From NCBI GenBank assembly GCA_016875195.1, contig VGRY01000010.1, forward strand, positions 1 to 64,000: a DNA stretch of 64,000 nucleotides, written 5' to 3'. Within the stretch, counting starts at the first letter, position 1. Every line of letters begins with the position of its first letter. This stretch comes from Deltaproteobacteria bacterium (GTDB taxonomy: Bacteria; Desulfobacterota; BSN033; UBA1163). Shown piece after piece: positions 1-64,000 of the stretch. The notes beneath the pieces were generated by a model. The model was given only the letters and a program-made list of their open reading frames with translations. It was not told where the DNA came from and did not search any database. Position numbers and translations under genes: made by a program.

Positions 1-1202
1 TTTTTATTCTTCCCTACAGGCCCATTCCCACCAAAGAAAGTTCCACTGACATCAGCCCTCCCTCCAAAGAGGTTCAACCCCCTGAACCCCAATACCAGAT
101 CGTTGAGGGCGAAATCAAAGAGAAGAGCACTTTTTCAAAAGCGTTAACCGGGAAGGGTATTCCTCAGCCGTGGGTTGAACAGATCGTTTCGGCCTTGGAC
201 CCTTTTGTCAATTTCAAGAAGATGAGGGGCGGACAATTCCGTTTTGTTGCCGACGACAAAGGGGAGATGGTCAAGTTTATTTTTGAGGCGAGTCCGATTG
301 AGGTCTATGAGATTGAAAAGAGTCCTCAAGGATATATCGCCCGTAAGAAGGACATCCCGCTCGAAACCTACCTGGTCAAAGTGGAAGGTGTGATTCGTTC
401 TTCCCTCTTTGAGGCAATGGATGCTGCCGGAGAAAAGGAACAGTTGGTGATCTTTTTTGCTGACATCCTTGCTGCGGAGATTGACTTCTATAAGGATGTG
501 AGAGAAGGGGACCGATTTCAAATTGCCGTGGAGAAGGTTTATAAAGAAAATGACTTCATTCGATACGGACCCATTCATGCTGTTGTGTATCAAAGGGGAG
601 AGAAGGTCATCCAGGGAATACACTATGATGGCGATTTTTATAACGAGAAAGGCATGGCTTTTAAAAAGGCCTTTTTAAAATCGCCTCTTCGTTTTACACG
701 CATCAGCTCGAGGTTCAGCAGGGCAAGGAAGCACCCCATCCTTGGCGGAGTTCTTCCCCATTACGGGGTGGATTATGCGGCCCCCTCAGGGACCCCTGTA
801 TGGGCGGTGGCGGATGGGACTGTGGTTTCCTCGGGATGGGGTGGAGGGTTTGGGAAACAGGTCATTCTCCGGCATCCGAACGGATATATGACCTATTATG
901 GCCATCTTTCCGGTTATGGCCCCGGGATAAGAAAAGGGGTCCGGGTCACGCAGAAGCAAGTCATCGGATATGTAGGCTCCACTGGTCTTTCCACTGGTCC
1001 ACATCTGGATTACAGGATGGCGAAAGACGGACGATTCAGGAATCCACTGAGGGAGAGTTTTCCTTCAGGGAATCCGATTGACAGGGGGAAAATGGAAGGT
1101 TTCGAGAAGAGGAGGGATGAGGTCATGGGGTGGCTTCAAGGAAATGATTCCAATCGGAAGAGACTGGAAGCCTCAACTACGGAAGGCGGGAAAGGCACGT
1201 AA
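1..1202 (+). CDS. M23-family murein metallopeptidase (LytM/NlpD-like), 5' end outside the window
   Basis: The frame is open from position 3, upstream of the listed TTG start at 195. Motifs HPILGGVLPHYGVDYAAPSGTPVWAVADGTV and NGYMTYYGHLSGYGPGIRKGVRV, HLDYRM are typical of M23. Confidence 0.9.
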   Translation, partial: FILPYRPIPTKESSTDISPPSKEVQPPEPQYQIVEGEIKEKSTFSKALTGKGIPQPWVEQIVSALDPFVNFKKMRGGQFRFVADDKGEMVKFIFEASPIEVYEIEKSPQGYIARKKDIPLETYLVKVEGVIRSSLFEAMDAAGEKEQLVIFFADILAAEIDFYKDVREGDRFQIAVEKVYKENDFIRYGPIHAVVYQRGEKVIQGIHYDGDFYNEKGMAFKKAFLKSPLRFTRISSRFSRARKHPILGGVLPHYGVDYAAPSGTPVWAVADGTVVSSGWGGGFGKQVILRHPNGYMTYYGHLSGYGPGIRKGVRVTQKQVIGYVGSTGLSTGPHLDYRMAKDGRFRNPLRESFPSGNPIDRGKMEGFEKRRDEVMGWLQGNDSNRKRLEASTTEGGKGT

Positions 1203-1597
1203 TGGCGCATAAGAAGAAGATTCTCATCGTCGATGATGAACGGGATATTGTTAAGGCATTGACGATTCGGCTTCAGGCGAATGGATACAACACGGTGACT
1301 GCCTTTGATGGCGCTCAGGGTGTATTTATGGCTTATAAGGAGCGACCCAAACTGATCATCCTCGACATACGGATGCCGGCAGGCGATGGATTCTGTGTGG
1401 CGGAGAAACTGAAGGAATCGAAGCGGACCAGCCAGATTCCCATCATCTTTGTATCGGGAAGTCCGGAGAGAAATGCCGAGGAAAGGGCCAGGGACTTGGG
1501 CGCCCGTTTTTTCATTAAGAAACCTTATGATCCGGAAGAGTTGTTAGATGCTGTGCGGAGGGCATTGGAAATTAAACCTTCTGCCCCTAAAACATGA
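1202..1597 (+). CDS. CheY-like response regulator receiver protein
   Basis: KKILIVDDERDIVKAL...PKLIILDIRMPAGDG...PIIFVSGS...FIKKPYDPEELL. Confidence 0.92.
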   Translation: MAHKKKILIVDDERDIVKALTIRLQANGYNTVTAFDGAQGVFMAYKERPKLIILDIRMPAGDGFCVAEKLKESKRTSQIPIIFVSGSPERNAEERARDLGARFFIKKPYDPEELLDAVRRALEIKPSAPKT

Positions 1598-1992
1598 ACA
1601 AAGAAGATTTTGTCATCCAATCCGAAGTTCGGAGGATGGTTGTCCGAGCCAATATCGATTAAACCAAGATCGATTTCGGAACCGTAAGAGGGGTGGTTTA
1701 TTTTCGGGGCATCTTTCAACCGGTCAATCTTCCCTCCGGGAATGAAGATGCGATAAAAACTTACGCTAGCAAAACTCTCTTTTCTTTTGAGAAAAAGGTC
1801 AGAAGCATTTCCGGAGTCGCTGATGTGGTTTTCCAATTTATTAATTGGAAGAAGGAGATGGGGCATTGGATACCGATCGCATCGATGAGAAGAGAAGAAC
1901 AACGGATAGATCTGAAGAAAAAAGAGCCAGGAAAAGACGAGGAAGTAGAAAAGGAAAAGAAGGATGAAGATCAAACAGATTCCAGTGTATAG
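1594..1992 (+). pseudogene. BON-domain-like protein interrupted by in-frame TAA (1660-1662)
   Basis: The ATG at 1594 overlaps the upstream stop (ATGA). The frame reads MNKEDFVIQSEVRRMVVRANID*TKIDFGTVRGVVYFRGIFQPVN...KVRSISGVADVVFQF; the downstream part is ORF 1693-1992. Confidence 0.6.
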
Positions 1993-3001
1993 GGAGATTG
2001 CCCTAAAGACCCAGAGGGAAATTGAGATGAATCCCAATTATGCAGACTTACGAAATCGGATGGGTCTGCTCTGGGTAGCGGTTACTGAGTGGGAAAGGGG
2101 CGAGTCCGAGTTTAAAAGAGCGATTCAAATTAACCCCAACTACAGGGAGGCCAATCTCAATTTAGGCTATCTCTATTTTGGGACGGGGAGATGGAAAGAG
2201 GCTGAGGATATCTTTCTTTCTGAGACCCGAAGGAGTCCAAAGGATGGTTTTCTCCATCACCTTCTGGGGATGAACTACCTTCAAGCGGGCGAGCGAAGGA
2301 AGGCCATTCTGGAAATAAAGAAAGCAATCCGAAGCCATCCCGATTATCGGCGTTACTATCGAAAGAAAGGGATATGGAGAAAGGGAAGAATTTATCCGGA
2401 TGAATCCATGGAGAAAGACATCGGAGAAATTCCTTGCCGTCGCCTTTATGCTCAATTCTATAACTTCGTCGGACTCTACCTTGCGAAACAAGGGAGATCG
2501 GCTCAGGCTATTCGGGAATTGAAGAAGGCAGCAAACATGATCCCCGATGAATTCCAGTTTCATTTCAACCTCGGGTCGGTCTATTTCCACCATGGATCCT
2601 ATGAAAAGGCGATTGCGGAGTTTAAGAAAGCTCTGAAGATCGATCCCGGTTATGGAATGGGATATGCCTATCTCAGTTATGTTTATGGTTCATTGCGCCA
2701 GACCCGGAAAGCCCGGGAGTCGATGGAGAAGGCTGTTCGATTAAATCCCGGGTATGCGGATCTCCATTATAATCTGGCCCTCCTCTATGGTGACCAGAAT
2801 CGTTACAAAGAGGCTATCTCCGAATTGAAGAAAGCGATCCGCATCAACCCGAGCTATCTTTTTCCCCGCATCAACCTGGGCGTCCTCTACGAAGAACAGA
2901 AGAAATGGAAACAGGCCAGAAGGGAATACGAAATGATCCTCAGGATAACGCCAGAGGATGAACATGTGCGGAAGCGTCTCGAAAGAATCTCACAGGAATA
3001 G
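1964..3001 (+). CDS. Tetratricopeptide repeat protein
   Basis: Multiple TPR units, e.g. FHFNLGSVYFHHGSYEKAIAEFKKALKIDPGYGMGYAYLSYVYGSLRQTRKARESMEKAVRLNPGYADLHYNLALLYGDQNRYKEAISELKKAIRINP. Confidence 0.93.
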   Translation: MKIKQIPVYREIALKTQREIEMNPNYADLRNRMGLLWVAVTEWERGESEFKRAIQINPNYREANLNLGYLYFGTGRWKEAEDIFLSETRRSPKDGFLHHLLGMNYLQAGERRKAILEIKKAIRSHPDYRRYYRKKGIWRKGRIYPDESMEKDIGEIPCRRLYAQFYNFVGLYLAKQGRSAQAIRELKKAANMIPDEFQFHFNLGSVYFHHGSYEKAIAEFKKALKIDPGYGMGYAYLSYVYGSLRQTRKARESMEKAVRLNPGYADLHYNLALLYGDQNRYKEAISELKKAIRINPSYLFPRINLGVLYEEQKKWKQARREYEMILRITPEDEHVRKRLERISQE

Positions 3002-4054
3002 ATGGAGGTAAGGATGAACCCTTCAGCGAAAGGGAATGGCGCTGAAATTGAATCAATGCTGGTGATCCATCAGGGCGCTATCGGTGACTTCATCTTAGCG
3101 TTGCCCGTGCTTTCTGCCCTCAGGCGGGCTTTTCCTAAAGCAAGACCATTCATGATGGGTTACCCCAGAATTCTTCAGCTGGCAGAAGGGCGTTTCTATG
3201 CAGAAGAGGTCTTTTCCATTGACCAGAAGGGGATGGCCACCTTCTTTGTCCGTGAAGGATCACTTGACCGGGGACTTTCTGATTTTTTCAGCGCCTTTGA
3301 ATTGATTGTCGTCTTCGGACGAGATCGGGATGGAGCGCTCATCGGAAATTTGAAGAGGGTTTGTAAGGGGCAGATTTTTCATATCAACCCTTTACCGAAA
3401 TGGGACGAAGGGGTTCATCTATCGGACTATCTTCTGAAACAGTTAACCCAATACGAAGTTCCACTTTCAAAAACGGTTCCCAGACTCTATCTGAGGGAGT
3501 CTGACCGGGAATGGGCGAAAAATTTCTGGACAGAAAAAGGGATCAGGCCTGAGGGAAGATCACAGGTCATTATCCTCCATCCGGGAAGTGGGAGCAGAAA
3601 GAAGATCTGGCCCCTAAAACGTTTTTTAGGTTTTTTACATCACCTTGAAACTCAACTTGCAGGGCCATTCCTGATTATCCTTGGTCCTGCTGAGGGGCCG
3701 GAGGTTCAGCGGGCCTTTGAAGAACGGGGTTCTCCTCATCTGATCTTTGCCAAGGGACTATCCCTGGTTCAGCTTGCGTCTGTCATGGAAGGGTGCCGGC
3801 TCTTTATTGGAAATGACTCGGGTATTTCTCATATGGCGGTTGCCCTTGGGTTGCCGACTATAGCCATCTTTGGACCCACCGACCACCGGGTCTGGTCCCC
3901 GAGAGGAGAAAAGGTGGAGGTTGTCCGCCAAGAGGTTCCCTGCTCACCCTGCGCCGAAGAAAGATTCTTCCTGTGCAAAGATCTTCAGTGTTTGCACCGG
4001 GTCGAGATCAGCGATGTTTTAAAAAGTATTCAGAGTATAGGATTAGAGGTCTAA
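3002..4054 (+). CDS. Glycosyltransferase family 9 (LPS heptosyltransferase-like)
   Basis: MLVIHQGAIGDFILALPVLSALRRAFP ... ILHPGSGSRKKIWPLKRF ... FIGNDSGISHMAVALGLPTIAIFGPTDHRVWSP. Confidence 0.9.
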   Translation: MEVRMNPSAKGNGAEIESMLVIHQGAIGDFILALPVLSALRRAFPKARPFMMGYPRILQLAEGRFYAEEVFSIDQKGMATFFVREGSLDRGLSDFFSAFELIVVFGRDRDGALIGNLKRVCKGQIFHINPLPKWDEGVHLSDYLLKQLTQYEVPLSKTVPRLYLRESDREWAKNFWTEKGIRPEGRSQVIILHPGSGSRKKIWPLKRFLGFLHHLETQLAGPFLIILGPAEGPEVQRAFEERGSPHLIFAKGLSLVQLASVMEGCRLFIGNDSGISHMAVALGLPTIAIFGPTDHRVWSPRGEKVEVVRQEVPCSPCAEERFFLCKDLQCLHRVEISDVLKSIQSIGLEV

Positions 4055-4055
4055 A

Positions 4056-4238
4056 AGAATGCTGAAAAACGCCCATCTACTTTGTTCCCCTCGTCCTTCG
4101 TCGTTGCGGCGTACATCCAAGTACGCCTCGTAGCCGGCTCACCGACTCGCCGGCGTGGCAAGGAGTCGCTCCTTATTCGTCGCGACGCCACTCTCAGGAT
4201 TTCGGGCGCCTCGTATCTGGGCATTTTTAAGCATTCTG
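4056..4238. repeat. Intergenic element of about 180 bp with terminal inverted repeats (AGAATGCTGAAAAACGCCCA ... TGGGCATTTTTAAGCATTCT)
   Basis: The ends are near-perfect inverted complements; the interior is GC-rich with nested palindromes. Confidence 0.75.
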
Positions 4239-4289
4239 TATAAAAAACTTTTTCAGCAAACTGCTAATCTTCGCCAAAGGAGGTAGAAG

Positions 4290-4547
4290 ATGGAAGAGAA
4301 AAAAGTGGGACTGGTGATCAAGTTTTTTGGAAAGATCGGTGTGGCAGCCATCCGGATCTCTGAAGGTTCCTTGAAGATAGGAGACCAGATCCATATTGTC
4401 GGCCATACGACCGACATCACTGAGACGGTTGACTCGATGCAGATTGAGAATGCCAACGTTCAGGAGGCGGGCCCGGGGGCTGACATCGGGATCAAGGTGA
4501 AAGGTAAGGTGAGGGAACACGACACCGTTTATAAGGTCGTGGCATAA
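4290..4547 (+). CDS. Stand-alone EF-Tu domain-II-like (translation-factor beta-barrel) protein
   Basis: 85 aa: KVGLVIKFFGKIGVAAIRISEGSLKIGDQIHIVGHTTDITETVDSMQIENANVQEAGPGADIGIKVKGKVREHDTVYKV; RBS AAAGGAGG upstream. Confidence 0.75.
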   Translation: MEEKKVGLVIKFFGKIGVAAIRISEGSLKIGDQIHIVGHTTDITETVDSMQIENANVQEAGPGADIGIKVKGKVREHDTVYKVVA

Positions 4548-4548
4548 A

Positions 4549-4700
4549 ATTGGATATCAGGATATCAGATGATCAGGTAGTGGATATCAGGACATCGGAG
4601 CATCAGGTTTAAAAATTTGTTGTTTTCTACTTTTCTGATATCCTGATCCCCTGGTATCCTGCCTCCTGATTTCCTGATAACCTGATCGCCTATCAAGGTA
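4549..4700. repeat. Inverted array of degenerate (G)GATATCAGG / CCTGATATC words
   Basis: Left arm ggatatcaggatatcagatgatcagg...ggatatcagg; right arm ctgatatcctgatcccctggtatcctgcctcctgatttcctgataacctgatc. Confidence 0.85.
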
Positions 4701-4731
4701 TATTTCTTGCTGCAGGTTTAGGTATTGACCG

Positions 4732-5982
4732 ATGCGATTCATCGCGGACTTTCATCTCCACTCAAAGTATAGCCGGGCGACAAGCAAGGATATGGAGGTG
4801 GAGACGCTTGCTCGATGGGCTAAAAAGAAAGGCATTTTACTTCTCGGGACGGGGGATTTCACGCATCCCACCTTTTTTGCAGAGTTGCAATCGAAGCTGA
4901 TTCCCTCCGGAAATGGGCTCTTCCAGCTGAGAAAAGGGGATGAAGGGGTCCGTTTTATATTGGCAACTGAGGTGAGCAACATCTATTCCCAGGGAGGCAA
5001 GGGCAGGCGAATCCATAATCTCATTTTCGCCCCTTCTTTTGAAGTGGTGGTAAAGATCAATACGAAATTAAGCAGCCTCGGGAAACTTTCATCGGACGGA
5101 AGGCCCATCTTTGGTTTTACCGCAAAAGAACTTGTTAAAATGATTCTCGATATTTCAGGGGATTGCCTTATCATTCCCGCTCATGCCTGGACCCCATGGT
5201 TTTCGATCTTTGGAGCTAATTCGGGGTTCGACTCGATCGAGGAATGTTTTGGAGAAATGTCTCCCCATATTTACGCCATTGAGACAGGCCTTTCCTCTGA
5301 TCCGGAGATGAACTGGAGGCTTTCCGCCCTCGACCGCATTACCCTTATCTCTAATTCCGATGCTCACTCGCCCAATCGACTGGGAAGAGAGGCAAATGGT
5401 TTCGACTGCGAGCTCAATTATCAAGACGTGGTTGATGTTCTTCGGAAGAAGGACAGTAGAAAGTTTCTCTTCACCATTGAATTCTTCCCGGAGGAGGGGA
5501 AATATCATTACGATGGCCACCGTCAGTGCGGGGTCATCTTCTCTCCTGAGGAAACAAAGGCGCATCAGTATCTCTGCCCGGGATGTCAGAAGAAATTGAC
5601 TGTTGGGGTGATGCACCGGGTTTCAGAACTCTCCGATCGTCAGGAGGGTTTTATCCCGAGACATGCAATCCCTTCAATCCACCTCATCCCTCTTGAAGAG
5701 GTCATTGCCGAAGGATTAGGGGTGAAGGTAGGGACAAAAGCTGTTGACGCAGAATATGATCGACTGATCGAAAGGGGAGGGTCCGAATTCCATATTCTTC
5801 TCGATGCAACCCCGGATGAATTAGCCTCTTTTGTTCCGCCCAGGATTCTCGAAGGAATCATCCGGATGAGGCAGGGAAAGGTTTCGATTGTTCCCGGCCA
5901 CGATGGGGTCTATGGGAAGATCAACCTCTTTCCCGAAGAGAAAGAAGAATCTGAATCAAAAGGACAGATGAGATTATTTTAG
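4732..5982 (+). CDS. PHP-domain endonuclease Q-like protein
   Basis: MRFIADFHLHSKYSRATSKDMEVETLARWAKKKGILLLGTGDFTHP ... ISNSDAHSPNRLGREAN ... CPGCQKKLTVGVMHRVSELSDR. Confidence 0.8.
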   Translation: MRFIADFHLHSKYSRATSKDMEVETLARWAKKKGILLLGTGDFTHPTFFAELQSKLIPSGNGLFQLRKGDEGVRFILATEVSNIYSQGGKGRRIHNLIFAPSFEVVVKINTKLSSLGKLSSDGRPIFGFTAKELVKMILDISGDCLIIPAHAWTPWFSIFGANSGFDSIEECFGEMSPHIYAIETGLSSDPEMNWRLSALDRITLISNSDAHSPNRLGREANGFDCELNYQDVVDVLRKKDSRKFLFTIEFFPEEGKYHYDGHRQCGVIFSPEETKAHQYLCPGCQKKLTVGVMHRVSELSDRQEGFIPRHAIPSIHLIPLEEVIAEGLGVKVGTKAVDAEYDRLIERGGSEFHILLDATPDELASFVPPRILEGIIRMRQGKVSIVPGHDGVYGKINLFPEEKEESESKGQMRLF

Positions 5983-6018
5983 CTTAAATGGAACGATTAT
6001 AATACATTTAATTGCAGG

Positions 6019-6036
6019 GCAACCCTTTAGGGTTGC
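6019..6036. repeat. Short palindrome GCAACCCT-TT-AGGGTTGC
   Basis: Perfect inverted repeat in the intergenic space. Confidence 0.6.
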
Positions 6037-6087
6037 TTCCAAGGCGTGGCTGAAAAACATAACACCAAATAAAAGAGCGGGGGAGAG

Positions 6088-6702
6088 ATGGATAAGGATG
6101 TCGAGGAAAGGCTCATTCTGGTCTGCCGGAGCGAGATCAAGATGTTGGAATTGATCTTTCAGAGTTTTCGGACACTCACCGAGAAGTCAATCGAAGAAGC
6201 GGATCAGATGAAAGAGGAGGTTCGAAGAAATTCAGCTGAACTGACAAAATATGTGATTGCGAAGAGCACACCCGGCGAAAAGGGAAAAGAATGGGCGAAA
6301 CCCTACCTCTCCATGTCATCCAGTTTTGACCGGATGTGTTACAACATGGAAGGAATGTTAACACAATTGAAAGCAATGGTGAAAGATCACATTCACTTCA
6401 GCGATCGCGCTGTAAAAGAGGTGAATGATATTTTTCAAGAGGCGATGGATCTTCTCGAGAGCCTTCCGGACCTGATCCAGACGAAGAATAAACTGTTTGC
6501 CCAGCACATTGGCGAACAGGTGAGAGCGATATTGAAGATTGCCAATGGGCATTCGGAATCCCATGAGGAGAGGTTGATTCAGGGAGTATGTATGCCCAAG
6601 TCCTCTCCGATCTATCTGGGCCTCATCGAGTCCCTCAAAGGAATTATCACCCATATCCTGGAAGTGAGTGGGAAGATTGTATCCCTATCAGCGCGGGCGT
6701 AA
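6088..6702 (+). CDS. PhoU-like helical protein (function uncertain)
   Basis: All-helical 204 aa ORF with a clear RBS; internal PhoU-like pattern; no catalytic motif. Confidence 0.45.
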   Translation: MDKDVEERLILVCRSEIKMLELIFQSFRTLTEKSIEEADQMKEEVRRNSAELTKYVIAKSTPGEKGKEWAKPYLSMSSSFDRMCYNMEGMLTQLKAMVKDHIHFSDRAVKEVNDIFQEAMDLLESLPDLIQTKNKLFAQHIGEQVRAILKIANGHSESHEERLIQGVCMPKSSPIYLGLIESLKGIITHILEVSGKIVSLSARA

Positions 6703-6817
6703 CCCTCGATACCATTTACCAATTAACAGGTACGGCTCACAACTGAAGTCAACGGATAATGCAGGGAGGTGATCGGCACTGAATTATGCTTGACAGTGGT
6801 TTTTTTTTATATTAAAA

Positions 6818-6833
6818 ATGAATATATATTCAT
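6818..6833. promoter_or_regulatory. Perfect 16-bp palindrome ATGAATATATATTCAT, candidate TetR-type operator upstream of the regulator/efflux operon
   Basis: Perfect dyad about 30 bp upstream of the TetR start; TTGACA at 6790-6795. Confidence 0.6.
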
Positions 6834-6864
6834 AATGTGAACAATTATTTTTGAAAGGAAGGAA

Positions 6865-7491
6865 ATGGAGAAGATAGCCCGAAGAAAGAGGGAACATTTG
6901 GCTCACCGGAGAGAGATCCTTCAGGCAGCGGAAAGAGTCTTTGCCGCCAAAGGGTTCTTTTACACCACCATGAATGAGATTGCACAGGTGGCTGAGTTTG
7001 GGACAGGAACTCTTTATAATTTTTTTAAATCAAAAGAAGACCTTTATTTTACCCTCATCGATGAGAAGACGGATGAAATCAACCGCCTCGTTAAAGCCGA
7101 ACTTTCCCAGAAGACTTCCGCTATTGAAAGAATTAAAAAAATCCTTGTCCTCCAACTGGAATTCATCGAACGAAACCGAGATTTTTTCAGGATTTATACC
7201 TCCGAGGGGAGCCGTTTTGAGTGGGCGATCAAGGATGATTGCGGAAAAAAGATCCACGATAAGATGGTGGACTATATCCAGTTATTGGCGAAGACTTTTG
7301 AGCAGGGGATGAAGGAAGGGGAATTAAAACGGATGAATCCTCTGGATTTAGCGCATGCTTTCGAAGGAATCGTTCATTCCTTTATCTTTGAATGGTTGAT
7401 CAGCCCGGAATCCTATTCGCTTATTTCAAAGGCAGATACCATACTGGGGATCTTTCTAAAAGGAACTGAAAAGGAAGAAAGGAGGAAATAG
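6865..7491 (+). CDS. TetR/AcrR family transcriptional regulator
   Basis: HRREILQAAERVFAAKGFFYTTMNEIAQVAEFGTGTLYNFFKSKEDLYFTLIDEK. Confidence 0.93.
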   Translation: MEKIARRKREHLAHRREILQAAERVFAAKGFFYTTMNEIAQVAEFGTGTLYNFFKSKEDLYFTLIDEKTDEINRLVKAELSQKTSAIERIKKILVLQLEFIERNRDFFRIYTSEGSRFEWAIKDDCGKKIHDKMVDYIQLLAKTFEQGMKEGELKRMNPLDLAHAFEGIVHSFIFEWLISPESYSLISKADTILGIFLKGTEKEERRK

Positions 7492-7495
7492 ATCG

Positions 7496-8800
7496 ATGAA
7501 AGTAAGATGGTGCGTTGGATTGATTTTGGTATTACTCCTCTTTACAGGAGTAACCTGGGCCCAGGAATCCCAGAAACCGCTTACGCTTGAGGAGAGCATT
7601 AAAATTGCTCTGGAGCGAAATTTGAGACTCCATTCCTCGATGGAAGGCGTAGCAGGAGCGGAGTTCAGGAGAAGGGCAGCTCAGACCGATTTTTTTGCGA
7701 AATGGACAGGGCAATATGCTCATACCTATTATAACAGCCCAACGACTATTGGTTCAGGAGTGAGTGGATCTGGAGCCGAAAGAAGTGTTTACAATTTAGG
7801 CACGACCGTCAACCAGCCATTATTTGCGGGAGGATCCATTCGTGCAAATTATCGAAACGAAAAGTTGGGAGTGGATATCTCCAAAACGGATGTGGAAACG
7901 GTTAAAAGGGACATCGTCTTACAGGCGAGAGAAGGATACTTCGATATCTTGAGGGCCGAAAAATTCCTGGATGTGGCCCGCCAAACAGTTAAACAATTCT
8001 CTGCCCAGCTCGAGGTGACCAAGGCCTTCTTCGAAGTAGGGATTGTACCCAAGAATGATGTTCTTCAGGCAGAAGTGAGACTCGCCAATGCAAGGCAAGG
8101 GTTGGTCAGGGCTGAGAATGATGTCGTCCTGACAAAATCCTCATTTAATTCATTGCTCCGAAATGATATTAATGCTCCCCTGCAGATCATCGATATCCTC
8201 GGTTACAGTCCCTTTCCTCTCCAGTTTGAAGACTCTTTGAAAGAAGCATTGGAGAGGAGGCCTGAAATAAAAGGCGCAACCCTAAGGGTCGAGCAGGCCA
8301 AGGAAGGGGTTAAGATTGCGAAGAGCGGGTTTTTTCCCACGATCAATCTTTTCGGCAATTATTCCCGATTTTCAGAGGAACCGTCGCTCATGGGCGATCT
8401 TCGGAGTGAGAGATGGACGATTCAAACCTTAGCCACCATCACCCTTGGGGACTGGGGAAAGACAGGTTACAGGGTGGGTGAGAGCAAAGTGAGAGTGTCG
8501 CAGTCGGAAGATTTTAAGGTTCAGTTGATCGAAGGGATTACTTTGGAGGTAAAAAATAATTACCAAACTATGCTGGTCGCTGAAAAGAATATAAGCGTCG
8601 CTGAGAAAGCCATCGAACAGGCTGAAGAGAATTTGAGGATGAACGAGGAACGGTATAAACATCAGGTGGCTACCGCCACGGATGTTCTCGATGCAGTGAC
8701 CTTATTGGCACAGGCGAGGGTGAATTACTACGGGGCTTTGAGCGATTTTAATGTCGTCAAAGCAAGACTGGAACGATCCATGGGAAGGATATATCCGTAA
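7496..8800 (+). CDS. TolC family outer membrane efflux protein
   Basis: Signal peptide; LTLEESIKIALERN...; second repeat KNISVAEKAIEQAEENLRMNEERYKHQVATATDVLDA. Confidence 0.93.
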   Translation: MKVRWCVGLILVLLLFTGVTWAQESQKPLTLEESIKIALERNLRLHSSMEGVAGAEFRRRAAQTDFFAKWTGQYAHTYYNSPTTIGSGVSGSGAERSVYNLGTTVNQPLFAGGSIRANYRNEKLGVDISKTDVETVKRDIVLQAREGYFDILRAEKFLDVARQTVKQFSAQLEVTKAFFEVGIVPKNDVLQAEVRLANARQGLVRAENDVVLTKSSFNSLLRNDINAPLQIIDILGYSPFPLQFEDSLKEALERRPEIKGATLRVEQAKEGVKIAKSGFFPTINLFGNYSRFSEEPSLMGDLRSERWTIQTLATITLGDWGKTGYRVGESKVRVSQSEDFKVQLIEGITLEVKNNYQTMLVAEKNISVAEKAIEQAEENLRMNEERYKHQVATATDVLDAVTLLAQARVNYYGALSDFNVVKARLERSMGRIYP

Positions 8801-8927
8801 TTCCCCGATATAACCCCACCTCGCCTCCCCTTAGATTAAGGGGAGGAAGGGAGGGGTTAATATAAGGCAGGGAATACAGAAGTGAACGAAGATCAATGAA
8901 AGGCGGATATACAAGATAGGAACGAAT

Positions 8928-10046
8928 ATGAAGAAGTTAATCATATTATTGCTAATGTCCGGTTTGATCGGCGGGTGTGGGTCGAAGGAATCGGCCAGTG
9001 TTGAAAAACCTTCAATGGCTGCAGTCCAGATCTCGGAAGAGAGACAGGTGGAGGTAGCAGAGGTTGTTCCGAGGCCTATCTCCTACACGCTTTCAGCCGT
9101 GGGGGGTCTTAAAACTCCTGAACATGTGACGATCAGCCCCAAAAAGGCAGGAATCATTGAGAAGATCTCAGTCAGGGAAGGCGAAAGGGTTCGAAAGGGG
9201 CAGGTTCTGGTTCAATTAGATGATATGGATGCAAAGCTCCAGGTGGAGAGGGCAGCAGCAAGAGTGATGGAGGCTGAGGCTTCGCTGGAAACAAACCGGA
9301 ACACACTGCTCCGATATCAGAAACTCCTCGAATCGAAAGTCATTCCTCAACAGACGTTTGATGACATCAGCCTGAGGGTGAAACTGGATGAGGCGAGATT
9401 GGCGCTGGCAAGAACTGAATTGAATCTGGCAAAACAGAACCTTCAGGATCATCGGATCATCTCTCCCATTGAAGGGGTGATCAATCTTAAAATCGCTTCT
9501 CTCGGAGAGCACGTGAATGTGGCGCCCAAAGATGAAATCCTGACCATTGTCCAGATGGACCCGCTGGAATTGGAATTTTATGTGCCTGAGAATTGGGCGG
9601 GGAGGATTCGCCAGGGCAGCCAGATTCAATTCTCAATCAAGGCATTCAACGACGAGAAGCATTCGGCCACGCTTCAATTTATCAGCCCGACGGCTGATCC
9701 GGCAACCCGGAATGTGAAGATGAAAGCCATGGCCCCCAATCCCCATCACCGGCTAAAACCTGGTTTTTTTGCCGAGGTTACCCTTCCTGCTGGAACCAAT
9801 CCCAATGGCATTGCCATTCCAGAGTCTGCCCTTTTCAGCCAAGAGGGAAAGACCTTTGCCTTTGTGGTGAGGGAAGGAGTTGCCCTTCGGAGAGAAGTCG
9901 AAACCGGAACCCGCTTTAATGGAAAGGTGGAGATTAACAAAGGGATTCAGAAGGGGGAACGGATTGTCACCATCGGACACGAACAACTCACCGAAGGAAT
10001 GAAAGTTAAAATAAGCACCAAATCCCAAGCACCAAATCCCAAATAG
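8928..10046 (+). CDS. RND efflux periplasmic adaptor subunit (MFP)
   Basis: Lipoprotein signal; ISPKKAGIIEKISVREGERVRKGQVLVQLDDMDAKLQ; HRIISPIEGVINLKIASLGEHV. Confidence 0.93.
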   Translation: MKKLIILLLMSGLIGGCGSKESASVEKPSMAAVQISEERQVEVAEVVPRPISYTLSAVGGLKTPEHVTISPKKAGIIEKISVREGERVRKGQVLVQLDDMDAKLQVERAAARVMEAEASLETNRNTLLRYQKLLESKVIPQQTFDDISLRVKLDEARLALARTELNLAKQNLQDHRIISPIEGVINLKIASLGEHVNVAPKDEILTIVQMDPLELEFYVPENWAGRIRQGSQIQFSIKAFNDEKHSATLQFISPTADPATRNVKMKAMAPNPHHRLKPGFFAEVTLPAGTNPNGIAIPESALFSQEGKTFAFVVREGVALRREVETGTRFNGKVEINKGIQKGERIVTIGHEQLTEGMKVKISTKSQAPNPK

Positions 10047-10065
10047 GTTGCGGACAACAGTTGTT

Positions 10066-10160
10066 TTTATGGAATAGTGGAATAAGGGAATAATGCGGAA
10101 GAATTTGAAGATACATGCAGTAACCCAGTATTCCAATATTCCATCATTCCATTTTTCCTT
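10066..10160. repeat. Inverted array of GGAATA words (left) / TATTCC words (right)
   Basis: atggaatagtggaataagggaataatgcgg ... cagtattccaatattccatcattccat. Confidence 0.8.
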
Positions 10161-10169
10161 GGAGATTTT

Positions 10170-13100
10170 ATGTTTCTTTCCGATACTTCTGTTAAGCGAC
10201 CCGTCGTCGCCACGATCATCACGTTAGCCCTTGTCTTTTTTGGAATCCTCGGATACCAGCGCATTGGCATTGACCTCTTTCCTGAAGTCGATTTTCCTTA
10301 TGTCACAGTCACCACGACCCTGTTTGGCGCTGCACCGGAGGTGATGGATACAGATGTGACCGATCCGATTGAGGAGCAGGTCAACACCATCGAAGGCGTC
10401 AAGCATATTACCTCCTCGAGCGGATATGGTTTTTCACAGGTGGTGGTTGAATTCGAACTTTACCGTGATATCGATTCCGCCATTCAAGATGTGAGGGCAA
10501 AGGTCGATCTGGCAAGAAGGAAACTTCCTACGGATATCGATCCGCCCATCATTGATAAATTCGACATCAATGCCATTCCCATTATCTGGCTTTCCATGAA
10601 GGGCAACCTGCCTCTCCAGCGATTGGGGATGATTGCTGACGAGGTGCTAAGGCCTCAGTTAGAGTCCATCCAGGGAGTGGGAACGATCAACCTGGATGGC
10701 TATGCGAAAAGAGAGATACGGGTTTGGCTCGACGGAAAGAAATTGGAAGCCCACCGGCTCACTTCAAATGATATCGCACGGGCTTTTCAGATCAAGAATG
10801 TTGAACTTCCCGGCGGGATCATCGAGAGCGTGGACCGTGAGTTTACCGTCCGCAACCTGGGCGAACTTCGAAATATCGAGGAATTCAACAATCTGATCAT
10901 CAACTATCAGAATGGAGCGCCCATCCGCCTGAAGGATGTCGGTTGGACCGAGGACGGGACAGAACCGGTTCGCTCCATGGCCAGGTTTAACCGGATGCCT
11001 GCCATTGGATTGAGCATTGTTCCCCGCTCCGGAGCCAATGTGGTGGAGGTGGCACGGGCCGTCAAATCGAAACTGGGAGAGATGAACAAAGCCCTTCCTC
11101 CCGGGGTCGAGGTCTCCGTCTCCTTTGACAGTTCCTTTTTCATTGAAGAAGCGATTGCTGATGTGGGATACGATGTCTTCCTGGGCGGGGTCCTGGCCGC
11201 AGGAGTGATGTTCTTCTTTCTTCTCAGCCTCCGGAGCACGATCATCACGGCCCTTGCGATCCCGACCTCTCTGATCGCCAGTTTCGGCATCATGCATTTT
11301 ATGGGGTTTACGCGAAACTATATGACGATGCTCGCCCTCTCCATGATGGTGGGGGTGGTCATTGATGATGCGATCATCGTCCTTGAAAATATCTACCGTC
11401 ACATGGAAGAGGGCAAGGATCCGAAGAGTGCGGCCAGAGATGGGGCAAGGGAGATCGCTTTCGCCGCCACTGCAGCCACCTTTTCCATTGCCGCTGTCTT
11501 CATTCCAGTGGCCTTCATGGGGGGAATCATCGGAAGGTTCTTCTACCAGTTCGGTGTGACGGTAGCGGCCTCGGTCATCGCCTCACTGGTCATTGCGCTG
11601 ATCCTGATCCCCATGCTCTGCTCCAGATTTCTTAAGGTGGAACAGAAGAGGAGCAGACTGACCCATCTTTTTGAACGAGGCTATGAGGGGCTGGAGGGCC
11701 AATACCGCAAGACTCTCGCCTTCTGCCTGCGACATCGGTGGATCATCGTGCTTGTGGCGACCGTGATCTTTTTTGGAAGTGTGGCCCTCTTGGCAAATCT
11801 GAAGAGGGAATTCGTTCCCAAATCGGATGAGAGCCGTTTCCTCATCCACCTGGAAACTCCGACCGGGTCCACCCTGCAGTACACCGATGATAAAATGAGA
11901 AGGCTGGAAACCCTGGTGCTTAACCTGTCTGAAATGAAAAACATCTTTTCAACGATCGGGGTGGGAACACGCAAAGAGGTAAATAAAGGGGTCTTGCTGG
12001 TTGCCCTGAAGGACCGCGGGGAGAGGAACCGAACACAACATGAGGTCATGGCCGGACTGCGCGAGGAAGTTCGGGGAATTCCAGGGTGCAAGATCTATAT
12101 CGAAGACTTCGAGCCTGTGGCTGTCGGGGGAAGGCGAGGAGCTCCGCTGCAGTTTGATATCAAAGGACCTGATGTCAAAGGGCTGGAATCAATCTCCAGC
12201 CAGATCATGGCGGAGATGATGAAACGTCCTGGGTTTGTAGATGTGAGCAGTGATCTCGAATTGACGAAACCCGAAGTCAGGATCTTTATCGACCGGAATA
12301 AGGCATCCGATGTGGGCGTGGATGTCCGTGAGATCTCATCCGTGGTCCGGCAGATGATCGGAGGCCAGGAGGTCTCCAAGTTCAAGGATGTCGAAAGGGC
12401 CAAACGCTATGATGTCAGGGTTAGATTGATCAAGGACCAGAGAATGAACCCTGAAGACATCGCACAGATCTCCCTCCGGACCCCCAGGGGTGGATTGATC
12501 AAACTGGCCCAGGTTATCAAGGTGGAAGAGGGGATCGGGCCCAATTTGATCAACCGCAAAGACAGGCAGCGAAGCGCCACCATCTATGCGGATACAGCCG
12601 GCGGAAAGGCGCTGGGTGAAGCGATTGATGAAATGGAAGCGTTGGCCAAGCAGATCATCCCTACAGGATATTCCCACAGCTTTTTCGGTCAGGCAGAGGC
12701 ATTTAAAGAATCTTTCCGCTACCTGCTCCAGGCCTTGATCCAGGCCATTATCATCATCTATATGGTCCTGGCCATGCAGTTCAACAGTTTTCTCCATCCC
12801 CTCACGGTGATGCTCGCCCTGCCCCTGAGCACGGCAGGAGCGTTTAGTGCCCTGTATCTGACGGGCGATTCCATCTCGATTATCAGCATGATCGGCATGA
12901 TCACCCTGACGGCTCTGGTCGTGAAGAATTCCATTCTGTTAGTAGATTATACAAACACATTGATCGAAAAAGGGATGGAGAGGAACGCAGCCGTGCTTCA
13001 AGCGGCGCCAGTGAGGCTTCGGCCTATCCTGATGACGGCGGTGACTACGATGTTAGGGGTTCTTCCGGTGGCCCTAGGTTATAGCGCCGGAGGCGAATTG

Positions 13101-13241
13101 AGAGCGGGGATGGGCCGGGCCACTTTTGGCGGAATGTTCGCTTCAACCCTGCTGACACTGTTTGTTGTGCCAGTTGCCTACACCATTATGGATGATTTAC
13201 AGCTTGGGGTAAAAAGGCTTTTTAAAGGGGAAAAGGCATAG
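10170..13241 (+). CDS. RND multidrug efflux permease (AcrB/HAE1 family)
   Basis: 1023 aa; FLSDTSVKRPVVATIITLALVFFGILGYQRIGIDLFPEVDFPYVTVTT; SMMVGVVIDDAIIVLENIYRH. Confidence 0.97.
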   Translation: MFLSDTSVKRPVVATIITLALVFFGILGYQRIGIDLFPEVDFPYVTVTTTLFGAAPEVMDTDVTDPIEEQVNTIEGVKHITSSSGYGFSQVVVEFELYRDIDSAIQDVRAKVDLARRKLPTDIDPPIIDKFDINAIPIIWLSMKGNLPLQRLGMIADEVLRPQLESIQGVGTINLDGYAKREIRVWLDGKKLEAHRLTSNDIARAFQIKNVELPGGIIESVDREFTVRNLGELRNIEEFNNLIINYQNGAPIRLKDVGWTEDGTEPVRSMARFNRMPAIGLSIVPRSGANVVEVARAVKSKLGEMNKALPPGVEVSVSFDSSFFIEEAIADVGYDVFLGGVLAAGVMFFFLLSLRSTIITALAIPTSLIASFGIMHFMGFTRNYMTMLALSMMVGVVIDDAIIVLENIYRHMEEGKDPKSAARDGAREIAFAATAATFSIAAVFIPVAFMGGIIGRFFYQFGVTVAASVIASLVIALILIPMLCSRFLKVEQKRSRLTHLFERGYEGLEGQYRKTLAFCLRHRWIIVLVATVIFFGSVALLANLKREFVPKSDESRFLIHLETPTGSTLQYTDDKMRRLETLVLNLSEMKNIFSTIGVGTRKEVNKGVLLVALKDRGERNRTQHEVMAGLREEVRGIPGCKIYIEDFEPVAVGGRRGAPLQFDIKGPDVKGLESISSQIMAEMMKRPGFVDVSSDLELTKPEVRIFIDRNKASDVGVDVREISSVVRQMIGGQEVSKFKDVERAKRYDVRVRLIKDQRMNPEDIAQISLRTPRGGLIKLAQVIKVEEGIGPNLINRKDRQRSATIYADTAGGKALGEAIDEMEALAKQIIPTGYSHSFFGQAEAFKESFRYLLQALIQAIIIIYMVLAMQFNSFLHPLTVMLALPLSTAGAFSALYLTGDSISIISMIGMITLTALVVKNSILLVDYTNTLIEKGMERNAAVLQAAPVRLRPILMTAVTTMLGVLPVALGYSAGGELRAGMGRATFGGMFASTLLTLFVVPVAYTIMDDLQLGVKRLFKGEKA

Positions 13242-13395
13242 ATATTGCAGAGTTATACTGAAATGAGTTAGAAATAAAAACTACAAAATTTGACTTTCAA
13301 ATACTGCCATTCCTGATTAATTCCGGAATCCAGTGTTTTCAATAAGTTAGAAATATTTTGGAGGATGGTTTTCACCAGAGCAACACCCGTTATTT

Positions 13396-13413
13396 TGTCA
13401 ATGCTCATTGACA
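13396..13413. promoter_or_regulatory. 18-bp palindrome TGTCAATG-CT-CATTGACA
   Basis: Perfect 8-bp arms about 57 bp upstream of the transglycosylase CDS. Confidence 0.4.
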
Positions 13414-13469
13414 GCGCAAGCAAGTTCTGGTAAGTTTTTAGTCAGTTATATTCGATTGGAGAGATCAAT

Positions 13470-14072
13470 TTGGTGCAGTTGATTATCACTTCTATTTTTC
13501 TGATTCATCTTGTTCTTTTTTCTGGGACTTCCTATGCTGGCATCTACAAGTGGGTTGACGAAAATGGCGTTATCCATTTCACCAACACTCCCAGAGAATC
13601 CAAGTTCAAACTCTACATTCGAGAAAGCAAAGACGATGTGGGTGAGGGGGAGAATGGGCAGATCCCGGTTACGAATTTGAAAGATGCAACTGCCTATGAT
13701 TCAATCATTCAGGAGTTTTCTAAAAAATATAATGTTGATTTTGCTCTGGTAAAGGCAATGATCCGAGTAGAATCAGGATTTAATCCCCTTGCAGTCTCCA
13801 GAAAAGGGGCAAAGGGATTGATGCAATTGATGCCGGAGACTGCCGCCCGGCTGAATGTTGTCAATGTTTTCAACCCGAGAGAGAATATCGATGGCGGGGT
13901 TCGCTATTTCAAATATCTCCTCTCTCTCTTTAACGATGACCTCCGCCTCTCGCTGGCCGCCTATAATGCGGGTGAGAATATTGTTTCTGAATTGCGATCC
14001 ATCCCACCTTATCGGGAGACGATCGATTATGTTCGGAAGGTGTTAAATTATTACCAATCCTATAAACCCTGA
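13470..14072 (+). CDS. Lytic transglycosylase (SLT) with N-terminal DUF4124-like region
   Basis: YKWVDENGVIHFTNTP; VKAMIRVESGFNPLAVSRKGAKGLMQLMPETA ... GVRYFKYLL ... LAAYNAGENIV. Confidence 0.93.
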   Translation: MVQLIITSIFLIHLVLFSGTSYAGIYKWVDENGVIHFTNTPRESKFKLYIRESKDDVGEGENGQIPVTNLKDATAYDSIIQEFSKKYNVDFALVKAMIRVESGFNPLAVSRKGAKGLMQLMPETAARLNVVNVFNPRENIDGGVRYFKYLLSLFNDDLRLSLAAYNAGENIVSELRSIPPYRETIDYVRKVLNYYQSYKP

Positions 14073-14090
14073 TTGATTAGCCTGATATCA

Positions 14091-14654
14091 ATGGAAAAAA
14101 TGAGTTACCAGCAGATGATGAGCCTCCCGATCGGGGTGACGGTCATCCGGATCTTGGCCATTCCCGTTATCCTCCTGCTTCTCTTTATGAATGGCAGGAC
14201 CTTTCAGATCATTACAGCGATTGTCTTTCTCCTGGTGTCCTTGACCGATACACTGGACGGTTATTTGGCCAGACGCTGGAAGATGGTGACAACCCTGGGA
14301 AAGTTTCTGGATCCCCTTGCCGACAAACTCCTCATTGTCACAGCCCTGATCGCCCTGATCTCCGCAAGGGGGATTCCTTCCTGGATGGTGATTGTCATCG
14401 TCGGAAGGGAGATCGCGGTGACCGGATTGAGAGGGATCGCCATCTCCGAAGGGATCGTTATTTCCCCAAGCCTGATCGGGAAATATAAGACCGCCTTTGA
14501 GATGACCTCCATCTCTTGTCTGATTTTGAACGGTCCCTACCTGGGGGTAGATTTTCATCTGGTCGGAATGATCCTTCTCTGGGTGGCGCTGTTTTTGGCT
14601 GTCCTCTCAGGGTTCGATTATTTCAAAAAGTTTCTGAAAACGATCGTCGTGTAG
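14091..14654 (+). CDS. pgsA: CDP-diacylglycerol--glycerol-3-phosphate 3-phosphatidyltransferase
   Basis: LTDTLDGYLARRWKMVTTLGKFLDPLADKLL matches the CDP-alcohol phosphotransferase motif. Confidence 0.93.
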   Translation: MEKMSYQQMMSLPIGVTVIRILAIPVILLLLFMNGRTFQIITAIVFLLVSLTDTLDGYLARRWKMVTTLGKFLDPLADKLLIVTALIALISARGIPSWMVIVIVGREIAVTGLRGIAISEGIVISPSLIGKYKTAFEMTSISCLILNGPYLGVDFHLVGMILLWVALFLAVLSGFDYFKKFLKTIVV

Positions 14655-14680
14655 GGGCAATTCATGAATTGCCTCTACAG
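14652..14680. repeat. Palindromic repeat GTAGGGGCAATTCATGAATTGCCTCTAC
   Basis: Near-perfect inverted repeat directly after the pgsA stop. Confidence 0.7.
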
Positions 14681-14744
14681 GGAACCCCGAACTGTTCAGA
14701 CTTGACATTGCCTACCCAAACTTGTTATTTTTTTACGTAACACT

Positions 14745-14819
<75 letters not shown>

Positions 14820-14822
14820 AAA

Positions 14823-14897
14823 GGCGGCATAGCCAAGTGGTAAGGCGACGGTCTGCAAAACCGTTATTCACCGGTTCAAATCCGGTTGCCGCCTCCA
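14823..14897 (+). tRNA. tRNA-Cys(GCA)
   Basis: Acceptor GGCGGCA/TGCCGCC, anticodon GCA, T-arm CGGTTCAAATCCG, encoded CCA. Confidence 0.95.
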
Positions 14898-14907
14898 GAA
14901 AAAAATC

Positions 14908-14950
14908 AAAGGGCTCAGGGTAATTGTTATTACCTTGGAGCCCTTTTTTA
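14908..14950 (+). terminator. Rho-independent terminator after tRNA-Gly/tRNA-Cys
   Basis: AAAGGGCTC...GGAGCCCTTTTTT stem followed by a T-run. Confidence 0.8.
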
Positions 14951-15176
14951 TTTTTTCTGATCCAACATGAATAGGAAGATCTGGAAGGTTTCACCGAAAA
15001 AAGTAGTAGAGGTAGAGGCTTGTATTATACGCCGATATCTAATATTCTACGTATAACTATTGTTCAGACTTGGAGAAAATTGATTCTATTGTAGCAAAAA
15101 AGGGTCTCCTTTCCTCGCAGTTAACCGTTGAGGATTGGGCGGAAAGAGATGGGTGGCGGGAAAAGCTTCAAATTGG

Positions 15177-16259
15177 TTAGAAAGTGATGGCCAGGGTGAC
15201 GGAACCGAAGAGCTGGCTCTGGTCCTGTCCATCAAATTCTTTAGTCCTGTAAACGTGGGCATAGCTGAGTTTAATACGTTTGTACACAATGGAAAACCCT
15301 GCGGCCATGTCAGTCACCCATTGTTTTCTATGAACACGGTGGCTGTCTTTCCAGGTATTTCCATCTAAGAAGATATTCCGGGCCACGAATCGGCCGTCCA
15401 CATCAGCGAATAGATGAAATCCGAAGTTTTTTCTGGGACGAAGCCTGGGATCCGCCTGATCAACAGGCGCTTCGATGCCGCTTGCCGATCGGATGAATGA
15501 GGTGCCAAAGTCAAGGGGAAGATTGTAACCAAATCGTACCTCTCCGCCAATGTTAGCGTAAGTGGATACGTTACCAGCAACTACGCCGAGATGAGGAATG
15601 AAATCAGCGCCAAACCCTCCACCTACATTTTTGCTCAAAAGCCGCCAGTTACGCTGCCAACCGATGTTGATGCCCGGTTCGTTTCTGAGTTGATGACGCC
15701 AGCCTTTCGGATCTTTGCTCTCAACCCATCTATGGACAATTCTCTGTGTCTCTTCTGCCAGCGATGCTGGCCCTACAATTCCCATCGCCACTTCAAAGAC
15801 ATCCAGTTTTTCTGTGTTTTTAACGTGAAAGGTTAGGGCAAGATAGGTCCAACCTGCATAGGGACGGTCGTCTTTGATCAGGTCCCTTCTGGAAATATTT
15901 TCCGGGGTATAGATGTTCTGCCCCACAGAGAGGCCTATATTACGCTGGTAGCCAGGTCGGTTGACTAGGGGGAGTTTCCTGATAATGGGCAGCCCCCATC
16001 GTGGAAGACGCGTATCTTCATCGTACTCTGTCAGGTCCTGGGAGATCCATGTGAGACGGAAGGCATTTGTGTAGTGGCGATCCGTACCTCCGAAGTAATC
16101 ATTTTCAAGATAAAAGACAAGAGTCTGATTTTTATCTACCGGGTCGGCATGAGCCGTTGATAAAAAGAGAAGAGGAGCTAAAGCAATGATCGAAAGAAGG
16201 ATGAGAGTGTGTTGGAAAACATTTCTTCGTACAGGGAATCGCAAGCCATGGTTCACCAT
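15177..16259 (-). CDS. LpxR-like outer-membrane lipid A deacylase (DUF2219)
   Basis: LVFYLENDYFGGTDRHYTNAFRLTWIS ... IGLSVGQNIYTPENISRRDLIKDDRPYAGWTYLALTFH; start taken at MVNHGLRF. Confidence 0.85.
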   Translation of the reverse strand: MVNHGLRFPVRRNVFQHTLILLSIIALAPLLFLSTAHADPVDKNQTLVFYLENDYFGGTDRHYTNAFRLTWISQDLTEYDEDTRLPRWGLPIIRKLPLVNRPGYQRNIGLSVGQNIYTPENISRRDLIKDDRPYAGWTYLALTFHVKNTEKLDVFEVAMGIVGPASLAEETQRIVHRWVESKDPKGWRHQLRNEPGINIGWQRNWRLLSKNVGGGFGADFIPHLGVVAGNVSTYANIGGEVRFGYNLPLDFGTSFIRSASGIEAPVDQADPRLRPRKNFGFHLFADVDGRFVARNIFLDGNTWKDSHRVHRKQWVTDMAAGFSIVYKRIKLSYAHVYRTKEFDGQDQSQLFGSVTLAITF

Positions 16260-16395
16260 AGGTTCCTCCCCTCTGTTTTTCGCCAATTTATTCGCAAATG
16301 ACAGGGATGTCAAGGAGGAAATATCATGTATTTTTGACAAGGTAATTCCGTTATATTAAATTAGAAAAGTTCTTCCAGCTTTGATATGGGTGCTT

Positions 16396-16640
16396 TCCCC
16401 CCTCTTAAGTTTAAGAGGGGGGAGGGGGAGTTATGAAATTCCTTTAGAATGAGATGGCATTAAAAGTAACCCCCCACCTCCCCTTGAGACTGTGTCGTAA
16501 TGTCATTGCGAGGGAGTGAAACGACCGAAACAATCTCATAACGTATTGATAATTCTGAGATTGCCACGCTCCCTCCGGTCGCTCGCAATGACGAAAAGGG
16601 GATTGCGACACAGCCACCTTCTTAAGAGGAGGTTACCCAC
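16396..16640. repeat. Composite of intergenic repeats: CCCTCTTAAGTTTAAGAGGG hairpin plus a GTCATTGCGAGG...CTCGCAATGAC palindrome nested in a second CCACCTCCCCTT/AAGAGGAGGTTA hairpin
   Basis: Inverted arms GACTGTGTCG...CGACACAGCC and GTCATTGCGAGGGAG...CTCGCAATGAC. Confidence 0.75.
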
Positions 16641-16698
16641 TCAATTCCCGGATGAATCATTAAAAAAAATCTCTGAATCAGCTGAAGGGAAGGGTAAG

Positions 16699-18126
16699 AT
16701 GAAACCCGATCTGAAAAAAGCTCTGAAGAAGATTGACACAGAGGATTGGAAAACCATAGATGTGGAGTTTGGCCGGAATGTATTGCAGGTCCTGGTGCCC
16801 CCAAGATGTGCTGAGCTGACCATGAAGGAAGTGGCTGTTTTATCAAATCCACAGGGAGCAATCGAGGAAGCATTTGTAACCCCTATTGGCAGTCCTCCGC
16901 TGGAGGAGATCATCCGCAAAAAAGGGAGGCCTCCGGAAGAAATGTCTGTCGCGATTGCGGTTTCCGACATCACCAGGCCTGTTCCCTATAAGGGAGAGAC
17001 TGGCATTCTTCAGCCTTTGCTGAGACGGCTGGAGTCTTCGGGGATCAGGAAAGAGAAGATCAAGATCATTGTGGCAACGGGAATGCATAGGGCAAGCACC
17101 GATGAAGAGAAAGTGGAGATGTATGGGAAGGAAGTTGTTGATCAGTACACAATCCTTGACCACGACTGCGAGAATCAGGCTCTTCTGGAAAGCATCGGAA
17201 CGACCCGAAGAGGGACCCACGTTTATATCAACCGGGATTTTTATTTTTCAGACTTAAAGATTGCCACCGGGCTGGTCGAGAGCCATTTTTTTACCGGCAT
17301 CTCAGGAGGAAGAAAATCGGTCTGTCCTGGCCTGGTCGATGTGAAGACCATACAGAAGTTTCATGGCCCTACCTATCTGGAAGATCCAAATGCAACCAAT
17401 CTTATCCTCGAAGGGAATCCCTGCCACGAGGAAGCGCTTGAGGTTGCCCGGACTGTCGGAATTGATTTTGTGATCAATGTCAATCTCAACAAGGATCTGC
17501 AACTGATCCGCATTTTCACCGGCGATATGGTGGAGGCTAACTTGAAAGCCTTTGACATGATCAAGGACTATGCGGAGATTCCACTTCAGGAAGAGTTCGA
17601 TATCGTACTTACCCATAGCGGATATGTTGGAAGAGATCATTACCAGACAGCAAAAGCTGGTGTGGGGGCTCTCCCTGCGGTGAAAAAGGGCGGTGTCATT
17701 ATTATCGCGGCCAACAACAGGGACTTGATCGAACCCATCGGGTCTCCGGAATATCGAAGCCTGATCCACCTGCTCAAATTACAGGGGCCGGACGGATATC
17801 TCGATCTGCTGAGAACCCCCGCCTGGAAATTTACCAAAGATCAATGGGAGCCTGAAGTCTGGGGCAAGGTGCTCAGAAAGATAGGAGAGGAAGGGTTGAT
17901 CTACTGTTCGCTCGAGATTGAGAGGAAGAACTATTGCCTTCTCCCCGGCCATTGCGGCCTCGATTTTGTGAAAGGCAAGCGAATCAAACCTTCCCTTGAA
18001 AAAGCACAAGAGATGGTCCAGAACGCGGTCCTCTTTGCGTTTTATCGCTACCGCGAAAAGGGGGGCGACCCCACCATGGCCTTCATCCGTGAAGGACCGT
18101 ATGCCGTCCCTATTTTGGTTCCATAA
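16699..18126 (+). CDS. LarA-like nickel-dependent lactate racemase family (DUF2088)
   Basis: VAIAVSDITRPVPYKGETGILQPLL...IKIIVATGMHRASTDEEKVEMYGKEV...HVYINRDFYFSDLKIATGLVESHFFTGISGGRKSVCPGL; ATG at 16699 preferred over 16516, which lies in repeats. Confidence 0.88.
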   Translation: MKPDLKKALKKIDTEDWKTIDVEFGRNVLQVLVPPRCAELTMKEVAVLSNPQGAIEEAFVTPIGSPPLEEIIRKKGRPPEEMSVAIAVSDITRPVPYKGETGILQPLLRRLESSGIRKEKIKIIVATGMHRASTDEEKVEMYGKEVVDQYTILDHDCENQALLESIGTTRRGTHVYINRDFYFSDLKIATGLVESHFFTGISGGRKSVCPGLVDVKTIQKFHGPTYLEDPNATNLILEGNPCHEEALEVARTVGIDFVINVNLNKDLQLIRIFTGDMVEANLKAFDMIKDYAEIPLQEEFDIVLTHSGYVGRDHYQTAKAGVGALPAVKKGGVIIIAANNRDLIEPIGSPEYRSLIHLLKLQGPDGYLDLLRTPAWKFTKDQWEPEVWGKVLRKIGEEGLIYCSLEIERKNYCLLPGHCGLDFVKGKRIKPSLEKAQEMVQNAVLFAFYRYREKGGDPTMAFIREGPYAVPILVP

Positions 18127-18273
18127 TGAAAGGAAATCAGGTTACCAGGAAATCAGGGGGCAGGATACCAAAGTATCAGGATACCAGGAAAACATATGGC
18201 AAGAAATCTTTAAACCAGATGTCCGGATGTCCTGGTATCCACTACCTGATAACCTGATATCCCGATAACCACC
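18124..18273. repeat. Second inverted array of the GATATCAGG family
   Basis: aaatcaggttaccaggaaatcagggggcaggataccaaagtatcaggataccagg ... tcctggtatccactacctgataacctgatatcccgataacc. Confidence 0.85.
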
Positions 18274-18310
18274 GAATCTTACTTTAAGTTTCGAAATTCA
18301 AACCTCATAT

Positions 18311-19969
18311 TCAATCTTCAAACGTGGCACCCGTATGGGCCGAAGTGACCATTCTTGCATACCTGCTGAGATAACCTTTCAATTCTTTCTTGCGCGGCTT
18401 CCACTGGGAGAGTCTTCTCTTTAATTCTGTTTCGGAGATGAGGAGGTTGAGTTTCTTCTCAGGAATATCAATCTCAATCAAATCCCCGTTTCGAACGACT
18501 GCAATGGGGCCTCCCTCGGCAGCCTCTGGAGAGATGTGGCCGATGGCTGCGCCACGGCTTGCACCAGAAAATCGGCCGTCAGTCAGAAGGGCAACATCTC
18601 TATCCCTCCCGACACCAACGATGGCCGAGGTGGGGGCAAGCATCTCACGAAAACCCGGTCCACCCTTGGGCCCTTCGTACCGGATGACAATGACCTCTCC
18701 TTTTTTAATTTTTCTGGCAAGAATAGTTTTGATGGCCTCTTCTTCTGACTCAAAAACCCTTGCGGATCCCCGGTGCTTCAGCATGGATTCATCAACAGCC
18801 GATCGTTTGACCACCGCACCTTTGGGCGCCAGATTTCCGAACAGGGCAACCAGCCCTCCATTGACATGATAGGGGTTTTCAAGCGGACGTATCACTTCAG
18901 GGTCGAACCGTTTTGCCCCTTTTATATTTTCTCCGATGGTTCTCCGCGTCACAGTCATTGCGTCCCCATGAATCATCTTTTTACGGCTAAGTTCTGCCAT
19001 GAGGGCTGGAATACCGCCTGCGCGGTGAAGGTCCTGAAGATGATACGGACCTGCGGGAGACATGTTGCAGAGATGGGGAGTCCGGTCGCTGATCTTATTG
19101 AAGGTTTGAAGAGGAAGGGAGATTCCGGCTTCATTAGCGATGGCTGGCAGGTGAAGAGAGGTATTGGTCGAGCCGCCAAATGCCATGTCCACAGTGATGG
19201 CGTTCTCAAAAGCTTTCCTGGTTAAAATCCTGGAAGGAAGAATACGGTTCTTGACCAGGTCCATGATCTGGAGGCCAGATTCTTTTGCCAGGCGAATCCG
19301 ATCCGCAGAAATGGCTGGAATCGTGCCATTGTAGGGGAGGGCAAGACCGAGGGCTTCCGCGAGGCAGTTCATAGAGTTGGCCGTGAACATTCCGGCGCAA
19401 GACCCGACCCCTGGACACGCGCACCCTTCCATCTCCTCCATCTCAGCGGGGGAAATCCCCCCTGTTTTCAGTCTGCCCACTGCCTCAAAGACAGTGGCCA
19501 GGTCGATCTCCCTTCCATGGAATTGCCCCGCAAGCATCGGGCCGCCGCTGATCAGAATGGTCGGAATATTGAGACGAGCGGCTGCCATCATCATTCCGGG
19601 AATGATCTTGTCACAATTCGGAATCAGGACCAGGCCGTCGAAAGGGTATCCCATGGCCATCGATTCAATCGAGTCGGCAATCAACTCCCTTGAACTGAGA
19701 GAGTATTTCATCCCCTCATGACCCATGATGATTCCATCGCAGATCCCGATGGTGAAAAATTCGAGAGGGGTTCCCCCTGCCAGGCGGATTCCTGCTTTGA
19801 CAGCGTCAGAAAGCTGATGCAAATGGAGGTGACCCGGGATGACCTCATTAGCGGAGTTGGCAATGCCGATCATGGGTTGAGCGATCTCCCGATCCGTTAA
19901 TCCGAGGGCCTTAAACAGGGAACGATGGGGCGCCCTTTCAATTCCTTTCTTCATCCGATCCGATCTCAT
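18311..19969 (-). CDS. ilvD: Dihydroxy-acid dehydratase
   Basis: [18 protein letters not shown] ... [26 protein letters not shown] ... [21 protein letters not shown] ... [13 protein letters not shown]. Confidence 0.96.
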
Positions 19970-19988
19970 GGTTTTCTCCTTCCTCAAT

Positions 19989-20141
19989 GGACGTGTCCGT
20001 GACCGTGTTCCGTGTCCGTTCATCGGAATACCTTTTTCACATCTAACATAAGATTACTTTTGATACAAGGAAGGGGTTGACAAAGCTCGGTAAAACATAT
20101 ATTTATAGTTTCAAATCGGACACGTGTCACGAGTCACGGAA
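19989..20141. repeat. Inverted word array ACGTGTCCGTGACCGTGTTCCGTGTCCG ... CGGACACGTGTCACGAGTCACGG
   Basis: Two arms between ilvD and tRNA-Leu. Confidence 0.65.
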
Positions 20142-20154
20142 AACGAGTAAAATC

Positions 20155-20243
20155 GCCTGGGTGGCGGAATTGGTAGACGCAAGGGACTTAAAATCCCTCG
20201 GTGGTAACCCACCGTGCCGGTTCAAGTCCGGCCCCAGGCACCA
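20155..20243 (+). tRNA. tRNA-Leu(TAA), island integration site
   Basis: Acceptor GCCTGGG/CCCAGGC, anticodon loop CTTAAAATC, long variable arm CTCGGTGGTAACCCACCG, T-arm CCGGTTCAAGTCCGG, CCA. Confidence 0.96.
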
Positions 20244-20310
20244 TGATAGACAAGGGTTTGCGGGTTTTGAATGGTTTAAAACGCAAGCCCTTTTTTCTTG
20301 TCAAAAACAG

Positions 20311-20336
20311 TCCAGTCCCCATTTAGTCCCCACTTT
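20311..20336. repeat. Left-end copy of a 26-bp direct repeat, candidate integrase arm site
   Basis: TCCAGTCCCCATTTAGTCCCCACTTT vs TCCAGTCCCCACTCTGTCCCCACTTT at 29521-29546 (3 mismatches). Confidence 0.75.
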
Positions 20337-20342
20337 GGAAAA

Positions 20343-20567
20343 TCATTCGTGCTTATCAAGATATTCAAGGATTTTCTCTCGCTCAATCCCGTTCCAACAT
20401 TTTCGAAGGTTCATAGATTGACGGTATCCGTCTAACAGCTTCCGGCGATGAAAATATTTTTCTCTTGCGTCCTTCGGGGTTTTTTTTGAAAAAGTCCCCA
20501 AACTTTCTAAAAATTTCAGTTCGTCTTGTGTGTTCCAGACCATGTTGACCTCCGGCCCGTGTCCCAA
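20343..20567 (-). CDS. Small hypothetical protein (island)
   Basis: MVWNTQDELKFLESLGTFSKKTPKDAREKYFHRRKLLDGYRQSMNLRKCWNGIEREKILEYLDKHE; plausible coding composition. Confidence 0.55.
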   Translation of the reverse strand: MGHGPEVNMVWNTQDELKFLESLGTFSKKTPKDAREKYFHRRKLLDGYRQSMNLRKCWNGIEREKILEYLDKHE

Positions 20568-20647
20568 TAAATACCCTTCGGGAGAGTGCGTTTCTCGTTC
20601 ATATCAGACCGCTTTCCGTTCGTTTCAGAGGGTTCTTTGTTATCCTT

Positions 20648-20857
20648 TTACGGGTTCTCATCCCTGTTAAGGATAACTCGGCGGCCCTGTAACCATTCCA
20701 TAACGTCGGATTCAAGATAAACACGCGACCTCAAATTGAGTTTAACGAACGGAAGCCTTTGCCCGCGCCTCAAAGAGTGAAGCTCTGAAGGTTTCAGGTT
20801 CAAAAGTTTCAAAAGTTCGGCCTCCGTGATCATTCCCTTTAGCATTATCTCTGACAT
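20648..20857 (-). CDS. Small HTH (AlpA/HTH_17-like) DNA-binding protein
   Basis: MITEAELLKLLNLKPSELHSLRRGQRLPFVKLNLRSRVYLESDVMEWLQGRRV; start taken at MSEIM. Confidence 0.65.
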   Translation of the reverse strand: MSEIMLKGMITEAELLKLLNLKPSELHSLRRGQRLPFVKLNLRSRVYLESDVMEWLQGRRVILNRDENP

Positions 20858-21041
20858 AATCGGCCTCCATGCAGATTGAACGAATAGGGCAATACTCAAC
20901 CAAATTTTCCCCTTCGCATCTTTGACACGTCTTTTTTCGTTCCCGCCATTCTCGGAATCTTTCAAACGCCTCTTCTTTACTCATCCCGTAATGGATGTTT
21001 AAAACATTTTGCCAACGCTCGATCTCATCGCTTTTTTCCAT
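20742..21041 (-). CDS. Small Cys-rich (putative zinc-binding) protein
   Basis: CQRCEGENLVEYCPIRSICMEADY; its C-terminus overlaps the HTH gene in another frame. Confidence 0.5.
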   Translation of the reverse strand: MEKSDEIERWQNVLNIHYGMSKEEAFERFREWRERKKTCQRCEGENLVEYCPIRSICMEADYVRDNAKGNDHGGRTFETFEPETFRASLFEARAKASVR

Positions 21042-21225
21042 TGCCGTTATCCTTCCAACCTTGTCTTTTCAGCCATGCCGCAAGCTCTTCCGATAACGCC
21101 ACGGGTTTTCCGGTCGGACTCCGAAAGATAGGCATGGCAAATTTTTTATAATATTTGAAAAGCGTTTTTTCGCTCAACCCGCAATGCTTCCCAATCTCTT
21201 TCCAGCCCGTTATCCATCCGGCCAC
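21025..21225 (-). CDS. Small HTH DNA-binding protein
   Basis: WITGWKEIGKHCGLSEKTLFKYYKKFAMPIFRSPTGKPVALSEELAAWLKRQ. Confidence 0.65.
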   Translation of the reverse strand: MAGWITGWKEIGKHCGLSEKTLFKYYKKFAMPIFRSPTGKPVALSEELAAWLKRQGWKDNGNGKKR

Positions 21226-21239
21226 CTGTCACCTCTGCG

Positions 21240-21476
21240 TTATCGCTGACGCTGTTTTTTCAGTTCCTTGCCCCGTTGTTCATAAAAAAATTGCCGCCGT
21301 TTTTGCGCTTGTTTCAATCTCTCCCGCGCTATGTTTTGTTTCCATTTCCGGCGCTCTGCCGGACTCATGGCGTAAGAATGCCTTTTAACGGAAAGAGAAA
21401 TCCCCTCGACGCTCCATAGCCGTTTTAAATATCGGATTGACTTCTCAATCTGCGCTTGGTTCATTCTCAATCTCAA
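21240..21476 (-). CDS. Candidate ribosomal protein bS21-like protein
   Basis: IEKSIRYLKRLWSVEGISLSVKRHSYAMSPAERRKWKQNIARERLKQAQKRR aligns without gaps by eye to the bS21 pattern (F..ALRRFKR....G.L.EV+RR..Y..P..ERKR.K..A.+R). Confidence 0.55.
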   Translation of the reverse strand: MRLRMNQAQIEKSIRYLKRLWSVEGISLSVKRHSYAMSPAERRKWKQNIARERLKQAQKRRQFFYEQRGKELKKQRQR

Positions 21477-21642
21477 TCATCTCTCCGACGCTATACTGAA
21501 ACCCCGGAAGCGCTAAACCTTCCCGAATCAAACGGATTCCTTCTTGCTCGTCTATCTCGATGAAATCATCCGCCCGATAGCTTCTTGTTTCTCCGTCAAT
21601 TGTCAACGTTAAATCCGCTTTTAGTTTGATCTGTCTTTTCAT
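21445..21642 (-). CDS. Small island protein, single repeat unit
   Basis: LKADLTLTIDGETRSYRADDFIEIDEQEGIRLIREGLALPGF. Confidence 0.6.
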   Translation of the reverse strand: MKRQIKLKADLTLTIDGETRSYRADDFIEIDEQEGIRLIREGLALPGFQYSVGEMIEIENEPSAD

Positions 21643-21661
21643 TTTCCGTTACCTCCGGTTT

Positions 21662-22114
21662 TTATTTTCGGCTCTTATACGGCCCAAGTCCCATTTCCAT
21701 CAGCTTTCCCTGAAAGGCAGCCTCCGCTCTGGCCGCCTGCTCTTCTTCGGTTCGGTCCCGTCCTTTTAGAAGTTTTCTGTTATTCGGTCGCCATTGATCT
21801 TCGTCACACGGAAGGATTGCGCCTTCAAGTAAAAGCGCTAACGCTTGTTCGGCTTTTAAAATGACCTTTTCCATTCGCTTCGCCTCAAATGCCTTGACCT
21901 TCCCTGAAAGCTTAATATCTCGAAGTGCGATATATTCCGCCGTCGCCGGAAGGTCTGCGGGAATCACCCGACCCACTTGAACCAAACCGAAAGCTTCTTG
22001 CGCATTTGAAATTTCAATCTCTTCGCCCGCCGCCTTCACCGATCCCCCCCAACTGAAAGATTTAACCACTTTGAATTTGTGAGGCCCGCTCTGTGCCTTT
22101 TTTATAATCTCCAT
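21662..22114 (-). CDS. Small island protein, two repeat units
   Basis: FKVVKSFSWGGSVKAAGEEIEISNAQEAFGLVQVGRVIPADL + YIALRDIKLSGKVKAFEAKRMEKVILKAEQALALLLEGAILP; start at MEIIKK. Confidence 0.65.
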   Translation of the reverse strand: MEIIKKAQSGPHKFKVVKSFSWGGSVKAAGEEIEISNAQEAFGLVQVGRVIPADLPATAEYIALRDIKLSGKVKAFEAKRMEKVILKAEQALALLLEGAILPCDEDQWRPNNRKLLKGRDRTEEEQAARAEAAFQGKLMEMGLGPYKSRK

Positions 22115-22115
22115 C

Positions 22116-22556
22116 TTATCGGCCCCCCTTCCGTATCCAGTTTTCCGGCGCGGGTTCATCATCGAACATTCGCACCGGTTCTTTTGCCTTCACGTTTGAT
22201 TGCAAAAGTTTCCGCGGACTCCATTCATCATCGGAAAGCCTCTTGATATGGCCCGACGCCAACAATGAGCAAGCAAGCTCTTGAAGAAGATTGACCTCTT
22301 TCCCCGCCGCCGCCGTCCGCGGAAATCCTTCCTCCGTCTGATAGGAAAAAGAATGAACGGCGCGATACGTTCCTTTTTTCGGGATATACTTTTCATCAAT
22401 GACCGTGAGTTTTCCCCCGCCCAAAAGGTTAAAAATCGCTTCGCCTTCTTCATCACAATCCATTTCAAAAAGGTCGCCAATGTTTTTTTGAACCATCGCC
22501 CCCCGCTTTTTATCCTCAACCCAGAATGCCCGAAGTGCTTTAACTTTCATTTTCAA
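22116..22556 (-). CDS. Small island protein, two repeat units
   Basis: VKALRAFWVEDKKRGAMVQKNIGDLFEMDCDEEGEAIFNLLGGGKLTVI + YRAVHSFSYQTEEGFPRTAAAGKEVNLLQELACSLLASGHIKRL. Confidence 0.65.
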   Translation of the reverse strand: MKMKVKALRAFWVEDKKRGAMVQKNIGDLFEMDCDEEGEAIFNLLGGGKLTVIDEKYIPKKGTYRAVHSFSYQTEEGFPRTAAAGKEVNLLQELACSLLASGHIKRLSDDEWSPRKLLQSNVKAKEPVRMFDDEPAPENWIRKGGR

Positions 22557-22962
22557 AACCTCCTCTCTTTTCTCTGACGTCGCCGGTTCTCAAAAACTGA
22601 ACCGCTTCATCTTTCGTAAGTTTTAGAGTGTCGCCCTTCTTTACTCGGAAATATTCGCCGTTTTGAATCACCTGAAAATCCCTGACGGCTTCAAAATGCT
22701 CCCCCAACTCAACCGGAATGACCCGCCCCGAAAAAAACATTTCATCCCCGAACCGTTGTGACAGTAAAAGCCTCCATCCCTTTTCGACTCTTTGAAGAGG
22801 CCCGTCAACGACCTGCAAAAAAAACGGCTTCTCAACAATGTAAAATTTTCCCTCGTCTAACGTGACGCCTAACTGTGCAATAAAATTCTCCTCCATCCTT
22901 TTCACCTCCAGTCTGCTATAAAATTTTTTCGCCGTTCCCTTCTCAATCCGCCGCTCGGCCAA
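22540..22962 (-). CDS. Small island protein, two repeat units
   Basis: ...LLLSQRFGDEMFFSGRVIPVEL + FEAVRDFQVIQNGEYFRVKKGDTLKLTKDEAVQFLRTGDV. Confidence 0.6.
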   Translation of the reverse strand: MAERRIEKGTAKKFYSRLEVKRMEENFIAQLGVTLDEGKFYIVEKPFFLQVVDGPLQRVEKGWRLLLSQRFGDEMFFSGRVIPVELGEHFEAVRDFQVIQNGEYFRVKKGDTLKLTKDEAVQFLRTGDVREKRGGFENES

Positions 22963-23111
22963 CCGTATGTTTCATCTTGTAACAGCGGATGAGGTTTCTT
23001 TGGTTTCTCAACTTTTTCAATGACTCTCGAAACGATCTTTTGAATTTTCTTCTTTGGACTCCTGATATTCCAGAAACCCTTCCTCATCTTTGCCCCCAGT
23101 CTGAAATCCAA
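22902..23111 (-). CDS. Small basic hypothetical protein
   Basis: Short basic ORF between terL and the small-protein array, overlapping both neighbours slightly. Confidence 0.35.
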   Translation of the reverse strand: MDFRLGAKMRKGFWNIRSPKKKIQKIVSRVIEKVEKPKKPHPLLQDETYGWPSGGLRRERRKNFIADWR

Positions 23112-24895
23112 CCTGAAGCCCTCTGAACCGGCGCGGTTTCCTCTGTGTGTTCTTTTGTCAAACGGTCAACGGCCCGATCTAAATTGACGTTCAGAATCGC
23201 AAGCGCCGCCATTGCGTAAACGCGGCAGTCTAAAGCGTCATTGCGCGGTCGTGTTTTCACCCATTGCCGCGTCGGAAAACCCCGAACGTATTTTGTTATG
23301 ACTTTTTCCGCGGTCAACTGTTTGAAGTATTCTTCATCGTGATTTATTGTGAAGTGCATGAAGCCCGCGCCGTGTTCTTCAATCCGCAACCTCGAATAAA
23401 TTGATTCTTTAGCTGTGTCCGCGCCGACCGGAAACAACGTGACCCGCCCTTCGTTTCGATTTGACGGCCTTGCAATGATAGGCCGACCCGCCTGATTGAT
23501 TCCCTTGACGGCATAAACGCGCCGGATCTGCCGCGGCTTTACGAAGTCATAGACCTGTTTTGTATGATGCCCGCCCGAATCAATACAAGCGCAAGCAATT
23601 CTTAATTGAGCGCCGCTTTCGTGTGTCCACGGCTCGGAAAGATACTCGTCAAGTTCATTCCAAATTTTTCTTTCCGCCGGATTGCCGTAAAAAATCGAAT
23701 ACTCCATTGACCATGACTCTTCGCCTTTGCCCCACGCTACGACTTCACACTCCAAGCGGTTGTCTTGAACGTCAACGCCCGCGGTTAGAATCGCCGCGCC
23801 CGCCGGAATCTCCGGCCCAAAATCCTCCCTTCTTGCCATTAAGCCCTCATCGCTCACGGTCTCGCCTTCTTGTTCCCATGTTTCCGCAAGCGCCGTATTG
23901 ATAAAAACCCGCAAGGTTTCTTTGCTCTTCTTCGCTTCAAGAAATCGCGCCGCCATGTCACCGAACGAAACCCACGGGCTATAAAGTTCATTTAACCAGA
24001 AGCCCGCGACCCCGCTTGATTCCTTTGAGGCCCGCCATTCGCCTTCTCGAACCATCCTGATTTTGTCGGCGTCGGTTATTATTCCTTCGCAATGTTCGCA
24101 ATGATAGACCGCCCTTTTCGGTTCGCCTTTCGGCCATTTGACTTGACTCCATTGCAAAACCTGAAATTCTCCGCAATGTGGACAAGGCACGTAAAATTTC
24201 CGCATATCGCTTGCCTCGTATGCTGTTTCAATTCTCGAAAACCCCTTGACGGTCGGCGTCGAAAACATCCCTTTTTTTCTATTCCAAAACGTTGTAGCTC
24301 TCTTAAAAGCCAACTCGACTGGATCGCCTTCAGTTCCGGCGGAAGGCGGGAAGGCGTCAACGTCGTCACATAGGACAATGCGAATCGGTCGCGCCCGTAA
24401 ACTTGCCGCGCTGTTTGCCCCCGCTACCGTGATATGTCCGCCCAAAAAAGTTTTGTGCAAAACCGTGTTTCCCGAATCTCTTGCTCGAACATCTTTTACC
24501 TTTCCTTTAAGGCATGGAGTGTCTCGAAGCATCGGCGCGAACCTGTCTTTTGACCATGCCTTCGCAATTTCAAGCGTCGGTTCTACAATCAGAATAGGCG
24601 CGGCGTCTTGATCTATAAAAAATCCTGTCACGTTGTTTAGAATCTCCGTCTTTCCCACCTGTGCCGCGGTCATAACAACGACCGTTTCAATCGAAGGGTT
24701 AGAGAAGGCGTCCATGATTCCCTTCTGGTATGCCGCCCGACTGGTAAACCAGCGGCCCGCCTCCGCGCTACTTTCCCCGCTTAACACTCTTCGCTTGTCG
24801 GCCCACTCTGCGACCGTGAGTTTTGACGGCGGCTTCAACGTCGCGCATATCTCTTTGATTGCGGCTTCGATGTTTTTTAAGGTTCGGGTTTGCAA
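23084..24895 (-). CDS. Phage terminase large subunit (lambda gpA-like)
   Basis: LTVAEWADKRRVLSGESSAEAGRWFTSRAAYQKGIMDAFSNPSIETVVVMTAAQVGKTEILNNVTGFFIDQDAAPILIVEPTLEIAKAWSKDRFAPMLRDTP. Confidence 0.95.
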   Translation of the reverse strand: MQTRTLKNIEAAIKEICATLKPPSKLTVAEWADKRRVLSGESSAEAGRWFTSRAAYQKGIMDAFSNPSIETVVVMTAAQVGKTEILNNVTGFFIDQDAAPILIVEPTLEIAKAWSKDRFAPMLRDTPCLKGKVKDVRARDSGNTVLHKTFLGGHITVAGANSAASLRARPIRIVLCDDVDAFPPSAGTEGDPVELAFKRATTFWNRKKGMFSTPTVKGFSRIETAYEASDMRKFYVPCPHCGEFQVLQWSQVKWPKGEPKRAVYHCEHCEGIITDADKIRMVREGEWRASKESSGVAGFWLNELYSPWVSFGDMAARFLEAKKSKETLRVFINTALAETWEQEGETVSDEGLMARREDFGPEIPAGAAILTAGVDVQDNRLECEVVAWGKGEESWSMEYSIFYGNPAERKIWNELDEYLSEPWTHESGAQLRIACACIDSGGHHTKQVYDFVKPRQIRRVYAVKGINQAGRPIIARPSNRNEGRVTLFPVGADTAKESIYSRLRIEEHGAGFMHFTINHDEEYFKQLTAEKVITKYVRGFPTRQWVKTRPRNDALDCRVYAMAALAILNVNLDRAVDRLTKEHTEETAPVQRASGWISDWGQR

Positions 24896-25298
24896 GTTCT
24901 GTCAAGACCTCGTGAACGAATTTTTCTGCAACGTCATTGACCTCTGATAAAGATTTTGCACCGAAAACCAACGGCCCTAACTTCGACGGCATGGCTAACA
25001 GCTTTGACCGGATAGTTTGAACGACCGCGCCCCAACGTTTCATTGCTTCTTCTGTGTCAATCAGTTTCCCCCGCGCTATTTCCAGTTCCAATTCTTTTTT
25101 ATCGGCTTGAATTTTTATTAACCTTGTCCGCTCTTCTGTTAAATCGGTCTTATCACTCGCTGTCTTTAAGTGCCGGATATACGCCGCCGTGATCTGTTTT
25201 GGTTCGCCGGTCTTTGGCAAAATTCCCATTGCCGTCAATCTTGAAACGTGACGCTCTGTAATACAGAGTGCCTCTGATTTATCTTTTATTGTCCACAC
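24768..25298 (-). CDS. Phage terminase small subunit (Nu1-like)
   Basis: N-terminal HTH ALCITERHVSRLTAMGILPK; coiled RTRLIKIQADKKELELEIARGKLIDTEEAMKRWGAVVQTIRSKLLAMPSKLGP; just upstream of terL. Confidence 0.82.
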   Translation of the reverse strand: MWTIKDKSEALCITERHVSRLTAMGILPKTGEPKQITAAYIRHLKTASDKTDLTEERTRLIKIQADKKELELEIARGKLIDTEEAMKRWGAVVQTIRSKLLAMPSKLGPLVFGAKSLSEVNDVAEKFVHEVLTELANPNLKKHRSRNQRDMRDVEAAVKTHGRRVGRQAKSVKRGK

Positions 25299-25432
25299 AT
25301 TTTCCCCCGACTGACATTGAAAAATTTAGGCCCAACGCTGACGAAATGATGCGACCTTCGGATGACCCGCATGAAACAGACAGGAAGGACCCGCTAAAGC
25401 CCGCTCTCCCTTGTCTATCAACGCTTTCCCGT

Positions 25433-25963
25433 TCATCGCTTAAAAACTCTTTTTTTAATTTCTTCTGGAAATAATTTTTGCATTGATTCGTTGATACGCT
25501 TCTGAACCTTGTCCATAATGTTGTCCAGCTTTACAATCTCGGTCACGGCTGGCCCTGCCATGTGTTTAATCGGAAATCGCTTCTCTGTTTTTCTTCTGAA
25601 AACTTTCCCCCCAAACTTCCGAATGATAAACGCCGACGGATAAACAGAAGCGCCACTCTTCCGAACGTGTGCAACGACGCCTGTCGCGGTCTGTCTTGCT
25701 CGGAAATAAGCCAAACTCAATTTTTTTCTTGCAATTCTGATTTTAGTTTCAAGCGCGGTCTGTGTCGTCCGCTGGACTTCGGTCACGTCCCTGACATCTT
25801 TGGGTTTGATGTTGTAGTTATCGCTCACGGCCTTGACTATCTCCTGTTTTCCCTGTGTGGCGCTCCTGTCAAGTGTCGAACGGATCGCCGCCTTGACCTT
25901 CTTACTGTCGAATTGTTCCAGCGCTTCTTTGACGCCCTTCAATTCAAAACTCGGTTTAATCAT
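25433..25963 (-). CDS. Prophage minor tail protein Z (GPZ)-like
   Basis: VKAAIRSTLDRSATQGKQEIVKAVSDNYNIKPKDVRDVTEVQRTTQTALETKIRIARKKLSLAYFRARQTATGV. Confidence 0.65.
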   Translation of the reverse strand: MIKPSFELKGVKEALEQFDSKKVKAAIRSTLDRSATQGKQEIVKAVSDNYNIKPKDVRDVTEVQRTTQTALETKIRIARKKLSLAYFRARQTATGVVAHVRKSGASVYPSAFIIRKFGGKVFRRKTEKRFPIKHMAGPAVTEIVKLDNIMDKVQKRINESMQKLFPEEIKKRVFKR

Positions 25964-25975
25964 TTTGCCTCCGAT

Positions 25976-26173
25976 CTATGCCCATGCCCGCGGCCTTGTG
26001 TGTGCCGCCCTGACAATCCGGCAAATAAGAAAATTTATTCCTTCGATCTCTTCGTCTGAATCAGCCGATAACATGGCCTCGTTTATTTTCTCATCGAAGT
26101 CCAAAAGTCCGTTTGCCCCTCGGTCTAAAGAATCAAAAGCCCTCTGAATGAGTATCGCGGTTTTTTTATTCAT
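25976..26173 (-). CDS. Small hypothetical protein
   Basis: MNKKTAILIQRAFDSLDRGANGLLDFDEKINEAMLSADSDEEIEGINFLICRIVRAA; good spacing with neighbours. Confidence 0.5.
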   Translation of the reverse strand: MNKKTAILIQRAFDSLDRGANGLLDFDEKINEAMLSADSDEEIEGINFLICRIVRAAHTRPRAWA

Positions 26174-27033
26174 TTGACCCCCAACATTTTCTTTTGCTCA
26201 TTGAGAAGCCGCCGGCGCTCGGCTTCATCTTCTCCGTTGTCGCTGTGCCTTTTAATGCCCATAGCACGGAGAAGTTTCTCTGCATTCAGTTTTTGATTTC
26301 CACTTAAAGGCGGGTTTGATGTTTGGATTTGGGTTTCAGGTTTTGAAGAAAAAGAAAAATTTGAGAAAACGACATTCTCTTCATTCTTTAAATTCTTTTC
26401 TTTTAATTCTTTAAAAGACTTTTCTTTAGTGTCGGAAAAATTTTGGTTCGCTGTCGGTTCGCTGTCGGTTCGCTGTCGGTTTAGGCTGTCGGAATGGAAA
26501 ATTTCGGAATCAGTAACATCTGAAAATTTAAAACTGTTTTTTGAAATTTTGGGTTGTCGGTTTAGGATGCCGGAATTTCGGGGTTTTTCTTTTGGCGACC
26601 CCTTACTCTTCGGTTTTAGGCTGTCGGTTCGCTGTCGGATTTGAAAATCTTCCTTCTGGTAAATGTCCCAATTCGTTATTGAAATCAAACTTTTTAGGTT
26701 GTCGGATAAAATTTCAATATTTCCCATCTCCGACAACTTTAAAATGCGACCCCAAACAGAAGAGGGTTTCATTCTCAATCGTCTTGCGGCGTCAAGGCGT
26801 CCGAATACAAATTGACCGGCGGAAAGTTTCACCTCTGTCACTCCCTTGCCGCATTTCACGGCTTCCCATCGTTCGGAGTGTGAGGCGCGCATTAAGCACC
26901 ACGTCCAGACCTTCCAAAGCGACGCGTCTTGAAAAACTTGGGATTCAAGCGATTGACGCCAAAGTTTGACCCATCCGCCGCCGTGATTTTCGTTAGCCAT
27001 CGGCTTTACTCCGCCAACCGGCCTTCCAGCCAT
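26170..27033 (-). CDS. Phage-type replication initiator / replisome organiser
   Basis: GGGWVKLWRQSLESQVFQDASLWKVWTWCLMRASHSERWEAV...VKLSAGQFVFGRLDAARRLRMKPSSVWGRILKLSEMGNIEI...ITNWDIYQ. Confidence 0.75.
   Translation of the reverse strand: MAGRPVGGVKPMANENHGGGWVKLWRQSLESQVFQDASLWKVWTWCLMRASHSERWEAVKCGKGVTEVKLSAGQFVFGRLDAARRLRMKPSSVWGRILKLSEMGNIEILSDNLKSLISITNWDIYQKEDFQIRQRTDSLKPKSKGSPKEKPRNSGILNRQPKISKNSFKFSDVTDSEIFHSDSLNRQRTDSEPTANQNFSDTKEKSFKELKEKNLKNEENVVFSNFSFSSKPETQIQTSNPPLSGNQKLNAEKLLRAMGIKRHSDNGEDEAERRRLLNEQKKMLGVK
26445..26640. repeat. Iteron-like repeats (GGTTCGCTGTC and GGTTTAGGCTGTC variants) inside the replication gene
   Basis: GGTTCGCTGTC at 26445-26455, 26456-26466, 26467-26477, 26626-26636; GGTTTAGGCTGTC 26478-26490; GGTTTAGGATGCC 26559-26571; GGTTTTAGGCTGTC 26612-26625. 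Confidence 0.85.
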
Positions 27034-27227
27034 TTTATGACGCTCTGGACGGGATAGCCGATCTTTCGGCCTATACGAAAGCGACCCTCCGGCCCCGCGC
27101 CTTGACTGTCCATATTGGCAAGGGTTTTTGAATCAATAAGCCCGCCGGAGAAGTTTCTGACTTCGGTTCGGGCAACGAACGGAGAAGGCCACGTTTTTGC
27201 TAAAATTGAGAAATCAGGTTTTGACAT
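27006..27227 (-). CDS. AlpA/excisionase-like HTH protein
   Basis: GGLIDSKTLANMDSQGAGPEGRFRIGRKIGYPVQSVIKWLEGRL. Confidence 0.75.
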   Translation of the reverse strand: MSKPDFSILAKTWPSPFVARTEVRNFSGGLIDSKTLANMDSQGAGPEGRFRIGRKIGYPVQSVIKWLEGRLAE

Positions 27228-27286
27228 TAGGCACCTCCAATATTGTTTTGGAGATACCGTAACATTTGGGAAGGATAGGAAAGCGA

Positions 27287-28204
27287 CTAAACTGGCTTAT
27301 TTTTTCGGTGGGTTTTAACGTAGTTTTTAAACTGGCTAAAAGTGATTCTTTTATCTTTCATGGTTTGAACTTTTTTTAATTTTCCAACGCTGTTAAAAGT
27401 TCTAATCGTCATCAAATTCTCTGTTTCATCATCGTCTGTTTCATCCCTATCGAAAAATAAATCAGAATTTATCGTTTCGAAATGTTCGTCGCCGAAATAT
27501 CTTTTTTTCAAATATTCCCACATTCCCAACGCCGTTTTTTGCCTTGCTTCCCGTTCGGCTTTCTTTATGGCCTCAAAGACAGCGGGGATTTTTTGGCGCA
27601 TCTTTCCACCCTTTGCCCCTGCCTTTTTTGAGTGACCCTTCAGTTTTAACTTCTGAATTATTTCAGACTCCTTCAAAAATGCTTCTGCAAGCAAAAGGTT
27701 TTTTAAAATCTCTCGCTCGCTGTAATCACCATCTTTCGTTAAAACTGCCTCCAGACAATCCCACGCAAGGTAAATCGAAAAGACTGCAAGCATTTTGAAA
27801 TCTTCAACCTCTTTTGCCCCCTCAAACGTTCGCCCATAATCCCGCGCATGAAATAGAATCTCCGAATGTCTGATTTGATCCGGATCCGCGGGATTGAAGA
27901 TTTGAGAGGCTCCAAAAATATCAAGGACGTGCCAAAAAATCCCGCGCGCTGTTAGAAGTTCCCCCTCTGGATACCATGATACTTTTTCCGGCTTCGGCCA
28001 TGACCTTGAATCAGGTAAACCAAGATGATCCCCGACCCCCCAGACCGAACGGCCCCCACGGATGATTTTTAAGCATCTTAATTCAATAGGATCGCAATAA
28101 ATTTCTGGTTTGTCTGTCTTTAAAAAGTTAAAAGGAATTGACCCAAACAGCGGACACCACGGAGAGTTATTTTCAAACCATTTTCTGATAGCCATGTCAA
28201 CCAT
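27287..28204 (-). CDS. Hypothetical island protein
   Basis: Long 305 aa ORF flush with the integrase gene; no family recognised. Confidence 0.7.
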   Translation of the reverse strand: MVDMAIRKWFENNSPWCPLFGSIPFNFLKTDKPEIYCDPIELRCLKIIRGGRSVWGVGDHLGLPDSRSWPKPEKVSWYPEGELLTARGIFWHVLDIFGASQIFNPADPDQIRHSEILFHARDYGRTFEGAKEVEDFKMLAVFSIYLAWDCLEAVLTKDGDYSEREILKNLLLAEAFLKESEIIQKLKLKGHSKKAGAKGGKMRQKIPAVFEAIKKAEREARQKTALGMWEYLKKRYFGDEHFETINSDLFFDRDETDDDETENLMTIRTFNSVGKLKKVQTMKDKRITFSQFKNYVKTHRKNKPV

Positions 28205-28214
28205 AACTGCCCCC

Positions 28215-29423
28215 TTATTTTCTCAACTCAATGACATTGGTTTTTTCTTCTTTGGCCTCTGCTATGCCGTTTTCAAACCGTTTCATCGCGGTTTTTAAGC
28301 CCTCCGGCGATAAATGGGAATATCGTTCAGTCATCCCGATTGTGCCGTGTCCTAACAATTCCTTGACCGTGTAAAGGTCGGTCCCGCCTTGGACGTGCCA
28401 ACTTGCAAAACTGTGGCGCAAGGAGTGAAAGCAAACCTTTTGCCGCCGGTCTGCAAGCCCTCTATTCAACCCCACCGCGTCAACCGCGCTCTTAAATGTC
28501 TTTGGAATCTCTGTGAACGGTTCGCCGTCGCTGTTTGGGAAAACGACGTCCTCCGGCCCCCCACGGTTCATCTTCAAAAACATTTCCCTGACTTCGCCGG
28601 TCATATAAGCCGCCCGACTCTTCCCGCTCTTCCCGTCGGATACACGGATTAAACCCCGCTCTGTGTCAATGTGGCCCCATTTTAAGGCGAAAATTTCACC
28701 GGCCCTTAAGCCACTATGCAAACTTAAAAAAGCCATCCTGTAAACCTTGAAATCCCGTTTCTGTAAATCTTCAAGGAGTGCCGCCGCCTCATCATGGGTT
28801 AAAAACCGCTGTCGCCGGTTATCGAATTTCGGAATCTTGACTTGTTTAGTCGGTGAATCTTCAAAGACAACCCTGTCACGGCGCGCTTGATTCCAGATAG
28901 TTCTGACCGTTGTAAAAACGGCCTGAACGGTTCGCGGCGACCTTCCGGCGTCAATAAGATTTTTTTTGATTCGTTCAATAGCAATCGGTGTGATTTTTCC
29001 AAGCTCCATTGACTTTAAAACCGGAGAAATCCAAAGTTTGAAATGCTCCAATTCTTTTTTGTGTGACCCTGCCTTTTTGCTTGTCTGTGCGCTCGGATAA
29101 TACGACTTTTCAAAATACTCCCCGAACGTCAAGGCGTCTTTTTCGGTCTTTTGCTTTTTCTGTTTTTCCCGTTCTCTTTTCTCTTGAAGCGTTAAAGGTT
29201 TTCCTTCCCCTAACCGGAAGTTCTTTTTTAACTCTGCAAGCTCCGCCGCGGCCTTCTCTGCCGACCATTTTTCACTTGACCAGCCAATCCCCTCTTCATG
29301 GCGCTTGCCGTCCATCTGATAACGAATCGCAAAATAACGATCCATCGCGACCCCGCATCTTCTTGTTCCGTGTTCTCGAAACCTGACGCCCGGATACTTT
29401 GTCTTTTTCCATTTTCTCATCAT
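28215..29423 (-). CDS. Tyrosine recombinase/integrase
   Basis: FLSLHSGLRAGEIFALKWGHID...VCFHSLRHSFASWHVQGGTDLYTVKELLGHGTIGMTERYSHLSPE; start taken at MMRKWKKTKYPGV after a G-rich RBS. Confidence 0.93.
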   Translation of the reverse strand: MMRKWKKTKYPGVRFREHGTRRCGVAMDRYFAIRYQMDGKRHEEGIGWSSEKWSAEKAAAELAELKKNFRLGEGKPLTLQEKREREKQKKQKTEKDALTFGEYFEKSYYPSAQTSKKAGSHKKELEHFKLWISPVLKSMELGKITPIAIERIKKNLIDAGRSPRTVQAVFTTVRTIWNQARRDRVVFEDSPTKQVKIPKFDNRRQRFLTHDEAAALLEDLQKRDFKVYRMAFLSLHSGLRAGEIFALKWGHIDTERGLIRVSDGKSGKSRAAYMTGEVREMFLKMNRGGPEDVVFPNSDGEPFTEIPKTFKSAVDAVGLNRGLADRRQKVCFHSLRHSFASWHVQGGTDLYTVKELLGHGTIGMTERYSHLSPEGLKTAMKRFENGIAEAKEEKTNVIELRK

Positions 29424-29443
29424 AAGGCCCCCTTTCGGGATAA

Positions 29444-29546
29444 AAATCCCTCGGTAAAAACGGGGACTGGACAGTCCCCGTTTAGTCCCAAAAAAAATCC
29501 CTCGGTAAAATCCCTCGGTATCCAGTCCCCACTCTGTCCCCACTTT
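29444..29546. repeat. Cluster of att-like and arm-like sites between integrase and att repeat
   Basis: AAATCCCTCGGTA at 29444-29456, 29495-29507, 29508-29520; palindrome AAACGGGGACTG-GA-CAGTCCCCGTTT 29458-29483; 26-bp repeat 29521-29546. Confidence 0.85.
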
Positions 29547-29662
29547 TTAAAAGAAATGAAGGGTTTTGTTGTGACGCTATGGGAAAAATAATAACACGGA
29601 AGTTTTTGAAATGTCAAGGGAAAAGTTATTTTGCAGGAAATTATAGGAAAGGTTATAGAAAA

Positions 29663-29721
29663 GACTTAAAATCCCTCGGTGGTCCCCCACCGTGCCGGTT
29701 CAAGTCCGGCCCTAGGCACCA
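29663..29721 (+). repeat. Right att repeat: partial tRNA-Leu 3' copy
   Basis: 59 bp matching 20185-20243 with 3 mismatches. Confidence 0.95.
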
Positions 29722-29765
29722 AAAAAAGAAGAGGTTGAGAAATCATCTCAACCTCTTCTTTTTTA
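29722..29765 (+). terminator. Rho-independent terminator, probably the original tRNA-Leu terminator
   Basis: AAAGAAGAGGTTGAGAAATCATCTCAACCTCTTCTTTTTT. Confidence 0.85.
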
Positions 29766-29788
29766 CAGGTCTAAAATCTTGAAAGCAT

Positions 29789-30139
29789 TCAAAGGGTTGT
29801 GGGGTCGATTTTCCATACTCCGGATTTTAATGTTATTTTCTCGGGGTTGGATTCCCATGGCCAGAGGGTGGCATAGGTTACCCATTCATCCTCCTGTTTG
29901 TAAAAGAAGAATTGTCCTGGCCAGAGGCCTCCGATGGAATCGGCCAATTTTTGAATGATGGGCGGTAAGGTAATTTCTTTACCAGGGGTCTCTACTTCTG
30001 TACCAAAATATTTTCTTAGTAGAGGGTTGAGTAATCCAAGGTCACTTTTTTGAAAAACGGCTTCAAGATAGTCTAATCCTTGCGAATTTGGCCTGATTTC
30101 CATCCGGAGTGTACTCTTAATCTCTTCGATCAAGTTCAT
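29789..30139 (-). CDS. Hypothetical protein
   Basis: 116 aa ORF just outside the island; PGQFFFYKQEDEWVTYATLWPWESNPEKITL. Confidence 0.6.
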   Translation of the reverse strand: MNLIEEIKSTLRMEIRPNSQGLDYLEAVFQKSDLGLLNPLLRKYFGTEVETPGKEITLPPIIQKLADSIGGLWPGQFFFYKQEDEWVTYATLWPWESNPEKITLKSGVWKIDPTTL

Positions 30140-30227
30140 CTCTTACTCCTCGGTAAATTTTTTACTCTCATTGATATTTTACTATTATGCTTTTATGATA
30201 TTCAAGAAAAATAAAATCTAAGTTGAG

Positions 30228-31388
30228 GTGGCGGATTTGGATTTTAACCTTTTACCCAAGCAGAGACAGATCAGACGCATGGCACGGGAGTTTGCAAAGG
30301 CTGAACTGGCTCCCATTGCGCATGAGATTGACGACGAGGGTCGTTTCCCATGGGAAGCGGTTGAGAAGATGGGGCCTCTCAATTTTTTTGGCATGCAGGC
30401 CCCGAGGCAGTATGGCGGAGCCGGGACAGACTCGATCTCCTATTGCCTGGTGATTGAAGAGATTTCGCGGGTCTGTGGAGCCATGGGATTGACCATTGCT
30501 GTGCATAACAGTGTGGTGGTCTATCCATTAAGCCAATTCGGTGACGATGAGCAGAAGGCGAAGTTCCTTCCCCCTCTGACCGCTGGCCAAAAGATAGGTT
30601 CTTTCTGTTTAACTGAACCCAATGCCGGGTCGGATGCCATGTCAATTGAATCAACGGCAATCGGTGAGGGTGACTCTTACATTGTCAATGCGAATAAGAT
30701 CTTTGTCACCAATGGAGGGGTGGCTGACACCCTGGTCATTTTTACTTCGGTCAAACCAGGGGATGTTAAGAAAGGTTTCAGTGCAATCATCGTAGAGCGA
30801 GGTATCCCAGGATTTGAGGTGGGGCTTCTTGAAAATAATTCCGGGATGCGCGCCAATCCAGTCTGCTCCATTATTCTGACAGATTGCCGGGTGCCGAAGG
30901 CCAATCTGCTCGGCAAAGAAGGCGATGGATTTAAAGTTGCGATGGGAGCTCTGGATACCGGACGGATCGGTATTGCGGCGCAAGCAGTGGGAATAGGGCA
31001 GGGATCCCTGGATGTTTCTCTAAAGTATGCAAAAGAACGAATTCAATTCAAAACCCCTTTGGCCCGGCACCAGGCCATTCAGATGATGCTTGCTGACATG
31101 GGCACCATGGTGGAGGCAGCGCGACTGTTGACCTTACAAGCAGCCCATATTAAGGATCAGGGAGGTGACCTGTCCTGTCCTTCAGCCATGGCTAAGCTCT
31201 TTGCAGGGCGAATGGCCTCGAAAGTGGCCTCGATGGGAGTTCAGATCCATGGAGGGTATGGTTACAGCAAGGACTATCCGATCGAACGATATTTCCGGGA
31301 TGCCCGTGTGACCGAGATCTATGAAGGGACCAATGAGATTCAACAGATCGTCATCGCCCGGGAGCTGTTAAAAAGGGAAGTAGATTGA
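30228..31388 (+). CDS. Acyl-CoA dehydrogenase
   Basis: GSFCLTEPNAGSDAMSIESTA...YAKERIQFKTPLARHQAIQMMLADM...QIHGGYGYSKDYPIERYFRDARVTEIYEGTNEIQQIVIAREL. Confidence 0.97.
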   Translation: MADLDFNLLPKQRQIRRMAREFAKAELAPIAHEIDDEGRFPWEAVEKMGPLNFFGMQAPRQYGGAGTDSISYCLVIEEISRVCGAMGLTIAVHNSVVVYPLSQFGDDEQKAKFLPPLTAGQKIGSFCLTEPNAGSDAMSIESTAIGEGDSYIVNANKIFVTNGGVADTLVIFTSVKPGDVKKGFSAIIVERGIPGFEVGLLENNSGMRANPVCSIILTDCRVPKANLLGKEGDGFKVAMGALDTGRIGIAAQAVGIGQGSLDVSLKYAKERIQFKTPLARHQAIQMMLADMGTMVEAARLLTLQAAHIKDQGGDLSCPSAMAKLFAGRMASKVASMGVQIHGGYGYSKDYPIERYFRDARVTEIYEGTNEIQQIVIARELLKREVD

Positions 31389-31469
31389 ATTTTGTAAACA
31401 ATAGGAGACATGAGGTCTGAGGTAGTACGAAAGGTCGATCGTCAGAGTGTGTTAATAAGTGCACCCTGT

Positions 31470-31590
31470 CTGTCATGCCGGACTTGAGGAGCTTGCCCCG
31501 TGCTTGATACGGGGGCATCCAGAACGACCTGAAATTACTGGATTCCGGTCGTTGCGACTCGAAACCGAGCTTTCGCCGGAATGACAATCC
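31470..31590. repeat. Dispersed palindromic intergenic repeat (GTCATGCCGGACTTG...GCCGGAATGACA type)
   Basis: Inverted ends TGTCATGCCGG...CCGGAATGACA with inner GGCATCCAG...CTGGATTCCGG. Confidence 0.75.
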
Positions 31591-31665
31591 TATTGGAAAT
31601 TGTTAGTTTATGGAAAAAGTCTGGTTAGAAACCAAGCCAAAGGATAGGTTGGCCCAGAGGCGGGA

Positions 31666-32451
31666 ATGAATGTCATCGTATGCATCAAACAGGTGATGGC
31701 TGGGGATCAGATGAGGTTTGATCCCCGCACCCATCGCCTCATGCGTTCATTGAAATCCTCACGGATGAATTCCTTTGATCTTTACCCCTTGGCCATGGCC
31801 GTTCATCTCAAAAAGGAATACTCCGGCACGATCACCGTTCTCACAATGGGCCCTGAGATCAGCAAGGAGGTGCTGTGGGAGGCTTTGGCCATAGGTGCAG
31901 ACCGGACGGTACTGCTTTCCGATGCGCGGTTTTCTGCAAGTGATACTCTATCCACCTCTTATGTCCTGGGCATGGGGATCCGAAAAATTGGCAAGTATGA
32001 CCTGATTCTTTCTGGCATGCGCACAACAGATAGCGGGACTGCACAGGTTGGCCCTCAGCTGGCTGAGGAACTTGGAATTCCACATCTCACCGGCGTAGAG
32101 AAGGTTGAGAGAGAGCAAAATCGATTTCTTGTTGAACGCATGATCGATGGGTTCAGAGAAAAGGCGGCCATTACTCCACCTGCGCTGCTCACTATCTCAC
32201 CGGCAATTGGATTGCACACTCCAAGCTTAGTCGATATTGAGGATGCCTTTACCCGGACACCCATTGAGAGATGGAATTTAGAGGACTTAAAAGCTGATCC
32301 GACGAGGGTAGGGCATGAGGGATCCGGTACATGGGTCGAGGAGTTGATCCCCATCACCAAACAGAAGTCCTGCGATTTCATCGAAGGAGAGCCCCGACAG
32401 CAGGCCAAAGCGCTATTAGAAAAGTTAACAGAAAAGAATCTATTGTCATAG
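31666..32451 (+). CDS. etfB: Electron transfer flavoprotein subunit beta
   Basis: MNVIVCIKQVM...VLTMGPEISKEVLWEALAIGADRTVLLSDARFSASDTLSTSYVL...TDSGTAQVGPQLAEELGIPHLTGVEKV. Confidence 0.92.
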   Translation: MNVIVCIKQVMAGDQMRFDPRTHRLMRSLKSSRMNSFDLYPLAMAVHLKKEYSGTITVLTMGPEISKEVLWEALAIGADRTVLLSDARFSASDTLSTSYVLGMGIRKIGKYDLILSGMRTTDSGTAQVGPQLAEELGIPHLTGVEKVEREQNRFLVERMIDGFREKAAITPPALLTISPAIGLHTPSLVDIEDAFTRTPIERWNLEDLKADPTRVGHEGSGTWVEELIPITKQKSCDFIEGEPRQQAKALLEKLTEKNLLS

Positions 32452-32460
32452 AGCCAGGCT

Positions 32461-34041
32461 ATGAAAAAGGATTTAGAGATCTGGGTCTTTGGGGACCATC
32501 GCCATTATCATCAGGACCGGCTTTCGTTCCAGGTTCTGGGAAAGGCGCAAACCCTTTCGAATGGACGGGGAAAGGTTTCAGTAGTGTTCCTGGGGAATAA
32601 AGGGGAGGAATTTAACAAAGAATACATTGCCAGAGGGGCAGACCGTGTCCTCTGTGTTGATCGACCGGAACTGGAAATGTACCGGACCGATTTATATACA
32701 GACATCATCTGCGAAATCATTCATGAGTATCAACCAGATGTCTTTCTTTTTGGGGCTTCTGAATTCGGGACTGAACTTGCGTCGAGGATTTCCAAACGTC
32801 TTGGGGTAGGGCTTAGCGCTGATTGCATCTCACTCGATTGGGATGAGAAAAAGGAGAGGCTGGTCGCTTCCAGTCCTGCCTTTGGGGGAACTTATCTGGC
32901 CCGTATTGTATGGAGTTCGAATCGACCGTATATGGCCACCATCCGGCCCGGCACTTTCCCCGAACCTGCTTATGACAAAGATGCCCGCGGAGAGATTATC
33001 AAAATTGATAAAAGTTTGAAAGAGGGAGCTTCTAAGATTGAAATACTATCTTCGGTACACGAATCACCTCACGCTGCAAAACTGGAGGATGCCAAGATTG
33101 TGGTCGCCGGTGGACGGGGAGTAAAGAATTTAGAAGGGTTTAATTATCTGAGGGAACTCGCCTTACTCTTAGGAGCGGAAGTCGGTGCGACCCGGCCCGC
33201 GGTGGATGCCCACTGGACATCGCATGACCAACTGATCGGACAAACCGGCAGGTCCGTCAAACCAGGACTATTAATTACTTGTGGCACTTCGGGTGCGGTT
33301 CAATATACGGCTGCCCTACAAGGAGCCGGGACAATCGTTGCCGTCAACCGAGATTCGAGAGCGCCAATTTTCAATTTGGCCCACATTGGAGTGGTTGCCG
33401 ATACCCAATCCTTTCTTCCTGTTTTTATTTCGGAGGTTAAAAGTCATCTTTTCAGGGAGATCACCGAACTCTACCGTAACCAGGTTCAATCAGGCAAAGA
33501 TCAGAGGTCAGTGACCTTTGGACAGAGGCTTAAAAAATTGAGAGATGACCACAAGATGAGTCTGATGGATCTGGCGGAAAAAACCGGTCAACCGCCGGAG
33601 TTTATCGAACAGGTGGAATCCGACAGCCTCACTCCTCCAGTTTCCTTTTTACTGCAACTGTCGCAGGCATTGCAGATCGACCCCAGCAATTTTTTGACAG
33701 AACAGGAAAAGGTTCAGATCGAGGGGAAACGCCAGGAAGGATTTATCAAGCGCACACAGAATTACTCTTACCGCACCCTGACACCCGGAGCAGCGGATAA
33801 GCGATTACGGGCCTTTATGGTCACGATTGAGGCAAGAGAAGTCCATAAAATGGTCGAATATAAACACCCGGGAGAGGAGTTCATCTTTGTCTATAAGGGA
33901 GAATTAGAACTCACGCTGGGAGGAAAAGTGTTTCACCTGAAACAGGGAGAGACCATCCATTTCGATTCTGAAACCAAGCACAAACTTAGAAATGTTTCTG
34001 ACGAGAGGTGTGAGCTTCTTGTCACCCTTTATACCCCATAA
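32461..34041 (+). CDS. EtfA-like electron transfer flavoprotein alpha fused to XRE-HTH and cupin domains
   Basis: EtfA part: VVAGGRGVKNLEGFNYLRELALLLGAEVGATRPAVDAHWTSHDQLIGQTGRSVKPGLLITCGTSGAVQYTAALQGAGTIVAVNRDSRAPIFNLAHIGVVAD. HTH: FGQRLKKLRDDHKMSLMDLAEKTGQPPEFIEQVESDSLTPPVSFLLQLSQAL. Cupin: HPGEEFIFVYKGELELTLGGKVFHLKQGETIHFDSETKHKLRN. Confidence 0.93.
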   Translation: MKKDLEIWVFGDHRHYHQDRLSFQVLGKAQTLSNGRGKVSVVFLGNKGEEFNKEYIARGADRVLCVDRPELEMYRTDLYTDIICEIIHEYQPDVFLFGASEFGTELASRISKRLGVGLSADCISLDWDEKKERLVASSPAFGGTYLARIVWSSNRPYMATIRPGTFPEPAYDKDARGEIIKIDKSLKEGASKIEILSSVHESPHAAKLEDAKIVVAGGRGVKNLEGFNYLRELALLLGAEVGATRPAVDAHWTSHDQLIGQTGRSVKPGLLITCGTSGAVQYTAALQGAGTIVAVNRDSRAPIFNLAHIGVVADTQSFLPVFISEVKSHLFREITELYRNQVQSGKDQRSVTFGQRLKKLRDDHKMSLMDLAEKTGQPPEFIEQVESDSLTPPVSFLLQLSQALQIDPSNFLTEQEKVQIEGKRQEGFIKRTQNYSYRTLTPGAADKRLRAFMVTIEAREVHKMVEYKHPGEEFIFVYKGELELTLGGKVFHLKQGETIHFDSETKHKLRNVSDERCELLVTLYTP

Positions 34042-34051
34042 TTTTAACATC

Positions 34052-34215
34052 AAACCCTAAACTCTAAACGCGAGACCCCAAATAAACCCAAAGCTCAAAA
34101 TCCAAATGTTTAGAAAGGCTAACCTGGATTTTCACTGCTTTTATATTATCCAGTTTTGAGTTTTGTATTTTGCTTTTTTGAGATTGTTTAGAGTTTAGGG
34201 TTTTGAGTTTAGAGT
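34052..34215. repeat. Inverted word array AAACCCTAAACTCTAAAC ... GTTTAGAGTTTAGGGTTT
   Basis: Near-perfect 18-bp arms plus degenerate copies between convergent genes. Confidence 0.85.
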
Positions 34216-34225
34216 TTTGTCTTTG

Positions 34226-34588
34226 TTAATCTTTGCCACACCCCAGGAATTTAAAAAGACCAGTGATGAAGTTTCCCCAGGTGGGCATCAGGCGGTCGAT
34301 CTCATAGGGGATCAGGTTAATCTCTCCGCTGTGAATCTTGTCGTGTATCTCCTCTAACTTATCAAAATGCAAGGGCCATGTTTTTCTCCCCAGCTCACAG
34401 ACCATGTGGATATTTTTCGTCTTCCCATCAATATCGAGTATGCGCACTCTTTTAAAACCATCTCCAGCAAAAAACTGGTCTCGATTGTTTTTCATCTCCA
34501 CCAATTTCCCCCAGCTAAAGAAACATCCCTCCTGTTTCTGGGGGGTATTTTTTTCTAAGGTTTTTTCTTTTTTCTCAGTTTTTCTCAT
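34226..34588 (-). CDS. Hypothetical protein
   Basis: 120 aa ORF; FKRVRILDIDGKTKNIHMVCELGRKTWPLHFDKLEEIHDKIHSGEINLIPYEIDRLMPTWGNFITGLFKFLGCG. Confidence 0.6.
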   Translation of the reverse strand: MRKTEKKEKTLEKNTPQKQEGCFFSWGKLVEMKNNRDQFFAGDGFKRVRILDIDGKTKNIHMVCELGRKTWPLHFDKLEEIHDKIHSGEINLIPYEIDRLMPTWGNFITGLFKFLGCGKD

Positions 34589-34738
34589 AGGCTTTTTATC
34601 AATACAGGATAGCCACCTTTGAAATGAAGCGTACTAAATAGAAAACAGAGTGTCAAGAGGTTCGAAAAAAACGAAAGGTTGACTTTATGGAGCCAAAGAT
34701 TTATAAGCGGAATAATACCATTCATGAGGAGGAAACCA

Positions 34739-35308
34739 ATGAAAGTGCTGGGAGTGCTCGGAAGTCCGAGGATAGGTGGAAATAGTGACATTCTTTTGAA
34801 TCAGGCTCTGGCAGGGGCAAAGGAAATGGGAGCCAAAACGGAAAAAATTGTCCTGAGCCGAAAGAAAATAGCAGGGTGCCTCGATTGCACGAAGTGTAAT
34901 GAGACAGGCATTTGCGTGATAAAGGATGATATGCTTGAGATTCACAAGAAGATTCTGGAAGGTGATGCCATCCTCCATAGCGTCCCTCTCTACTTCTGGG
35001 CGATGACCTCCCAGATGAAGGCCTATCTGGACCGCTGGTGCGCCTTTTTCGATGGAAATTGGACCTGGCACAAGGCCTATGCACCAAAGATGATGGGGAA
35101 GAAGATTGGTCTGATCACCGTCTGTGGAGCTCCCGATGTTCATACGTCCGACCCCATCGTCCATAGCTTCAGGGAGACCTGCAAGCTCGCCGGACTTAAA
35201 TTACTGCCTCCGGTTCAGGTCTCTGCCTATGCAAGGGGAGAAATCGACAAGAACGAGCAGGCTAAAAAGAAGGCTTTCCAGTTAGGTAAAAAGATAGCCC
35301 GTTTTTGA
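34739..35308 (+). CDS. Flavodoxin family / NADPH-dependent FMN reductase-like iron-sulfur flavoprotein
   Basis: MKVLGVLGSPRIGGNSDILLNQALAGAKEMGAKTEKIVLSRKKIAGCLDCTKCNETGICVIKDDM. Confidence 0.9.
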   Translation: MKVLGVLGSPRIGGNSDILLNQALAGAKEMGAKTEKIVLSRKKIAGCLDCTKCNETGICVIKDDMLEIHKKILEGDAILHSVPLYFWAMTSQMKAYLDRWCAFFDGNWTWHKAYAPKMMGKKIGLITVCGAPDVHTSDPIVHSFRETCKLAGLKLLPPVQVSAYARGEIDKNEQAKKKAFQLGKKIARF

Positions 35309-35425
35309 AGGATATTAGGGTATCAGGATATCAGGCGACCAGGATACCAGGAGATCAGGGCATCAGGTGATCAGGAGATCAGGTTTTACCTGATGCCCTG
35401 ATATTCTGGTATCCTGATCACCTTC
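35308..35425. repeat. Third inverted array of the GATATCAGG family
   Basis: gggtatcaggatatcaggcgaccaggataccaggagatcagggcatcaggtgatcaggagatcagg ... cctgatgccctgatattctggtatcctgatcacc. Confidence 0.87.
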
Positions 35426-35426
35426 T

Positions 35427-35624
35427 TTATAGTCCTTCCAAGGCTTCTTTAAGGCTGAGGTTGCACTGATTGAGGTTCTCTATCGCCTTCTGAATATTCT
35501 TCTGTATGGATTCGAGTCCCAATTGCCCTGCCTTCTCAGCCCATTTCTGATACTCGGCCATGTGGCTTTCATTATGCTCTATCCAGTGGTGAATGATGAC
35601 AGGTAACTTATTCTTCTCTTCCAT
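35427..35624 (-). CDS. Small hypothetical protein
   Basis: MEEKNKLPVIIHHWIEHNESHMAEYQKWAEKAGQLGLESIQKNIQKAIENLNQCNLSLKEALEGL. Confidence 0.6.
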   Translation of the reverse strand: MEEKNKLPVIIHHWIEHNESHMAEYQKWAEKAGQLGLESIQKNIQKAIENLNQCNLSLKEALEGL

Positions 35625-35640
35625 GATTTCCTCGCTTCTT

Positions 35641-36325
35641 TTATGGTTTTTCCCATCGAGCCGCAACAAATGCCCCTGTGTTTAAACCTTTCTCTCTTCC
35701 TTCTTTTTCAATGTCTCGAGCCTTTTCCGGGGCATCTTCCTTCCGGAAATGAATTGCAGTTCTAACTGTCCCTCGGACGGGAGTCAGAGACAATAAATCA
35801 TCAGGAGATCTAAAAATTGCCTTTTGAAAAAGAGAGTGGCCCTCTTTTGCTTTTCTCCGTTCAGCCCATGGACTGAGGCTGTTCAGGGAAGCCACGACAA
35901 TCGTCCCCCCTTTTTTAGTCACACGGAATAATTCTTCGATGGCGGCTTTTGCGTCTTCAATAAATTCAATGGCGGTGACAGAAATCACCTTATCGAAGAG
36001 ATTATTCTTAAATGGAAGCCTGAGGATATCCGACTGAGCCGCCTGGAAAGGAGATCCTTCTGTCTTCACCCTTGCCCGGACAAGCATCGGCCAGGAGATA
36101 TCAATACCGATCACATGGCAGCCATGGGAAAGAATATCTGATGTAAAGATCCCAGTTCCACAACCTGCATCCAATATTCTCTCCCCGGAATTGGGTTCTA
36201 ATAACTCCAGGAGCAAGTCAGATTCATATTTCTTTACAAGGGCCCCTATGGGTGTTGTGAACCACCGGTCATAATCCTCTGGCCATTGATCGAAAAGTTT
36301 TGTTTGAATAGAAGTGCCCCCCCAT
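35641..36325 (-). CDS. Class I SAM-dependent methyltransferase; ATG at 36325-36323 is out of frame through a G7 tract
   Basis: GERILDAGCGTGIFTSDILSHGCHVIGIDISWPML. Upstream in frame: TSIQTKLFDQWPEDYDRWFTTPIGALVKKYESDLLLELLEP, with no in-frame ATG/GTG before a TAA. Confidence 0.75.
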
Positions 36326-36328
36326 TAC

Positions 36329-37261
36329 TCAAATATACTCAATGGTTGCCGGTGGTTTTGGCGTAAGATCGTAAAGGCAACGGTTCACATCCCTGATCGA
36401 GGTGATACGGTCGCAAATCCTCTGCAGTTTGGCCCACGGGATCTCGACAGGCGCTGCCGTTCTTGCATCCACGCTGTTGATACAACGCACCACAATGATC
36501 TGCCCGAATTCCCGTTTTCCATTGACGATTCCGGTCGCCCTGTCGCTTAAGAGGATGGCCATGTACTGGAAGGCGCCTGTGTCTCCGAGCTCTTCTTCAA
36601 CGATGACCGTAGCTGCCCGAACCGTGGCAAGGCGCTCCTCAGTGACTTCGCCTACAATCCTGGTTGCAAGGGCAGGGCCGGGGAAGGGAATTCTTTTAGC
36701 AAGCTCGAGAGGGAGTCCTAATATTTTTGCTACCTCTCTCACTCCGTCTTTCCGCAGAGTTTTAAGGGGTTCAAGGACCTGATAGCCGTATTCTTTTTCC
36801 GGGTCGATTCCGACCTGAGCAAGGATGTTATGTTGACGCTTGATGCCAGCGACCGTCTCTTCGATATCGGTGAGGATGGTTCCGTGGAAGAGGAATTTTG
36901 CGCCGGTGTCCCGTACCAGTCTCCCGAAGACGGTTGAATAAAAAGTCCGCGTGATGGCATTCCGCTTTTCTTCCGGGTCGGTCAAATCCTTTAACGCAGC
37001 AAGGAATTCTTTCTTCGCGTCGACCAATTGAACAGGAATCCCCATATCGGCAAAGATCTTGACCACCCGATCAGGTTCTCCCTGCCGCATCAGACCGTTT
37101 TCGATGAAGACAGTCTTCAGTTGATCACCAATGGCCTTATGACCAAGAGCGGTCACGACCGAGCTGTCGACTCCACCGCTGAGCGCATTGATAGCGAGGT
37201 GGTTTTTGACCGATGCTTTAATTTCTGCAATCTGTCCGTTTACAAAGGATTGGTAATCCAT
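36329..37261 (-). CDS. guaA: GMP synthase, ATP-pyrophosphatase subunit (no glutaminase domain in this ORF)
   Basis: NALSGGVDSSVVTALGHKAIGDQLKTVFIENGLMRQGE...RIPFPGPALATRIVGEVTEERL...DLTPKPPATIEYI. Confidence 0.93.
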   Translation of the reverse strand: MDYQSFVNGQIAEIKASVKNHLAINALSGGVDSSVVTALGHKAIGDQLKTVFIENGLMRQGEPDRVVKIFADMGIPVQLVDAKKEFLAALKDLTDPEEKRNAITRTFYSTVFGRLVRDTGAKFLFHGTILTDIEETVAGIKRQHNILAQVGIDPEKEYGYQVLEPLKTLRKDGVREVAKILGLPLELAKRIPFPGPALATRIVGEVTEERLATVRAATVIVEEELGDTGAFQYMAILLSDRATGIVNGKREFGQIIVVRCINSVDARTAAPVEIPWAKLQRICDRITSIRDVNRCLYDLTPKPPATIEYI

Positions 37262-37333
37262 TTTTCTCCTCCCGTAGAAATATGATGGGCAATTATATTG
37301 AATGGGTGATTCCTGTCAAGAGTGTAGAGTAGT

Positions 37334-37933
37334 CTATTTTTTCAGTACCTCGACTACCTCGATGCTGCTGAACAACCATTTTTTTTCGATCTTCTTTAAA
37401 AGGCAATCGATTTCGTGAGCCTCATTGATTCCTTCACCAGCGGTTGTCTTTCCAGTCAACCGGGCGGTCACACGGGCCCGTGCCTCGCCTTCCTGCGGAA
37501 AGGTGATCATAACATCATGAAACGTCAAATGGAGTTCTGACACATAGAGACGACCACGAGCTGCATAGCCGGTTATCTCCTCGCGGGTCATTTGGCCCGA
37601 TATGGAATGGGCCGGGATCGCCATGTCACAGGTGTCGTTGAAAAGGGAGCCAATCTTCTTGAGCTTTTGGTCCAATGTAAAGATGTTTTCGCCGGTTTCT
37701 TTGGAGACTCCTTCTGAAAGCAAGTGAAACTGTTTCTTCACTTTCTTCTCTTCACTTTCGAGGAACATAAAGAAAATTCCTATCCCGATTGCAATCAGGG
37801 CCATGCTGACCAGGACATATTTAATTTTTAACCAGTCAGGAATCATCGACCTTTGCCCTACAGACGGACTCTTTTTTGCTACTCTGCCTGTGGGGTTGAA
37901 TGGTTTGCCGGTCGTTCTGACAGGGGTTACCAT
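37334..37933 (-). CDS. Membrane-anchored hypothetical protein
   Basis: Single TM segment YVLVSMALIAIGIGIFFMF; overlaps the lepB-like gene by a few bases. Confidence 0.7.
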   Translation of the reverse strand: MVTPVRTTGKPFNPTGRVAKKSPSVGQRSMIPDWLKIKYVLVSMALIAIGIGIFFMFLESEEKKVKKQFHLLSEGVSKETGENIFTLDQKLKKIGSLFNDTCDMAIPAHSISGQMTREEITGYAARGRLYVSELHLTFHDVMITFPQEGEARARVTARLTGKTTAGEGINEAHEIDCLLKKIEKKWLFSSIEVVEVLKK

Positions 37934-38427
37934 AGAGGACCTCCTAAAATACGCGTCAGAGAGGTCTGCCCGAACAGATGGTTCTGCATCGGGACACTCC
38001 TGTTATCTCCTACTACATAAACGGAACCGGGCTCCACCCGGCGGGCTGGAAGGGTCCAGTCATAAGGGTATTGGAGATAGGGTTCCTCCTGTTCTTTTCC
38101 ATTGATCAGGAGCTTTCCATTTTGGAATTCGACCTCTTCATTTTCGAGAGCGACCACTCTCTTCAGGAGCGTTATCCTCTCGCCGGTGAAGCGAATGACC
38201 ACGACATCGCCTCTGTAAGGTTTTGAGAAAAGATAACGAAGCTTCCAGCAGAAATTCACCTGCCCGTTTCGGTATGCAGGCTCCATGCTGTTGCCTTTGA
38301 TCCAAAACGGAGTCAGAAGATGTCCGAAGACAAGATAAGCAGCCAGGGCAATGCACCCCGCCCGGATCACGAAGTTAGGGGTGAGCGATGGGAAAAAGAA
38401 TTTGGAAATCCTTCTATTGAGAGCCAT
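37927..38427 (-). CDS. lepB: Signal peptidase I
   Basis: FWIKGNSMEPAYRNGQ...YRGDVVVIRFTGERITLLKRVVAL...VEPGSVYVVGDNRSVP. Confidence 0.88.
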   Translation of the reverse strand: MALNRRISKFFFPSLTPNFVIRAGCIALAAYLVFGHLLTPFWIKGNSMEPAYRNGQVNFCWKLRYLFSKPYRGDVVVIRFTGERITLLKRVVALENEEVEFQNGKLLINGKEQEEPYLQYPYDWTLPARRVEPGSVYVVGDNRSVPMQNHLFGQTSLTRILGGPLW

Positions 38428-38532
38428 CGGGTTTCAAATCAACTGGAATATAACTTAATGGCCAGAAAACCGCAAAAAATGAAGTTATGATCACTTCGGT
38501 GGAGAAGGGGAGGAGTCAGGGAAATCCTGCCA

Positions 38533-38970
38533 CTAAGACTTGTGGGTTTCTCCCAGATCTTTTAATAGATTTTTCAATTTCTGAATCATTCCTTTGGGCA
38601 TGGATTGAAATTCCAGCCCATACCGGTGTTCCCTCCAGGTTTCCTTCGCAGCAAGGTCAGCCCAGACGATCTTGGCTGTTCCCTGGACGGTGTTTAACTC
38701 CAGGCCCTTTGCAAAAAAGATTTCGACTTTCAACACTTCTCCCACATCAACCTTCTCGGGGAGATAGACGAGAATACCTCCTTCACCTGCATCTTTTACT
38801 AATCCACCGAAATCAGTTTTTTTGCCTTTCCGGGAGTAATCGAAAGGGAGCTCGACGAAAAATCGGGGATGCTTTCTCTTTTCGATGGCTAACACTCCCT
38901 TTCGAGTAGGCGCCTTTTCCTTTTTTTTCTCCTTCTTCTTGGTCAGAGGAAGTTTAATCGGATTCATCAT
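38533..38970 (-). CDS. PilZ domain protein
   Basis: EKRKHPRFFVELPFDYSRKG...GLVKDAGEGGILVYLPEKVDVGEVLKVEIFF...GLEFQSM. Confidence 0.82.
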   Translation of the reverse strand: MMNPIKLPLTKKKEKKKEKAPTRKGVLAIEKRKHPRFFVELPFDYSRKGKKTDFGGLVKDAGEGGILVYLPEKVDVGEVLKVEIFFAKGLELNTVQGTAKIVWADLAAKETWREHRYGLEFQSMPKGMIQKLKNLLKDLGETHKS

Positions 38971-39047
38971 TGTCTCCTTCAGGCAGCAGATGTAACTCCA
39001 GTGGACTTAAAAAACCTAAACATTTTAGAGACAAAAGTCAATTACTT

Positions 39048-39899
39048 TTATCTTTTTTTAATTTTGTGTTGTCGGTATTGATGATAGGCTTCCCGTTTGG
39101 CAATATAAGGATCGATGGCGTTTCTTTTAAAATCCTCGTATTCTCCAATCCTGAAGGAGGTGTCATTGACCTGGTCATAGGTTCGAACGGCGAGGCCAAC
39201 CGGTATGGACTTAATCAAGTAGGTCTTCGGATCAAGAAGGATGTCACCCGCGAAACCAACAGCATCGCGCAGACTGGAGGCTCCAAGAAATGGCCATTCG
39301 ACATAAAATAACGGTCCCATCCCCCAGACTCCAAGGGTCTGCCCGAAATCTTCCTCCCTTTTCTCTATTCCCAATTCCTTTTGGGCAGGATCGAGGAAGC
39401 CAGCCATCCCCAGCGTGGAGTTGAGAAGGAGACGAATGGTTTCATTGCCAGCCCCCTTGAAATTAGCCTGAAGGAGGCAGTTCACCAAACGGACCGGGGC
39501 GGTGAGATTGGAGAAAAAATTTTTGACGCCATGCCTTATATCCTCAGGGACAGCTATCTTGTATCCGGAGGCTACCGGTTTGTACGCCCAGAAGTAGAGT
39601 TTATCATTAAAGTTGAAAAAGAAGCGGTTCACAGGCTCGAAAGGGTCGGGCATCGTATCTGGTTGTTCCTCGAATTCCGGTTCTTCCTCTTTTAAAGACG
39701 GCCTGTAAGACTGTGCCAATAGGAGGGGAGGATCAGAGGGTTGATCATACATCAAGAGGTCAAGGGCTGATTCAATAGAGGCTTTAGGTTCGCTTAAGGC
39801 ATGGTTAGGAAGCATCGTCATCAATAAACCGCATAACAAACATCCTATCATCGGTATTCTCATCGAAAGCATTCCCCTTGTTTCCATCACTATCATCAC
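39048..39899 (-). CDS. mlaA: MlaA/VacJ lipoprotein
   Basis: DPFEPVNRFFFNFNDKLYFWAYKPVASGYKIAVPEDIRHGVKNFFSNLTAPVRLVNCLLQ...EDFGQTLGVWGMGPLFYVEWPFLGASSLRDAVG. Confidence 0.93.
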   Translation of the reverse strand: MMIVMETRGMLSMRIPMIGCLLCGLLMTMLPNHALSEPKASIESALDLLMYDQPSDPPLLLAQSYRPSLKEEEPEFEEQPDTMPDPFEPVNRFFFNFNDKLYFWAYKPVASGYKIAVPEDIRHGVKNFFSNLTAPVRLVNCLLQANFKGAGNETIRLLLNSTLGMAGFLDPAQKELGIEKREEDFGQTLGVWGMGPLFYVEWPFLGASSLRDAVGFAGDILLDPKTYLIKSIPVGLAVRTYDQVNDTSFRIGEYEDFKRNAIDPYIAKREAYHQYRQHKIKKR

Positions 39900-39916
39900 C
39901 TGATGCGAGGGCCAGG

Positions 39917-40519
39917 TCAGTTCTGAGTTGATTTGGTTTTCAACCTTTTGACCAGCTCCTGATAAGAGGATTTGAGAATGATCTCGTTGAATTGTGTCCG
40001 GTAATTGTTCACGAGACCCACTCCCTCTATGATGAAGTCATAGACGACCCACTGATGTCCTTTTTTCCGTGTTCGATACTCGACTTGAATGGTCTGGTCC
40101 CTGGCCGTAAAAACCTTGACTTTAACGGCGGCATAGTCTCCGTCAATATGCTCCCCCTCATAGGCAATTTTATTCCAGGAATAGCCTTCCACCTTGTCCA
40201 TATAAACCCTCTCCAGCAACTCTTTAAAGAGGATCGTAAACTCCTGCTTCTCCTCAGGGCTTCTCTGTGCCCAGTGCCTTGCAAGAGAACGACGAGCCAT
40301 CTCTTCCCAATCGAAACGTTCATCAACCACTTTTAGGATCAGCTCTCTTCTTTCTTTTAACTTATTATGGGATTTAAGGGCTGGATCAGACAAGATGGCG
40401 AGGACCTTGTCCGTGGTCTGCCGGAGTTGCTCCTGGGGTTCTCCTGCAAAGGTAATGGGTTCCATTCCGAAAGTGAGTGAGAGGAGCAGAATAACTTGAA
40501 GGAGAAAGATTTGAAGCAT
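39917..40519 (-). CDS. mlaC: MlaC family phospholipid-binding protein
   Basis: EMARRSLARHWAQRSPEEKQEFTILFKELLERVYMDKVEGYS...VNNYRTQFNEIILKSSYQELVKRLKTK. Confidence 0.9.
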   Translation of the reverse strand: MLQIFLLQVILLLSLTFGMEPITFAGEPQEQLRQTTDKVLAILSDPALKSHNKLKERRELILKVVDERFDWEEMARRSLARHWAQRSPEEKQEFTILFKELLERVYMDKVEGYSWNKIAYEGEHIDGDYAAVKVKVFTARDQTIQVEYRTRKKGHQWVVYDFIIEGVGLVNNYRTQFNEIILKSSYQELVKRLKTKSTQN

Positions 40520-40540
40520 CGTTATCCCCCTAAGGCCTCG

Positions 40541-40981
40541 TTAGATTTTTTCAAAAACAAGTTTGGAGATCAGTTCTTCAAGATCCACCGAAGATTGGGT
40601 TTCCCTGATTCTCCCCCCCGGAGAGATGAATTTATCAGATCCTCCTGGCGTGATCTCAATATACTTTTCTCCCACCAATCCTTTGGTCTTGATGGAGGCG
40701 ATGGCATCCTCCTGAATCTTTACCTTCGATGACAGGCTCAGGATGATCCTGGCCTGATAATTCTCAAGGGCGATGTTCTTCACGCGACCCACTTCCACAC
40801 CGGCGATGACGATATTCGACCCTTGTTTCACCCCCCCGCTATTGGAGAAGATGGCATAGATCTCATAACCTTTTCCTCCAACGACTTCCATTTTCCCCAA
40901 TTTGATTGAGAGGTAGCCGAGGCAGAGCATCCCGGCAAGAACGAATAATCCCACGGCCAATTCGATGTTATATTTTTTCAT
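40541..40981 (-). CDS. mlaD: MlaD family protein
   Basis: NIELAVGLFVLAGMLCLGYLSIKLGKM...YEIYAIFSNSGGVKQGSNIVIAGVEVGRVKNI...GLVGEKYIEITPGGSDKFI; start taken at MKKYNIELAV. Confidence 0.92.
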   Translation of the reverse strand: MKKYNIELAVGLFVLAGMLCLGYLSIKLGKMEVVGGKGYEIYAIFSNSGGVKQGSNIVIAGVEVGRVKNIALENYQARIILSLSSKVKIQEDAIASIKTKGLVGEKYIEITPGGSDKFISPGGRIRETQSSVDLEELISKLVFEKI

Positions 40982-40991
40982 CTCTTCACCT

Positions 40992-41738
40992 CTAATATAA
41001 CTTGAACGCTCCACCGGTCGCCCCGCTGATAAATTGTCGGATGACCGGGTCGCTTGAAGATAATATCTCTTCAGGGGTGCCTATGGTCCAGATCTTTCCC
41101 TCATGTAACATCGCCACGCGATGGGCGATCTGGAACACCCTTGAGAGTTCGTGGCTGACGATGATGGCTGTAAACCCGAGATGTTCATGGAGCGACTTAA
41201 TCAGGTCGAGAATCGTATGGGCGATGATGGGGTCGAGGCCGGTGGTCGGTTCGTCAAAAAGCATGACCTCCGGTTTTGTGACCAGGGCCCGTGCAAACGC
41301 TGTGCGCTTGATCATTCCTCCGCTGAGTTCAGCCGGATATTTATTTTCTGCCCCGGCCAATCCAACCTGATCCAGTTCCTTGAACACCCTTTCGTTGATC
41401 TCTTTTTCACTCAATTTCGTTTTCTCGCGCAGGGGAAAGGCCACATTGTCATAGACCGTGAAGGAAGTAAACAAGGCGCCATTCTGGAATAGAAATCCTA
41501 TCCGGCTCCTGATCTCCTCAAGGTCATTTCCTTTACAGTGACCTATGTCCTTTCCGTCGATAAAGACATGTCCTTGGTCGGGTTTTAACAATCCTACAAT
41601 ATGTTTCAGAATGACACTTTTCCCATTGCCGCTTCCGCCGATCAGCGCTAAAATCTCTCCCTTTTCCATCTGGAAAGAGATGCCCTTGAGGACCTCAAAC
41701 CCATTGAATGATTTATGGATGTTTTCAAGCCGAATCAT
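40992..41738 (-). CDS. mlaF: ABC transporter ATP-binding protein (MlaF)
   Basis: IGGSGNGKSVILKHIVGLLKPDQG...ELSGGMIKRTAFARALVTKPEVMLFDEPTTGLDPI. Confidence 0.94.
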   Translation of the reverse strand: MIRLENIHKSFNGFEVLKGISFQMEKGEILALIGGSGNGKSVILKHIVGLLKPDQGHVFIDGKDIGHCKGNDLEEIRSRIGFLFQNGALFTSFTVYDNVAFPLREKTKLSEKEINERVFKELDQVGLAGAENKYPAELSGGMIKRTAFARALVTKPEVMLFDEPTTGLDPIIAHTILDLIKSLHEHLGFTAIIVSHELSRVFQIAHRVAMLHEGKIWTIGTPEEILSSSDPVIRQFISGATGGAFKLY

Positions 41739-41823
41739 CTTTTTCTTTCTATCTCTTCGTTTTGAGTGGCAATGGCCCTCCGAATATGTAACTCAGGGTT
41801 TTAGACCTGAAGCTCCTTTCGTC

Positions 41824-42591
41824 TTAAAAGAGTAAAGACGTCATGATATAATCCCAGAACAGGACCAGGACCGATGAGAGCACCACGGCCTGAGTGGTGG
41901 CCTTGCTCACCCCTTCAGCCCCAAATCCGGCATGATAGCCTTTATAACTACAGACCCAGCTGATGATGGCTCCGAAACTGAGAGATTTATAAATCCCCTC
42001 CAGGACATCCTCAATCCCCACATAGTTGGCCATTTCACCGAAATAGGTTCCTTGACCAACTCCCAGCAATCTTCCTCCTACGAAATATCCGCCGAAAATG
42101 CCGACCACATCGAAGATGGCAGTCAGGAGGGGAAGGGCGATGATGCCTGCAATCAGTTTTGGAACGATCAGATATCGAAAGGGATTGAGCCCCATCAACT
42201 CCATGGCGTCAATCTGTTCGCTGGTCCGCATGATCCCGATTTCGGCCGTTATTGCAGAGCCAGCCCTTCCTGTTACCATGAGAGCAGCAAGGACCGGCCC
42301 CAGTTCCTTGATGAGGGATAGGGCGACCATCGGCCCGAGCAGTGCGGTCGAACCAAAACGGTTAAGGGTATAGAATCCCTGCAGACCGAGGACCATTCCC
42401 GAAAAAGCCCCCGTCAGAAAAATGACCAGTGTGGATTGGTACCCGATAAACCAGATTTGTTTGATGATCCAGGAAAATTTTAAGGGAGGCGTGAAGGCGC
42501 AGAAGAGGGTCTGGACAAAGAAAAGGCCCATCCTTCCCATACCCTGTAAACCATCGAGTGTGACCCCGCCTAATTTTCTAATCCAAACCAT
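41824..42591 (-). CDS. mlaE: MlaE family ABC transporter permease
   Basis: LTGAFSGMVLGLQGFYTLNRFGSTALLGPMVALSLIKELGPVLAALMVTGRAGSAITAEIGIMRTSEQIDAMELMGLNP; start taken at MVWIRKLG. Confidence 0.95.
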   Translation of the reverse strand: MVWIRKLGGVTLDGLQGMGRMGLFFVQTLFCAFTPPLKFSWIIKQIWFIGYQSTLVIFLTGAFSGMVLGLQGFYTLNRFGSTALLGPMVALSLIKELGPVLAALMVTGRAGSAITAEIGIMRTSEQIDAMELMGLNPFRYLIVPKLIAGIIALPLLTAIFDVVGIFGGYFVGGRLLGVGQGTYFGEMANYVGIEDVLEGIYKSLSFGAIISWVCSYKGYHAGFGAEGVSKATTQAVVLSSVLVLFWDYIMTSLLF

Positions 42592-42768
42592 GGAAAAAAT
42601 TATGTCAAATTTTGTTTCGGATGTCAAAAGCCTTTTTTAAAAAAAAAGCAGAAGCTTTAGAGGTAGTATCGAAGGCATACCCCGAGCGTTAGGTTAGGGA
42701 TGAATAAATTCTATTGACATCTGGCCCAATTCTTTATAAAAGTGGTTACAAACATTTCTGGAGGGCTT

Positions 42769-43440
42769 ATGATCCTGGGAATCGAAGAGATCGAAAAGAA
42801 GGTGTGGGAGGAGGAGAAGCTCTTTCTGACGAAACAGGTGGGAATCCTCCTCATTAAAAACGATGCCATTAAATTCGGGGACTATATTCTGGCCTCGGGC
42901 AAAAAGAGCCCTTATTATATTGATCTGAGGCTGACTATCTCCAGCCCGATTACAATGGACTGGATTGCCAACTCCCTGACGCGAATCGTCGTGAATGAGA
43001 TTAACAAAGACAAAATAGATAAGATCTTGGGAGTGCCTACCGCAGGAGTTCCATTTGCCACCATGGTCAGCCAGAAGTTGGGTATCCCCCTCATTTATTA
43101 CCGTCAAGCTCGGAAGGAACATGGCGTAAGAAAAAAGATTGAGGGCACCCTAAGCCGAAACGACAGGGTACTCATCGTGGACGATCTCATCACCACAGGA
43201 GAGAGTGTGATTGAAGCGGCGGAAGTGGTTAGAGATCAGGGCGGCGTGGTCAACGAACTGGTGGTTCTGCTCGACCGTGAACAGGGAGGAGGAGAGAGGC
43301 TCAGGTTATCCCGAATTGAACCTCATGCCCTGTTTAAAATATCCGATGCGATGGAATGGCTTCACCATGTCGGTTTGATTGGCGATAAGATCTACGCGAC
43401 CGTAAAAGAATATATTACGGAAGAAAATAAGGCTTCTTAA
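42769..43440 (+). CDS. pyrE: Orotate phosphoribosyltransferase
   Basis: FGDYILASGKKSPYYIDLRLTISSP...GVPTAGVPFATMVSQKLGIPLIYYRQARKEHG...RVLIVDDLITTGESVIEAAEVV. Confidence 0.93.
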   Translation: MILGIEEIEKKVWEEEKLFLTKQVGILLIKNDAIKFGDYILASGKKSPYYIDLRLTISSPITMDWIANSLTRIVVNEINKDKIDKILGVPTAGVPFATMVSQKLGIPLIYYRQARKEHGVRKKIEGTLSRNDRVLIVDDLITTGESVIEAAEVVRDQGGVVNELVVLLDREQGGGERLRLSRIEPHALFKISDAMEWLHHVGLIGDKIYATVKEYITEENKAS

Positions 43441-44783
43441 AAAGAGTAGGGATATTCTCCGGTGAAACAGGCGTAACAGAAGTGTTCTTCCTCACCCCTG
43501 ACACACTTTTTCAATCCCTCAACACTCAGATAATGTAAAGAAGTAGCATGAATAAATTTCTGGATTTCACCAACTGCATGGGAGGAGGCGATCAATTCGG
43601 ATTTTTTTGGCGTGTCAATGCCAAAAAAACAGGGGTCGGTGATGGGCGGGGAGCTGATCCGGACATGAACTTCCTTGGCACCGACATTTCTAAACATTCT
43701 GACGATCTTTCGGCTGGTTGTCGCACGTACGATGGAGTCGTCCACAATAGCGATTTTCTTTCCTTTCAATAGTTCTCTGACAGGATTCAGTTTTATCTTG
43801 ACGCCGAAATGGCGGATCCGCTGATCCGGTTCGATAAAGGTTCGCCCCACGTAGTGGTTCCGGATCATTCCGAGTTCAAGGGGAACGTTCGATTGCGAGG
43901 CATAACCCAGCGCAGCGGGGAATCCTGAATCCGGGATGGGGACGGTCATGTCTGCCCCTGAAGGTGATTCTTTGGAGAGCTGGGCTCCAAAGGTTTTTCT
44001 CATTTCATAAACATTATGATTGAAGATGAAACTGTCCGGGCGGGCGAAATAGATAAATTCGAAAATACATTGACGTAACTGCCTGTGAGGGAAGGGATTG
44101 AAGGATTTAATTCCTGCATCATTGACGAGAAGGATTTCTCCTGGTTGGATCTCCCTGACAAACTTGGCGCCGATGAGGTCAAAGGCACAGGTTTCCGATG
44201 CAACCACCGGGGAGCCTTTAAGGGAGCCGAGAATCAGCGGCCTGAAACCCATGGGATCTCTTGCGACCACCATCTCCTTATCCGTGAGAAAGAGGAGAGA
44301 ATAGGCGCCCTCGACCTGACGGAGGGCGTGGATAGTTCGGTCCAGGAATGTTTTTTCCTTTGAACGGGCGATCAGGTGAACGATCACCTCCGTATCCATA
44401 TTCGACTGAAAGATCGAACCCCTTGACTCCAGTTCACTCCTGATCAGAGAGGCATTGGTCAGATTACCATTATGGGCGATCGATACCATTCCATTGGCAT
44501 AGTCCACTACAAAAGGCTGAGCGTTTTTGAGTTCACTGGAACCGGTTGTCGAATACCGAACATGACCGATTGCACTCCTTCCTGAAAGTTTTTTTAAGAG
44601 ATCTTTGGTGAAAACTTCCGAGACCAGTCCCATCTGGCGATAGTGGTGGAGCTGTTTCCCATCGGATGAGACGATTCCGGCGCTCTCCTGTCCGCGATGT
44701 TGAAGGGCATAAAGACCTAAATAGGCATGGTTGGATGCCTCCACGTGATCATAAATTCCAAAGATACCGCACATCTTTTTCAA
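43437..44783 (-). CDS. purF: Amidophosphoribosyltransferase
   Basis: CGIFGIYDHVEASNHAYLGLYALQHRGQESAGI...RPFLIL-like RPLILGSLKGSPVVASETCAFD...VAIVDDSIVRATTSRKIVRMFRNVGAKEVHVRISSPPITDPCFFGIDTP. Confidence 0.96.
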   Translation of the reverse strand: MKKMCGIFGIYDHVEASNHAYLGLYALQHRGQESAGIVSSDGKQLHHYRQMGLVSEVFTKDLLKKLSGRSAIGHVRYSTTGSSELKNAQPFVVDYANGMVSIAHNGNLTNASLIRSELESRGSIFQSNMDTEVIVHLIARSKEKTFLDRTIHALRQVEGAYSLLFLTDKEMVVARDPMGFRPLILGSLKGSPVVASETCAFDLIGAKFVREIQPGEILLVNDAGIKSFNPFPHRQLRQCIFEFIYFARPDSFIFNHNVYEMRKTFGAQLSKESPSGADMTVPIPDSGFPAALGYASQSNVPLELGMIRNHYVGRTFIEPDQRIRHFGVKIKLNPVRELLKGKKIAIVDDSIVRATTSRKIVRMFRNVGAKEVHVRISSPPITDPCFFGIDTPKKSELIASSHAVGEIQKFIHATSLHYLSVEGLKKCVRGEEEHFCYACFTGEYPYSF

Positions 44784-45049
44784 CCTCCTGAGATGAAGAC
44801 GGTGAAAATTGATAAGGAAAAATTATCTTAAATTACAAATCATTACGGATCATTGTTAAAGTTATCTTTGAAGTTATTTCTGGGCTGTTGCCAAACCTCT
44901 TTAGTTTCTTTGGCAATGAATACGAAGCAAGGCGTCAAGATTAAGACTAAATGGCGGACAAGAAATTTATAATGGGTTTAGAATAGTTTGTCAATAAAAC
45001 TTCAAGAGATTTCTGAAAAATTACTTTCACCCTTTTAGTACATACCTTT

Positions 45050-46459
45050 TTAAACCTTAAATTTTTCCTTTAATACCTGCATGGCCTCTTCAGTTGTTTT
45101 GATCTCGCCTTCGATCTGTTTTTCTCGGATGAAATTTAAGATTTCTCCCACCTTTGGCCCAGAAGGGTAGCCCAGAGCCATCACATCGTGGCCGCTGATG
45201 AGGGGTGGGGGATGGACGATATCCTTCTCTGCGAACAGTTGAAGAAGTCGAAGACAATGGCCTTCAACAATTTCGTCAATCTGGATGGAAAGGATTCCCC
45301 TACTTGCCTCTTTATCCGCGAGGGTGTGGAGGACGAGAAGAGGTGTTTCTTCCCCAATCTGATTGACCAGCCTTTTGAGAGCAGACTCACCGGTCTCCGA
45401 GGAGAGGTTGAGGATTCTCATATGATGTTTGATGAGATGAAGAACCCGGTTCTTCATCTCATTGGAGAACCTCAGTCTATCCATGATGGCTTCAGCTCTC
45501 TTGCAGGAGAAGGACTCGTGATAATAGAAATGGATTTTCCCTTTGTCATCATGGGAGTAAGTGTCCTGTTTTCCAAGATCATGGAAGAGTGAGGCATAAT
45601 AGAGAGCCAACCTATCTTCCAGGGGTAGAGAGATTGCCTTTCCATTTTGAGTCACCCATTCCGCTGCCCAGCAAATCTTATCAATCATCAGAAGGATATG
45701 GGAGAGGACATTGAGATGGTGGTGTTTGTTTTGGCCAAGATGTTCAAGCCCTGTTAACTCAGGCATGAGAACGAGCAGGAGTCCTAATTCATAGAGGGAT
45801 TTTATTCCGAGCCCTGGCCTGGAGGAGAGAAGGATCCGGTCCAGTTCCATCTTGATCCTTTCACCGGGAAGATTCCTGGCCGATTCCTTCCTTGCAAAGA
45901 TCATTTCCTCTAATTGAATATCGATTCTAAAACCTTCATGGGTACAGAGATAACGGACCGCTCGTAGTATCCTTAAGGGATCCTGTTCCAAAGAGCGAGG
46001 AGAAACGGAACGGATCACTCCGTTCTCAATATCGTTGAAAGCCCCTTCCACTGAATGGCATGTCTCATCGCGGAGAGAAACAGCGATGGCGTTCATCGTG
46101 AAGTCCCTCCGCTGAAGGTCCTCTTCAAGGGTTTCTCCCTGGAAAAAGGTGAGATCTATCGATACCTCTTTCCGGATCATCCGGTAAGTGACGGTGCCTA
46201 CCTCTTCTTTTCCAACTTTAAAGAAATGGAATCCGAGATTTTTCTCAATCGTTGGAATGAAAGATGAGAATTCCTTTGGGAGGGTGAAGTCATAATCCAT
46301 CGCGACCTGTTGGGAGCCAGGGGAGCGGGCTTCAAGCAGAAGATCGCGCAGGTAGCCTCCCACAAGAAAGAGGGGAACACCTTTCTCCTTGGCCAGAGTG
46401 GAGAGTTTATAAAGGATCGGGTCTTCGAGGACCTTTTGGATTAAAGCTTTTTCGTCCAT
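45050..46459 (-). CDS. CCA tRNA nucleotidyltransferase / poly(A) polymerase family with HD domain
   Basis: PLFLVGGYLRDLLLEAR...DYDFTLPKEFSSF...DLQRRDFTMNAIAVSLRDE...QDPLRILRAVRYLCTHEGFRID...LFHDLGKQDTYSHDDKG. Confidence 0.9.
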   Translation of the reverse strand: MDEKALIQKVLEDPILYKLSTLAKEKGVPLFLVGGYLRDLLLEARSPGSQQVAMDYDFTLPKEFSSFIPTIEKNLGFHFFKVGKEEVGTVTYRMIRKEVSIDLTFFQGETLEEDLQRRDFTMNAIAVSLRDETCHSVEGAFNDIENGVIRSVSPRSLEQDPLRILRAVRYLCTHEGFRIDIQLEEMIFARKESARNLPGERIKMELDRILLSSRPGLGIKSLYELGLLLVLMPELTGLEHLGQNKHHHLNVLSHILLMIDKICWAAEWVTQNGKAISLPLEDRLALYYASLFHDLGKQDTYSHDDKGKIHFYYHESFSCKRAEAIMDRLRFSNEMKNRVLHLIKHHMRILNLSSETGESALKRLVNQIGEETPLLVLHTLADKEASRGILSIQIDEIVEGHCLRLLQLFAEKDIVHPPPLISGHDVMALGYPSGPKVGEILNFIREKQIEGEIKTTEEAMQVLKEKFKV

Positions 46460-46482
46460 TGGAGATTTGTTTAGAAAATAGA

Positions 46483-46560
46483 AACGAATAGCACTAATGG
46501 CAGCAAATGACACGAATAGGTTTTATTCGTGAAATTCGTTATCATTAGTGTGATTCGCCA
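46483..46560. repeat. Inverted word array CGAATAGCACTAATG...CACGAATAGG / TTATTCGTG...CATTAGTGTGATTCG
   Basis: Left and right arms complementary with degenerate words. Confidence 0.7.
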
Positions 46561-46603
46561 AATTCTTCTTAAAGGAGATTCTGTTTGATAAACTTCCTTA
46601 ATT

Positions 46604-47734
46604 GTGATAGTTTTGCTCCAGAGTCACTTAGCTTTACAAAAGATAGACGATTGCGAGGAGGCTTGTCAATTGGCATCAGAACATAAAGCCGGAAAAACGA
46701 TCAGAGAGGAACTGGAAGAGCAGGAAAAGAAGTTTCTTTCACCCTTTGCCACATTGAGTTCGATGAGCAAAGGACGACCATCGGTCGAGGAGAAATGTCC
46801 TCTCAGACCGGCCTTCCAGCACGACCGGGACCGGATCATCCATTCCAAATCCTTCAGGAGGTTGACGCATAAGACCCAGGTCTTCCTCGCTCCCACCGGA
46901 GACCATTACCGCACCCGATTGACTCATACCCTTGAGGTCTCTCAAATTGCCCGGACGATTTCAAAGGCCCTTCGGCTCAATGAAGATCTGACCGAAGCCA
47001 TCTCACTGGGCCACGATCTGGGCCATACACCGTTTGGTCATGCGGGAGAGGAGACCCTCAATGAAATTCTCCCGGGCGGATTTAACCACTCCGAACAGAG
47101 TTTGAGGGTGGTGGATCTTCTCGAAAAAGACGGCAGAGGATTGAACCTCACCTTCGAGGTGAGAGATGGCATCTTAAGACATACGAAGGGAAAGGGGGAA
47201 ATCCTCTGTAAAGACCCTGCTTCAATGGCATCGACGCTCGAGGGCCAGGTGGTGCGTCTGGCCGATATCATCGCCTACATCAATCACGATATCGATGATG
47301 CGATACGGGGCGAAGTGATTTCCCTGAAGGATATTCCTGAGGATTGTATCAAACGGTTAGGGGATGCCCATTCGAAGCGGATCAATACGATGGTCAATGA
47401 TATCGTGTCGGAGACCTTACGGTCGGGAGATGGACGCCTCTCGATTTCTGAGGAGGTTCTTTCCGCGATGTGGGATATGAGAGAGTTCCTCTGGGAGAGG
47501 GTTTATGAGAACGAGACCGTCCATGCCGATTTCCACAAGGCAGCCAAGATTTTAAGGGAACTCCACCAATATTTTATGGATCAGCCTGACTTTTTTTTAA
47601 CATTATTCGAAAGAAAAACCCTCTACGATTCATTAGAGCGTTGTATTGCTGATTTCCTCGCTGGCATGACCGACCGGTATGCTTTCAACCTCTATGAGAA
47701 ACTCTTTCTTCCGCTTCCCTGGATGGCCTTATGA
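46604..47734 (+). CDS. dgt: dGTP triphosphohydrolase-like HD protein
   Basis: FQHDRDRIIHSKSFRRLTHKTQVFLAPTGDHYRTRLTHTLEVSQIARTISKALRLNEDLTEAISLGHDLGHTPFGHAGEETLNE. Confidence 0.94.
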   Translation: MIVLLQSHLALQKIDDCEEACQLASEHKAGKTIREELEEQEKKFLSPFATLSSMSKGRPSVEEKCPLRPAFQHDRDRIIHSKSFRRLTHKTQVFLAPTGDHYRTRLTHTLEVSQIARTISKALRLNEDLTEAISLGHDLGHTPFGHAGEETLNEILPGGFNHSEQSLRVVDLLEKDGRGLNLTFEVRDGILRHTKGKGEILCKDPASMASTLEGQVVRLADIIAYINHDIDDAIRGEVISLKDIPEDCIKRLGDAHSKRINTMVNDIVSETLRSGDGRLSISEEVLSAMWDMREFLWERVYENETVHADFHKAAKILRELHQYFMDQPDFFLTLFERKTLYDSLERCIADFLAGMTDRYAFNLYEKLFLPLPWMAL

Positions 47735-49089
47735 AACTGAAAAAACAAAATGATCTTCCTTCGATAGAAGAACCTATCGGGGTGATCATCCTGGGTGCAG
47801 GCGGAAGAGACTTTCACAATTTCAACACTTTCTTTAAAGAACGTCCTGGATATCACGTGGTCGCATTTACAGCCACTCAGATTCCTTTTATTTCCAATCG
47901 AACTTATCCTCCAGAATTGAGCGGTCCCCTCTATCCAGAAGGAATTCCCATCTTTCCCGAGGAAAACCTTCCCCAACTCCTTTCTGAGAAACCTATCCAG
48001 ATCGTCGTCTTCTCCTACAGTGATATTTCCCATGAAGACTTGATGGACAAGGCCTCTCTCATCCTATCCAGGGGGAAGAATTTTATTCTCCTCGGGCCTG
48101 AAGAGACGATGCTTACAAGTAACATTCCGGTAATCTCCGTCTGTGCCGTAAGAACCGGATGTGGGAAATCAGTGATCTCTCGAAAGATCGCTTCCCTTTT
48201 GAAAAAGAAGGGGGTGAGAGTTTCTGTGATCCGACATCCCATGGCCTATTGTACGTTCAAACCAGTACTCCGGTTTTCCGATGTGAAGGATGTGGATGAG
48301 GAGGCCTGCACGATTGAGGAAAAAGAGGAATTTGAGCCCCTGGTTGAAATGGGAATTACTGTATTTGCCGGTATTGACTATCAGCAGGTTTTAAGGGCTG
48401 CGGAGAGAGAGTCCCAGGTGATCATCTGGGATGGAGGGAATAATGACTTTCCGTTTATCCGGCCGGATCTGGAGATTGTACTCCTTGATGCATTACGGCC
48501 CGGCCACGAAATGTTTTATTATCCGGGAGAAGTGAATCTCAGAAGGGCGAATCATCTCATCATCACGAAGGTGAATGAGGCCGGGGATGCATCCATTCTT
48601 CAGATTAAGCAGAATATTTTCAAGGCCAACCCACTGGCAAAGGTGTGGATGGCTCGTTCTGTTGTCGACGTGGATCACCCGGAATGGATTGAAGGCAAAA
48701 GGGTATTGGTCATTGAGGATGGACCCACGATCACGCATGGGGGGATGTCCGAAGGGGCAGGGGCATCTGTTTCGAAGAGGGTAGCACGGGAGATGATCGA
48801 TCCCAAGCCCTATGCGGTTGGCTCGCTAAAAGAAGTCTTCGAGAGGTATCCTCATATTGGAAAAGTCCTTCCAGCCATGGGATATTCTGAAGTCCAGGTT
48901 ATGGAACTTGAAGAGACGATTGCAAGGGCGGCGTGCGATGCGGTGGTCATTGCCACTCCTACCGATCTGGGAAGAAAGATACGGATTGATCAATCTGTCG
49001 TGAGGGTAAGATATGATTTTGATATCGATCTGGAGCCTATGGTAGAGGGATTTTTACAGGATCGAATAAAGACAAAAAATGAACTCTGA
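47731..49089 (+). CDS. Cyclic 2,3-diphosphoglycerate synthetase-like GTPase family protein
   Basis: IGVIILGAGGRDFHNFNTFFKERPGYHVVAFTATQIPFISNRTYPPELSGPLYPEGIPI...VCAVRTGCGKSVISRKIASLLKKKGVRVSVIRHPMAYC. Confidence 0.8.
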   Translation: MKLKKQNDLPSIEEPIGVIILGAGGRDFHNFNTFFKERPGYHVVAFTATQIPFISNRTYPPELSGPLYPEGIPIFPEENLPQLLSEKPIQIVVFSYSDISHEDLMDKASLILSRGKNFILLGPEETMLTSNIPVISVCAVRTGCGKSVISRKIASLLKKKGVRVSVIRHPMAYCTFKPVLRFSDVKDVDEEACTIEEKEEFEPLVEMGITVFAGIDYQQVLRAAERESQVIIWDGGNNDFPFIRPDLEIVLLDALRPGHEMFYYPGEVNLRRANHLIITKVNEAGDASILQIKQNIFKANPLAKVWMARSVVDVDHPEWIEGKRVLVIEDGPTITHGGMSEGAGASVSKRVAREMIDPKPYAVGSLKEVFERYPHIGKVLPAMGYSEVQVMELEETIARAACDAVVIATPTDLGRKIRIDQSVVRVRYDFDIDLEPMVEGFLQDRIKTKNEL

Positions 49090-49156
49090 AGTTGACATTG
49101 ATGTTTGCTTGTGATAATTACTTAAAATTAATGATGAAATTCACATCTTTTCATTT

Positions 49157-49257
49157 ACCCCGTTAGAAAAATGATAAGCCTAAGTTATTCAGGTGGGTTA
49201 TGTTTCAAAGGAATTCTGATGAAGGATCAATCCACCCTCCCTGATTTCTAACGGGGT
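49157..49257. promoter_or_regulatory. 13-bp inverted repeat ACCCCGTTAGAAA ... TTTCTAACGGGGT in the leader of the 49285 gene
   Basis: Perfect arms 49157-49169 and 49245-49257. Confidence 0.65.
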
Positions 49258-49284
49258 GAACTCCCATTAAAGGAGAGTTGAAAA

Positions 49285-51045
49285 ATGGCAAAAGAGATTC
49301 TCATCGCCGAATCAGACAGAATGGTTCAAGAAGAGTTTGAGAAATTTTTTGAAGCGACTGATCACCATCTCTTTTTTACGACCAATGAGGAAGAAGCTCT
49401 CCTTCGGGGGAGGCTCTTTAAGCCGGATCTCATGATCGGGGGAAAAGATCTATGTCAAGCTGTTCGTTCTGACCAGGATTTAAAAAATATCCCGTTCATC
49501 ATCCTTCTGGATATGTTTGAAGATTTATCTGAGAAGGATTGCAAACGGTTGAAGGCGGATGGGATGATCTCGAGACCGCTTAATGGGGATGAGATTTTTA
49601 GTAGAGTCAACCCTTTCATTGGAGGAGTCCAAGCAGAGGCGAGAGACAAGGTTGATTTGGAAGGCAATATGGGCTGGAAGTCATTTGGGGATATCGGGAA
49701 GACAGAAACTGAAAAGAGAGAGGAGTTTTCCCTGGATGCATCGGGCCGGATCGATGAAGAGGAGGAAATCATCGAACTGGTTGATGTCGTGGAAGAACCT
49801 GAGTCCAAGATGAGCATTGATGATTTTGCCTTCCTTCAAAAAGATGAACCGATCGGGGAGATCGCACCTATTGAGTCGTGGGAAAAACCGGAAAAAGAAG
49901 AAGTCGGGATGGAAAAGGAGTTCCTCCTCCCGCCGAAAGAAAAGGAGGAGGTTGAGGAGATTTCTCTCCAGCTTGATGAACCGACTATAGAGAAAAAAGC
50001 TATTCCTGGAGATAAACTCTTTGAGAAGATCGAGTTGGAAGATATCCTCCAGAAGATGGAGAAGCTACAACTCTCCATCGAAAAAGAATGGCCTTTGGAG
50101 AAAGAGGGGAAGATTCCTGAGGCAGTTCCCCAAAAGATAGAGCCTCCTCCTCAAAAGGCCGAAGAAAAATTTGCGGGCTTTGATGAATTCGAAGCGGCTC
50201 TCAAGGGTGAAGTAAAGATTGAATCGAGCGAAGTGGAACTTCAACCTTTTTTTGTTGAGGAGGTGAAACAGGAAGCGCCCAAACTGGAAACTCCCACGGT
50301 GGAACTTCCCCCAAAGGAGCCCCCCAAAGAGGAACTTCCCGTAGAGCTGGATCTTGAAGAACTCACGGAGGAAGAATTCCCAGAGATATTTCTGGAAGAG
50401 CTTAAGGATGAACTTGAAAAACTTGAAGAAAAAGAGTTGATGTCTGAAGCGACAGCTGTGGAGGTGGAAGAAGAACCGACCGAAGAAGAAGAGCTCTCAG
50501 AATTTTTTGGAGAAGAGCTTCAGCCTTCGAAACAGGCATTAACAGAGGTGGTTCGTGTAGAGGAACCCTCTCCTATGGAAGAATTATTTCCTATGGAAGA
50601 GTTTACCCCAGCCCCAGCGGAAGGGATTCAGCCTTCGAAGCAGGCATTCACCGAGGTGGTTCGTGCAGAGGAGCCTTCTCCTGTGGAAGAATTATTTTTT
50701 ATGGACGAATTTCCCCCAGCCCCAGCGGAAAAGATAGTTCCAGTGGAAGAGTTTAAAGAAGCAGTGGTGACACCGCCTGAGAGCACAGAAGTACCGAAAG
50801 TGTCCCTGGAAGAAATGCCTCCTCCTGTCATACGGTTAGACCGGAAGATCGAAGAGGTCATCACCAAAGGCGTGGAGGAGATGATGCAGGATATTGTGAC
50901 CAAAGTCGTTCCTGAGATGACCAGACATATGATCACCTCTACCATGGAACGGATCGAGTCCATGGTCAAGGAAGTTATTCCTGATCTGGCAGAAAAGGCC
51001 ATTCAGGAAGAAATCAAGCGGCTTCAGAAGGGAGATAAGGATTAA
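49285..51045 (+). CDS. Degenerate receiver + long acidic/proline-rich linker + C-terminal helical segment
   Basis: Receiver-like KEILIAESDRMVQEEFEKFFEATDHHLFFTTNEEEALLRGRLFKPDLMIGG; E/P-rich middle; C-term VEEMMQDIVTKVVPEMTRHMITSTMERIESMVKEVIPDLAEKAIQEEIKRL. Confidence 0.8.
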   Translation: MAKEILIAESDRMVQEEFEKFFEATDHHLFFTTNEEEALLRGRLFKPDLMIGGKDLCQAVRSDQDLKNIPFIILLDMFEDLSEKDCKRLKADGMISRPLNGDEIFSRVNPFIGGVQAEARDKVDLEGNMGWKSFGDIGKTETEKREEFSLDASGRIDEEEEIIELVDVVEEPESKMSIDDFAFLQKDEPIGEIAPIESWEKPEKEEVGMEKEFLLPPKEKEEVEEISLQLDEPTIEKKAIPGDKLFEKIELEDILQKMEKLQLSIEKEWPLEKEGKIPEAVPQKIEPPPQKAEEKFAGFDEFEAALKGEVKIESSEVELQPFFVEEVKQEAPKLETPTVELPPKEPPKEELPVELDLEELTEEEFPEIFLEELKDELEKLEEKELMSEATAVEVEEEPTEEEELSEFFGEELQPSKQALTEVVRVEEPSPMEELFPMEEFTPAPAEGIQPSKQAFTEVVRAEEPSPVEELFFMDEFPPAPAEKIVPVEEFKEAVVTPPESTEVPKVSLEEMPPPVIRLDRKIEEVITKGVEEMMQDIVTKVVPEMTRHMITSTMERIESMVKEVIPDLAEKAIQEEIKRLQKGDKD

Positions 51046-51057
51046 GAGATTTCTGAA

Positions 51058-51176
51058 AAATATAGAAATCTCTGATTACACCGATTTTTAACGATTACAC
51101 GGATTAGAAATGCATTGAAAAATAAATAAAAATCTGTGAAATCATTTCTTGGAATCTGCGTAATCAGAAAGCGAAT
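51058..51176. repeat. Inverted word array CTGATTACACCGATT...GATTACACGGATTAGA / AATCTGTGAAATC...AATCTGCGTAATCAG
   Basis: Complementary arms between the linker-protein gene and valS. Confidence 0.75.
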
Positions 51177-51217
51177 AGTCATTTTTTGAGCTCTCAAGGA
51201 GGCAGAAGGTTGCAAAC

Positions 51218-53887
51218 ATGGTTTCAAAAATCTTGGACAAATCTTATGACCCCCACCAGGTGGAGGAGAAATGGTATCGTTTCTGGATGGAGCGAAATTA
51301 CTTCCGGGCGGATGAAGCCTCAAATCGTCCGGTCTACTCTATTGTTATCCCGCCTCCGAATGTCACCGGTGTCCTCCATATCGGACACGCCCTGAATAAT
51401 ACCCTCCAAGATATTCTCATACGATATAAAAGAATGGATGGCTATAGTACCCTCTGGATGCCAGGAACGGATCACGCTGGCATTGCCACCCAGAATGTAG
51501 TGGAACGACAGCTCATGGAAGAGGGGCTCGATCGTCATACCCTGGGAAGGGATAAATTTATTGAACGCGTCTGGAAGTGGAAGGAGCAATCAGGCGGGAC
51601 GATTATCAACCAGTTGAAGAAATTGGGGGCCTCCTGTGACTGGTCGAGGGAACGCTTTACCATGGACAAGGGCCTCTCTGAAGCGGTCAGAGAAGTTTTC
51701 ATCCGCCTGTACCAGGAGGGACTGATTTACCGAAGCCATTATATCATCAACTGGTGCCCGAGATGCCAGACCGCCCTCTCTGATCTAGAAGTAGAACATT
51801 ATGAGCTTTCAGGGAAACTTTATCATCTCCGGTATCCCTTTATAGAAGGAAACCGTTTTGTGGTTGTTGCCACCACACGACCGGAGACGATGCTGGGCGA
51901 TACCGCTGTTGCGGTCAACCCGGAAGATGATCGGTATCAGGGGGATATTGGAAGAAAGGTGAAACTTCCGGTCATCGGCAGGGAGATCCCGGTGATCGGT
52001 GATCCATATGTGGATATGGAGTTCGGAACAGGCTGTCTCAAGATCACCCCTGCCCATGATTTTAATGATTTTGAGATCGGATTGAAGCATGGGCTTGAAC
52101 AGGTCAAGGTCATCGATGAGGAAGGCAGGATGAATATGAATGCCGGTCCTTATCAGGGGATGGATCGTTTCGATTGCCGTGAGAAAATCGTTGAAGGTTT
52201 TATTCGTGAAGGGATCCTGCTCAAAACAGAGGATTATCATCACAAGGTAGGCCACTGTTATCGCTGCAAGACGATTGTCGAGCCAAATCTCTCCCTCCAG
52301 TGGTTTGTCCGTGCTAAACCCCTGGCGCAAACAGCCATCGAGGCCGTGCGGACAGGTCGCACACGGATTGTCCCCGAGCTCTGGGAGAAGACCTACTATG
52401 AGTGGATGGAGAATATTAAAGACTGGTGCATCTCCCGTCAGATCTGGTGGGGCCATCGTATTCCAGCCTGGTATTGTGAGGCATGCGGCGAGGTCATCGT
52501 AGCCAAAGAGGATCCCCGGTCCTGTTCCAAGTGCGGATCCGATAAGTTAAAACAGGAGACCGATGTTCTGGATACATGGTTCAGTTCTGCACTGTGGCCT
52601 TTCTCCACCATGGGATGGCCTGAAAAGACGCCGGAGTTAAAAGTTTTTTATCCTACCTCTGTTCTGGTGACGGGTTTCGACATCCTCTTCTTCTGGGTGG
52701 CCAGGATGATGATGATGGGGCTCAAATTTATGGGGGATGTCCCCTTTAAAGATGTTTACATCCACGGGTTGGTTAGAGATGAGAAAGGAGAGAAGTATTC
52801 GAAGACCCGGGGGAATGTGGTCGACCCGCTCGAGCTGATTGGACGTTTTGGAGCGGATGCCCTGCGTTTTACTCTTTCTGCATTGACCATGCCCGGCAGT
52901 GATTTGAAGCTCTCGGAGTCGCGGACCGAAGGTTACCGCCACTTTGCCAATAAGATATGGAACGCATCCCGCTTTGCCTTGATGAATCTTGAACCATTTA
53001 ACGCTGATGGGATGACTGAAACGCACTCCCCAGAGGAGTTGAGCCTTCCGGACCAATGGATTCGGGGGAGATTGAACGAGACGATCCGGTCTGTTCGGAA
53101 AGCTCTGGATGAGTATAAGTTTAATGAGGCCTGTCATGTCCTTTACCAGTTCATCTGGCATGAATTCTGTGACTGGTATCTGGAGATGACCAAACTCTAT
53201 CTCTACAGGGAAGGGGATAAGAAGAGACAGGCCCTCACACGACAAACGCTTTCAGAAGTGCTAGATGTCATTCTGCGGTTGCTTCACCCCTTCATGCCGT
53301 TTATCACCGAAGAAATCTGGCAACAACTCCCGCAACGAAAAGGGGATGTATCGATCATGGTTGCCGAATTTCCCAAACCCGACCGGCGCTTCGACGATCA
53401 AAAGATAGAGGATGAAATGGCATGGACCATCGAAGTGGTCAATGGGCTTCGAAACATCCGGGGGGAGATGAACCTCCCGCCCTCGGAACAGATCTCTGTC
53501 CATATCCGCACAAAGGGTGAGGAGGCAAAGGAGCAGCTTCGGAAGCAAGAGCCCTTTATTCAATTTCTTGCATCGGTGAAAGAATTGAAGATTGGACAGC
53601 ATATTGAAAAACCTCATTACAGTGCCTATGCGGTTGTACGGGATGTTGAGGTTTTTGTCCCCATGGATCGTGCACGGATGGAAGAGGAAGCCAAAAGACT
53701 TCAGAAGGAAATCCTGAAGATTGAGAAAGAGAGCGCCTTTGTGATGAAGAAACTATCGAATGAACAGTTCCTTTCGAAGGCTCCTCCGGAAGTCATTCAG
53801 GAAGTGAAGGAGAAGGCCGAGGGGTTTTCATCTCAACGCCAGAAGCTGGAAGAGAGTCTGGGAAAAATCAGAGAAATGCTGACGTAG
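51218..53887 (+). CDS. valS: Valine--tRNA ligase
   Basis: PPPNVTGVLHIGHALNNTLQDILIRYKRMDGYSTLWMPGTDHAGIATQ...KYSKTRGNVVDPLELIGRFGADALRFTL. Confidence 0.98.
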   Translation: MVSKILDKSYDPHQVEEKWYRFWMERNYFRADEASNRPVYSIVIPPPNVTGVLHIGHALNNTLQDILIRYKRMDGYSTLWMPGTDHAGIATQNVVERQLMEEGLDRHTLGRDKFIERVWKWKEQSGGTIINQLKKLGASCDWSRERFTMDKGLSEAVREVFIRLYQEGLIYRSHYIINWCPRCQTALSDLEVEHYELSGKLYHLRYPFIEGNRFVVVATTRPETMLGDTAVAVNPEDDRYQGDIGRKVKLPVIGREIPVIGDPYVDMEFGTGCLKITPAHDFNDFEIGLKHGLEQVKVIDEEGRMNMNAGPYQGMDRFDCREKIVEGFIREGILLKTEDYHHKVGHCYRCKTIVEPNLSLQWFVRAKPLAQTAIEAVRTGRTRIVPELWEKTYYEWMENIKDWCISRQIWWGHRIPAWYCEACGEVIVAKEDPRSCSKCGSDKLKQETDVLDTWFSSALWPFSTMGWPEKTPELKVFYPTSVLVTGFDILFFWVARMMMMGLKFMGDVPFKDVYIHGLVRDEKGEKYSKTRGNVVDPLELIGRFGADALRFTLSALTMPGSDLKLSESRTEGYRHFANKIWNASRFALMNLEPFNADGMTETHSPEELSLPDQWIRGRLNETIRSVRKALDEYKFNEACHVLYQFIWHEFCDWYLEMTKLYLYREGDKKRQALTRQTLSEVLDVILRLLHPFMPFITEEIWQQLPQRKGDVSIMVAEFPKPDRRFDDQKIEDEMAWTIEVVNGLRNIRGEMNLPPSEQISVHIRTKGEEAKEQLRKQEPFIQFLASVKELKIGQHIEKPHYSAYAVVRDVEVFVPMDRARMEEEAKRLQKEILKIEKESAFVMKKLSNEQFLSKAPPEVIQEVKEKAEGFSSQRQKLEESLGKIREMLT

Positions 53888-54012
53888 GAGAAATTCGAAG
53901 CATGAAATCCGAATTTCGAAACAATATCAAATTACCAAATTTAGAATGGCTCCCAACAAAAGAGTTTAGAAAATTTGTACCAATTAAGTGTTAAGAAATT
54001 TCGAATTTACAA
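53888..54012. repeat. CGAATTTCGAA-type degenerate word array
   Basis: gaaattcgaagcatgaaatccgaatttcgaaacaat ... gaaatttcgaattt. Confidence 0.65.
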
Positions 54013-54070
54013 GTTCCCCTGATGATGCTATGTTGGGGAAGAGGAATTAACCTTATTGGGGCATCAAACC

Positions 54071-54349
54071 ATGAAGATGGACATTGAAAAAGTAGCGAAG
54101 CTGGCCCGCCTTGAATTATCCGAGGAAGAGAAGGGGACCTTTGGAGAACAATTGGAGCAGATCCTCACCTATATGGAACAGCTCAACCGTCTCGATACCA
54201 CAGGCGTGGAACCTACTTCCCACGCCATTCCCATGGTGAATGTTTTCAGGGAAGACGAGGCCAAACCCTCGTTTCCAAAGGAGGAAGTCCTGGGCATTTC
54301 ACCCGATCAGGAAGATGACCATTTTAAAGTACCGAGGATTATTGAATAA
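54071..54349 (+). CDS. gatC: Asp-tRNA(Asn)/Glu-tRNA(Gln) amidotransferase subunit C
   Basis: MDIEKVAKLARLELSEEEKGTFGEQLEQILTYMEQLNRLDTTGVEPTSHAIPMVNVFREDE. Confidence 0.95.
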   Translation: MKMDIEKVAKLARLELSEEEKGTFGEQLEQILTYMEQLNRLDTTGVEPTSHAIPMVNVFREDEAKPSFPKEEVLGISPDQEDDHFKVPRIIE

Positions 54350-54394
54350 GGCAAAAATCCGAAGCACGAAATTCGAATTTCGAATTTAGTTATT

Positions 54395-55858
54395 ATGGCT
54401 ATCCACGAACTAACTATCCACCAGCTACATGACCTTCTTGTGAAGAAAGAGGTGACTTCAAAAGAAGCGACCGCGGCCCTCTACCGGAGAATTGGAGAGG
54501 TGGATGGGAAAGTCAAAGCCTATCTCATGCTGACCGAGGAGGAGGCATTTCGTCAGGCAAACGAAGTGGACCGGAAGATCACCAAAGGGGAGGGGATAGG
54601 AGACCTCGCAGGCATTCCTATTGGTCTTAAAGATATCCTTTGTACAAAAGGATTCCGTACGACCTGCGGTTCGAAGATATTAGGAAATTATGTTCCCTTT
54701 TATGATGGAACCGTCATCAAAAAATTGAAAGAAAGAGAGGCTATTTTTCTCGGAAAGTTGAACATGGATGAGTTTGCCATGGGATCTTCCACGGAGAATT
54801 CGGGATTTCATACCACACGAAATCCGTGGGACTTGGCCCGGATTCCAGGGGGATCGAGCGGTGGATCTGCTGCTGCTGTATCAGCGGATGAGTGCATCGC
54901 TGCCCTTGGCACAGATACAGGGGGGTCAATCAGGCAACCTGCATCCTGTTGCGGCGTGGTTGGCTTAAAGCCAACCTACGGCAGGGTATCAAGATATGGG
55001 CTGGTTGCCTTTGCATCTTCCTTGGATCAGATCGGTCCCATCACTAAAGATGTGGAAGATTGCGCCATCTTGCTCAATGGAATCAGTGGCTATGACCCCT
55101 CAGATTCTACATCGGTCAATATCGAAGTCCCTGATTATAAGCAATTTCTAACCAACAACGTGAAAGGAGTTAGGGTTGGGATTCCGGATGAATATTTCAT
55201 CAAAGGGATGGACCCGGATGTAGAAAAGTCGGTCAGGGAAGCGATCGATCTCTTAAGAAAATTGGGGACCGAGGTGAAAAAGATTTCGCTCCCCCATACC
55301 CCCTATGCGGTGGCCATCTATTATATCATCTGCACAGCCGAAGCCAGTTCGAATCTGGCCAGGTACGATGGGGTTAAATACGGCTTCCGTTCCAGTCGGT
55401 ATGAAGACCTGATTGAGATGTATGGTCGGACCCGTGCAGAAGGTTTTGGCAAAGAGGTGAAGCGAAGGATCATTTTAGGGACCTATGTCCTGTCAGCCGG
55501 ATATTATGACGCTTACTACCGAAAGGCTTCACAGGTTAGAACCCTGATGCGAAACGACTTTGAAGGGGCCTTTAAAGAAGTGGATGTGATTGTGACTCCC
55601 ACGGCGCCAACGCCTGCTTTCCGGATTGGAGAAAGGGTGGGAAATCCGCTTCAGATGTACCTTTCCGATATTTTAACGATTCCGGTCAACCTGACCGGAA
55701 TACCCGCCATCTCTTTACCCTGCGGATTCAGCTCGGAGGGGCTGCCCATTGGCCTTCAGATCATAGGTAAACATTTCGATGAAGGAAAAATTTTGCAGGT
55801 AGCCTTTGCCTTTGAGCAGAATACGGATTTTCATCTTAAAAAACCAACCCTCATCTAA
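54395..55858 (+). CDS. gatA: Asp-tRNA(Asn)/Glu-tRNA(Gln) amidotransferase subunit A
   Basis: [26 protein letters not shown]...[61 protein letters not shown]. Confidence 0.98.
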
Positions 55859-55903
55859 ATTCCAATTACCAAATTCCAAATCCCCAATGAATTCCAATTA
55901 CCA

Positions 55904-56006
55904 ATAGCGCCCCCCAACCCCCTCTGTTGGAAATAACCCCACCTTCACCTCCCCTTATTTTAAGGGGATGAAGGGAGGGGTTAAGAGGATGAAGGCAGGG
56001 GTTTGA
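55904..56006. repeat. CCCCACCTNCACCTCCCCTTA/TTAAGGGGATGAAGGGAGGGG hairpin repeat
   Basis: Same family as 8808-8866, 16396-16450 and 56402-56456. Confidence 0.75.
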
Positions 56007-56021
56007 AATTTGGTGCGTTTT

Positions 56022-56342
56022 TTATTGGGTCATTTCCGAGAGCCATTTGAGGTAGGAAGAGGAGCCTTCAATAATGGGGAGAGCGATGATTTCAGGAACG
56101 GAGTAGGAATGGAGAGACTTCACCTTCTTCTCTAAATCATCAAATTTGTTCTTCTGTGTCTTGATGACAAGAAGCCACTCCTTTTCATCCCATATTTTCC
56201 CTTCCCAGCGATAGATGGAACAAATTGGAGAGATGAGGTTGACACAAGCGGCCAGTTGCCCTTCCACAAGGGCGTTTGCAATTTTCAATGCCTCTTCTTC
56301 AGATCCACAGGTCACAAGAACGATGATTGGTTGGAGTTCCAT
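56022..56342 (-). CDS. cutA: CutA family divalent-cation tolerance protein
   Basis: IIVLVTCGSEEEALKIANALVEGQLAACVNLISPICSIYRWEGKIWDEKEWLLVIKTQKNKFDDLEKKVKSLHSYSVPEIIALPI. Confidence 0.93.
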   Translation of the reverse strand: MELQPIIVLVTCGSEEEALKIANALVEGQLAACVNLISPICSIYRWEGKIWDEKEWLLVIKTQKNKFDDLEKKVKSLHSYSVPEIIALPIIEGSSSYLKWLSEMTQ

Positions 56343-56513
56343 CTTTATCTATAATAATGTGGCGGTAAGGATTATCGCTATACCCTTATAAATTCCAATC
56401 ACCCTTTAACGCCCCCCAGCCCCCTCTTAAATTAAGAGGGGGAGAGGGGGAGTTATTCTTTCCAGTATTGGTGTTTGGTGCTTGGAATTTGGTTATGGGT
56501 TCACCATTCCCCT

Positions 56514-57548
56514 CTATCCCAAAACCTTCTTAAATGCCATAAGAGCGGTCTCTATTTCTTCCTCATTCACATCCAGATGCGTAACCAGACGAATTTGTGT
56601 TTTTCCGAAGGGATGGATGAGGACATTGAGGCCCTTCATGGTTTCTGTGATCTGATGTGCGGTTTTTCCGGTCTCAGTTACGTCGAATATGACAATATTG
56701 GTTTCCACATGCTTTGGCTCAATGGAAACACCTCTCAGCTCTTTCAAACCGACTCCCAGTCGTTTTGCGTTCTTATGGTCTTCCTTGAGGCGATCCAGGT
56801 GATGATCCAGGGCATAAAGGCCGGCAGAGGCAATGATTCCAGCCTGACGCATCCCTCCTCCAAACATTTTTCTGAAACGGTGCACACGGTCAATAAAGAC
56901 CTTGGAGCCAACGACAAGAGATCCGATAGGGGCTCCTAATCCTTTCGAGAGGCATACCGAGACCGAGTCAGCCCATTGAGCATAATCATTGAGTCCGATT
57001 CCTGTGGCAACGGAAGCATTCCAGAGTCTGGCCCCATCGAGATGGACGAGAAGATTTTTTGATTTTGCCAACTTGGAGATTTCTGCGATCTTATCCATTG
57101 GGTAAATGGCCCCCCCGCCTCGATTATGAGTGTTCTCGAGACAGACCAACCGGCTGACAGGAAAGTGATGATCATTCGGCCGGATCGCATCTTCGATTTG
57201 GGAAGCATCGAGAATGCCCCGCACACCCTTGAGACAGTGAAACTGGATTGCGGAAAGGACTGCTCCTCCTCCCCCTTCAAAGTTATAGGGATGGGAGGTA
57301 GATTCAATCATCACCTCATCACCCGGTTGGGTGTGGGATTTAATCGCTAATTGGTTGGCCATCGTTCCCGAAGGAACAAAGATGGCCGCTTCTTTTCCGA
57401 GCAAATGGGCCACTTTTTCCTGGAGCGCGTTGACCGTAGGGTCTTCACCGAAAACATCATCTCCCACCTCTGCCTCTGCCATCACCTTTCTCATGACAGG
57501 AGTAGGTCGTGTGACTGTATCACTCCTGAGATCAATCCATTTTTTCAT
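56514..57548 (-). CDS. ltaE: Low-specificity L-threonine aldolase
   Basis: [65 protein letters not shown]...[16 protein letters not shown]...[23 protein letters not shown]. Confidence 0.95.
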
Positions 57549-57597
57549 CTTTCATCTCCACAATAATTAGGCGGCGATACCCAAAGGTGCCTTACGG

Positions 57598-58191
57598 TTA
57601 TTTTTTCTTTTTTGCGGGTTTGGGTTTAGCGGTTGGAGTAGCCATCTGTTTGAACGCAGCTCCCCATTTTTCAATGAGGGCTTTTAACTCATCCAGCTTC
57701 GCTTTGGCTTCGGCAGGCGCTGAGGCGATCATCTCTTTTGCTTTTATTAACCCTTCATTGATCGCCTTGGTATCAGCCGCCCAGTCCTGTTTCTTCTCTT
57801 TCAGCTTTTTTCCCATTTTGCTGGCGGTGACGCGTAATTTTTTCCAATCTTCCTGAATGAGCTTCATGGCTGTATTCGCCTGCTCGGCGACCGCCTTCTT
57901 TCCAGCCTCAACGCCTGCAGCGGCCTTTTCAAATGCAGCTTTGGCGTCGATATAAGCCTGTTTTGCTTCATTGTACTTCTTCTCTTTCATCTGGGATTCC
58001 GCAGTATCCCATGCCTTTCTGGCAGCATCCATGTCGGCAAGGCTATATTTTTCTGCTCCGGCTGAGAGGGCAGCCTCCATTGCCTGTTTAGCCGCTTCTT
58101 TCTCCGCTTCGGGTGGTTTTGCGCAACCTGCCCATACCATTCCCAGTGTTAGAATCAGGGTAATAACCGCTAATAATTTGATGGTTCTCAT
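57598..58191 (-). CDS. Alanine/lysine-rich lipoprotein (DUF4398-like)
   Basis: Lipobox LGMVWAGC; helical AAA/EEK-rich repeats; start at MRTIKLLA. Confidence 0.75.
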   Translation of the reverse strand: MRTIKLLAVITLILTLGMVWAGCAKPPEAEKEAAKQAMEAALSAGAEKYSLADMDAARKAWDTAESQMKEKKYNEAKQAYIDAKAAFEKAAAGVEAGKKAVAEQANTAMKLIQEDWKKLRVTASKMGKKLKEKKQDWAADTKAINEGLIKAKEMIASAPAEAKAKLDELKALIEKWGAAFKQMATPTAKPKPAKKKK

Positions 58192-58402
58192 AAAACAGTC
58201 CCCCCCTAAATGATTTTTAATAGAAACTATAATCCAAGTATTTTCGGATAGCAATAGGAGCGGCGACGAGAGGAACCTGCCCTCCGGGTTTGGGTTTTCC
58301 ATAGAGATTTCCATCATGGGACAAGGGATGTTTACGGTCAAATGGCTTGCTTTTGATAGAACGATGAGATATCTTTATGGGCAAGGAGGTTGGGTTCGAT
58401 TC

Positions 58403-59659
58403 ATGTCAAAAGGGTCGATCCTGCTTTTTACCTTTTTCCTCTTTCTTTTTGGGTGCTCAACCAAAACGACGGTCCAACCCGTCTCTTCCCCTCCTTCCAT
58501 AGAGCCTGTTTATGGTCTGGATGACTATCTCTCCGGGATTCCTGTGGAGGAAAAAATTATAGAGGAGAAGGTTGAAACGGTGGAGATAAAAGAGGAAGAA
58601 AAGAAGGAGGAGGAGGAGAAAAAGGAGGAACAAATAATTAAGAAAGAAGATGTGGTTCATCTCACACCCGCTCCCATACCTACCATAGAACCTTTAGCGC
58701 TTCCTGACATCACTGTCTCCAACCTATTTCTCAAGCAAAAGAGAAAATTGGTTGCCACCCTCACCAATATCGGGACAGCCCCATTTCCTACCGAAAACGG
58801 GGAATTGATCCTGCATGTAGATGGTCGATTTGAGAAACGGTATGAGCTGAAAAGCCTTTCCGATAAGGCTCTCCTTCAACCCCAACAGAGCATTATCCTG
58901 CTAACGCCTTTTTCCATTTTTGGAAAACATGAGGTGGAGGCCCGGGTGAATACTTCCCCTGATCTCAGGGAATTGGATAAGGAGAATAACCAGTTAAAGA
59001 AAGTCCTTGAAGGCCTTGCCATCGGTCCCGACATTGTGATCAAGGATTTTGATTTGACAGAGGATCTGGAACTGAATATCATCCTCTCCAATGCAGGAGA
59101 GGCGGACCTCCGTAAGGGAGTCATTTTCCGGGTTCAGATTTTTTTGAATGACCGGAGGATTTCAGATTTTGAACATTTTATTTCAGAGGAACTAAAAGCC
59201 TATTCTAAGAACCAGTACACTCTTGAGCCACCCTATCGGGTTGGCCTGAAGGGGGTTTCCAAGATAAAAGTTTCCATTACCCCAAAACTTCGTCCGGATG
59301 ACATCCGATTGGAGAATAATATTCTCGAAAGAAGGTTCGTTATCTTTCCCTTTCAGCTTGGAGCACAGGGAAGGGAACAATTCTCGTTTTTTGCCCCTTT
59401 CTTCCCCCCAAAGGAGGAAGAACTTTCTGAGAAAATAAAACTGGAAGTGAGATGGGAAGGGACGGACACCCCGCTGAAAGTGTCTTTCGGGGAATCGGAA
59501 AATGTTAAGGGACTTCCGGACGTTTCAGGGAAGAGTCCATTGAGAGTCGAATTACCTTTTTCCACGGGAGAAACTCAGAAAGAGAGGCTTTGGAAAATCT
59601 CCGTGACCAACCCTGTTGAAAGTAGAGTGGAAGGGCGTCTGATCATACAACATCCATAA
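58403..59659 (+). CDS. Lipoprotein with CARDB-like beta domains
   Basis: Lipobox FFLFLFGCS; EK-rich linker; repeated PDITVSNLFLKQKRKLVATLTNIGTAPFP and PDIVIKDFDLTEDLELNIILSNAGEADL. Confidence 0.75.
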   Translation: MSKGSILLFTFFLFLFGCSTKTTVQPVSSPPSIEPVYGLDDYLSGIPVEEKIIEEKVETVEIKEEEKKEEEEKKEEQIIKKEDVVHLTPAPIPTIEPLALPDITVSNLFLKQKRKLVATLTNIGTAPFPTENGELILHVDGRFEKRYELKSLSDKALLQPQQSIILLTPFSIFGKHEVEARVNTSPDLRELDKENNQLKKVLEGLAIGPDIVIKDFDLTEDLELNIILSNAGEADLRKGVIFRVQIFLNDRRISDFEHFISEELKAYSKNQYTLEPPYRVGLKGVSKIKVSITPKLRPDDIRLENNILERRFVIFPFQLGAQGREQFSFFAPFFPPKEEELSEKIKLEVRWEGTDTPLKVSFGESENVKGLPDVSGKSPLRVELPFSTGETQKERLWKISVTNPVESRVEGRLIIQHP

Positions 59660-59725
59660 TCCGGCGGGGATGGAAGCTAACGTCCCTTAGGAATAAGGTT
59701 GTGCCTAAGATGATATGGGTCTAGG

Positions 59726-59960
59726 GAATTTAAATCCGAAGCACGAAATCCAAAATTCGAAACAATCTCAAATGACCCAATATCAAATGTTCAAAACAAA
59801 AAAGTTTAATCCGAATTTTGAACATTCGAATTTGTCCTTCGACAAGCTCAGGATGGTGAGCAAAGTCGAACCATTTCGGATTTCGATATTCGAATTTCGA
59901 ATTTTTTCAGCTGAAAAAGCCAATTTGGTTCCAACTATACCAGGTTGAATTTTTAAAGTT
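59726..59960. repeat. CGAATTTCGAA word array with an embedded TCCTTCGACAAGCTCAGGATGGTGAGC element
   Basis: aatccgaagcacgaaatccaaaattcgaaac ... gtccttcgacaagctcaggatggtgagc ... tttcggatttcgatattcgaatttcgaat. Confidence 0.75.
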
Positions 59961-59984
59961 GAAAAATCCGAATGGGGAGCAGGC

Positions 59985-61130
59985 ATGGAAGGAATCTATA
60001 TTCTCCTGGGAGCGGTCGTCGTACTGGCTGTCATTTTTTTTCTCCTGATGGAGCAGCGGTTGCGGAAGATCACCGAAGAAGTGACCAAGGCTCAATCCTC
60101 ACAGGCCGTATGGGCATTGATTCAACAGCAGATCGAAAAGGTGAGAGAACAGGTGAACGAAGGTCTTGCCAGAAACATCTCCCAGATCTCCCAGCAGCAG
60201 GATTCGATCAACGCCCAGTTAAGGGGGATTACGGACCAGGTGAACAAGCAACTTCAAAGCTCAAGCGGAGAGATCAACAAACGGCTGGACAATGCCGCCC
60301 GAGTCATCGGGGATGTTCAGAAAAATATCGGAGAACTCTCAGAATCGAGCAGACGCATCTTTGAGGTTGGGAAAGACATTGCTACCCTTCAAGAGATTCT
60401 TCAGCCTCCGAAGTTGAGAGGAGGATTGGGAGAACAGTTTTTGGGGGAACTCTTATCCCAGATTCTTCCACCAGCGTTCTTTACCCTGCAATACCCGTTT
60501 TCGAGTGGAGAGAGGGTGGATGCTGTGGTAAGACTCGGAGAGAGACTTGTTCCGATCGATTCCAAGTTTCCCCTCGATAATTTCAAACGGATCATCGAAT
60601 GCAAAACCGAAGAAGAGAAAAAGGCCTTTCAGAAAACCTTTTCGAGGGATGTGAAAAAACATATTGACGACATCGCAAGCAAATATATTCTCCCCCAGGA
60701 AGGGACTTACGACTTTGCCCTTCTCTATATCCCCGCGGAAAATGTCTATTATGAAACCATCACCAAAGATGAGGCGTTCGGAGAGGAAAAGGGGATTTTA
60801 AATTATGCATTGAAAAAGAAGGTCATCCCGGTGTCGCCCAATTCCTTTTTTGCCTACCTTCAGGTGATCGTCCTCGGGCTCAGGGGGTTGAAGATCGAAA
60901 AGGATGCGCATCGCATTCTGGATTCGCTTTCGGGTCTGAATAAGGAACTGGAGACTTTTCAGGGAGAGTTTCAATTGGTTGGAAAACATATCTCCAATGC
61001 AATGAATAAGTATGAAGATGCAAGAAGACGTCTGGATAAATTCAGCTTCAAATTTGAACAGATCGAAAGCCAGCCTGACTTGCCACTGTCTGAAATAGGG
61101 AATGAACCTAAAAACGAGAAGATAGGATGA
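59985..61130 (+). CDS. rmuC: DNA recombination protein RmuC
   Basis: LQEILQPPKLRGGLGEQFLGELLSQILPPAFFTLQYPFSSGERVDAVVRLGERLVPIDSKFPLDNFKRI...YDFALLYIPAENVYYE. Confidence 0.94.
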   Translation: MEGIYILLGAVVVLAVIFFLLMEQRLRKITEEVTKAQSSQAVWALIQQQIEKVREQVNEGLARNISQISQQQDSINAQLRGITDQVNKQLQSSSGEINKRLDNAARVIGDVQKNIGELSESSRRIFEVGKDIATLQEILQPPKLRGGLGEQFLGELLSQILPPAFFTLQYPFSSGERVDAVVRLGERLVPIDSKFPLDNFKRIIECKTEEEKKAFQKTFSRDVKKHIDDIASKYILPQEGTYDFALLYIPAENVYYETITKDEAFGEEKGILNYALKKKVIPVSPNSFFAYLQVIVLGLRGLKIEKDAHRILDSLSGLNKELETFQGEFQLVGKHISNAMNKYEDARRRLDKFSFKFEQIESQPDLPLSEIGNEPKNEKIG

Positions 61131-61768
61131 TTCCGACAAGAGGAGATTGTTTGCAATTGATGTTGAGATACGGAATGCTGGAAAACATCGTTGATCATAG
61201 CCTCGAAGTGGCCAGAGTGGCGCTTTTTCTTTCCGCTGAATTGAACAGAAGGGGTCAAAAAATCGACATGCCTCTGGTTGAAGCCTCAGCCCTGCTTCAC
61301 GACCTGACCAAAACGGAGTGCCTCAGGACAAAGGAAGATCACGCCCTGACTGGTTCGAGGCTTTTGAAGGAGATAGGATACGAAAGGATAGCGAATATTG
61401 TGGCAGAGCATATCCATTTATCCAAAGAGACGGATCCCTCCTGGATATCCGAAGAGGAAGTGGTCAATTACGCTGACAAACGCGTGCAACATGATCAGAT
61501 TGTCTCCTTAGAAGAGAGGTTCGAAGATCTGAAGAAACGGTATGGCAAGAGTGAAAGGGCTCTCCAATTATTAGAAGGTTTGAGAAAAGCGACCTTTGAT
61601 ATTGAAAGAAAAATCTTTTCCATCTTAGAAATTGACCCAGGCCATCTCCAATCTTATGTGCTGGATGCAGATCGCGGATGCCGGAGTGAATCACAAGAGA
61701 AGAATCTGTCCCCACAAAGCAAAATGGAAGGGGAGAACAGCGTCTTCTATCCCCGGGAAGAAGAATGA
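61127..61768 (+). CDS. HD domain (HDIG) phosphohydrolase
   Basis: NIVDHSLEVARVALFLSAELNRRGQKIDMPLVEASALLHDLTKTECLRTKEDHALTGSRLL. Confidence 0.88.
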   Translation: MIPTRGDCLQLMLRYGMLENIVDHSLEVARVALFLSAELNRRGQKIDMPLVEASALLHDLTKTECLRTKEDHALTGSRLLKEIGYERIANIVAEHIHLSKETDPSWISEEEVVNYADKRVQHDQIVSLEERFEDLKKRYGKSERALQLLEGLRKATFDIERKIFSILEIDPGHLQSYVLDADRGCRSESQEKNLSPQSKMEGENSVFYPREEE

Positions 61769-61797
61769 TTCATCCCGAATTTTTTTAATAAAAACAC

Positions 61798-61827
61798 TTG
61801 ACTTTTAAAATGGCCGTGATTTATGAT
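61798..61827 (+). promoter_or_regulatory. Sigma70-type promoter for the HU gene (TTGACT - 18 nt - TATGAT)
   Basis: Consensus-like boxes upstream of a strong RBS and the hup start. Confidence 0.55.
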
Positions 61828-61885
61828 GAGCATCGATTTCAATAAGGCCAAAATAACATTCCAGATCAAGGAGGAGGTGAGTTAG

Positions 61886-62158
61886 ATGACAAAAGCAGAT
61901 TTGGTAGCAGCGATTGGAAAAGATGCGAAGATTTCCAAAGCTTCGGCTGAAAAAGCCCTGAATGCCTTTGCGGCCAACGTGACGAAGGCTCTTAAAAAAG
62001 GAGACAGGATGGCTCTCCCTGGATTTGGGACTTTTTCTGTGTCAAAGAGAAAAGCGAGGGTAGGGAGAAACCCTCAGACAGGAAAGGAGATTAAAATTCC
62101 TGCTGCAAAGGTGGCTAAGTTCAAAGCAGGAAGCGCTCTAAAAAAAGCGGTAAAGTAA
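61886..62158 (+). CDS. HU family DNA-binding protein
   Basis: [90 protein letters not shown]. Confidence 0.97.
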
Positions 62159-62183
62159 TCTTAAACTATTATGATTTATTCTT

Positions 62184-62220
62184 AATAAAAAAGGGGAGAT
62201 GTTTCTCCCCTTTTTTATTA
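62184..62220 (+). terminator. Rho-independent terminator after the HU gene
   Basis: AAAAAAGGGGAGATGTTTCTCCCCTTTTTTATT. Confidence 0.88.
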
Positions 62221-62799
62221 ATTACGAGACAAACGAAAGGTTGCTCTGAAAGGACTTTTTAAACAGGTTATTAACAGTGGCATACTATAGAGGAGGCCAA
62301 TACCCCCAAGATATTGTGTTTCTATTATGCTACAACACAACAAAATAACTAATTGAAATGATAAGATTTTTATTGGTGCTAAATTTTTTCATACTTCTTC
62401 CCATTATGAAAAGAATGGGGTAGGAGGTAAAAATCGGTTTTTTCCACAAGATTTGCACAATTAGGGTGCATCGACCTCCAGGCCTTGATTTTAGCGGTTT
62501 TGAAGGCCTTATCTCTCTTGTCCCATTGATACGTAAATAGTTCCTCTTACCCTCCTTCGGAGATCAAAGCGGGTTCAGCAAACGAGCGCCCCCAACGTGG
62601 CAAGCATCGTATTTACCGATATTAGAATAAGCTACGGATGTCTTCCCCTTATAGGCAAATGTTTTTAGAGATGCATGATCATCTTCTCCTTTGTCAGCGC
62701 GGGCTCCATTATCCCCCTCAATTGGTAAGTCAGAAATCATATTGAAACAGAAAGGTGTTTCTGTTATTGTTCAAAAAAGTTTTATCCTGTGGAGAATCG

Positions 62800-64000
62800 A
62801 TGAAGCATGTCATCCTTGGCACAGCAGGACATATTGACCATGGAAAGACCTCCTTGGTTAAGGCCCTGACCGGTGTTGATACAGACCGATTGAAGGAAGA
62901 GAAGGAAAGGGGGATTACGATCGAATTAGGGTTCACCTTCTTGGATCTTCCAAGTGGCATCCGGTTAGGTATTGTCGATGTACCAGGCCACGAAAAGTTT
63001 GTTAAGCATATGGTGGCCGGGGTATGGGGCATAGATCTTGTAGCCCTCGTCATTGCAGCCGACGAAGGGGTAATGCCTCAGACAAAAGAACATCTGGATA
63101 TCTGCACTCTTCTGAAAGTCAAAAAAGGGTTGATCATTCTTACTAAGATGGATATGGTTGACCGAGACCTCTTAGATCTGGTTAAAGAGGAAGTGGTCGA
63201 CGCTGTCAAACATACCTTTTTAAAAGACGTCCCCATTGTTGCCGTGTCTTCAACGACAGGTGAGGGGATTCCGCACTTAATTTCGATTCTTGATGGCCTT
63301 TCGAAGGAGGTGGAAGAAAGATCTTCTGACGGTCTTTTTCGATTACCTATCGACCGTGTCTTCATCATGAAAGGATTCGGCACGGTAGCCACAGGAACCA
63401 TCGTCTCTGGCCAGATCGCACTTGGAGAACCCCTGGAAGTCCTTCCCTCGGGCAGGGAGGGCAAGATCAGGAATATTCAGGTCTATAATCAGTCCGTTGA
63501 GAAAGCAGAAGCCGGACAGCGGGCAGCCGTCAATATCCAAGGGATTGAAACTTCGGATATCAACAGGGGGGATGTCCTCGCCCGCCCTAAAACCCTTATT
63601 GCGACAAGAACACTTGATGCCTACCTGGAATATTTACCAGGCACTCAGAAACCCCTCAAAAATAGAACCATTCAGAGGTTTCATATCGGCACGAGTCTGG
63701 CTACCGCCTCGATCTACCTCATTGATCGGGATGAACTATCCCCTGGAGAAGGTGGATTTGTCCAAATGAGATTGGACCGGCCCATTGTCGCTTTACCTCA
63801 AGACCGTTTTGTTCTCAGGGGTTCGTCGATCATTCAAACCATTGGAGGAGGGGTGATTCTTGATACCCATCCTGAAAAACATAGACGGTTTTCAGAGAAG
63901 GTCGTTTCGGATTTAACCCTTCTCAGGGATGGAAGCGGAGAGGAAGCCCTCGGCCAACATATCCTTCATTCAGGCATAGGGGGCATGAGTCTGGATGACC
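62800..64000 (+). CDS. selB: Selenocysteine-specific translation elongation factor, 3' end outside the window
   Basis: Open to the window end and absent from the ORF track. [101 protein letters not shown]. Confidence 0.95.

Follow-up and report, generated by a model that had tools for sequence, protein, structure and literature searches.

The window, which denotes the whole 64,000-nucleotide stretch analysed here, contains a 9.5-kb island in tRNA-Leu(TAA) that encodes a full-length terminase without recognisable shell genes. How could such an element be packaged? To our knowledge, every phage satellite yet described either makes its own heads or diverts the motor of a helper. The initial annotation offered two readings of this locus: a reduced prophage, or a satellite equipped with a full terminase of its own.

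The island (20185..29721) extends between the attL and attR repeats and is 94% coding, with all its genes on the minus strand. The integration target, tRNA-Leu(TAA) (20155..20243, plus strand), was identified by ARAGORN and was the sole match in an Rfam scan. Its 3' 59 bp, attL (20185–20243, plus strand), are repeated with 95% identity as attR (29663..29721, plus strand), and this is the longest direct repeat of the region. Four congeners (G002, G003, G006, and G007) contain an uninterrupted tRNA-Leu(TAA) near ilvD, the final 59 bp of which match the right repeat at 100% identity and the left one at 95%, and no island-protein matches were found in the 6.9–7.8 kb stretches around these genes. 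The empty sites indicate a site-specific insertion, in which the left repeat was brought by the element and attR, followed by a terminator, is the native tRNA 3' end of the host. The earlier description of an approximately 9.5-kb island bounded by a 59-bp repeat in this tRNA is thus borne out. Two copies of a 32-nt repeat with 84% identity (20311..20342 and 29521..29552, plus strand) are candidate arm-type sites of the integrase, a function that is inferred.

The gene next to attR encodes a tyrosine integrase (28215..29543; PF00589, 2e-28; phrog_1, 1e-64). It is adjoined by orf305 (27287..28204), which is distant from the packaging genes, belongs to no Pfam or PHROGs family and yielded an unusable structure model (pLDDT 37), and then by a 73-aa ORF (27006..27227), HTH-like by eye, with no family matched. 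The next gene, rep (26170..27033; phrog_2514, 1e-21), has a homologue in G014 and a 43–48% match to L031. A phage replication initiator had been noted in the island; a replication gene is indeed present, but its product is of the DnaD-like helicase-loader type and not a generic initiator. Within rep, an iteron array (26430..26735) with an 11-bp tandem and ten copies of TGTCGG, versus 0.17 expected in 360 bp, is the probable origin. Near attL, an AlpA-like HTH protein of the excisionase/regulator type (20648..20965; PF12728, 3e-7; phrog_66, 5e-6) is encoded beside the cysteine-rich orf99 (20742..21041), which is shared with the G003 island (L030:9415-9732, 52 aa at 60% identity), and a 66-aa HTH protein (21025..21225; weak phrog_66, 0.004). 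No confident family was found for ORFs of 65 aa (25976..26173), 78 aa (21240..21476), and 74 aa (20343..20567), and none was matched by a 69-aa ORF (22902..23111) overlapping the r140 gene described below.

The terminase comprises a Nu1-like TerS (24768..25298; phrog_57, 2e-23) and a full-length TerL of the gpA type with both domains (23084..24895; PF05876 and PF20454, about 1e-90 and 1e-102; phrog_15), the true start of which is probably inside the terS overlap. A GpZ-like tail-completion or neck protein (25433..25963; PF06763, 2e-8; phrog_27 'tail completion or Neck1', 1e-24) is encoded upstream of terS. Pfam and PHROGs matches confirm the integrase, AlpA-like HTH, TerS, TerL, and GpZ-like proteins initially recognised on one strand. 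The reported absence of portal, protease, capsid, tail-tube, holin, and lysin genes also stands, since none of these families was found among all island ORFs with Pfam, PHROGs, and a portal profile; likewise, no island ORF matched a Sid, Psu, or delta-type family in Pfam or PHROGs.

The reading frames had been judged intact, and all of them are open, but in the catalytic motifs of TerL two glutamates at invariant positions are replaced by Asp, both changes being unique to this protein: one at the Walker-B catalytic position (about residue 166) and one at a conserved nuclease-motif position (about residue 541). It is alone among 183 aligned TerLs in having Asp at both; neither glutamate is lost in any other portal-less TerL of the alignment. 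It retains 93 of the 97 conserved columns, an ordinary number. Conservative Walker-B swaps abolish packaging in T4 (PMC3012670), and whether the island copy still functions has to be left open on the basis of sequence.

The longest non-coding gap of the island (25299..25432, minus strand) lies before terS and holds a putative cos site with the cosN core AGCGGGTCCTTCCTGT (25380..25395, minus strand), conserved upstream of terS in relatives. The motif GCGGGTCC is located before terS in 12 of 91 relatives, versus 1.6 expected, and a cos matrix score of at least 12 is reached at about a quarter of the gpA-type loci (24/91), compared with none on the antisense strand and three inside TerL. With a matrix trained without the island site, 25380–25395 is the top-scoring site in the window, but a site in host DNA, at 9550, has almost the same score. 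The record of phage Lily, a 5' cos phage (PMC6070908), begins within a variant of the cos-like motif. No stable structure was revealed in the region by single-strand folding (z 1.3). The assignment of cos rests on motif and position only, and its cleavage is inferred.

The region after TerL is not featureless, being occupied by repeated phage FI-like domains. Repeat alignment and profile comparison identified about seven copies in four proteins: r140 (22540..22962; probably two copies, one of which was entered in the profile), r146 (22116..22556; two copies), r166 (21662..22162; two copies), and r65 (21445..21642; one copy), with weak phrog_2616 matches for r146 and r65. The domain resembles phage proteins at the position of the lambda packaging chaperone gpFI: all seven phage matches to the profile share the strand of TerL and are located 3.7–6.8 kb downstream of it, and five are placed between genes for the capsid and for head closure. 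The sequence similarity is weak (best E 0.005), and the fold match to gpFI (2lsm) was not significant (E 0.64). The r proteins may be described as resembling gpFI-like packaging chaperones, with binding to proheads or terminase being inferred.

The layout differs from that of most relatives, in which a portal is encoded directly downstream of TerL (about 166 of 173 testable gpA-type loci); portals in relatives measure about 490–500 aa. Portal-less TerL loci are also found in SAR324, Krumholzibacteriota, and Gemmatimonadota; the SAR324 locus L044 shows an equivalent gene order, and the portal-less TerLs of L062 and L080 form a supported clade in the tree. Congener G003 contains an independent capsid-less terminase island, with a different TerL and in another tRNA, that has in common with the studied island the module of adjoining orf99 and alpA. 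Two further candidates were rejected: L237, in which the portal is not adjacent to TerL, has tail genes after TerL, while L071, retaining TerL and one small gene with the portal gone, looks like a deletion remnant. The status of L035 is ambiguous: its TerL is followed by a serine recombinase gene ending at a tRNA and then by host genes, but only 4.6 kb of contig precede TerL, and shell genes could lie beyond that end.

Searches of viral contigs with orf305, TerS, and r166 as markers recovered only an identical copy (L002), and an orf99 profile hit the source genome alone in a draw of 395 genomes from the phylum, the G003 copy having come from a separate search. Since only one independent copy of the exact element is available, no selection test could be performed.

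With modest confidence, the island is probably an integrative phage satellite that would package its DNA with its own TerS, TerL, and cos into helper proheads. The satellite with its own terminase is favoured by the island's own set of integrase, replicon, TerS, TerL, and putative cos in the absence of shell genes, and by the empty congener sites and the second island in the genus. Upon helper infection, the island would be excised and replicated from the iteron origin, and TerS-TerL would cut the concatemers of the satellite at its own cos. The proteins with FI-like domains may aid docking of the satellite terminase-DNA complex on helper proheads, and GpZ may assist in joining filled heads to helper tails, while portal, capsid, tail, and lysis functions would be supplied by the helper. 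A 9.5-kb genome would be packaged as several copies per full-size head or in a small head. Against this reading stand the Asp residues at both TerL catalytic positions, the putative status of cos, the weak FI similarity, the single independent copy, and the failure to find, among ten congeners in the genus, a helper whose portal matches.

The main rival is a temperate phage with a GpZ-cos-TerS-TerL-portal order from which all genes from the portal through lysis were deleted, leaving a remnant that no longer moves or is mobilised only by accident, with the TerL changes reflecting early decay. The satellite proposal was to be refuted if relatives carried the same genes within a full prophage; the whole set was found in no full prophage, but the GpZ-TerS-TerL block, followed by a portal, is present in two of them (L085 and L051), so that a prophage origin of this block is likely. 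The nearest TerL relative in the tree, viral contig L233, also bears a portal, and L071 shows that such deletions happen. On the other hand, the high coding density, open frames, both att sites, and ordinary conservation of TerL count against this rival; the genes after TerL are a repeated-domain set, neither portal debris nor host genes, and an independent island of like design is located in another tRNA of a congener. We regard a reduced prophage as the less likely of the two readings; a deletion remnant cannot be ruled out entirely, the more so in view of the active-site changes.

Less probable still, by a wide step, is an interference element with a non-motor terminase, in which TerS and TerL would bind or cut the cos of an invader or stall it via mixed motors, so that the host is protected or the helper's own motor packages satellite DNA. 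The Walker-B change, which by analogy with T4 should block translocation, occurs in a protein that is well conserved elsewhere and would suit such a role, but the nuclease motif is changed too, the other portal-less TerLs aligned keep both glutamates, and PADLOC found no defence family among ten proteins tested from this and the G003 island. A small complete phage with capsid or portal genes too diverged to recognise is nearly excluded by ORF sizes: orf305 has neither family nor usable model, but it lies beside the integrase, and apart from it only the integrase, TerL, and Rep exceed 180 aa, leaving no room for a portal of the usual length.

If the satellite reading is extended to the portal-less loci of other phyla, a multi-phylum class can be suggested, only tentatively and against the balance of our own judgement. 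Its members would carry a complete packaging-initiation kit (cos, TerS, and TerL) and no shell, capturing finished helper proheads at the motor-docking step; in the studied island the kit would be supplemented by a neck protein and by FI-like domains, present in several copies, that serve in docking. Such satellites would neither redirect the helper terminase nor build their own capsids. The element would make it testable whether a foreign terminase docks on the portal of another phage, and whether competition between terminases is settled by FI-type chaperones. A TerL gene alone in a metagenome does not imply a full virus.

No precedent for a capsid-less layout with its own TerS, TerL, and cos was found in the literature searched, which did not cover the main satellite surveys; AH14b (PMC4936722) was considered and rejected, as it has no recognisable terminase. 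Like the full gpA-type prophages G042, L085, and L051 and phage Lily, the TerLs of which are 46–57% identical to that of the island, the element has TerS before TerL and a cos-like motif before terS, and GpZ is encoded upstream also in L085 and L051; in all four, however, TerL is followed by a portal gene and, beyond it, by more genes for head and tail. PICMIs are likewise minimal integrative satellites with AlpA, integrase, and a replication gene, but they lack packaging genes (PMC10803314) and are located next to fis rather than in tRNA-Leu. P4-like elements resemble the island in integrase, AlpA, own replication, size of about 10 kb, and the expected helper shell. In P4, the helper terminase acts on the P4 cos and capsids are resized by Sid (PMC10690885), whereas the island has its own TerS and TerL and no Sid or Psu match. 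Streptomyces satellites MulchRoom and MiniFlayer also possess TerS and TerL, but they have genes for portal and capsid and none for a primase (PMC10690885), a gene content that is reversed in the island.

The island shares with PICIs and SaPIs its size, integrase, regulator, own replication genes, and lack of capsid and lysis genes. SaPIs have TerS only or use the helper cos, and proteobacterial PICIs redirect the helper TerS with Rpp (PMC10690885), unlike the island with its full-length TerL, the activity of which is inferred, and its own putative cos. Cf-PICIs are similarly integrated, with an AlpA-type regulator, own TerS and TerL, and the need of a helper for at least the tail; their gene set extends to capsid, protease, portal, and connectors (PMC10690885), whereas in the island no capsid, protease, or portal is recognised and GpZ alone represents the neck and tail-completion functions. 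Overall, the island does not fit the definition of a cf-PICI, PICI or SaPI, P4-like element, PICMI, or complete temperate phage, but it agrees with phage satellites in general in being integrated, with an integrase, its own replication gene, and an incomplete virion gene set, its mobilisation in helper particles being inferred. An element with a whole motor and packaging site but without a head would occupy the space that separates PICIs from cf-PICIs.

The candidate satellite at positions 20185–29721 of the window is flanked by a 59-bp direct repeat, 95% identical between its two copies, that derives from the 3' end of tRNA-Leu(TAA), as expected for the tRNA-bounded island proposed in the initial annotation. 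Four congeners carry an uninterrupted tRNA-Leu(TAA) near ilvD, the last 59 bp of which are 100% identical to the right copy in the window and 95% identical to the left one, indicating that the right copy is the native tRNA end and the left copy was imported. Judged from sequence, this is the arrangement that insertion by an integrase normally leaves behind. No matches to island proteins were found in the 6.9–7.8 kb stretches read at the tRNA-Leu(TAA) sites of these four congeners. The host genome is a MAG with 87% completeness and 5% contamination. All island genes are located on the minus strand, with a coding fraction of 94%, and non-coding stretches longer than 60 bp are limited to four, namely the two att ends, one gap of 80 bp and one of 134 bp preceding terS. 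A 25-nt sequence right beside attL (20244–20268) recurs as an inverted copy with 84% identity directly left of the putative cosN (25396–25420) and may be a trace of assembly of the element from phage ends. A 7387-bp IMG/VR contig (IMGVR_UViG_3300020198_001193) is 100% identical to window positions 20470–27856; a publicly available collection thus lists the candidate satellite as viral.

Pfam and PHROGs searches recovered the gene set first read from the sequence alone, comprising integrase, AlpA-like HTH protein, GpZ tail-completion/neck protein and the two terminase subunits. TerS falls in phrog_57, and TerL has both gpA domains. Neither search matched a portal, capsid, tail-tube or lysis family in the island, in agreement with the first reading. 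Only the integrase, TerL, Rep and orf305, a protein of no family encoded beside the integrase, exceed 180 aa in the ORF list, which by ORF size leaves no room for a hidden portal. The replication protein is identified in these searches as a DnaD-like helicase loader. Its gene contains ten copies of TGTCGG within about 300 bp, versus 0.17 expected per 360 bp, some of them arranged as an exact 11-bp tandem. In phage lambda the origin sits inside gene O, and by comparison this array is probably the replication origin.

On the terS strand, the 134-bp gap before this gene contains AGCGGGTCCTTCCTGT. Of 91 loci, 12, belonging to several phyla, have the core GCGGGTCC upstream of TerL on that strand, versus about 1.6 expected, and a weight matrix reached a score of at least 12 in 24 of the 91, versus none in antisense orientation and 3 within TerL; the matrix was built partly from loci also counted among the 24. 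When it was trained without the window, the site before terS ranked first in the 64 kb. A second strong match, AGCGGGTCCATCTGGA, located in the host part at 9550–9565 on the minus strand, far from any terminase, scores nearly as high and probably arose by chance; position therefore counts as much as motif in calling cos. The DNA of phage Lily ends in 12-nt 5' cohesive overhangs (PMC6070908), and the start of its record falls within a motif variant, GGGGCG|GGTGCGCGTGAGCCCG. Identification of the window motif as cosN rests on sequence alone; it is a good inference but remains unproved. In several full prophages (L085, L051, L237), GpZ immediately precedes terS rather than lying in the connector block, and a cos-like motif separates the two genes in L085 and L051.

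A portal profile made from relatives was run on all loci to assess how rare the lack of this gene is. The portal lies directly downstream of gpA-type TerL on the same strand in 90 loci taken from an initial scan of viral contigs, from genomes and from phages, and in 76 of the 77 testable loci of a second viral-contig scan. Besides the window, seven loci with enough downstream sequence lack it in that place. The Lysinibacillus locus L071 has the appearance of a deletion, and L237 is a full phage with another gene order. Locus L030, which belongs to G003 (below), has a different TerL type. The Ignavibacteria locus L035 (2865–8484) comprises an HNH nuclease, a cos-like motif, ParB-like and Mom-like genes and TerL, after which come a serine recombinase that ends at tRNA-Glu and then host genes; its contig stops upstream, and its status as a satellite remains undecided. 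The SAR324 locus L044 has the order of the window, with a replication gene, GpZ, TerS, TerL and AlpA. The Krumholzibacteriota locus L062 encodes, in this order, serine integrase, replication genes, ParB-methyltransferase, TerS and TerL, followed by host-like genes, and in L080 (Gemmatimonadota), as in L062, a ParB-like gene precedes TerL. L062 and L080 are sisters in the TerL tree with 100% support, while the other portal-less TerLs are scattered, indicating that portal-less terminases originated more than once. One small TerL lineage appears, from the tree, to have lasted without a portal, and L062 and L080 could represent a second lineage of terminase satellites, L062 having a serine integrase.

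A domain of about 45 residues recurs about seven times across r140, r146, r166 and r65, the island proteins encoded after TerL. A profile of six copies identified seven ORFs at E<0.5 among all fetched loci, all on the TerL strand and 3.7–6.8 kb downstream of TerL, a zone holding 6.6% of ORFs; five of them sit between the capsid gene and head-closure or head-tail genes. All four that were tested match phrog_2616, also a weak top match for r146 and for r65, and one of the four has a weak match to "DNA packaging chaperone FI." For r166, the predicted fold (domain pLDDT about 75–80) is similar to DUF7210/DUF2635 phage proteins; its match to lambda gpFI was not significant. Lambda gpFI, attached to the prohead lattice, aids association of the terminase–DNA complex with the prohead (PMC4856287). 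We suggest that the FI-like proteins would likewise aid docking of the satellite terminase on helper heads.

Among 183 aligned TerLs, two residues are unique to that of the window: Asp in place of the Walker-B catalytic glutamate (CDDVD) and Asp within RNEALDC in the nuclease domain. Both glutamates are retained in the other portal-less loci of the alignment. Over the conserved columns, the window protein agrees at 93 of 97, an ordinary count. In the T4 motor, packaging is abolished when Asp and Glu are conservatively exchanged in Walker B (PMC3012670). Either the motor tolerates the change, or packaging is being lost in this copy, or the protein now serves another purpose; the two residues are the chief warning against assuming that the island packages DNA.

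In a genome of the same genus, G003, tRNA-Met harbours an island of 13 kb that has a repeat of 74 bp (86% identical) and is bordered by host genes. It encodes integrase, AlpA, a homologue of the cysteine-rich orf99 found beside alpA in the window, TerL of a different type (phrog_675), a TerS-like HTH protein, primase-helicase and regulators, and none of its small ORFs matched a capsid family. A contig of G014, from the same family, carries a TerL that shares 61% identity with the G003 protein, and a homologue of the window Rep; it stops just after TerL, and capsid genes beyond would not show. By their predicted gene content, the three elements hold common modules in differing combinations, as mobile elements do. 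No helper portal above family cut-offs was found in ten congeners, which makes an infecting phage the probable helper, if one exists. In one congener a portal family is matched only weakly, short of its cut-off (PF04860, 2.8e-4; G009:C16:3608–4123), possibly a prophage remnant or a distant helper.

The literature searched, which did not cover the main satellite surveys, offered no precedent for a satellite that has TerS, TerL and cos but no capsid, and the claim of novelty is limited accordingly. The island resembles a PICI in outline. It fails a defining test for each of the PICI/SaPI, cf-PICI and P4-like elements, in line with the unusual layout noted initially, and also one for PICMIs. PICMIs are without packaging genes, whereas the island has TerS and TerL; cf-PICIs and Streptomyces satellites encode TerS, TerL and capsid, whereas no capsid was recognised here; and P4 and SaPI-type elements use the TerL of their helper, whereas the island encodes a full TerL of its own (PMC10690885, PMC10803314, PMC11389934).
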